Source: a virus. Taken from it: DNA of 27,360 bases. A model generated the notes under the pieces. That model made no database searches, was not told the DNA's origin, and worked only from the letters and a program-made list of their open reading frames with translations. The DNA is taken from IMG/VR virus record IMGVR_UViG_3300035698_026962, positions 1-27,360 of that record; one strand, written 5' to 3'. Positions 1 to 27,360 of the stretch are shown piece after piece (position 1 is the stretch's first letter; each line of letters begins with the position of its first letter). The translations under genes were made by a program, and so were the position numbers.

Positions 1-429
1 CTTATGCTTCATCCGTGTACCCAAGGATTTTCTTCCAAGAGTACCACTACGAATCATCTGCATGAAGTTACGAAGCATTTTCATGTTGTCGATGACTTTA
101 TCGAACACGATGTCAAACTTATCGTACCCAATACAACCAAGCCCTACAACCAAAAACGCAGGCATATCCTTCATGTACCCATGCTGACGGGCATAAACAG
201 CTACCTTTGCGATGTAGTCAGGGTCCTCGATATTACCACACACTGACAGCACCGTCTGGAGAAACTCATCAGCCGAGGCATAAAACTGGTCGTTAAACGT
301 ACCAGTCACGGCCAACTGAGCCAGAGCAGCCTCTGGTGAAAGCTGGTATGCCAAACCACCAGCCTCATTGACCATATTGGCATTCCCGAATGTGTTTGAC
401 TTAGTGCTGAACACTTGTTTATTCGCCAT
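1..429 (-). CDS. TROVE-domain (Ro60-like) RNA-binding protein, N-terminal part
   Basis: The frame starts at ATG 429 and stays open to the window edge, so 143 residues are visible and the C-terminus is missing. A stretch reading AKVAVYARQHGYMKDMPAFL, then GYDKFDIVFDKVID, then GRKSLGTRMKH fits the TROVE module of Ro60 proteins, HEAT-like helices that bind misfolded RNA and Y RNA. An RBS-like AGGAAAGG precedes the ATG and a promoter lies at 456..483. Ro60 proteins usually carry a C-terminal VWA domain; whether this one does cannot be seen. A free-standing VWA protein is encoded at 4934..5590. Ro homologues are known in some phages. Family assignment is from motif recognition only. Confidence 0.8.
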   Translation of the reverse strand, partial: MANKQVFSTKSNTFGNANMVNEAGGLAYQLSPEAALAQLAVTGTFNDQFYASADEFLQTVLSVCGNIEDPDYIAKVAVYARQHGYMKDMPAFLVVGLGCIGYDKFDIVFDKVIDNMKMLRNFMQMIRSGTLGRKSLGTRMKHK

Positions 430-455
430 AACAGTTTCCTTTCCTGTCCAAACCT

Positions 456-483
456 ATTATACACATCATTAGAAGAAAGTCAA
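456..483 (-). promoter_or_regulatory. Promoter of the TROVE gene
   Basis: On the minus strand TTGACT and TATAAT are separated by 16 nt, with TG directly before the -10 hexamer. The -10 ends about 27 nt upstream of the TROVE start codon. The same architecture recurs at several other places in this window. Confidence 0.8.
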
Positions 484-499
484 TCAGAATTTATTTAAT

Positions 500-1069
500 T
501 CATTCACGCCACTCGATAAGAAGCTCCTCGACCCGCTTGCTCCGGATACTGACGACACCAGCGTCGGTCATATCGGACAGAGCGGCAACTGCATCCGTTG
601 GCTGCCTATTCTGTGCTCGGCAGGCATCAGTTATGACATAGGAGTTCCAATCATATTCCCGGGTATCCAATGCTGTAATATAGACGGAATCCTCGGTTGG
701 AAGCCCACAAACAAATACATTAGCAACATCCGCACCGACCGACCCAAGAAGCCTTAGCACACTGTCCCACGCCGTGTACTCCTCAGTAAACGGATACAAA
801 CCACGATAGACAATAACCCCACGAACCTTCAGCCCATCGGGAAACTCCGCTCCCCGGGTCCAATTAACGCAATGGGTTGGCAACGTACCCTCGTTCTCAA
901 TAAAACTCAAGTGGTCCGAGGGGTGCCACTGCTTTGTCATAATAACATAATCAAACAAGTCAATGATATTATTTATGACAGAAATAACACTATCCCCCTT
1001 AGGTACTCCTACTGCCCCACCGGGCATTAGGTCCTTCTGGACATCAACCACAACAAGCAGATTTTTCAC
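500..1069 (-). CDS. Isochorismatase/nicotinamidase-family protein with altered active site
   Basis: The 189-residue protein has the cysteine-hydrolase fold signatures: VVVDVQKDL (D9), KQWHPSDHLSF (H49, H53), THCVNWTRGAEF (H66) and GLPTEDSVYITALD. In nicotinamidases a D/K/C triad and a D/H/H/H metal site are expected. Here the Cys position is S128 (TEDS instead of TDYC), the catalytic Lys position reads Arg (YRG, R89) and the metal Asp before WHP is Gln47. The enzyme may be inactive, altered, or a binding protein. The start is GTG at 1069, overlapping the previous stop as GTGA, so it is translationally coupled to the LexA-type gene. A role in NAD metabolism is inference. Confidence 0.8.
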   Translation of the reverse strand: MKNLLVVVDVQKDLMPGGAVGVPKGDSVISVINNIIDLFDYVIMTKQWHPSDHLSFIENEGTLPTHCVNWTRGAEFPDGLKVRGVIVYRGLYPFTEEYTAWDSVLRLLGSVGADVANVFVCGLPTEDSVYITALDTREYDWNSYVITDACRAQNRQPTDAVAALSDMTDAGVVSIRSKRVEELLIEWRE

Positions 1070-1440
1070 TTTGATTCCTCCAAGTGCTGAATGAGTGCGT
1101 TAAGCTTCTCCACAGCTGGGTCAACCTCCGGCTCCGGCTTCTGCAAAAGCACCACCACCCCATGTATCTCACGAAAAACCAACCCGTGCTCCAACACGCT
1201 TGACCGGGCTGCCATTGGAAGAAAATCCTCATCTGTAATAATGATACTTCGATGCGCATGGGGAATCTTTTTAAGTGCACCCTTGACTATCAGCCTATCA
1301 ATATAATCCGCAGCCGTAAACCGGGAGATGCCAAGGGCTTTCCCAATCTCAGCCGCCGTGGGAGCCACCCCGTGCTCCTCGTGGAACTGTGAGATATACC
1401 TCATTACATTAAGTTGTTTTGGTGTATATGCAATCATCAT
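1066..1440 (-). CDS. LexA-type winged-helix DNA-binding protein
   Basis: Residues 5 to 65 match the LexA DNA-binding domain pattern: YTPKQLNVMRYISQF, then GVAPTAAEIGKALGISRFTA, then a basic strand ending in HRSIII. The protein has 124 residues and no S24 autoprotease region, so it is a bare DNA-binding module with a helical tail (EKLNALIQHLEES). The start ATG at 1440 follows GGAGGGTT; a second ATG lies directly behind. A near-consensus promoter at 1455..1482 precedes it. It probably regulates this or another phage operon; the target site is not visible. Confidence 0.75.
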   Translation of the reverse strand: MMIAYTPKQLNVMRYISQFHEEHGVAPTAAEIGKALGISRFTAADYIDRLIVKGALKKIPHAHRSIIITDEDFLPMAARSSVLEHGLVFREIHGVVVLLQKPEPEVDPAVEKLNALIQHLEESK

Positions 1441-1454
1441 AACCCTCCGTATCC

Positions 1455-1482
1455 ATTATACACACAAATGTCGGTTTGTCAA
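1455..1482 (-). promoter_or_regulatory. Promoter of the LexA-type/nicotinamidase-like operon
   Basis: Minus-strand TTGACA, a 16 nt spacer ending in TG, then TATAAT. It lies between the Leu(CAA) tRNA and the LexA-type start codon. Confidence 0.85.
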
Positions 1483-1487
1483 GTATT

Positions 1488-1564
1488 TGGTAGCCAAGGA
1501 GGGAGTCGAACCCTCAGAACACCGGGCTTGAACCGGTCGCATATCCCAATTCTGCTACTCGGCC
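1488..1564 (-). tRNA. tRNA with Leu anticodon CAA, short variable loop
   Basis: Acceptor GGCCGAG pairs with CTTGGCT, discriminator A, encoded CCA. The anticodon stem ACCGG/CCGGT closes loop TTCAAGC, giving CAA. The variable loop is only five bases (GTTCT), whereas bacterial tRNA-Leu is normally class II. The first ten bases overlap the 3' end of the small zinc protein gene at 1555..1728. Confidence 0.85.
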
Positions 1565-1728
1565 ACAACGGGTTTCGGACACTTAGTATGCATGTAGCCA
1601 CCTGCTTTACGCACATACCCCTGACCAATCCGAATCTCTTCTCCGCACAGCATGCAAACCTTAACCCTACGTACACGACGGTCAGTCCCCATGCAGAATA
1701 AAGCTGCAAGTACTGGAGCAATTTTCAT
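1555..1728 (-). CDS. Small zinc-finger-like protein (57 aa)
   Basis: ATG at 1728 follows TAGGAGACAGGG, a good ribosome binding site. The product contains CMLCGEEIRIGQGYVR, then HTKCP: a CxxC pair followed by H-x-x-C, as in small treble-clef or zinc-binding domains. It ends with VVAE and a TAG that is also positions 8 to 10 of the downstream Leu(CAA) tRNA. It lies directly behind the tmRNA, with a TATAAT-like hexamer between them, so it may have its own weak promoter or be cotranscribed. No specific function is recognised. Confidence 0.75.
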   Translation of the reverse strand: MKIAPVLAALFCMGTDRRVRRVKVCMLCGEEIRIGQGYVRKAGGYMHTKCPKPVVAE

Positions 1729-1753
1729 CCCTGTCTCCTAGATTATACTAAAA

Positions 1754-2092
1754 TGGTGGAGATGTCGGGTATCGAACCCGAGTCCTGTTCATCTACATCT
1801 GCTGACACTACACGCTTAGTATGTGGTTAGGGCCCACACACAAACCCTTCTGCGTCTTTCCGCAGTGCCATCCGGTCTTTCCCTGAGTGCCAGTGGTTCT
1901 TTCCCACAGTCAGCTGTTGTTTTGTCGCTACTCCCGTTACTACAGCTCCTACGGTTTCACGTGGTCGCTCTAAGCGGCCATTGGACGTGCGAAGGTATCG
2001 TTTATTGTTTAGTCAGATTTATAACGGAGCCATCTGACTAACTCCGACGTGCGCCATGCAAACCTCAATGCCAGTCGATTCCATTCATCCCC
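1754..2092 (-). ncRNA. ssrA: tmRNA (transfer-messenger RNA)
   Basis: The 339 nt gene has the tmRNA tRNA-like ends: 5' GGGGATG pairs with 3' CATCTCC, then A and CCA. The 3' T arm reads CTCGGGTTCGATACCCGA and the 5' part GGAATCGACTGG is typical. An internal reading frame ends at 1970 with TAG and encodes a tag near TINDTFARPMAA, with the usual hydrophobic-Ala-Ala degron end; an in-frame TAA lies directly upstream at 2009..2011. The exact resume codon (ACA or ATA) is uncertain. The molecule rescues stalled ribosomes with SmpB and tags the nascent chain. No SmpB gene is visible here, so host SmpB is presumably used. Confidence 0.93.
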
Positions 2093-2107
2093 ACAGTTTG
2101 TCAAAGT

Positions 2108-2150
2108 GTGCTGGGGTAGACCGGACAACCCCTTGGCCTACCCTCAGCAC
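2108..2150 (-). other. Strong bulged hairpin just upstream of tmRNA
   Basis: On the minus strand GTGCTGAGGGTAGGCC pairs with GGTCTACCCCAGCAC over about 15 bp with one bulged A and a 12 nt loop. It ends about 16 nt before tmRNA position 1. It has no U tract, so a processing site or 5' barrier is more likely than a terminator. Confidence 0.6.
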
Positions 2151-2190
2151 TGCCAACACAATATCCTAACACCACACCAAACCATGCAGA

Positions 2191-2388
2191 CTAATCCGGT
2201 GTGCTCTCAAACGTTACAGTCCCATCCAAAGATACCCACCTATTACCTCTATTTGCCCATACATCGTTTTTGCATATATGACCACACTCATCACAAACAT
2301 ACAAATTATAAGCATGGTCCTCATCTTCTTGTTGTGCATTATCCCAAACAAACACACACTCCATTTCTGACCCACAATTACATTTCAC
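2191..2388 (-). CDS. Small zinc-ribbon protein (65 aa)
   Basis: GTG at 2388 follows GGGAGAGTAAC and sits 32 nt downstream of a near-consensus promoter; an upstream ATG would start at the promoter itself and is rejected. The sequence has KCNCGSEMECVF and VCDECGHIC, two Cys pairs about 35 residues apart, fitting a zinc ribbon. The C-terminus is acidic and ends in FESTPD. Function is unknown. It is followed by about 100 nt with a hairpin and then the tmRNA, so the two may share a transcript. Confidence 0.72.
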   Translation of the reverse strand: MKCNCGSEMECVFVWDNAQQEDEDHAYNLYVCDECGHICKNDVWANRGNRWVSLDGTVTFESTPD

Positions 2389-2419
2389 GTTACTCTCCCT
2401 TCTTAGTTCATCTACCCCT

Positions 2420-2447
2420 ATTATACACACATTTGTGTCATTGTCAA
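2420..2447 (-). promoter_or_regulatory. Promoter of zinc-ribbon gene and possibly tmRNA
   Basis: Minus-strand TTGACA, 16 nt ending in GTGTG, TATAAT. No other promoter is visible before the tmRNA, so this may drive both the 65-residue protein and the tmRNA. Confidence 0.85.
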
Positions 2448-2470
2448 GGATAAAATAATTTTATTTAAAA

Positions 2471-2544
2471 TGGTATCCCCACGGGGACTTGAACCCCGGT
2501 CTCCAGACTGAGAATCTGGTATCCTGCCACTAGACGATAGGGAC
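2471..2544 (-). tRNA. tRNA-Glu(CTC)
   Basis: 5' GTCCCTA pairs with TGGGGAT, A73, CCA encoded. Stem CCAGA/TCTGG closes loop TTCTCAG, anticodon CTC. The 5' part GTCCCTATCGTCTAG is typical of bacterial tRNA-Glu. Confidence 0.93.
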
Positions 2545-2547
2545 GCT

Positions 2548-2622
2548 GGTAGCCGGGGTGGGACTCGAACCCACAACGTCTTGCTTGTAGGGCAAGCACT
2601 CTTCACATTGAGTTACCCGGCT
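2548..2622 (-). tRNA. tRNA-Val(TAC) with C33
   Basis: Acceptor AGCCGGG/CCCGGCT, A73, CCA. Stem CTTGC/GCAAG closes loop CCTACAA, so the anticodon is TAC, but position 33 is C instead of the near-universal U. Confidence 0.9.
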
Positions 2623-2633
2623 ACAGAATATCA

Positions 2634-2721
2634 TGGTGCCAGAGGAAGGAATCGAACCTCCAAGGCCTTGCGGCGTCTGGTTTACAGCCAGCTGGGCTTC
2701 CATTTACCACACTACTCTGGC
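2634..2721 (-). tRNA. tRNA-Tyr(GTA)
   Basis: Acceptor GCCAGAG/CTCTGGC, A73, CCA. Loop CTGTAAA gives GTA. A long variable arm (GCC GCAA GGC core) is present, as expected for bacterial tRNA-Tyr. Confidence 0.93.
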
Positions 2722-2723
2722 AC

Positions 2724-2799
2724 TGGCGGGACGGTCAGGATTCGAACCTGAAACTTTCGGTTTTGGAAACCGACGCTCTACCATTGGAGCTACCGACCC
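2724..2799 (-). tRNA. tRNA-Trp(CCA)
   Basis: Acceptor GGGTCGG/CCGTCCC with one T-T mismatch, G73, CCA. Stem TCGGT/ACCGA closes loop TTCCAAA, anticodon CCA. It starts only two bases upstream of the tRNA-Tyr 5' end region. Confidence 0.92.
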
Positions 2800-2803
2800 A
2801 TTT

Positions 2804-2879
2804 TGGTATCCCCACCGGGAGTTGAACCCGGGTCTGCAGATTGAAGGTCTGCTATCCTAACCAACTAGACGACAAGGAC
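2804..2879 (-). tRNA. tRNA-Glu(TTC) with C33
   Basis: Acceptor GTCCTTG/TGGGGAT with G-T pairs, A73, CCA. Stem GCAGA/TCTGC closes loop CCTTCAA, anticodon TTC with C at position 33. Confidence 0.9.
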
Positions 2880-2882
2880 ACC

Positions 2883-3335
2883 TTAGCTTAGTTTGTCAAA
2901 CAAATTCCTTTGTTCAATAATCCGTTGCATCTCTACTGGGTGACTCTCAATAAGCGTTTGTGCAAACTCCCGCATTGTTGCGGTCCAACGAACACCTGTT
3001 GACAACTCTGAGAACGATATGGGTGCTTCCCAGAAGGTTATCTCAAGGTCCTCGTAGAGAGCCATTATATTGTCAAACGTCTTTGTGTCAAACCGCCACA
3101 CATTTATCATATCTGAAGTACTACCCATGGCAAATCTAACCCGAACCCAACGCTTGCGAATCGCATCTGTAATGAGCTCATCCCGGTAGCTACGGGCAAC
3201 CTTCACATTTGCCGCACGAATGTCACCTTCCAACCCAAACAGCCCGGGATTCTCAATCATAAACAAGGTGTGTTCACGGACCTCAAACACACTACCTCTG
3301 GGTGATATCCAGTAACCCTCTATTCCAAGTGCCAT
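2883..3335 (-). CDS. Hypothetical protein (150 aa)
   Basis: The ATG at 3335 follows CGAGGAGTCTGTT, a strong binding site. The protein is soluble and mixed alpha/beta, with an N-terminal MALGIEGYWISPRGSVFEV that looks like a beta-rich start, a basic middle (IRKRWVRVRF) and a helical C-terminus (QRIIEQRNLFDKLS). I recognise no family or motif. It lies alone between tRNA-Glu(TTC), whose 5' end is 3 nt beyond the stop, and Leu(TAG). Confidence 0.75.
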   Translation of the reverse strand: MALGIEGYWISPRGSVFEVREHTLFMIENPGLFGLEGDIRAANVKVARSYRDELITDAIRKRWVRVRFAMGSTSDMINVWRFDTKTFDNIMALYEDLEITFWEAPISFSELSTGVRWTATMREFAQTLIESHPVEMQRIIEQRNLFDKLS

Positions 3336-3360
3336 AACAGACTCCTCGGTAGTAAAGTAA

Positions 3361-3437
3361 TGGTGCGGAGGGTGGGAGTCGAACCCACAACCTCATGGTC
3401 CTAAGCCATGCGCCTCTTCCAGTTGGGCTACCCCCGC
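3361..3437 (-). tRNA. tRNA with Leu anticodon TAG, short variable loop
   Basis: Acceptor GCGGGGG/CCTCCGC, A73, CCA. Stem CATGG/CCATG closes loop CTTAGGA, anticodon TAG. Only five bases (AGGTT) separate anticodon and T stems, so this is a class I body with a Leu anticodon. Confidence 0.88.
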
Positions 3438-3448
3438 ACCGTCATTTT

Positions 3449-3525
3449 TGGTATCCGGGGTGGGAGTCGAACCCACATTGGAATGGCCCTCAACCAAGTG
3501 CCTCTGCCTGTTGGGCTACCCGGAC
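3449..3525 (-). tRNA. tRNA with Leu anticodon GAG, short variable loop
   Basis: Acceptor GTCCGGG/CCCGGAT, A73, CCA. Loop TTGAGGG gives GAG. The anticodon stem CTTGG/CCATT has two mismatches at its base. The variable loop is short. D and T arms are nearly the same as in Leu(TAG), suggesting a shared origin. Confidence 0.8.
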
Positions 3526-3538
3526 ATTAGTTTTTCAA

Positions 3539-3624
3539 TGGTGCTGACGGTGGGAGTCGAACCCACATGCCCATAGGACAGGGAGTTTTAAGCCCCCCTG
3601 GTATTCCATTTCCGCCACGTCAGC
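3539..3624 (-). tRNA. tRNA-Leu(TAA)
   Basis: Acceptor GCTGACG/CGTCAGC, A73, CCA. Stem GGGGG/CTCCC closes loop CTTAAAA, anticodon TAA. A long variable arm (GTCC TAT GGGC) is present, the normal class II Leu form, unlike the other three Leu-anticodon tRNAs here. Confidence 0.92.
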
Positions 3625-3636
3625 ATAACGTTCTGT

Positions 3637-3665
3637 CTGCACTATAACACATCCAATGTTACAAT
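3637..3665 (-). promoter_or_regulatory. Possible promoter upstream of tRNA-Leu(TAA)
   Basis: Minus-strand TTGCAT, 17 nt, TATAGT, in the 51 nt gap between Lys(CTT) and Leu(TAA). It is weaker than the other promoters, with a TGTGT just before the -10. Confidence 0.45.
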
Positions 3666-3675
3666 GCAAAAAAAT

Positions 3676-3751
3676 TGGTGGGCTTGGGGAGACTCGAACT
3701 CCCAATCGCCTGATTAAGAGTCAGGTGCTCTACCGGTTAAGCTACAAGCCC
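3676..3751 (-). tRNA. tRNA-Lys(CTT)
   Basis: Acceptor GGGCTTG/CAAGCCC, A73, CCA. Stem CCTGA/TCAGG closes loop CTCTTAA, anticodon CTT. Confidence 0.94.
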
Positions 3752-3752
3752 G

Positions 3753-3828
3753 TGGCCGGGGCGGCAGGATTTGAACCTGCAAGCTTTGGATTCGTAGTCC
3801 ACTGCCTTATCCATTGGGCCACGCCCCG
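3753..3828 (-). tRNA. tRNA-Arg(ACG)
   Basis: Acceptor CGGGGCG/CGCCCCG, G73, CCA. Loop CTACGAA gives ACG, normally edited to ICG by TadA to read CGU, CGC and CGA. The outermost anticodon-stem pair is G-A. Confidence 0.92.
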
Positions 3829-3833
3829 GAATA

Positions 3834-3959
3834 TCATAAACAATTTCTTCCTATACCATAAAGTCTATGCTTAGTGTAAAGCATAGATAGATGCATCGCA
3901 CTCATAGTGCTTGAATAGTTAGCACTACTGTCTGTGTTAATATACAGAGGAAATGTCAT
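3834..3959 (-). CDS. Small hypothetical protein (41 aa)
   Basis: ATG at 3959 follows TGAGGACCTT, where the TGA is the stop of the preceding zinc-protein frame, so the two would be coupled. The product starts MTFPLYINTDSS and is rich in Ser, Tyr and Met with a basic tail (KHRLYGIGRNCL). No family is recognised. A perfect 9 bp hairpin (3864..3887) lies inside the frame, so part of this stretch may act as RNA structure instead. Confidence 0.4.
   Translation of the reverse strand: MTFPLYINTDSSANYSSTMSAMHLSMLYTKHRLYGIGRNCL
3864..3887 (-). other. Perfect 9 bp hairpin
   Basis: TCTATGCTT pairs with AAGCATAGA around the loop TACACT. There is no U tract. It lies 36 nt before tRNA-Arg(ACG) and could be a processing or partial termination element. 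Confidence 0.5.
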
Positions 3960-3966
3960 AAGGTCC

Positions 3967-4297
3967 TCAAATATTGGTGCCATTGCTCCAAACCACTGGG
4001 GTCGTACACAAATACCATAGTATCTGAGTACCTGATTGTACCTCTTGCATATCCCAGAGATTTTTGTACTTCGCATCATCCTCTGCACAAACCGTGGAAC
4101 CACGCCCATCTTGTACATCCTCATTGGTTATTCCCACTCTCATCCTTCTTCTCATAGGGTCACTAGGGTCATCCCAATCAACCCATCCCTTACAGCCACA
4201 CCAATAGCTGATATACTCCTTTGCCCCACCTTGCACACCCCTCCCACATTGTAGGACCTGTACCACATTTTGGACACAACCCGGGGTCAGGGCCCAT
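3967..4297 (-). pseudogene. Zinc-ribbon gene interrupted by a frameshift
   Basis: ATG at 4297 lies 2 nt after the stop of the 26-residue gene. The first frame reads MGPDPGLCPKCGTGPTMWEG and then stops near 4187. In the next frame, KEYISYWCGCKGWVDWDDP continues with the second Cys pair of a zinc ribbon down to a TGA at 3967. Removing one G from the G run around 4227..4230 would join CPKCG to YWCGC in one frame of about 109 residues. It could be a true mutation, a sequencing error or a +1 frameshift. The C-terminal half (after ITNEDVQDGRGS) is unrecognised. Confidence 0.55.
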
Positions 4298-4299
4298 AA

Positions 4300-4380
4300 T
4301 TACAGCACCGTGCTGAATAGGCTCGGCGCAACTTTCCTTTTCTCAGGTTTCTTCTCCTCCTCAATCATCCTCTTCACCAT
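4300..4380 (-). CDS. Small basic peptide (26 aa), overlapping gene
   Basis: ATG at 4380 lies inside the end of the 97-residue zinc gene and is preceded by AGAAGG at 10 nt. The product begins MVKRMIEEEKKPEKRKV and ends FSTVL. Its TAA is followed after TT by the ATG of the next frame. The layout fits coupled translation, but the peptide is short and a frameshifted extension of its neighbour cannot be excluded. Confidence 0.4.
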   Translation of the reverse strand: MVKRMIEEEKKPEKRKVAPSLFSTVL

Positions 4381-4654
4381 AATTCGGCAACCTTCTAGGC
4401 TCTGAATCAGCTGGCCCTTGCTCATCCAACGAAAAAACACCTGTATACTGCAGCTTAGGTGGCATTACAGCCGAATTCTGTGCCTCTTCTGGCCCTTCAA
4501 CCTTTCCCAATTTCGCAAGACATTCTGAGCAACCATGAGCCTTAAGCCATCCGCCTATACCATCTGAAATTTCAATTGCTGCCCAACCCTCAGGAAATCC
4601 CCCTGAAGACTCGGTTCCACAATAATTGCAAACAACAACATGTAGTACTGTCAT
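4361..4654 (-). CDS. Zinc-ribbon protein (97 aa)
   Basis: ATG at 4654 follows GAGGAGGAGAAGCG. CNYCGTESSGGFPEGW and HGCSECLAKLGK supply two Cys pairs at residues 9 to 12 and about 38 to 41, a pattern seen in small phage zinc proteins with a GW..I core. The C-terminal 40 residues are polar and probably disordered, ending GEEDD. It lies just beyond tRNA-Arg(TCT) and heads a run of small overlapping genes. Function is unknown. Confidence 0.72.
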   Translation of the reverse strand: MTVLHVVVCNYCGTESSGGFPEGWAAIEISDGIGGWLKAHGCSECLAKLGKVEGPEEAQNSAVMPPKLQYTGVFSLDEQGPADSEPRRLPNYGEEDD

Positions 4655-4690
4655 CGCTTCTCCTCCTCATTCATCACAGTCTCCTAAAAA

Positions 4691-4767
4691 TGGCAGGCAG
4701 CGAGGGACTCGAACCCCCAATAACCGGTTTAGAAGACCGGCACCTTAGTCCATTTGGTTAGCTGCCC
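4691..4767 (-). tRNA. tRNA-Arg(TCT)
   Basis: Acceptor GGGCAGC/GCTGCCT, G73, CCA. Stem CCGGT/ACCGG closes loop CTTCTAA, anticodon TCT, reading AGA and AGG. Confidence 0.93.
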
Positions 4768-4773
4768 ACTAGT

Positions 4774-4851
4774 CTATAACACCTCATAGGACCCAACAGC
4801 ACCAAACTCAACAACAGCTACCTCGTCCTTAGCAACCGTAGCCTCAAGCAT
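4774..4851 (-). CDS. Very small protein (25 aa)
   Basis: ATG at 4851 follows GGGGGTGGTT, a good binding site. The frame starts MLEATVAKDEVAVVEFGAV and ends at TAG 4774, filling the whole gap between tRNA-Arg(CCG) and tRNA-Arg(TCT). It is acidic and beta-prone. The binding site and exact fit in the gap support it; no family is recognised. Confidence 0.5.
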   Translation of the reverse strand: MLEATVAKDEVAVVEFGAVGSYEVL

Positions 4852-4868
4852 AACCACCCCCAATCATT

Positions 4869-4943
4869 TGGTAAGCGAGGGGGGACTCGAACCCCCAGTC
4901 TCCTCCTTCGGAGGGAGGCGTCCATCCATTAGACTACTCGCTC
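4869..4943 (-). tRNA. tRNA-Arg(CCG)
   Basis: Acceptor GAGCGAG/CTCGCTT, A73, CCA. Stem CCTCC/GGAGG closes loop CTCCGAA, anticodon CCG. Its anticodon stem matches that of Arg(CCT), so the two look like paralogues. The 5' ten bases overlap the VWA gene. Confidence 0.93.
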
Positions 4944-5590
4944 TTCACTACATTGCCATCTGCATCAACCGTGTCTACCTTACTCAATACATCATAAGCA
5001 GACCCACCACGACGAGCTGTACCAACGCTTTGACCAACCAAACTGTAGGCCTGTAAAACAGACTGGTCAGTTGCACAAAAATTAACAGTTCCTTGACCAC
5101 GAATGCCAAGCCCACCAGACTCAGCAAAGGCATCCTGATTTGCACCAAGGAAAAGGAATTCCCACTGGTACGTCCCCTCCTGATGCTGAATCATCTCCTT
5201 AATCTGTGCCTTGCTGTACTCGTGGCTGGCGTTCTCCTGCCCATCGGTAATGATGCAGAAGACTAGCTTCTCTGGACGCTCTGCTTCAGCCATCCTACCC
5301 AACCGCCCTCCAAGTGAGACTATCGTAGTACCCACTGCATCAAGCAAGGCCGTTGTCCCACCCGGAAGGTAAGATTTACTATCCAGCTCCCTGACAGCCT
5401 GAATATGGTCCCACTCAACCAATTTCAGAATATTAGTATCAAACAACATGATACTCATTGTGGCCTCCCCGGGCAACTGCTTCTGCTCCTTCAGGAAGGT
5501 ATTAAACCCACCAACGATATCGTCCGCTATCAAACCCATGGACCCTGACTTATCAATAACCATTGCAATATGTGTATAACCAGATTTCAT
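4934..5590 (-). CDS. VWA-domain protein with intact MIDAS
   Basis: The 218-residue protein is a single von Willebrand A domain: VIDKSGSM (D13, S15, S17), GGTTALLDA (T79/T80) and IITDGQEN (D116) form a complete metal-ion-dependent adhesion site. There is no signal peptide or membrane segment, so it should be cytoplasmic. The start follows AAAGGGGTATGAG, and a promoter lies at 5611..5638. Its TAG stop doubles as positions 8 to 10 of tRNA-Arg(CCG). Ro60 proteins combine TROVE and VWA modules, so this may partner the TROVE protein at 1..429; that is inference. Confidence 0.88.
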   Translation of the reverse strand: MKSGYTHIAMVIDKSGSMGLIADDIVGGFNTFLKEQKQLPGEATMSIMLFDTNILKLVEWDHIQAVRELDSKSYLPGGTTALLDAVGTTIVSLGGRLGRMAEAERPEKLVFCIITDGQENASHEYSKAQIKEMIQHQEGTYQWEFLFLGANQDAFAESGGLGIRGQGTVNFCATDQSVLQAYSLVGQSVGTARRGGSAYDVLSKVDTVDADGNVVKSE

Positions 5591-5610
5591 CTCATACCCC
5601 TTTCAAGAAT

Positions 5611-5638
5611 ATAATACACCCTATAACAAAAAAGTCAA
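5611..5638 (-). promoter_or_regulatory. Promoter of the VWA gene
   Basis: Minus-strand TTGACT, 16 nt ending in TG, TATTAT. It lies 20 nt upstream of the VWA start codon and probably also feeds tRNA-Arg(CCG) and genes behind it. Confidence 0.8.
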
Positions 5639-5647
5639 TAAATTTTC

Positions 5648-5733
5648 TGGCGGAGGAGGAGGGGCTCGAACCCTCAAGGGTGTTATCCCGCTGGTATAGC
5701 AAACCAGTGCCTCACCTATTAGACTACTCCTCC
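5648..5733 (-). tRNA. tRNA-Ser(GCT)
   Basis: Acceptor GGAGGAG/CTCCTCC, G73, CCA. Stem CTGGT/ACCAG closes loop TTGCTAT, anticodon GCT. The long variable arm (GGG ATAACA CCC) is normal for Ser. Confidence 0.93.
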
Positions 5734-5735
5734 GA

Positions 5736-5809
5736 TGGAGCTCCCGGGAGGATTTGCACCCCCACCACCTGATTACAAAACAGGCACTCTACTGTTGAGT
5801 TACGGGAGC
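5736..5809 (-). tRNA. tRNA-Thr(TGT), altered T loop
   Basis: Acceptor GCTCCCG/CGGGAGC, T73, CCA. Stem CCTGT/TCAGG closes loop TTTGTAA, anticodon TGT. The T loop reads TGCAAAT, with G at position 55 where T (pseudouridine) is expected. Confidence 0.9.
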
Positions 5810-5815
5810 AAAAAT

Positions 5816-5892
5816 TGGAGCTGGAGGGAGGGGTCGAACCCCCAACCTGCGGATTACGAATCCGCTGCTCTGCCTGTTAAAGCTACTCCAGC
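5816..5892 (-). tRNA. tRNA-Thr(CGT)
   Basis: Acceptor GCTGGAG/CTCCAGC, T73, CCA. Stem GCGGA/TCCGC closes loop TTCGTAA, anticodon CGT. Confidence 0.93.
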
Positions 5893-5901
5893 TCAAAATC
5901 T

Positions 5902-5975
5902 TGGACCACCCATCGGGAATTGAACCCGAATCTCCAGCATGGCAAGCTGACGTAATGCCATTATACCATGGATGG
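5902..5975 (-). tRNA. tRNA-Gly(GCC)
   Basis: Acceptor CCATCCA/TGGGTGG with one T-G pair, T73, CCA. Stem TCAGC/GCTGG closes loop TTGCCAT, anticodon GCC. Position 1 is C, not the usual G. Confidence 0.88.
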
Positions 5976-6272
5976 TTAGAACCGGGCCACACAAAGAATG
6001 GTGAGCTCACCAACCCGGTCTTGGAATTCAGCCGACAACCTAGCCGTGACCCCTAGTATCTCCAACACCGGTAACCCTAGACAGGTAAGAACTGTCAGGC
6101 TTAGGCCTTTGGGCTCTGGGGGGTTGGAACGCCAAGACTCTGGTTTTGTTCTTAACCAAAACCAACCTCGACTGATACCACATGTGTGCTCACTCCACAT
6201 ACTGGGGCTGTTATGCTATCTCACATGGGTCTCCGACCTGCATCCAATAGTTTATCAAATGGCGAAAGTTTC
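5976..6272 (-). other. 297 nt without a credible protein gene; possible small RNA
   Basis: No frame here has a binding site or protein-like sequence. It contains three clear inverted repeats: GGTTTTG/CAAAACC (6142..6163), an 8 bp bulged stem at 6076..6099, and the perfect palindrome GGTGAGCTCACC (6000..6011). It is the second longest gene-free stretch inside the tRNA block. It lacks the signatures of RNase P RNA, SRP RNA or a tRNA, so its role is unknown. Confidence 0.4.
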
Positions 6273-6357
6273 TGGCGGAGGTAGAGGGAGTCGAACCCCC
6301 ACAGGCTCTCACCCGGCGATTTTCAAAACCGCTGCCATACCGTTAGACGATACCTCC
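6273..6357 (-). tRNA. tRNA-Ser(TGA)
   Basis: Acceptor GGAGGTA/TACCTCC, G73, CCA. Stem GCGGT/ATCGC closes loop TTTGAAA, anticodon TGA. A long variable arm is present. Confidence 0.93.
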
Positions 6358-6369
6358 ACTAGTAAAGTA

Positions 6370-7089
6370 CTAAAATGGTAGTGACCGTGTAATACTGGTC
6401 AGTTTGAATGGCTTTGTCTCCCACTCATACCCATCATACTGTATTACCGCACCTGTTTGCTTGTGCTGACGAATGTCATAGTCAGCCACATCTAACCCCA
6501 ATTCTCTCAAACTCTCGTCAGGGTCGTCTCTGAGCCGTCTCATGTAGGTCTGGTAGACAAGAAGTGTTGGGTCCCTAAGGTCCCGACCGGTTCGGTCTCT
6601 CCCCCATGACTCAATGACCCGACAGCTGCCCGGGCACACACCCAACACCGCCTGTATAAGGCTTACATCAACAACTACCAGATACCCTATGTTGGCGATG
6701 AGTGCCTCAATAATAGCACCAACCGTTCCATAGGTGGCGGTAAGACGGTTCACCATGTACGTCCATATGGCGTAGGTAACCTCGTATCCGGAAGACTCTG
6801 CCTCCAGATATTTACTAATCTGATACTGATTTATCTTCAGCTGTGAGGATGAGGACGTGGCTTTGGATTCAATCATCAGGCGAAACTCCTCATGCATAAC
6901 ATCTGGACAGATATCTGCATTACAATTTGTTGTACGCCTGTCCCCACCAAGAAGTACCGCTGTTAGATTCTCAAAGACCTTCCCAACAATTGTAGCAGTT
7001 TCCTGATACCCCTGAACGTGCCGGTCAAGGGTAAGACCCGGAAACAATAATGGATGCTGTATTCTTCGCTTTCTGTTTATAACCAGCAT
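6370..7089 (-). CDS. Putative PD-(D/E)XK nuclease
   Basis: The 239-residue protein has ADICPDV (D63), then IESKA (E74, K76), the spacing D-x10-E-x-K of the PD-(D/E)XK nuclease core, preceded by an acidic helix residue near E40 and followed by SQLKINQYQISKYLEA, which resembles the Gln-containing helix after the core. The C-terminal half is hydrophobic to mixed and unrecognised. Start ATG 7089 follows AAGGACAACT. It stands alone between Ser(TGA) and Phe(GAA). It could be a host-DNA or junction nuclease or a tRNA-array-associated mobile nuclease; substrate is not evident. Confidence 0.6.
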   Translation of the reverse strand: MLVINRKRRIQHPLLFPGLTLDRHVQGYQETATIVGKVFENLTAVLLGGDRRTTNCNADICPDVMHEEFRLMIESKATSSSSQLKINQYQISKYLEAESSGYEVTYAIWTYMVNRLTATYGTVGAIIEALIANIGYLVVVDVSLIQAVLGVCPGSCRVIESWGRDRTGRDLRDPTLLVYQTYMRRLRDDPDESLRELGLDVADYDIRQHKQTGAVIQYDGYEWETKPFKLTSITRSLPF

Positions 7090-7104
7090 AGTTGTCCTTA
7101 AAAA

Positions 7105-7180
7105 TGGTGGTCAGGGCCGGTTTTGAACCGGCTACGCTTGCCTTTTCAGAGCAACGCTCTACCGAGTGAGCTACCCGACC
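7105..7180 (-). tRNA. tRNA-Phe(GAA)
   Basis: Acceptor GGTCGGG/CCTGACC, A73, CCA. Stem TTGCT/GGCAA closes loop CTGAAAA, anticodon GAA. Confidence 0.94.
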
Positions 7181-7181
7181 A

Positions 7182-7400
7182 CTAATCAGTAAGACGCTTC
7201 TTGCCTTTAATGTTTTTATCTGAAACAGACATAGCAAAATGACAGCCACAACCTAGGCAAATAAAACTAGCCTCATTATGTAGCCTATCATCTGAGCCAA
7301 AGCATTGTGCAAACTCAATATCCCCAGAGCAGCACTCTGGACACTTTGGTTTATCAGCAAAATAATAATCAACACCATGCTTCATAATCTTAGTGCCCAT
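7182..7400 (-). CDS. Zinc-ribbon protein (72 aa)
   Basis: ATG at 7400 follows AAGGAGAAGTAGG. CPECCSGDIEFAQC and FICLGCGCHF give two Cys clusters about 27 residues apart, a zinc-ribbon layout. The C-terminus is basic (NIKGKKRLTD). Its stop lies one base before tRNA-Phe. Function unknown; it could bind nucleic acid or a host protein. Confidence 0.75.
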   Translation of the reverse strand: MGTKIMKHGVDYYFADKPKCPECCSGDIEFAQCFGSDDRLHNEASFICLGCGCHFAMSVSDKNIKGKKRLTD

Positions 7401-7417
7401 CCTACTTCTCCTTAAAA

Positions 7418-7492
7418 TGGCGACCCCGAGGAGATTTACACTCCTAACTCCCTGCTAGACAGGCAGGTGCTCTGTTGTTGAGCTACGGGGCC
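7418..7492 (-). tRNA. tRNA-Asp(GTC), altered T loop
   Basis: Acceptor GGCCCCG/CGGGGTC, G73, CCA. Stem CCTGC/GCAGG closes loop CTGTCTA, anticodon GTC. The T loop reads TGTAAAT, lacking the T55 and C56 of the TTC core. Confidence 0.9.
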
Positions 7493-7519
7493 GCTCATAA
7501 AATATGATAGTAGAGGTGT

Positions 7520-7732
7520 CTACCCAGACCTATTCAACCACTCCCAAACAGTACTATTTTTATAGCCACCCAAAAGATGACCTATTTCTTTATATGACTT
7601 CCCTTCTTCTCGCAAAAGAATTGCTTTTGGTTTCAATACCAAATCTCTTCTGCAAGACCAACAAAAACCCTCTTTAAGAACCCTTCTTTTACCACACCCT
7701 TTACAATTTCTTTTCAGAGGACCTATTGCCAT
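7520..7732 (-). CDS. Zinc-binding protein with C-terminal HTH (70 aa)
   Basis: From ATG 7732 the protein has CKGCGKRRVLKEGFCWSC, a four-Cys knuckle, then a basic linker and EEGKSYKEIGHLLGGYKNST, which has the look of a helix-turn-helix. The binding site (CAGGTT) is weak and the gene overlaps the previous frame by 32 nt. The two frames together may be one gene broken by a frameshift: CDICGNEFF would then run into this domain. The DNA is clearly more AT-rich than its neighbours, which hints at recent arrival. Such zinc plus HTH modules occur as DNA-binding parts of homing nucleases, but no nuclease domain is seen. Confidence 0.6.
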   Translation of the reverse strand: MAIGPLKRNCKGCGKRRVLKEGFCWSCRRDLVLKPKAILLREEGKSYKEIGHLLGGYKNSTVWEWLNRSG

Positions 7733-7895
7733 AACCTGCGTTAAGATTATATTTATATCTAAAAAATTCATTACCACAAATATCACATTTTATAGAAACT
7801 CGACAATCTAAAATCTGCTGTCCCCATTTACAATGAGATGAACAAAACTTTTTCTGCTTACCTACTAAGGTCTTTCCACAAAAGACACACTCCAT
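7701..7895 (-). CDS. Small four-Cys zinc-finger protein (64 aa)
   Basis: ATG at 7895 follows TTGGAGGTTTTT, a strong site. MECVFCGKTL, KKFCSSHCKW and KCDICGNEFFRYK give three Cys pairs; CSSHC and CDICGNEFF are typical of phage zinc-finger proteins related to HNH and homing nuclease DNA-binding domains. The final residues (RSSEKKL) look like frameshift read-through, because the neighbouring frame continues the same kind of sequence. AT-rich. Confidence 0.6.
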   Translation of the reverse strand: MECVFCGKTLVGKQKKFCSSHCKWGQQILDCRVSIKCDICGNEFFRYKYNLNAGYGNRSSEKKL

Positions 7896-7941
7896 AAAAA
7901 CCTCCAACAAAATGTAACCTAACCAAAAATATCTTTTAAAC

Positions 7942-8029
7942 TGGTGGCCAGGGTGGGACTCGAACCCACATTCTCATAATGAGCCGCCTTATCAGAGCGG
8001 TGCCTGAAACCAAATTCGGCTACCTGGCT
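7942..8029 (-). tRNA. tRNA with Ile anticodon GAT but long variable arm
   Basis: Acceptor AGCCAGG/CCTGGCC with an A1-C72 mismatch, A73, CCA. Stem CCGCT/GGCGG closes loop CTGATAA, anticodon GAT. A 14 nt variable region forms CTCA TTA TGAG, and the D loop is long. Class II bodies normally belong to Leu, Ser or Tyr, so amino acid identity is uncertain. Confidence 0.82.
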
Positions 8030-8035
8030 ACAAGT

Positions 8036-8063
8036 ATTATACAGTTGAATGTAAATTTGTCAA
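8036..8063 (-). promoter_or_regulatory. Internal tRNA-array promoter
   Basis: Minus-strand TTGACA, 16 nt ending in TG, TATAAT, in the 38 nt gap before the GAT tRNA. It gives the left part of the array its own start point. Confidence 0.85.
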
Positions 8064-8067
8064 CATA

Positions 8068-8143
8068 TGGTGAGCAGGATGGGACTCGAACCCATACACT
8101 CCTCCTTAGGAGGGAGGTGTCTTTCCAGTTAGACTACCTGCTC
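8068..8143 (-). tRNA. tRNA-Arg(CCT)
   Basis: Acceptor GAGCAGG/CCTGCTC, A73, CCA. Stem CCTCC/GGAGG closes loop CTCCTAA, anticodon CCT. Confidence 0.94.
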
Positions 8144-8151
8144 ACAAAGAA

Positions 8152-8227
8152 TGGTGGGCCCTCAGGGTATTGAACCCCGGTAATCTGATTATGAGTCAGA
8201 TGCCCTGAACCTTTAGACGAAGGGCCC
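8152..8227 (-). tRNA. tRNA with anticodon CAT (Met, fMet or Ile2)
   Basis: Acceptor GGGCCCT/AGGGCCC, A73, CCA. Stem TCTGA/TCAGA closes loop CTCATAA. Position 1-72 is a normal G-C pair and the anticodon stem lacks three G-C pairs, so an initiator is unlikely; elongator Met and lysidine-modified Ile2 cannot be told apart by eye. Confidence 0.9.
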
Positions 8228-8237
8228 ATCAGTATAA

Positions 8238-8314
8238 TGGTCGGGGCGGGAGGAATCGAACCTCCGGTTTCTTGGTCCCAGGCCAAGCGGACTACCAGAC
8301 TGTCCTACGCCCCG
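8238..8314 (-). tRNA. tRNA-Pro(TGG) with C33
   Basis: Acceptor CGGGGCG/CGCCCCG, A73, CCA; C1-G72 is typical of bacterial tRNA-Pro. Stem CTTGG/CCAAG closes loop CCTGGGA, anticodon TGG with C33. Its first ten bases overlap the gene at 8305..8664. Confidence 0.9.
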
Positions 8315-8664
8315 AATGTGTCGTCAAAACCACCTTGTGAATCCTCCATGTCAGCACTATCCAAACACATCGTAACAATAACAAGAATGTCCTTACCAGT
8401 AAAACAATCAAACAATTCAGCACTTCCACCACCCACAATTAGGTCAACATCGATATACTGAAATCCTGCCTCCTCAGTAACCTCCCATGTATAGTCAACA
8501 TCGTCAGAAGGTGCCTCAAGATACTCGCATAAAACCTGCTTTGCATACCTTGCATAATCCAAAAGAGGCAAATCATTAACCTCAAGATAATACTGAAAAA
8601 CTTGTACCTCAACCACCTCCGCCACACCTGCAACACAACAAACAACTTCCTTGCTCCTTGGCAC
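8305..8664 (-). CDS. Hypothetical acidic protein
   Basis: I place the start at GTG 8664 because GGGAGG lies 9 nt upstream; a GTG at 8700 is possible but has no binding site. The product has a YYLEVNDLPLLDYARYAKQV segment and an acidic C-terminus (ADMEDSQGGFDDTFGA). A middle stretch, DVDLIVGGGSAELFDCF, is hydrophobic but no clear membrane helix. No family is recognised. The TAG stop is formed by positions 8 to 10 of tRNA-Pro. Confidence 0.6.
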   Translation of the reverse strand: MPRSKEVVCCVAGVAEVVEVQVFQYYLEVNDLPLLDYARYAKQVLCEYLEAPSDDVDYTWEVTEEAGFQYIDVDLIVGGGSAELFDCFTGKDILVIVTMCLDSADMEDSQGGFDDTFGA

Positions 8665-8710
8665 CTTAGAAGTCCTCCCTATCGCACAAACTAGAATCAC
8701 ACATGAAACT

Positions 8711-8785
8711 TGGAGCGGCTACCGGGATTTGCACCCGGACCGTGAGCTTGGAAGGCTCGCATGCTGCTGTTGACACCATAACCGC
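8711..8785 (-). tRNA. tRNA-Gly(TCC), altered T loop and D arm
   Basis: Acceptor GCGGTTA/TAGCCGC, T73, CCA. GAGC/GCTC closes loop CTTCCAA, anticodon TCC. The T loop is TGCAAAT (G55) and the D arm pairs poorly. Confidence 0.85.
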
Positions 8786-8795
8786 TCTGGATTGT

Positions 8796-8872
8796 TGGAG
8801 GTGGAGGCGGGACTCGAACCCGCATAAACGGGTTTTGCAAACCCTGACCTAACCATTCGGCCACACACCACC
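8796..8872 (-). tRNA. tRNA-Cys(GCA)
   Basis: Acceptor GGTGGTG/CTCCACC with a T-T mismatch, T73, CCA. GGGT/ACCC closes loop TTGCAAA, anticodon GCA. Confidence 0.9.
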
Positions 8873-8873
8873 A

Positions 8874-9287
8874 TTAGGCAAAAATCTTGTTAAATCGAAA
8901 TGGTGGCTCCTTGTAAAAGAAGTCACCAACACCCACATCAAACAGATTAGCCTCCGATATTGGCTTATATTTCCTTTCAAGACTCACCACCCTTACCCAT
9001 TTACCGACTCTGGCCGTACCAGCCCACTGTGACCCTTGCCGCTCCGGTCTCCAATAGGCCACCCACACCTCAAGCTCAGCAAGCTCTGGCTCATCCATTA
9101 CAATATCCTCAACCAAATACTTGAGCATCATACCGGCCTGTAACGTACCCTTAACCTCAAACTCTGATGTTACCACATACTCTTCACTCGGTATGTGAAA
9201 AATAACCCTGTATATCTGGTTACCCGAATAACTCCGTACCGCATCCACCTCCTTTGGAACTGTCCGTATGATATGTTCCTGATTCAT
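8874..9287 (-). CDS. Hypothetical protein (137 aa)
   Basis: ATG at 9287 follows TGAGGAGAACACA; the frame is open further upstream only because it runs through tRNA genes. The product is beta-rich (YRVIFHIPSEEYVVTSEFEV) with a central acidic helix and a VWVAYWRPER strand. It ends FRFNKIFA one base before tRNA-Cys. No family is recognised. Confidence 0.75.
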   Translation of the reverse strand: MNQEHIIRTVPKEVDAVRSYSGNQIYRVIFHIPSEEYVVTSEFEVKGTLQAGMMLKYLVEDIVMDEPELAELEVWVAYWRPERQGSQWAGTARVGKWVRVVSLERKYKPISEANLFDVGVGDFFYKEPPFRFNKIFA

Positions 9288-9320
9288 TGTGTTCTCCTCA
9301 TCTATGTTAATTCTGAAAAA

Positions 9321-9395
9321 TGGTGACCCCACATGGACTTGAACCATGATAGCCGGATTAAAGGTCCGATACTCTTCCACTTGAGTTATAGGGCC
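9321..9395 (-). tRNA. tRNA-Lys(TTT) with C33
   Basis: Acceptor GGCCCTA/TGGGGTC, A73, CCA. Stem TCGGA/TCCGG closes loop CCTTTAA, anticodon TTT with C at position 33. Confidence 0.9.
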
Positions 9396-9401
9396 ACGAA
9401 C

Positions 9402-9477
9402 TGGCTCCCCGGGCAGGAATCGAACCTGCAATTGTCCGGTTAACAGCCGGGTGCCTTACCTATTTGGCCACCGAGGA
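9402..9477 (-). tRNA. tRNA-Asn(GTT)
   Basis: Acceptor TCCTCGG/CCGGGGA, G73, CCA. Stem CCCGG/CCGGA closes loop CTGTTAA, anticodon GTT. T1-A72 matches many bacterial tRNA-Asn genes. Confidence 0.94.
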
Positions 9478-9486
9478 GCAGAAAAA

Positions 9487-9560
9487 TGGAAGCCCCGACA
9501 GGAATCAAACCTGTGTAACGAGGGCCAAAACCTCGTGCCTTGTCATTGGGCTACGGGGCC
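9487..9560 (-). tRNA. tRNA-Gln(TTG), altered T loop
   Basis: Acceptor GGCCCCG/CGGGGCT, T73, CCA. Stem CGAGG/CCTCG closes loop TTTTGGC, anticodon TTG. The T loop is TTTGATT, with T instead of C56. It is the promoter-proximal tRNA of the array. Confidence 0.9.
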
Positions 9561-9567
9561 AATCAAA

Positions 9568-9591
9568 CCGGGGCCACAACAGTGACCCCGG
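9568..9591 (-). other. GC-rich hairpin before the first tRNA
   Basis: CCGGGGTCA pairs with TGGCCCCGG (9 bp, one T-G) around CTGTTG, followed by TTTGATT and, 7 nt on, tRNA-Gln. It resembles a weak terminator or attenuator at the end of the array leader, or a processing stem. Confidence 0.5.
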
Positions 9592-9763
9592 ACCAATAAT
9601 CATTGCATCAACCCGTTTGTCAAAGAACCGCTCGAGTCAATTACCTTGTCCAAATATTCCAGACAATATTGAAATGAGCCGCCTGCGCCTCCGCAAACTC
9701 GCACCGGACAACTGTCTGACCGGCACTAATACACTGCCGTTCATAAAGTACACTTGTACAAGC
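9592..9763 (-). other. tRNA-array leader
   Basis: About 170 nt lie between the array promoter and the hairpin at 9568..9591. A perfect palindrome CTTGTACAAG (9753..9762) covers the expected transcription start. A 35-codon frame (9637..9744, no clear binding site) contains five Arg codons in a row (CGG AGG CGC AGG CGG). No other gene is visible. Confidence 0.4.
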
Positions 9764-9791
9764 ATTATACAAGGTGGGGGTTATTCGTCAA
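9764..9791 (-). promoter_or_regulatory. Main promoter of the tRNA array
   Basis: Minus-strand TTGACG, 16 nt ending in TTG, TATAAT. It is the only strong promoter between the replication genes and tRNA-Gln. Confidence 0.85.
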
Positions 9792-9859
9792 GTTGTTTTT
9801 CAAAAAACTTACTTTACCAATACAATGCTGCTTTGAATTTGTTACACAGGGGCCAGGAT

Positions 9860-9898
9860 GGCTCCTCGCCTAAGCACATAAGTGCTAAGCGAGAAGCC
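9860..9898 (-). other. Long two-part hairpin
   Basis: GGCT, CTCGC and AGCAC pair in series with GTGCT, GCGAG and AGCC around the loop TTAT, about 14 bp with small internal loops. The sequence TTAGCACT appears twice around it. It lies in the roughly 170 nt between the last replication-block gene and the array promoter, where no gene is seen. A weak TTGACA at 9940..9945 lacks a good -10. Confidence 0.55.
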
Positions 9899-9962
9899 CT
9901 AGTGCTAACCTAAGGGCGATTCACAATAACAACTGAGCATGTCAACAAGTAAAATAAAATTT

Positions 9963-10241
9963 TCACGACGGTGTCTGATAAACTCTTGAAAGAAAGTCCT
10001 CAAGAAGAAAATCATCAGGTGCTCTATCTATCATCGTGGCAATAATCTGAAGCACTTGAACCGAGGAAAACATAGGTGCATAGGCGTTTGGATTTGCAAA
10101 AAAGGGAGTATTACCAAAAGCTGGCACACTCATAGCCTCAACCATAATCTCACCTAGTTCATCAAAATTGAGTGGCTGTAGATTATTCTGCTTAAAAAAC
10201 GTAAGTACCTCTGCCACTGCACCACTCTTACGCTTTGTCAT
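9963..10241 (-). CDS. Hypothetical protein (92 aa)
   Basis: ATG at 10241 overlaps the previous stop as ATGA, with AGGAAGGG upstream. The protein is helical: AVAEVLTFFKQNNLQPLNFDELGEI, a Pro/Phe/Asn-rich middle, then VQVLQIIATMIDRAPDDFLLEDFL. No family is recognised. It is the last gene of the long replication operon. Confidence 0.72.
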   Translation of the reverse strand: MTKRKSGAVAEVLTFFKQNNLQPLNFDELGEIMVEAMSVPAFGNTPFFANPNAYAPMFSSVQVLQIIATMIDRAPDDFLLEDFLSRVYQTPS

Positions 10242-10423
10242 AACAAACCCTTCCTCTGTATTTGTTTGTCATGACGTTCCCGCTGAAGCTCCTTATAGGT
10301 GTCACAAGCAAAATTAGTACATGTCTCACATGGTGTAAAATCAGCGACATCGCATTCCTCAAACCTACTACCTATCCTCTTTAGTGTCCGTATCCAAACC
10401 TTTTTACAATCAGTGTAATTCAA
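10238..10423 (-). CDS. Small Cys-containing protein (61 aa)
   Basis: The only start available is TTG at 10423, overlapping the preceding gene by 14 nt; the binding site is weak. DFTPCETCTNFACDTY has three close Cys residues, plus C6 and C24, so metal binding is possible. The C-terminus is basic (RERHDKQIQRKGLL). The ATGA overlap with the next gene supports real translation. Confidence 0.6.
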   Translation of the reverse strand: MNYTDCKKVWIRTLKRIGSRFEECDVADFTPCETCTNFACDTYKELQRERHDKQIQRKGLL

Positions 10424-10727
10424 GCTTATACTTCTTTCGTCTCAAAGCATACCGAACCCGCCTACTACGACTTATAGCACCAACAAGCACACAGGGCCTT
10501 ACATGCCGCTCATGCAACTCACGCAGCCTACGCCCCTCCTGCATAGCATAGGTTTCCTGAAGCCATTCCATCCCACATACCGCACACTTCCTGATAACAC
10601 CAGAATCACCATCGTCATAACTTATATAGGTAAAACCAATACCCTTATGGTTAGACTTGAAACCACAGGCCGAACACACCACCTCATCATCGAGGGGGGT
10701 ATACTTATGTTTTTCTCTCACCAACAT
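10410..10727 (-). CDS. Zinc-ribbon protein (105 aa)
   Basis: ATG at 10727 follows GAGGACACCGGATA and overlaps the previous gene by 23 nt. CSACGFKSNHKG and KCAVCGMEWLQ give a CxxC pair set about 30 residues apart, a standard zinc ribbon. The C-terminal 30 residues are very basic (SRSRRVRYALRRKKYKLE), suggesting nucleic-acid binding. Confidence 0.75.
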   Translation of the reverse strand: MLVREKHKYTPLDDEVVCSACGFKSNHKGIGFTYISYDDGDSGVIRKCAVCGMEWLQETYAMQEGRRLRELHERHVRPCVLVGAISRSRRVRYALRRKKYKLELH

Positions 10728-11247
10728 TATCCGGTGTCCTCAATTCTTTCTCAGTCTCATCACGACTTAAAATCTTAAGTACCTTGATAAGGTGAGCCCT
10801 ACGCTCCGGAGACAGCCTCTCAAAATCATCCTCAAGACTCTCCTCACTAGAACTAACCATCTTCTGTAAAACATCAGTTTGAGCAATATGCCCTGTACCA
10901 AACAACTTAATGAAATCCAAATAAGCTTCCTGCTGTTTACTCAAAAGTTTAAGCACCTCAAGCAATGAGCTGGCACTCATTGTTTTAAGTTTCTCCTCCT
11001 TAAACAGGAGATTCTCAACCTGCTCACCCCGCTGAAATAGCTTTATAAGCCCACCCATACGCCTACTACACACAGCTAGAAGATACAAGTCAACAAAAGC
11101 TTTTCCCTGAGTAGCGAACCCCTCGAACAACCGAGCTGAGGATTCCGCTGAGAAATCATCAAGTATCTCACCAGAAGCAAACCTGCGTATTACCGCAGCC
11201 TGCGCTTCTTCACTTTCCTCTACTGATGGATTCTTTGGCCTTGGCAT
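10705..11247 (-). CDS. Hypothetical helical protein (180 aa)
   Basis: The start ATG 11247 lies 38 nt inside the preceding gene, with GGGGTAGAGG before it. The product is almost wholly helical, with a central KLKTMSASSLLEVLKLLSKQ segment and a charged tail (RDETEKELRTPDNVGERKT). No motif is recognised. Its place among DNA-binding and sigma-like genes suggests a regulatory or replication accessory role, but this is weak. Confidence 0.72.
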   Translation of the reverse strand: MPRPKNPSVEESEEAQAAVIRRFASGEILDDFSAESSARLFEGFATQGKAFVDLYLLAVCSRRMGGLIKLFQRGEQVENLLFKEEKLKTMSASSLLEVLKLLSKQQEAYLDFIKLFGTGHIAQTDVLQKMVSSSEESLEDDFERLSPERRAHLIKVLKILSRDETEKELRTPDNVGERKT

Positions 11248-11581
11248 CCTCTACCCCTTGTAGCATTTCCTTGTAAACCTTGTCAATAGTATTACACGAG
11301 TTAGTTACAAAACTCATTTTCCTTCCTATGGATTTAACATAAATAGCCAGTGCCTCCTTGGAGTAACCACGCTGTACCATCTGCCAACACATAAATTTCT
11401 GAGATACCTGCCTAAGGTCTTCACGCTTGGGTATGTGAATAGTCTTACCAGCAAACACTTCAAGAAACTCACTTGCAAGCTCTGTCCCAAGAAGATGCAT
11501 AATCTCAGGAAGATAACGCACCTTAGTACCACCAAGGCGCATAAGAACAAAAAAGAACATCTCCATGTCACTAAATTTCAT
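11210..11581 (-). CDS. Mor-like helix-turn-helix protein
   Basis: The segment EFLEVFAGKTIHIPKREDL followed by a helix and GYSKEALAIYVKSIGRKMS resembles the Mor/C activator family, where a G-x-T-I-x-I-P strand precedes the HTH. Length (123 aa) fits. The start ATG 11581 overlaps the sigma-like gene by 4 nt (ATGA). It could activate middle or late transcription together with that protein. Call made on pattern only. Confidence 0.5.
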   Translation of the reverse strand: MKFSDMEMFFFVLMRLGGTKVRYLPEIMHLLGTELASEFLEVFAGKTIHIPKREDLRQVSQKFMCWQMVQRGYSKEALAIYVKSIGRKMSFVTNSCNTIDKVYKEMLQGVEDAKAKESISRGK

Positions 11582-12126
11582 CTTCGCCCCCTGTCCCTAC
11601 GTCTTTGAAGGGCCTTAGCAACTTTAAGCGAAATCTGCTGGTCGTCAATAGAAGGGAATTCATCATATATCTCCAACACACTGCTCCCAGCCTCCCTCTC
11701 TAGTAAAGTATCCAAAGGAGTGGTCTCACTGACATTAGTAGCCTCAAGCTCCACCTCAAAAGTCATATCAAGCTCATCCATTACACGAATAAATTTCTTA
11801 TATTTTTGTTCAGCATTAAACAAATTGTGGGTATAGCCCTGAATGGTACGTATAAGATAATTAATAATCATACCATTACCAAAATTCCATTTAACCTTGG
11901 GATACCACTCAGTCATAACCCTCACCCATATGTCGGAACGCATGTCCTCATAGTCACTACCCACCTTAAAATGACTTAGAGTATTAGAGATAACATGCTC
12001 AATAAAGGATGAGGCTCTATCAAGTATAAGATTACGTATTTCTGCCTCTTCCAACCTACCCTGCAACAGACGAGCCAGTATTATCGCAAATTCAAAATCC
12101 CTATGGTGTGGTTGCCGCTTCGCCAT
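11578..12126 (-). CDS. Sigma region 2-like protein
   Basis: Residues 57 to 105 read SDYEDMRSDIWVRVMTEW, then an aromatic KWNFGNGMIINYLIRTIQGY, resembling sigma70 region 2 (core binding and -10 recognition). The C-terminus is acidic then very basic (ALQRRRDRGRR); no clear region 4 is seen, as in T4 gp55-like late sigma factors. Start ATG 12126; binding site poor (GGAT). It may be a phage-specific sigma factor acting with host core polymerase. Confidence 0.55.
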   Translation of the reverse strand: MAKRQPHHRDFEFAIILARLLQGRLEEAEIRNLILDRASSFIEHVISNTLSHFKVGSDYEDMRSDIWVRVMTEWYPKVKWNFGNGMIINYLIRTIQGYTHNLFNAEQKYKKFIRVMDELDMTFEVELEATNVSETTPLDTLLEREAGSSVLEIYDEFPSIDDQQISLKVAKALQRRRDRGRR

Positions 12127-12148
12127 GATGTCAAATCCAAAGGTGAGA

Positions 12149-12643
12149 TTACAATAAGTGCAGTCTTCCGTACTCTGCTATACAAGCAGCATCAACAAGT
12201 CCGTCCTGAACAGCCGTTGCACGTTCTGAGCCGGGTATGCTCCACTTCTGCTCTGGCCATCTACGCTGTACAAAATCAAGGGCTAGTTTCTTAGTATCAT
12301 GTTTCTTGTCATTGTGTGGTGACAATATAGCCTTCTGCCACTGCTTTGGTCTAATCGTATCATATCTACGCCCAAAAACAGCCACAGCCATTATGAGTAA
12401 CCCATAACCAAAACCAAGACTAAAATTAGTCAGGGGACTACGTATGCCCATACACTGCTGCTCCTCAATAACAACTAAAGCGGATGTGGCCTTCAAGTAA
12501 TCTATGATAGTTGGACAGTAAAACGTTTTTCGCTTAACCATCACAGTAGGCATCATTGCGAGCTTTAGAATACAGCCCTGCTCATCCAACCAACAAAAAC
12601 CACCAGACTTACCGGGGTCTATCCCAATAACAATTCTAGCCAA
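12149..12643 (-). CDS. RuvC-like Holliday junction resolvase
   Basis: The RNase H-fold core is visible: IVIGIDPGKSGG (D9), LVVIEEQQ (E60 region) and QDGLVDAACIAEYGR with the final acidic pair. Length (164 aa) fits RuvC-like nucleases. The start is TTG at 12643, with GGAG 9 nt upstream, and overlaps the SbcCD-like gene by 8 nt. It should cut branched DNA during recombination or before packaging. Confidence 0.85.
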   Translation of the reverse strand: MARIVIGIDPGKSGGFCWLDEQGCILKLAMMPTVMVKRKTFYCPTIIDYLKATSALVVIEEQQCMGIRSPLTNFSLGFGYGLLIMAVAVFGRRYDTIRPKQWQKAILSPHNDKKHDTKKLALDFVQRRWPEQKWSIPGSERATAVQDGLVDAACIAEYGRLHLL

Positions 12644-15362
12644 TTGTGCTTACTCCATCCGATTGTTTAACAAGGAGGACCTGCTCAAACAACCCCTTAA
12701 GTTCAGTTATATGTGTAACCACAAAAACAGAACGCACTGGAGCCAGTTTTATCTCCTCAGCTATAACCTCAATACTATGTGAGTCCAAAAAGCTTATAAC
12801 CTCATCCAGTATGAGTATACCAAACAAACCCTGCTGCAGCCCCCACTTCTGGGAAAGCAAACCAACAAGAGCCAAAAGCATGGCAATATCAACCTTCTGC
12901 TTCTCACCACCCGAAAGGGCCTTATATTCAATTATACTGCCGCCTCGGAATAAGGTAACAACCAACTCTGTTGTAGAAGGCTTTTCTACGATATGAACAT
13001 TGACTGTAAAACCAGCAGCTGTCCTACTAAGAATCTCATTAACAGACGTAGTGATTAGCTTAACAGCAGATTCCATCAACATATTTCTGAAACCTTGAGG
13101 ACCAAACACAGTCACCCATTTATCAAGAATAGCCATATCTGCCTCAAGACCAGAGAGGCCAAGCTGCTTCTCATCAACCAATACAGATATTTCAGTAATC
13201 CCCTTCTGACTCTCCTCTACAGATTTATCAACCTCATCTATACGGACCCGGCACCCATCAACCTTCTTATCATACTCATTAACTACATTTTTGGCTACAG
13301 TGATTTTGCTCTCAACAGCCCTTATGGTGTCCTCAATATCCTGCATCTGAGAACCTATCTCATTAATATTAGCATGATACGCCTGAAACTCATCAGCAAC
13401 CCTCAAACTCTCCGCATCAATATCAGCAATCTGATTCTTGAAAGTAAGATAATCCTCAAGAAGTGGCATTGCCTCCTCCTCAAGACCCGCCACTATCTGT
13501 TTTATATGAGATTCATCCAAGTTTGAGAAGCATATGGGGCAACTACTCTTACCTGACAACCCATTAACACGAGCAGTCTGCACCCGTAGCCCTTCCAACT
13601 TAGTCTTTGTCTCAACAAATTTAGCAGAAAGACCCGCCTTCTTACCAAGAACCTCATCCAGATAGGCTGACATCTTTACTGACAATCCCTGCACCCTGTC
13701 CCGTTGGTCAACAAGTACTTCTTTTTGACTAAAAAGTTTGTCCAACTCACCCATAAGACCATCAACATCAACCATTGGCTTCTCAATACCAACCAGCTCT
13801 GCCTCAATTGTAGCCTTACGGGTCTGTGCTCCTGAAAGGTATAAGTTGATTGTTTCCCTACGGGACTCCAGTGATAGCAACTCACTCTTTACTAAAGAAA
13901 CTTTTGTACCAACATCCTTGTACCGGTCCTTAGCTATGATAAGAGCATCACCATAAGCACCAAGTCCCAAAAATCTAGCAAGCAAACCTTTACGGTCAGA
14001 ATTACTCATTCTGCTAAACAGGACAAACTGCTCCTGACTAAAATAACTACACTCTTGAAAAACATCAAAATCAACTCCAAGCATCTTATCCAGCTGGTCC
14101 TGAACAGCAGTAGCCGTACCCTGATATACTGCATCACAACCAACAATCTCAAGCTCCTGCTTTGAAGCAGTACGTGTTCGCCTGACCCGTAGGGCCTCAC
14201 CTGCTGTATCCCTCAGTATGACCTCAACCCAACAGGTAGACTCACCTTTACGAACAACCTCCTTAGCCCCAACACCCTTTGAGGTCTTACCCCACAGACA
14301 CCATGACAGGGCCTCAAATAATGTAGATTTCCCGGAACCATTAGACTTATCCTCGTCACCACTAACCTCCCCCAGCACCAGCGTCACACCCTCATCAACC
14401 ATGTACTTGAAATCCCCAAAGCACCCAAAGTTAGAACCATCAACGGATTCAAGAATATAATTTGAATACACCTCGATATCAGCCTTAGCCTGTGCCTGCT
14501 CAACCATCCCAAGACCCAAATCGGCAGCCAGTCCCATATCAGCAACATAGGAGACCAATGCCTCCTTATCGTCTGGCCACTCAACCATGGAATTTATAGG
14601 TACGAGTTCCGTACCCTTCTTGTCCTCAACAGAACAAATCTGTAAGGTGATAGCAGGGGACTCAATGGGGATAAACCTAGGTGTCAAATCATCGGTGGAG
14701 AACTCATAGAAGCCTCTGTCCCCTGTATCACTAGACCGTATCGGCATGAGAGACCCCGGTATGAGGAATCTCCCGTCATATAAAACCTGTGGTTTGTGAA
14801 TATCACCAGCAATAACCAGCCTTGCTCGCTCAAGTAGCCTATCGGCATCCAAAGACTGCTTACCCTGTAACTTCTTACCCGTCTCTAAAACAGCACCCTC
14901 AACCATACCATGCACCATCAGTACATCACACTTCTCAGGCAGCATATTGTAATCAATACCACCCCTCCGGAAGTGCTGCGCCCCAAGGACTAACCCACCT
15001 GAGGTTACCGTATCAGGTCCATCAAGAAGTCTGGCACCCCACTCAGTTAGAGTTTTGAACGGGACATCATAATCTGACGTAAATTCAAGACCACCAAAAT
15101 CATGGTTACCGGCTATCATAATCAGTTTAGGGGCGATTGGTTTAAGAATCTCAAGCACACGATTATATATGGAAGCTGGCGTTGGAGCAACATGGAAAAG
15201 GTCACCAGCAAACAACACCCTTTCATATGCCTGTGCCCGGCTAACAAGCTCTGCCAACACATCTAATCCAGCCCGGAGCCTGCTCTGCATACCATCCGCT
15301 ACTATTGCACCTCTACGATGCTTATGGATATGAGCGTCAGAAAAAATCATTAACTTACTCAT
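12636..15362 (-). CDS. Single-chain Mre11-Rad50 (SbcD-SbcC) fusion nuclease/ATPase
   Basis: Residues 1 to about 235 form a calcineurin-like phosphoesterase with the Mre11/SbcD motifs D9-x-H11, GD54, GNHD 85 to 88, MVH151G and GDIH 186 to 189. Residues from about 300 form a Rad50/SbcC ATPase: SNGSGKST around 340 to 347, coiled-coil arms, a zinc hook CPIC (608 to 611), signature LSGGEKQ from 816 and Walker B ILILDE near 854. In T4 and bacteria these are separate subunits (gp47/gp46, SbcD/SbcC). The arms are short. It should resect or clip DNA ends. Its start overlaps the preceding stop as ATGA. Confidence 0.93.
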   Translation of the reverse strand: MSKLMIFSDAHIHKHRRGAIVADGMQSRLRAGLDVLAELVSRAQAYERVLFAGDLFHVAPTPASIYNRVLEILKPIAPKLIMIAGNHDFGGLEFTSDYDVPFKTLTEWGARLLDGPDTVTSGGLVLGAQHFRRGGIDYNMLPEKCDVLMVHGMVEGAVLETGKKLQGKQSLDADRLLERARLVIAGDIHKPQVLYDGRFLIPGSLMPIRSSDTGDRGFYEFSTDDLTPRFIPIESPAITLQICSVEDKKGTELVPINSMVEWPDDKEALVSYVADMGLAADLGLGMVEQAQAKADIEVYSNYILESVDGSNFGCFGDFKYMVDEGVTLVLGEVSGDEDKSNGSGKSTLFEALSWCLWGKTSKGVGAKEVVRKGESTCWVEVILRDTAGEALRVRRTRTASKQELEIVGCDAVYQGTATAVQDQLDKMLGVDFDVFQECSYFSQEQFVLFSRMSNSDRKGLLARFLGLGAYGDALIIAKDRYKDVGTKVSLVKSELLSLESRRETINLYLSGAQTRKATIEAELVGIEKPMVDVDGLMGELDKLFSQKEVLVDQRDRVQGLSVKMSAYLDEVLGKKAGLSAKFVETKTKLEGLRVQTARVNGLSGKSSCPICFSNLDESHIKQIVAGLEEEAMPLLEDYLTFKNQIADIDAESLRVADEFQAYHANINEIGSQMQDIEDTIRAVESKITVAKNVVNEYDKKVDGCRVRIDEVDKSVEESQKGITEISVLVDEKQLGLSGLEADMAILDKWVTVFGPQGFRNMLMESAVKLITTSVNEILSRTAAGFTVNVHIVEKPSTTELVVTLFRGGSIIEYKALSGGEKQKVDIAMLLALVGLLSQKWGLQQGLFGILILDEVISFLDSHSIEVIAEEIKLAPVRSVFVVTHITELKGLFEQVLLVKQSDGVSTIG

Positions 15363-15607
15363 TTGGAACCACCCTGCCCTTTATTAGACCCTGCCAAAGT
15401 AGCACAACCAATTGCAAACCCAAAACCAAGCAGTCCAAAAAATGATATAAAAAGTAAACCCCAAAGAACTGCAAGTTCCCACCTGTACACGCCACCAATC
15501 TGTATAAGCAAACCCCAATACTGGTGTATAACACTTGCTACTACTACTGCAGTGCAAACAGCTGTAACGAAAAAAAATGCAAAGAATAAGTAGTTAATCA
15601 TTTTCAT
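15359..15607 (-). CDS. Small two-helix membrane protein (82 aa)
   Basis: ATG 15607 follows AAGGTGG at 6 nt and overlaps the recombinase gene end by 14 nt. Two hydrophobic segments are clear: YLFFAFFFVTAVCTAVVVA and LWGLLFISFFGLLGFGFAI, with a short loop and a basic C-terminus (GSNKGQGGSK). It is probably an inner membrane protein; its position between recombination genes suggests membrane attachment of replication or superinfection control, but nothing proves it. Confidence 0.7.
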   Translation of the reverse strand: MKMINYLFFAFFFVTAVCTAVVVASVIHQYWGLLIQIGGVYRWELAVLWGLLFISFFGLLGFGFAIGCATLAGSNKGQGGSK

Positions 15608-16598
15608 TTGGAACCACCTTAACATCAAATGAGGATTTATGTAACCGCTCCAACATAACCTCAGTAACCGTATCGGATTCACGAAATTTCGTATCAGGAC
15701 TGTCGGAGAACGTATACCATCCCTTTGAGGACTCAACAATAATACCCATTTTTATGCACAGCTCAAACAGACCACTGTCCGTAAGCAACCCTGTATTGAG
15801 AGAAACAGTAAGTCTGATACTTCTGAAAGGTCTGGCAAGACGATTCTTTGGACAGCTGAACTCAGACCTGACAGCATATATGTCATCGTTATCCTTGAGC
15901 TTCTCTTTAAGCCTAATCTCAATCCGAACTGATGCCCCAAATGGTATCCCACTACCGCCCGGAGTTACCTTCTTGGGACCGTACATGTTTAAGGAAGCAA
16001 TAACGTGGTTACTGACCATGTAAATGGCCTGAAAATCACTTACCTTCTTTACAAGTAACCGAACAAGACCTCTCACGTTCTTAGCCTTGGTAAGGTCCTG
16101 CTTGTTAAGCCCCACCTTCTGTTCATGCTCGGTTGACAACATGGCAACACTATCAAGACCAATCCCGAGCAAAGGTACCCCGTCCGCCTTGATGTTACCA
16201 TCCTTATCTGTAAATGTACCAAATATCAACTCAATGCTATCATAATGCTCTTTCACTGTAAGAGAATTCAAAACAATCAGCTTGTCAACATTAAGACCAC
16301 ACTTTGAGGCCCATACAGGATTGAACGAATGTTCAGTATCATCAAGGATAGCAATACCGCCAGCCTTCTGTATCTGACTCAGAATGTTATAGATTATCAG
16401 CGATTTACCTGTCGAAGGGTCGCCGTAAAACTCTGTAATCCAACCCCGTGGAATGCCCCCACCGTTAACCTTCTCAGAAATCAACCAGTCCAAAGCTGGT
16501 ACTCCGGTGGAAATACATTCAATTGTACCTCCACCAGAGTGCGCCAGCTCACCGAGGCTACTTAGTACATCACTGAATGGGTCTTTTTTCTTGCCCAC
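15594..16598 (-). CDS. RecA/UvsX-family recombinase
   Basis: The 334-residue protein has Walker A GDPSTGKS (59 to 66), ILDDTEHSF with the catalytic Glu near 89, a Walker B-like LLGIGLDSVAML, and VTPGGSGIPFGASVRIEIRL matching the RecA core end. It should form filaments on single-stranded DNA and drive strand exchange, working with the gp32-like protein just upstream. The start is GTG, directly abutting the TAG of that gene. N-terminal SGGGTIECISTGVPALDWLI is typical of phage RecA forms. Confidence 0.9.
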   Translation of the reverse strand: MGKKKDPFSDVLSSLGELAHSGGGTIECISTGVPALDWLISEKVNGGGIPRGWITEFYGDPSTGKSLIIYNILSQIQKAGGIAILDDTEHSFNPVWASKCGLNVDKLIVLNSLTVKEHYDSIELIFGTFTDKDGNIKADGVPLLGIGLDSVAMLSTEHEQKVGLNKQDLTKAKNVRGLVRLLVKKVSDFQAIYMVSNHVIASLNMYGPKKVTPGGSGIPFGASVRIEIRLKEKLKDNDDIYAVRSEFSCPKNRLARPFRSIRLTVSLNTGLLTDSGLFELCIKMGIIVESSKGWYTFSDSPDTKFRESDTVTEVMLERLHKSSFDVKVVPNEND

Positions 16599-17531
16599 CT
16601 AGAGGCCCCCAGCCATCGCTTCCCGAATACAGTCCTGCCTAAGAGTACACTCTATACAACGAGTACTCGTTTTATCAAAACCAACACCGAAACATTGTGG
16701 CCGGTCACCCGCTGGAACCACACTTGTCTGCGGTTGTGCAACAGGAGCTGCCGATGTCTCCGTAGCAGGTACTGGTACCACAACGGGAGGAGCACTACTG
16801 GGAACACTTGTCTGTGGAGCAGCTGCTGCAAAGGGGTCCACATCCTGTGTGATTGCAGAAGCACTACCAACAAAAACAGCAAGCTCATCATACGACAGGA
16901 GTGGCGGGATGGTATTACTAAGCTCATCCAGCTTTTCCTTCCAACCCTCGGGTAAACTACCAACAACGTCTGTCGCCGTAGGCATCGGTTGAACCTCATA
17001 GCTTGGGTACTCATTACCGTTACCCGGAGGTATCTTTGTTATTTTGAAAGCACGACCATGCGTTGGGTCAATAACAGAACCAAAAGGCTCTACCGCATGG
17101 TTGGTGTATTCAGAACTCAACACATAACCAAAAAGCGTCTTCTGAATCTTAATACCAGTCTCAAGAACACGCATTTCAAGAGCACCTGTTTCAATATTCT
17201 TGACAAGAATATTATAAAGGAACCTGCGAGTAACACGCATTTTGCTGGCTTTCTTCTCCGCAAGTGACCCACCAGTTTTTCGATACTGCCACACCAACTC
17301 ACAAATAGGACACGGAGCATCCTTGTCAAGAGTTTTTGGACATGCAAGAGCAGTTGTTCCATCTGTCTTTTCGATACCAAAGTGCATCAGATATGTAACA
17401 GAAATATCCGTAATCTCCCCATCAAAATACTTAGATGTCGGGGGAAGAACACGAATAAAGTTCGGACCTTCCACCATTTTATAACGCCCTGCACTCTGCT
17501 TCTTCTCAGCCTCAGTTCGATTAAAACCCAT
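16599..17531 (-). CDS. gp32-like single-stranded DNA-binding protein
   Basis: The N-terminal half (NFIRVLPP, then CPKTLDKDAPCPICELVWQYR with a Cys cluster) is characteristic of phage SSBs of the T4 gp32 type with bound zinc. A Pro/Ala/Val-rich linker (about 225 to 275) is followed by CFGVGFDKTSTRCIECTLRQDC, a second Cys cluster replacing the usual acidic tail. Start ATG 17531 follows AAAGGAGGTTACTG, the best binding site seen, consistent with high expression. It coats replication and recombination intermediates. Confidence 0.82.
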   Translation of the reverse strand: MGFNRTEAEKKQSAGRYKMVEGPNFIRVLPPTSKYFDGEITDISVTYLMHFGIEKTDGTTALACPKTLDKDAPCPICELVWQYRKTGGSLAEKKASKMRVTRRFLYNILVKNIETGALEMRVLETGIKIQKTLFGYVLSSEYTNHAVEPFGSVIDPTHGRAFKITKIPPGNGNEYPSYEVQPMPTATDVVGSLPEGWKEKLDELSNTIPPLLSYDELAVFVGSASAITQDVDPFAAAAPQTSVPSSAPPVVVPVPATETSAAPVAQPQTSVVPAGDRPQCFGVGFDKTSTRCIECTLRQDCIREAMAGGL

Positions 17532-17548
17532 CAGTAACCTCCTTTGGT

Positions 17549-18070
17549 CTATAAACCAGTAGCCTTCGGGTCTAATGACTCCATGTCACTAACAACCCTT
17601 TCAGTTAATTCCTTTTCTGGTGATGGGGCTTTCCTGATATTAACCCCATACAGCTCATGCTCAAGTCTTTGTGATGCACCCAAACTCACCAACATATCCT
17701 TTCGGTGCCGCAGGGCATTGTAAAGAAAATCAAGAGCCTTGTAGGTTAATTCTTTTTCAATCAAACACTCTTTAGCTGTCCGCACACTGGGGTGTAGCTC
17801 AACACGTTTCTCAGCTATCTTATCGGTCATCTTTTCCTTTAGCTCAATTGCTTGCTTACGAATGTCCGTATCGGCCTCAGCCATGGCAATATCAACCAGA
17901 TGTTTTTGACTCTCATGCTCCCGTCTAGCAATAGCAAGCAACTCACCCACATATGCCACCCTACCGGGGTGCTGAGCATACATAGTGTCCAAATCATTGG
18001 CGTCTATATCCACATATGCTTTGACATCAATCTCTACCGGTGCCTCAAGCGTATCTAGCTCTATTCTCAT
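17549..18070 (-). CDS. Hypothetical coiled-coil protein (173 aa)
   Basis: ATG 18070 follows GTGGAGGACAACG. The acidic N-terminus (EAPVEIDVKAYVDIDANDLD) leads into a long charged helix with heptad-like spacing (residues 40 to 120) and a C-terminal APSPEKELTERVV segment. The gene lies between polymerase and SSB, so a recombination mediator or SSB partner is possible, but no family motif is seen. Confidence 0.72.
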   Translation of the reverse strand: MRIELDTLEAPVEIDVKAYVDIDANDLDTMYAQHPGRVAYVGELLAIARREHESQKHLVDIAMAEADTDIRKQAIELKEKMTDKIAEKRVELHPSVRTAKECLIEKELTYKALDFLYNALRHRKDMLVSLGASQRLEHELYGVNIRKAPSPEKELTERVVSDMESLDPKATGL

Positions 18071-18107
18071 CGTTGTCCTCCACTGTATATATCGGACACA
18101 AACACAA

Positions 18108-18908
18108 TTACTTTAGCAGAAGGACAGTATCACGCCTAGGACTGCCGTAGTAGGCCTCGTTATTTGGAAGAAGCATACACCTGTTCAACCCATTTATGTT
18201 TACAGAACCCCTGCTGACTTCCTTTATTTCAGCCAAACCCTTCCAGTTCTCACCAATAGTAAAATCCATCACCATAGGAACCTTAAGCCACTCATACTGA
18301 TTTATACTTAGATTCATAAACTTAATAATCCACTCAACCATACTGGAATCCACTTCCATTATTATACTATCATGAATCGTACTCAGGAACCGACACCTAT
18401 CCTGCCAACCCTCTCTGCGAAGCCTATACCATAGATTAGCCATTGCCTGAAGATTTATATCGCTTGCGGCTGACTGCACTGGAAAGTTAACCGCCTTGCG
18501 GAAAGCCGAGGACAGGAGAGCTTGCCCATCCATCTCTGTCTTCCAATTCTGCATTTGCTGCAGTGCCACACCAACCTCAGGAAATCTTCTCACACGCCCA
18601 AAGCTAGACCTGACTTCACGCTCTTGCATCAGTTCATCCATAACCCGGTCGTACCACGCCTGTAGCCCTGAGTAAAGCTGGAAAAACTTATTACGCCACC
18701 CATTGGCAACCTTAAAATCGACCTTAATGTCTGCATTAGTACGCAAGTAATCCATAAACCCTGCTGTGGCTTGCCCATAAAGTAGACCAAAATTAATAGA
18801 CTTGCATATCCGCCGCTGTTCCTTACTGACCTCACTCTCTGGTATACCAAAGATAACACTGGCAGTACGTGTATGAATATCCTTATCCTCATGGTAAGTC
18901 CGTATCAT
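18108..18908 (-). CDS. polA: DNA polymerase I, C-terminal part (fingers/palm)
   Basis: This 266-residue frame carries the rest of the family A polymerase: QRRICKSINFGLLYGQ is motif B (K36, F40, Y44), QSAASD is conserved, and STIHDSIIMEVD holds motif C (H179, D180). DKDIHTRTASVIFG aligns with the DIHRATAAEVFG stretch of E. coli Pol I. Its ATG overlaps the previous TGA as ATGA, so coupled translation of a split enzyme is possible, but see the -1 frameshift finding: 5 residues that belong to the fold lie in this frame upstream of the ATG. Confidence 0.9.
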   Translation of the reverse strand: MIRTYHEDKDIHTRTASVIFGIPESEVSKEQRRICKSINFGLLYGQATAGFMDYLRTNADIKVDFKVANGWRNKFFQLYSGLQAWYDRVMDELMQEREVRSSFGRVRRFPEVGVALQQMQNWKTEMDGQALLSSAFRKAVNFPVQSAASDINLQAMANLWYRLRREGWQDRCRFLSTIHDSIIMEVDSSMVEWIIKFMNLSINQYEWLKVPMVMDFTIGENWKGLAEIKEVSRGSVNINGLNRCMLLPNNEAYYGSPRRDTVLLLK

Positions 18909-20587
18909 CTCTTGGTCATTTGATACGAGGCACCAACACGAAGTTCAGCTTGTGACAGGTCACCCTGAAACAGGACCAAAGGCTTCCGTGCAATAAAAAA
19001 TTCTTTTATCGGCCCCTCCCGGGGAATATTCTGCATATTCGGATTAGCTGAGGACAACCTACCAGTACGGGTACCATGTAGGAGAAAATCGCCATGCAGA
19101 ACAGACTTGCCCAAAAACGGCTCAACAAACGTTGAATAAAGTGTGTGAACCTTACGATACTCCATTAAAATCTTTGGTGTATCATCATCCCTACCGGTTT
19201 TTTCGTTATCAGATATCAGTTCTTTTAACACACCCTTATCAATTTTATAAGACTTATCCTTATTCAATTCACCAAAATAGGGATAACCAGAGGTAACAAA
19301 AAAGTAATTTCCAACAGGGATACGTTTGTTTGGGTCACACCCCATCCTCTGGTACAGGGTCTTTCCTAACTCATCAACCTGAACACGAAGCTCATCCGCC
19401 GCCTGCTTAAGCTTACCCTCATCGAGAGCGAAACCACCATACCGCATACTGGCAAGCATGGAAATACATGGTCGTAGAACATTATTATAACATGATAATA
19501 GCCCGGCATCCCGTTGAATTTCCTCAGACAAACTATCGTGCAATTGTGCCGTGTAAAGAGCATCCTCAGCATTATAACACAAGAGCTCATGGGTAGGAAC
19601 CCGAGTAAAGTCCTTAACCAAAACCGCATATACCCCAATACGCTCCTGAACCAATGCCTTCAATGAATATCTGGCTTTGTCAACATCAAGCAGATAGTTC
19701 ATAAGCATCACATCATGTAAGTTAGACCCCCTAAGGTCTATGTTGTATGGGAAGAGGGACATAATATCAAACTGTGTATTATATGCGGATAAGCTCTCCA
19801 TCCTACACAGCCAGTTACCAACAAATTGCTGGACCTCATCAAACCACCTGAAAGAATAACTGATGTTACCATCGGACACAGCCATAGTTCGGACCTGAAA
19901 ATTATCCCCCCAAGGATTCAGACCTGTGGTTTCAACATCAAATGCACAAAAATCCCAATTAAGCTCAGTTAGGGTATCCATAACATCCTGTGCGGTGTTT
20001 AGCACAACAATGTTACGCACTTGGTTAGAACCACGAATCTCAGACTTAGCCAGCAACAACGCACGGTATATGTCCTGATAACGCCGCCTGCCCTGAGGTG
20101 AACCTATATCCCCTGTATGCAAAATACTGGCTGGATGAAAAGTCGATACAACCTTTCGACCGCCAACCTCATACATTTGGTTACGGTTTATGGCTTCAGA
20201 AGAACCTCTAAATAAGTAGTTTGTTGCAACTAACCCAAGGCATATGATTACACGAGGGTTCAGCCGCTCAATCTCCTTATCCAAATACTCACCCCCACAC
20301 CTCCGACACAAATCCATAGAAGGTGTATCATTATTCGGAGGACGACACTTAACAACATTAGTAATATGACAAGTAATACCAGATTCCCCAATCAGACGCC
20401 GAATGTGCTCGCCTGATGCCCCAACAAAAGGCCTACCCTGTTCAATCTCTGTTGCCCCTGGTGCCTCACCAATTATCATAATTTCTGCACCATCGACCTG
20501 CTCAACCATAATTTTAACAGACCCATTGAGGGGACACCCAGCACAACCGCTTACTGGGTCATTTGCAAATTTAAAATCAAAGGGCAT
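18905..20587 (-). CDS. polA: UDG-exonuclease-DNA polymerase I fusion, N-terminal part
   Basis: Residues 1 to about 185 are a family 4-type uracil-DNA glycosylase: GEAPG 40 to 44, GRPFVGASG 51 to 59, HPAS 151 to 154 and Cys 15, 18, 81 and 97 for an iron-sulphur cluster. A DnaQ-like 3'-5' exonuclease follows (DVETTG 217 to 222, SAYNTQFD, YNAEDALYT). The polymerase domain begins at about 370 and reaches motif A GDLSQAELRV (D543), then ends abruptly in ASYQMTKR. The remaining motifs are in the next frame. Starts at ATG 20587 within TAATG. Confidence 0.9.
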   Translation of the reverse strand: MPFDFKFANDPVSGCAGCPLNGSVKIMVEQVDGAEIMIIGEAPGATEIEQGRPFVGASGEHIRRLIGESGITCHITNVVKCRPPNNDTPSMDLCRRCGGEYLDKEIERLNPRVIICLGLVATNYLFRGSSEAINRNQMYEVGGRKVVSTFHPASILHTGDIGSPQGRRRYQDIYRALLLAKSEIRGSNQVRNIVVLNTAQDVMDTLTELNWDFCAFDVETTGLNPWGDNFQVRTMAVSDGNISYSFRWFDEVQQFVGNWLCRMESLSAYNTQFDIMSLFPYNIDLRGSNLHDVMLMNYLLDVDKARYSLKALVQERIGVYAVLVKDFTRVPTHELLCYNAEDALYTAQLHDSLSEEIQRDAGLLSCYNNVLRPCISMLASMRYGGFALDEGKLKQAADELRVQVDELGKTLYQRMGCDPNKRIPVGNYFFVTSGYPYFGELNKDKSYKIDKGVLKELISDNEKTGRDDDTPKILMEYRKVHTLYSTFVEPFLGKSVLHGDFLLHGTRTGRLSSANPNMQNIPREGPIKEFFIARKPLVLFQGDLSQAELRVGASYQMTKR

Positions 20588-21018
20588 TAAAGTTTCTTCC
20601 GTAACCCTGTCAAATGGAATGAAATCTCATTCAGATAAGCCTCAGCCAATTCCAATGCTCTAACATCATTTGTTGCCTCGACCTTTCGGATAAGCAAAAT
20701 AAGCAACTTACAGAGGTCACAAACATCAAAGGTCTTACCAACAAATTCAACAGGTTTTGGACACCCGTTCTTGTTTGAGACAAACACAGGATTCACAACT
20801 ACAGGTGTATGGTGCTCCCTTATAGGAACTTCAGCATCAGTCTGCTGGCCATCCCTGACAGCATCACAGATAGCCTTAAACCGAGGGTCCTGCTGCTGGC
20901 AAGCAACACAATACAGGCTACTGGCCTGAGCATGCTGGAGGTCAACTGCCTCAACCTTAAACGTCTTACCACAACTAACACAAATAACATCATGCAAACC
21001 GGTTGTATCATCACTCAT
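20587..21018 (-). CDS. Zinc-ribbon protein (143 aa)
   Basis: ATG 21018 follows GAGGAGAACACT. CVSCGKTFKVEAVDLQHA and YCVACQQQ form a zinc ribbon of the kind seen in topoisomerase- or helicase-associated modules; a further CDLCK lies in the C-terminal helical part (KLLILLIRKVEATN...LELAEAYL). Its stop overlaps the polymerase start in TAATG, so it is coupled to it and may be a replication accessory protein. Confidence 0.72.
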   Translation of the reverse strand: MSDDTTGLHDVICVSCGKTFKVEAVDLQHAQASSLYCVACQQQDPRFKAICDAVRDGQQTDAEVPIREHHTPVVVNPVFVSNKNGCPKPVEFVGKTFDVCDLCKLLILLIRKVEATNDVRALELAEAYLNEISFHLTGLRKKL

Positions 21019-21051
21019 AGTGTTCTCCTCAACTGGCTAAGCAGTATTCGC

Positions 21052-21348
21052 TTACCCAAAAATATCCGTATAAACGACTGGCTGACTATCTTTTAACTCT
21101 TCCAAAGCCCTACCTAGAGCTACTGCCCGACCAACGTTTGCATTGAATTGGTCATTTGGTGCCAAGGAGGCAGAGGCTGTAACATCTCCACTGTTGTAAC
21201 CTAAAATACTGACAACACAAGATGTGGCTACAGTTTCTACAACAGTGCCATTGTTAAGCTTAAGGTCATTGTACTTCAACTGAAACATAACATTTACCCC
21301 ATGCTTATGCAGATGTTTCAGAACCTGTTCTAATTCGCCTACCTTCAT
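21052..21348 (-). CDS. Hypothetical protein (98 aa)
   Basis: ATG 21348 follows GGAGGCTAGAG. An N-terminal helix (ELEQVLKHLHKHGVNV) precedes a beta-rich core with a C-terminal NANVGRAVALGRALEEL helix, a G-R-x2-A-L-G-R-A pattern that I associate with small phage proteins of unknown role. No catalytic motif. Confidence 0.7.
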   Translation of the reverse strand: MKVGELEQVLKHLHKHGVNVMFQLKYNDLKLNNGTVVETVATSCVVSILGYNSGDVTASASLAPNDQFNANVGRAVALGRALEELKDSQPVVYTDIFG

Positions 21349-21350
21349 CT

Positions 21351-21770
21351 CTAGCCTCCGTTTCTACGCCGTCTCTTTGCCCGTTTAACAAAGAGTCCCA
21401 TATCAAACTTTTCCACACTCTCCACCATATATATCGACAATTCATCACGATACTTTATATCAGACAGCACATTAGTCCGAAACAAAGAGGTCCTCCGAAT
21501 ACATGTAGTAACCACACCCAAGAGCTTACCCCCATTCAGCACAAAGGAATGCCGAAGAAAATCATAAGGCATAACCTTCAGAATAGCTACTGCATCTGGA
21601 GGATTGGCATTTGGGTTAAGTATCCGAGGTTCCCCATTACCAAAGGTCCAGTAATACTGTGAGTTCAATATTGCACGAATATTAGACCCCTCAAGACGCT
21701 TAAATGTCCTCAGCAATGAATCAGTACTGATGCCAGCACCCCATTCAGCCTGTATATCAGCAAAATACAT
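21351..21770 (-). CDS. Hypothetical protein (139 aa)
   Basis: ATG 21770 follows AGGTGACTGGGTA. The N-terminal DIQAEWGAGISTDSLLRTFKRL could be an HTH-like helix pair; the middle is mixed (FGNGEPRILNPNANPPD) and the C-terminus very basic (FVKRAKRRRRNGG). It might bind DNA or RNA. No family recognised. Confidence 0.7.
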   Translation of the reverse strand: MYFADIQAEWGAGISTDSLLRTFKRLEGSNIRAILNSQYYWTFGNGEPRILNPNANPPDAVAILKVMPYDFLRHSFVLNGGKLLGVVTTCIRRTSLFRTNVLSDIKYRDELSIYMVESVEKFDMGLFVKRAKRRRRNGG

Positions 21771-21777
21771 TACCCAG

Positions 21778-22314
21778 TCACCTAGTAGATTTTACCACTG
21801 TCTTACCACCAACAGACATTATAATGCCTCCAGTCACGTCAACAGCCTTACTCACCAACCACCTTTTATCATCAGTCAGTCTACAACCCAGCATCATAGC
21901 ACCCATTGCGACCTCCCTACCAGAACCACATGAGGCACAGGCATTTTGACTAACCTGAAAATCGGAAAAAATAGTAAACAGTTTATCCTCACCTGCAACT
22001 AGAAATTCCCCACACGACTCCCTATTATTTTCAATAGTTGCAAACCCACCGGTCTTTAAAATATCCCGTATTGCTGGAACAAATTCAGTAACCATAAACC
22101 TATGGTTCAGCACCTTCCACTGCGGAAATTTGGCATACATCAACAACTGACCCATCCGGTATGATGATGTAAACCCAATCAAATACTTTCCACTCTTAAA
22201 GATTTTGCTGTCTTGTCTGGGTCCACCAATATAGTGGTCTGAAACACCCCTGCTATCAGCGGCCATATGGACACACTTATTCTTCCGGTCAACCATACTG
22301 GCTATACAGGTCAT
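21778..22314 (-). CDS. HslV/proteasome beta-like Ntn hydrolase
   Basis: After removal of Met1 the chain would start with Thr, as in HslV and proteasome beta subunits: TCIASMVDR, then VHMAADSRG (D20) and GGPRQDSKIFK (K37) supply the T1/D17/K33 equivalents, and CGSGREVAMGAMML matches the conserved S-G-x2-x-A-x-G-A helix. Length (178 aa) fits HslV. No HslU-type ATPase is visible here. It could be a self-assembling peptidase, for example for prohead or host proteins; this is inference. Confidence 0.75.
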   Translation of the reverse strand: MTCIASMVDRKNKCVHMAADSRGVSDHYIGGPRQDSKIFKSGKYLIGFTSSYRMGQLLMYAKFPQWKVLNHRFMVTEFVPAIRDILKTGGFATIENNRESCGEFLVAGEDKLFTIFSDFQVSQNACASCGSGREVAMGAMMLGCRLTDDKRWLVSKAVDVTGGIIMSVGGKTVVKSTR

Positions 22315-22664
22315 TCCTGTCTCCCAAACAATATCCTCATTGACCTAGGCAAACCAGTAGCATTTGAGGTAGCATCAACCCCCTCAGCCTCAACCGCCCC
22401 CACACAGGCATTAAAACCGGCCTTCAATGTCTTCCAAAATTCACTACGAATGTCCAGCCAATCCTCGAAATGCATAAGATGGTACCGCTGTGCCAATGCG
22501 TCCTCATATCGCTCCACAGACTCAACAAGGCTGGTAAAATCAATGATACCTTTTGAATAACTGTCCAGCAGGTCAAAAAGTCTAAACTCAAGCTTCTTGG
22601 ATAGAAACCGCCTACGACCCTCCACACCCATTCGGGACATCTCCTGCAGTTCCTGAACGCCCAT
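22311..22664 (-). CDS. Hypothetical helical protein (117 aa)
   Basis: ATG 22664 follows GGGAGAATACT; the frame is open upstream but an earlier start lacks a binding site. The protein is helical: VQELQEMSRMGVEGRRRFL, SLVESVERYEDALAQRYHL and an Ala/Gly-rich end (AEGVDATSNATGLPRSMRIL). It overlaps the Ntn hydrolase gene as ATGA, so the two may work together. Confidence 0.7.
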   Translation of the reverse strand: MGVQELQEMSRMGVEGRRRFLSKKLEFRLFDLLDSYSKGIIDFTSLVESVERYEDALAQRYHLMHFEDWLDIRSEFWKTLKAGFNACVGAVEAEGVDATSNATGLPRSMRILFGRQE

Positions 22665-22684
22665 AGTATTCTCCCTAGTTATTC

Positions 22685-22900
22685 CTACAGCCCCAATGCC
22701 AATATGGCCTTCGCAACAAGATTCCATGGCCCAGCATTTCTGTCATACTGCTCGACTCGCCCTTTAGCAATAACCTTGCCCCCATCCCCTACGAGCCAAA
22801 CATCATAGTTACCAATGTTTGCTTCACCAGTACTGTCATTCTGAATCCTCACCTCCCCAAGGTCATCGGAAAAAGCAGTTGTAAGTTTAACGTACAGCAT
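22685..22900 (-). CDS. Hypothetical protein (71 aa)
   Basis: ATG 22900 follows GAGGAGTTCTG. The product is beta-rich (LGEVRIQNDSTGEANIGNY, DVWLVGDGGKVIAKGRVE) and ends in a hydrophobic helix (NLVAKAILALGL). A start further upstream at ATGCGG would add 34 residues but its AGGAG is too close to the ATG. Function unknown. Confidence 0.65.
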   Translation of the reverse strand: MLYVKLTTAFSDDLGEVRIQNDSTGEANIGNYDVWLVGDGGKVIAKGRVEQYDRNAGPWNLVAKAILALGL

Positions 22901-22970
22901 CAGAACTCCTCTTTGTTCACATATGCCCCATGGTAGCCAAACCCATTTACCAGCACATTGGCAATCATCC

Positions 22971-23504
22971 TTACTCAGAAGTCCCAACAATCCTATCCGC
23001 ATATCTCCTGACCTTCTCCGGAATTGACATTTTTGAATACCCGTATTTGTAAACATTACCGATGCCCCAGTTGTAGGCTACCGCAGCCCACCACCAATCC
23101 CCATTGGTTCGTTCATAACACAACCTGAGATACCTTGCACCTACCCTAAGGTTCAACATTGGGTTGGTTTCCCAACCAGATATTCCAACATCGATAGCCG
23201 CCGCACTCATAATCTGACATAGACCAATTTCCCCCGCCAGCCCCCGGGCCTCAGTATTCCATGAGGATTCAACCGTAATCAGATTTGCAAAGTACGGTGG
23301 AGGCACATCAGCCGCCTTTGCCTCAGCAATAGCCATGTCAAGCAGACCCATTTTGTCAACCGGTATTACCACCTCGGTTGTCACCACATTGGTAGATGGC
23401 TTCTCCAAATCTACTACCCTACGCCGGAGTCCTTCAAGACTGCCAAGCACAAATACAAACATACACAGACCTATCATTGCCAACCCAAAAACAATCTTAT
23501 TCAT
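22971..23504 (-). CDS. Membrane-anchored lytic transglycosylase (SLT domain)
   Basis: A single N-terminal hydrophobic segment (VFGLAMIGLCMFVFVLGSL) anchors a goose-lysozyme-like SLT domain: VESSWN with catalytic E79, GEIGLCQIM, NLRVGARYL and AVAYNWG. It should cleave peptidoglycan between MurNAc and GlcNAc in the periplasm, for lysis, entry or cell-wall remodelling. ATG 23504 follows GAGGATGAGGAGATAGAT and a promoter lies at 23523..23550. Confidence 0.9.
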   Translation of the reverse strand: MNKIVFGLAMIGLCMFVFVLGSLEGLRRRVVDLEKPSTNVVTTEVVIPVDKMGLLDMAIAEAKAADVPPPYFANLITVESSWNTEARGLAGEIGLCQIMSAAAIDVGISGWETNPMLNLRVGARYLRLCYERTNGDWWWAAVAYNWGIGNVYKYGYSKMSIPEKVRRYADRIVGTSE

Positions 23505-23522
23505 ATCTATCTCCTCATCCTC

Positions 23523-23550
23523 AGTATATGCACAAACCCGGGTATGTCAA
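23523..23550 (-). promoter_or_regulatory. Promoter of the transglycosylase gene
   Basis: Minus-strand TTGACA, 16 nt, TATACT. Unlike the other strong promoters it has CA, not TG, directly before the -10. Confidence 0.78.
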
Positions 23551-23562
23551 GAAAAATCATTT

Positions 23563-24132
23563 TCACACAGGTGAGAGTTGTTCTTTTGTGAACGGGTCCA
23601 CAACAAAATCCGAGATGTCAATAAACAAATCACACTCTTCCCTAAAAGCTCCACGGAACTGAGGCAGAAATGCATTGACAGCCTGACAACCACTGAAGTG
23701 TATGAAGTCCAATGTATCGACGAGGTCCCCATCGGAGCTGATAATAACAGCCTTGTCATAACCATCAGCCGCCGCACCGGCCACAATGTCGGTAATCATT
23801 TTTGATTTAACCCCACGCTGAGAGTTTCCCTCAATGTACCCAATCCTCAGGGTAAAGTATGGAAGGTTTGCAAGGACATTAAAGAAATGCTGCTGTGGTT
23901 CATAGTCTGAGCTGTCCTCATCAGGCATGGCATTGTAGTAGATGACTCTGAACAACTCATCGCCTTCATCAATCAGATTATTTACCAGATGTGAGAAGTC
24001 TATACGAGTTGCCCCAAAGTACTCACGCAATGCATAGTAGAGGTTGCTGCCATCGATGAATACACATACCCGGTTGTTGAAAATCCTACCAGTAGTTTCT
24101 TTCATTGTTGATGTATAATTTTCGTCAGTCAT
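23563..24132 (-). CDS. NYN/PIN-like RNase domain protein
   Basis: ATG 24132 follows GGAGACAGTT; the ATG 12 nt upstream overlaps that site and is rejected. VCVFIDGSNLYYALREYF, KSKMITDIVAGAAADGYDKA and VIISSDGDLVDTLDF carry the conserved acidic residues of LabA/NYN (DUF88) domains, metal-dependent RNases related to PIN. Length (189 aa) fits a single domain with short flanks. A tRNA or mRNA target is plausible given the large tRNA array, but not shown. Confidence 0.85.
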   Translation of the reverse strand: MTDENYTSTMKETTGRIFNNRVCVFIDGSNLYYALREYFGATRIDFSHLVNNLIDEGDELFRVIYYNAMPDEDSSDYEPQQHFFNVLANLPYFTLRIGYIEGNSQRGVKSKMITDIVAGAAADGYDKAVIISSDGDLVDTLDFIHFSGCQAVNAFLPQFRGAFREECDLFIDISDFVVDPFTKEQLSPV

Positions 24133-24151
24133 AACTGTCTCCATTCATCTA

Positions 24152-24179
24152 ATAGTACACCTGAACAGGATTTTGTCAA
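24152..24179 (-). promoter_or_regulatory. Promoter of the NYN gene
   Basis: Minus-strand TTGACA, 16 nt ending in GGTG, TACTAT. It lies 19 nt upstream of the start codon, just after the sigma factor stop. Confidence 0.75.
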
Positions 24180-24181
24180 GT

Positions 24182-24748
24182 CTAAAATTCATAACCTCTA
24201 ACACCCAGATAACCTTTTAAGGATTCATAAAGCACCTTCAACAGCTGGCAAACACGGGATTCCCCAATACCTAGGATGACTGCAATCTCCCGCATCTTAT
24301 AAGGCTGAAAGTAATACATAACAAATATTTTACGATTCCGGGATTCAAGCCCACCAAGCCAGCGACCCACCTCTCTCAGTACTTCCAACACCTCAACATT
24401 ATCCGCAGGGTCATCCTCCATGGAAATCTGTGGGAACTCATGCTTCATTGCAAATACATCGTCAAACCGTTTGAAAAACTCATGATAGGGTGGATATTTC
24501 CTATGCCTGCCATAGAGTTCCCGAAACCTATCCATGAATTCCCACCGGACAGCCATACCTGCTGAGGGCTTTTTAGTACTGGCCGTCATAAACATTCGTG
24601 TAGCTGCTCCAATGGCAATGTCCTCTTCAGTAAACTCTGAGTAGGAATCAAAATGCCTATGAACACCAAACAAAACCTTTGCTTGCTTTCTTGTCTCTGG
24701 AAGATATTTATTTATATCCTCATTTGTAATACCATTGCTGAACCTCAT
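24182..24748 (-). CDS. RNA polymerase sigma factor
   Basis: The C-terminal 60 residues are a clear sigma region 4: ESRNRKIFVMYYFQPYKMRE, then IAVILGIGESRVCQLLKVLY with the HTH that reads the -35. The N-terminal part (TEEDIAIGAATRMFMTAST, then MAVRWEFMDRFRELYGRHRK) resembles degenerate regions 2 and 3 of FliA-type factors. The gene overlaps the upstream one as ATGA. It probably directs host core polymerase to a set of phage promoters. Confidence 0.85.
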   Translation of the reverse strand: MRFSNGITNEDINKYLPETRKQAKVLFGVHRHFDSYSEFTEEDIAIGAATRMFMTASTKKPSAGMAVRWEFMDRFRELYGRHRKYPPYHEFFKRFDDVFAMKHEFPQISMEDDPADNVEVLEVLREVGRWLGGLESRNRKIFVMYYFQPYKMREIAVILGIGESRVCQLLKVLYESLKGYLGVRGYEF

Positions 24749-25128
24749 ACTCTATCCTTACCACCACCATGAATTATCTTAGGGTTGAATCCTGGTGGCA
24801 CATGAATGTCAGGAACAAGAATCTTACTGTTTCGTTGTCTGGCTGCCTCTTCCATCATTGCACTAATTTCTTCATTAACAACTTTCTGGTCAGCATCAAT
24901 AATTTTGTCGAATTTATCAAACACATCCTTAATATCCTTTGCATCAGTCATCCTAGCCATTCTTGATATTGGCTGAGAAATTGGTGTCTTACCATCAGGT
25001 GCCAATGGCTGAAAGGAATACCTCACATAGTACTCACAATCCTCTGGGTCATCAATGTTTGTTATAATGATTGCCTCTTGCCCATCACACACAAAGGTCT
25101 CACGCTTGTAGATTACAACATTATCCAT
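24745..25128 (-). CDS. Hypothetical acidic protein (127 aa)
   Basis: ATG 25128 follows GGAGAGCAATA and overlaps the preceding stop by 8 nt. The N-terminal half is beta-rich (VVIYKRETFVCDGQEAIIIT), followed by an acidic helical region (KDIKDVFDKFDKIIDADQKV) and a Pro/Gly-rich tail (DIHVPPGFNPKIIHGGG). It may be a partner of the sigma factor with which it overlaps; no family recognised. Confidence 0.68.
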   Translation of the reverse strand: MDNVVIYKRETFVCDGQEAIIITNIDDPEDCEYYVRYSFQPLAPDGKTPISQPISRMARMTDAKDIKDVFDKFDKIIDADQKVVNEEISAMMEEAARQRNSKILVPDIHVPPGFNPKIIHGGGKDRV

Positions 25129-25387
25129 TATTGCTCTCCAATCCATAGGTTAGAACTGCAATCCTATTCTTGAGGTCCTGTATTTCCATTTGCATTTTTT
25201 TCAAACAACAGCGTTTGTATTTGAGACCAGACCCACAGGGGCAGGGTTGGTTACGACCAGTACCGGAATCCTTATAACGTGCCATATGAAGCTGGAGATT
25301 GTAGATTTCCTTGTATAGGTTTTCAACCTTCATAGATTTCTCATCACTATTGTTTGAGTCAAGGACCTCATCAATAATGTCTTTCAT
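25121..25387 (-). CDS. SEC-C motif protein (88 aa)
   Basis: ATG 25387 follows TTGGAGCTTTT. GRNQPCPCGSGLKYKRCC is a complete SEC-C zinc motif, as at the SecA C-terminus. It is flanked by predicted coiled-coil helices (VENLYKEIYNLQLHMARYKD, KKMQMEIQDLKNRIAVL), so the protein could dimerise. SEC-C motifs bind SecB, ribosomes or other proteins; here it lies alone as an adaptor-like protein in front of the sigma gene. Confidence 0.85.
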   Translation of the reverse strand: MKDIIDEVLDSNNSDEKSMKVENLYKEIYNLQLHMARYKDSGTGRNQPCPCGSGLKYKRCCLKKMQMEIQDLKNRIAVLTYGLESNNG

Positions 25388-25520
25388 AAAAGCTCCAATC
25401 AAAAAAAAATCATTTTTTGCAACCGGGGAAACTTAATCTAACTACTGATATTATAATACAGAGTTAACTAAATTTATCCAGTTACAATTATATATATATA
25501 TCTTCTCTCCCTCAGTTCGG
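25388..25520 (-). other. AT-rich upstream region of the SEC-C gene
   Basis: No gene is visible. On the minus strand it holds (AT)n near 25490, a TATTATAAT at about 25449..25457 and a T-rich run just before the binding site of the next gene. A -10-like element without a matching -35 is all that can be said of promoters. Confidence 0.4.
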
Positions 25521-26085
25521 TTTAAAAAATCGGTGTTCGGTTAAGTTCATCGGAATATGGATGCTCGAATAGACTCCGATTCTCTTTTGTACTTAACTAC
25601 AACTACAAAAGTTAAAGAACTCTTTCAAGTCCAGAAAGTTCTTCTTCATTCTTCAGTATTCTCTGAATTATGGTGATTCAGGAAGTACTGAATTCTTGAA
25701 TGAATTCTCTTTTTACATGAAATCAATTCTTCTGTTATCAGCACAGACTCATTCCCCCAGAAATTACTATAAAACAAATAATTTCTGTCTGTCTGTGCAA
25801 TCCAACAACGGATTTCACGGCTTCCTACCCATAGCATATCACGGCAAATCCGGCCTGAGGCGGGGTTGGCGGTTGTTCCTCAGGTGCTGTATTACTATGG
25901 TGCATTCCCTGCTCTTTCGAGCGACCAACGGTCCGGTTAATGCATCCGGCTCACTTCTACCTATGATTTCTCAGAACTCTTTCCCATGCAGGCTCTGGAA
26001 CACACAGGCTTCCCTTTTTTCCCTGAAGCTGGGTTTTGTCACTAAGGTGTACGGTGGGACCCGCACCCTACTCATCAGGGTGACT
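25521..26085 (-). ncRNA. Candidate large structured RNA (about 560 nt)
   Basis: No protein gene fits between the GroES-like stop and here, yet the sequence has nested perfect helices: 25741..25748 with 25791..25798 enclosing 25758..25766 with 25779..25787; 25645..25651 with 25698..25704 enclosing 25654..25658 with 25686..25690 and 25663..25668 with 25676..25681; 25809..25815 with 25846..25852; 25854..25860 with 25878..25884; 25584..25591 with 25604..25611; 25615..25621 with 25637..25643; and 25549..25554 with 25575..25580. A GCTC-GAAA-GAGC hairpin (25911..25922) gives a GNRA tetraloop only on the minus strand. A T run at 25524..25529 may mark the end. The size, phage setting and tRNA-rich genome recall the GOLLD and ROOL classes; membership is not shown. 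Confidence 0.6.
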
Positions 26086-26475
26086 TTACTTTCTCTTCAT
26101 TACTTCTTCAACCTTCTCCTTATCTACAACTGCAGCAATGTCACCATCATTACACATGAAGTACATCACCTCATTGAGAAAGAAATGTTGTAATGTGGTC
26201 ACTTGTAATAGTATCCGGTCATCTACCTTGTATGGCATTGGCAGTCTGTCTTTACCATCACGTTCACGCCCGGGCCCAACCTTTACAATACGACAGACCC
26301 TGAAATGAAATTCAGACTCTTCAGGCACATACAGCCCTGATGCAGAAATTGAGAGACTCTCATACACAAAAATGATTTTTCCACCCGTTGGTTCTACAGG
26401 TAGGTCATCACCTTTTAGTATTTTACTCACATCCTTTGGTAGATACGCTACAAAGGGGTCTTCATTCTTACCCAT
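26086..26475 (-). CDS. GroES-like co-chaperonin
   Basis: The order of motifs fits GroES: a GGKIIFVYES strand, SGLYVPEES (the mobile-loop region), VCRIVKVGPGRERDGK, MPYKVDDRILL and DGDIAAVVD at the end. Length (129 aa) is slightly above GroES and similar to T4 gp31 and related phage forms. ATG 26475 follows AATAGGAGACACACG. It probably replaces host GroES on GroEL for folding a phage protein such as the capsid subunit. Confidence 0.82.
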   Translation of the reverse strand: MGKNEDPFVAYLPKDVSKILKGDDLPVEPTGGKIIFVYESLSISASGLYVPEESEFHFRVCRIVKVGPGRERDGKDRLPMPYKVDDRILLQVTTLQHFFLNEVMYFMCNDGDIAAVVDKEKVEEVMKRK

Positions 26476-26485
26476 CGTGTGTCTC

Positions 26486-27360
26486 CTATTCTATGGCAAC
26501 CTTATAGCCATGGTGTTTATAAAGTCGTTTTCGGGCGTCTGAGTGTTTTTTCAACACCCCGGGGTTCTCATCATAAATATCGACAACTCGAACAGAAACT
26601 TTACCTTTTTCTTTTCGTACACCTCTTCCTACTCGCTGGGGTATCTTTATTGGACTCTTTCCCCCACCGGCCATTACTATCTTATAGATACCACTTATAT
26701 CAATACCTTCATCAACTATGGAGGTGGCAATCAAACACCTAAGATTTCCTGAGGCCAGCGAATCCAATGTCTCCTGTCTGCCAGAGGATTTTCCAGAGAT
26801 GAAAACACTGTCAGGAATACTCTCACCTAAAAGCTTCCCATGCTCAATCTTATTAACCACCACTAGTACACCGGCCCCATAACTGGCCTCATCAATAATA
26901 ATTTTATTTCGCTTAGGGTTGTTTATTATTAACTCATTTTCCACCATTTGGTAATAGACGGTTGTGAACGCAGCCATTGTATACTTACTGCTAAACGACC
27001 CATCGGGTTTCTTAAGTGGTTGTGATTGTGACCATATCCTAGTTTTCAGTTTCTTCTTGTTGTCCGGGTTTGTTTCAGTTCTTAATTTTTCCTTAGCCAA
27101 CAGGACTTGTTCAGTACGCTTCTGCTCAGTCTTAACTATTGCGGCTGCAACAATCCGGTTACCAGCATCATCATCATTGACCATACGTTTCATTCTGATG
27201 TCGGCTTCAACAATAGCACCAATTTCAATGAGCTCACCTGCGTTAAGCTGGTAAATAGGTGGACCAAGATACTGGATTTCTTTCCAGAACGCAGCTGTTT
27301 TGCGCAGGTGGGTCGTACCAGTGAATCCAAACCGATACTGTGCACTGCATTTCTTCAGTA
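26486..27360 (-). CDS. SF2 helicase (UvsW/XPB-like), C-terminal part
   Basis: The frame is open to the right window edge, so the N-terminal part with Walker A is missing; an internal ATG at 27193 is not the real start. Visible motifs: RFGFTGTTHLRK (motif III type TAT-like element), VFISGKSSGRQETLDSL, CLIATSIVDEGIDISG (motif V) and PQRVGRGVRKEKGKV (motif VI with two Arg fingers). This order matches SF2 helicases such as T4 UvsW, which remodel recombination forks. It lies directly upstream of the GroES-like gene. Confidence 0.85.
   Translation of the reverse strand, partial: LKKCSAQYRFGFTGTTHLRKTAAFWKEIQYLGPPIYQLNAGELIEIGAIVEADIRMKRMVNDDDAGNRIVAAAIVKTEQKRTEQVLLAKEKLRTETNPDNKKKLKTRIWSQSQPLKKPDGSFSSKYTMAAFTTVYYQMVENELIINNPKRNKIIIDEASYGAGVLVVVNKIEHGKLLGESIPDSVFISGKSSGRQETLDSLASGNLRCLIATSIVDEGIDISGIYKIVMAGGGKSPIKIPQRVGRGVRKEKGKVSVRVVDIYDENPGVLKKHSDARKRLYKHHGYKVAIE

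Follow-up and report, generated by a model that had tools for sequence, protein, structure and literature searches.

A credible candidate for a large structured noncoding RNA in a tRNA-rich phage genome

Introduction

GOLLD and ROOL are large structured phage RNAs that form RNA cages, and we know of no function for these cages. Could a phage with many tRNA genes carry a large RNA of yet another origin? ROOL RNAs are about 520-660 nt long, noncoding and branched in their fold, and occur in phages or prophages with tRNA arrays (PMC12286853, PMC5643018). The ROOL RNA assembles into an octameric cage with conserved kissing loops (PMC12286853). GOLLD is likewise a large noncoding RNA of phages with tRNA arrays (PMC12286853), and OLE, an RNA of bacteria, is also large (about 600 nt) and structured (PMC9723947).

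Here, we describe a segment at positions 25521-26085 of an IMG/VR virus record, which is in our view a credible candidate, though not a proven one, for a new large RNA of phages. It shares with ROOL the branched fold, the lack of a protein gene, the setting in a phage with a tRNA array and the length (565 nt against 574 positions of the ROOL model). ROOL often lies near a tRNA island; the contig of the candidate carries 29 tRNAs and a tmRNA, but the nearest tRNA (9560) is about 16 kb away, and the candidate is thus not beside the array. It is shorter than most GOLLD RNAs, many of which exceed 800 nt.

The locus and its coding potential

The window, that is, the whole stretch of 27,360 nucleotides that was analysed, comprises one entire IMG/VR virus record of 27.4 kb and is a piece of a phage genome; the genes lie on the minus strand, among them RecA-like, gp32-like and family A polymerase genes (Pfam). 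The 29 tRNAs and the tmRNA (RF00023, 1754-2092, minus strand) are located between 1488 and 9560. The Cpn10/GroES gene (26086-26475, minus strand; PF00166, 1.8e-9) ends directly upstream of the candidate RNA, and a SEC-C motif gene (25121-25387, minus strand; PF02810, 3.8e-10) follows about 140 bp downstream. The gap between the two genes, 698 bp, is the longest intergenic gap in the window, the runner-up being 402 bp, and the segment interrupts no gene.

The segment is noncoding. Its longest minus-strand ORF encodes 63 aa (25646-25837), lacks a Shine-Dalgarno sequence and has a codon score of -0.07, against a mean of 0.20 +/- 0.10 for the genes, while a plus-strand ORF of 165 aa scores -0.23, as for a wrong frame. 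Stops are numerous in the minus frames, and neither the 63-aa product nor two other open pieces matched Pfam or PHROG. A protein gene in 25521-26085 was therefore rejected on the codon scores, the stops, the missing Shine-Dalgarno sequence and the lack of a Pfam or PHROG match. An earlier note on this DNA, which had seen no credible protein over about 560 nt between a GroES-like and a SEC-C gene, is borne out by these results and by the Pfam assignment of both flanks.

Promoter and terminator scans found no minus-strand promoter above chance at the candidate RNA and called no minus-strand terminator there. A promoter-like TGGATA-16-TATTAT (25480-25453) lies between the candidate and the SEC-C gene, at a frequency that equals the chance level. 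The segment might be a cis-acting intercistronic RNA, composed of the cpn10 3' untranslated region and the leader or spacer of the SEC-C gene, which would stabilise, terminate or process the mRNA without any separate RNA. The absence of a called promoter of its own fits this explanation, as do the start of the segment at most a few bases from the cpn10 stop codon, the common direction of all genes and the presence of several independent hairpins. However, intercistronic regions of this genome are far shorter than 560 nt as a rule, the SEC-C gene is preceded by the separate promoter-like site, albeit one at chance frequency, and the branched 5' domain described below exceeds simple hairpins. 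We consider a purely cis-acting role rather unlikely.

Folding of the segment

The folding energy was compared with that of shuffled sequences and expressed as z in three independent runs of 60, 60 and 100 shuffles. On the minus strand, the z of 25521-26085 was -6.39, -5.56 and -5.15, and no shuffled sequence folded as well; with the plus strand alongside, the minus/plus values were -6.4/-2.8, -5.6/-3.5 and -5.2/-3.2. The centroid energy was -174 kcal/mol for the minus strand versus -102 kcal/mol for the plus strand. Among 46 tiles of the same size (565 nt) across the window, the candidate was the best; the only tile close to it in z (-4.8) overlaps it, and the next independent one (-3.6) is a tRNA tile. 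The phage's own tmRNA (-3.2 minus, -0.8 plus) and a cluster of five tRNAs (-3.3 and -2.1) gave weaker signals than the candidate, and four coding stretches had minus-strand z between +0.9 and -1.7. Excess folding on the strand of the genes beyond that expected from composition, a general mark of a structured noncoding RNA, is thus present in the segment. However, a genuine ROOL RNA, used as a yardstick, scored only -1.8 (plus strand +0.1), which shows that z is a loose guide to biology: the signal is strong, yet known large RNAs need not have a high rank by this measure, and the folding of a single sequence is weak proof of function.

On the minus strand, 21 runs of at least 3 pairs have pair probabilities above 0.5, the longest of 16 bp and several of them nested, which agrees with the at least nine helices of 5 to 9 bp, several nested, that had been reported from the letters. 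The candidate RNA would have its 5' end near 26085 and its 3' end near a U-run at 25529-25534, and the segment divides into two parts.

The 5' domain (25737-26085, minus strand), about two thirds of the segment, is branched and G+C-rich (0.47-0.59 at its centre in the GC profile). It includes two stacked helices of 7 bp and 11 bp (25959-26009, pair probabilities 0.98-0.99), and the hairpin GCUC-GAAA-GAGC (25911-25922, 0.99), whose GNRA tetraloop confirms the GAAA loop noted earlier on the minus strand only. A long arm (25826-25904, 0.88-0.99) consists of 11 bp, 6 bp and the 7 bp CCUGAGG/CCUCAGG closed by the 17-nt loop AACAACCGCCAACCCCG, and an 11-bp hairpin is formed by CAGAAAUUAUU and AGUAAUUUCUG (25758-25787, 0.99). 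The z of the domain is -3.8 on the minus and -1.8 on the plus strand, and when G-U pairs are forbidden the minus value drops to -1.95 and the excess is lost. The 5' domain is thus strand-specific and dependent on G-U pairs, which is a mark of selection on an RNA read from one strand. Compared with shuffles, the arm at 25826-25936 by itself is not unusual; therefore, the 5' signal comes from the whole domain and from 25755-25826, a stretch with z of about -3.1 on the minus and -4.0 on the plus strand.

The 3' part (25521-25736, minus strand), about a third of the segment, is A+T-rich and contains long imperfect hairpins, with 16 bp at 25652-25692 and 11 bp at 25584-25611. Its z is -3.9 on the minus and -2.8 on the plus strand, and about equal (-3.7 and -3.6) without G-U pairs. 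Since these hairpins are nearly strand-neutral, they are weaker evidence for an RNA, and inverted repeats in the DNA would give the same result. Near the 3' end, AAUCGG...CCGAUU followed by the U-run (25529-25582, minus strand) encloses a loop of about 40 nt and is the longest loop-loop complement; it may be a weak terminator, which the terminator scan did not call.

Could the fold then be only a by-product of a DNA-level element, such as inverted repeats that serve replication, packaging or recombination, or of a decayed spacer or mobile-element relic? The 3' hairpins, equally stable on both strands, are what such an element would show, and a very A+T-rich tract (GC 0.23-0.28) with TATATATATATA at 25400-25550 adjoins the candidate, its positions 25400-25520 lying between the RNA and the SEC-C gene. 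This explanation is nevertheless improbable in our judgement, given that the 5' domain is strand-specific and G-U dependent, that the GC skew does not switch in its vicinity, that Pfam and PHROG reveal no protein relic and that blastn in phages and plasmids gives no match to any element.

Comparison with known RNA families

The earlier note had proposed GOLLD or ROOL as possible identities and a scan of Rfam, naming the GOLLD, ROOL, group I/II intron and HEARO models. With all 4227 Rfam models, E up to 10 and permissive filters, cmscan returned only chance hairpin matches; OLE, HEARO, group I/II introns and RNase P were all absent from the matches at E<=10. The sub-threshold matches on the plus strand (plastid 3'UTR and miRNA families) were rejected as simple hairpins matching hairpin models. 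The ROOL model (RF03087), searched singly, did not match the candidate at E<=10 either. As a positive control, the same model recovered the ROOL RNA of L. salivarius pMP118 (NC_007930, 178263-178805) at 130 bits, in the region where the lncRNA of L. salivarius has been placed (PMC5643018), and the candidate has no sequence similarity to this RNA. The GOLLD model (RF02032), which covers the conserved 3' region, gave no match at E<=10 when searched singly, with a calibration that consists only of weak sub-threshold signals in 5 controls. The candidate resembles OLE in being a large structured RNA of similar size but does not match the OLE model. It likewise matches no tmRNA model and lies away from the phage tmRNA, itself a structured RNA tied to translation.

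ROOL, GOLLD and the other Rfam families were therefore rejected as identities on the silence of the covariance models. A very divergent ROOL or GOLLD missed by the models would explain the length, the branched fold and the large tRNA array in the phage, but we regard it as very improbable, given that neither cmscan with its permissive filters (E up to 10) nor either model searched singly gave a match, and that the candidate is not similar to the ROOL RNA that served as the strong control. What stands of the earlier proposal is a large, noncoding segment with strong and strand-preferential folding, while the membership in GOLLD or ROOL is not supported.

Search for relatives

Homologous phages, which the earlier note had also wished to see collected, were sought in several ways. 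The candidate has no homologue by blastn in phages and plasmids, and IMG/VR scans with the cpn10, SEC-C, helicase, PolA and TROVE proteins reached none; these protein scans used short exact peptides, by which relatives below an estimated 70-80% identity or so are missed. Three RNA sequence patterns matched only chance 16-mers in IMG/VR, and one genome scan by PolA found no homologue. A DNA search of 796 genomes from two phyla gave one weak match, located within an RtcB-like gene in antisense orientation. No relative was found with a covariance model that was built from this single sequence for its 145-nt core, and Myxococcus phage Mx1 has no match to the candidate. In the collections searched, which may omit the records closest to the window, no homologue of the candidate RNA was thus found.

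Proposed interpretation

To the explanation that the minus strand of the segment is read into a large structured phage RNA of no known class, stable and acting through its fold like GOLLD and ROOL but of separate origin, we assign about even chances. An RNA of about 550-565 nt would be made with the cpn10 transcript or just after it, starting at or just past the cpn10 stop codon and ending near the U-run at about 25530, with the branched G+C-rich 5' domain followed by the row of A+T-rich hairpins at the 3' end. It would be transcribed as a discrete RNA and, by analogy with ROOL and GOLLD (PMC12286853, PMC5643018), would most likely accumulate as a stable RNA in infection. It may act in trans through its fold as a scaffold, a ribonucleoprotein or an RNA-only particle, as proposed for GOLLD and ROOL. 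The stability, abundance, trans action and oligomerisation of the candidate RNA are suggested by analogy, which is not evidence. This explanation is favoured by the best z of the 46 tiles, the preference for the minus strand, the longest gap in a dense genome and the lack of a coding signal, and we also count in its favour an RNA-rich phage with 29 tRNAs, a tmRNA and a Ro60/TROVE relative. Against it stand the lack of a homologue, the strand-neutral 3' third and the absence of a promoter above chance and of a called terminator.

More tentatively, and with prospects clearly below even, the RNA might found a class of its own among the large ornate phage RNAs, sharing no descent with GOLLD and ROOL; its phage also has a near-complete tRNA set, a tmRNA and a Ro60-like protein. 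If so, large phage RNAs would have arisen independently for a third time in tRNA-rich phages. The presence in such a phage of an RNA that matches them in size but is unrelated would show that these phages have repeatedly acquired big RNAs, and would link the question to the genes for translation and RNA quality (tmRNA, Ro60/TROVE) that the contig also carries.

Other features of the phage genome

A second structured gap of 402 nt (9561-9962, minus strand) lies directly upstream of the tRNA array, with a z of -4.7 to -4.9 on the minus and -2.95 on the plus strand. At E<=10, Rfam yields nothing for it except a chance miRNA match, and its sequence is not similar to the candidate RNA.

The family A DNA polymerase is encoded by two ORFs (18905-20587 and 18108-18908) that differ in frame and overlap in an ATGA at 18905-18908, whereas its relatives continue in one frame at the split site according to the tblastn coordinates. 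The gene may be truly split or subject to recoding, or the assembly may be in error here.

None of the collections includes a near relative of the phage; its best shared genes, TROVE and VWA, are shared with Mx1. The Ro60/TROVE-like protein (1-429, minus strand), an N-terminal part truncated by the contig end, shares 56% identity with the TROVE-domain protein annotated in Mx1, and the VWA protein (4934-5590, minus strand) has 37% identity with its Mx1 counterpart. Mx1 has the same combination of TROVE, VWA, tRNA array and tmRNA. Its tmRNA (OR576727.2, 1732-2109, 117.7 bits) is located in the tRNA array, is unannotated in the record and overlaps a small CDS annotated as a 'Hef-like endonuclease'.
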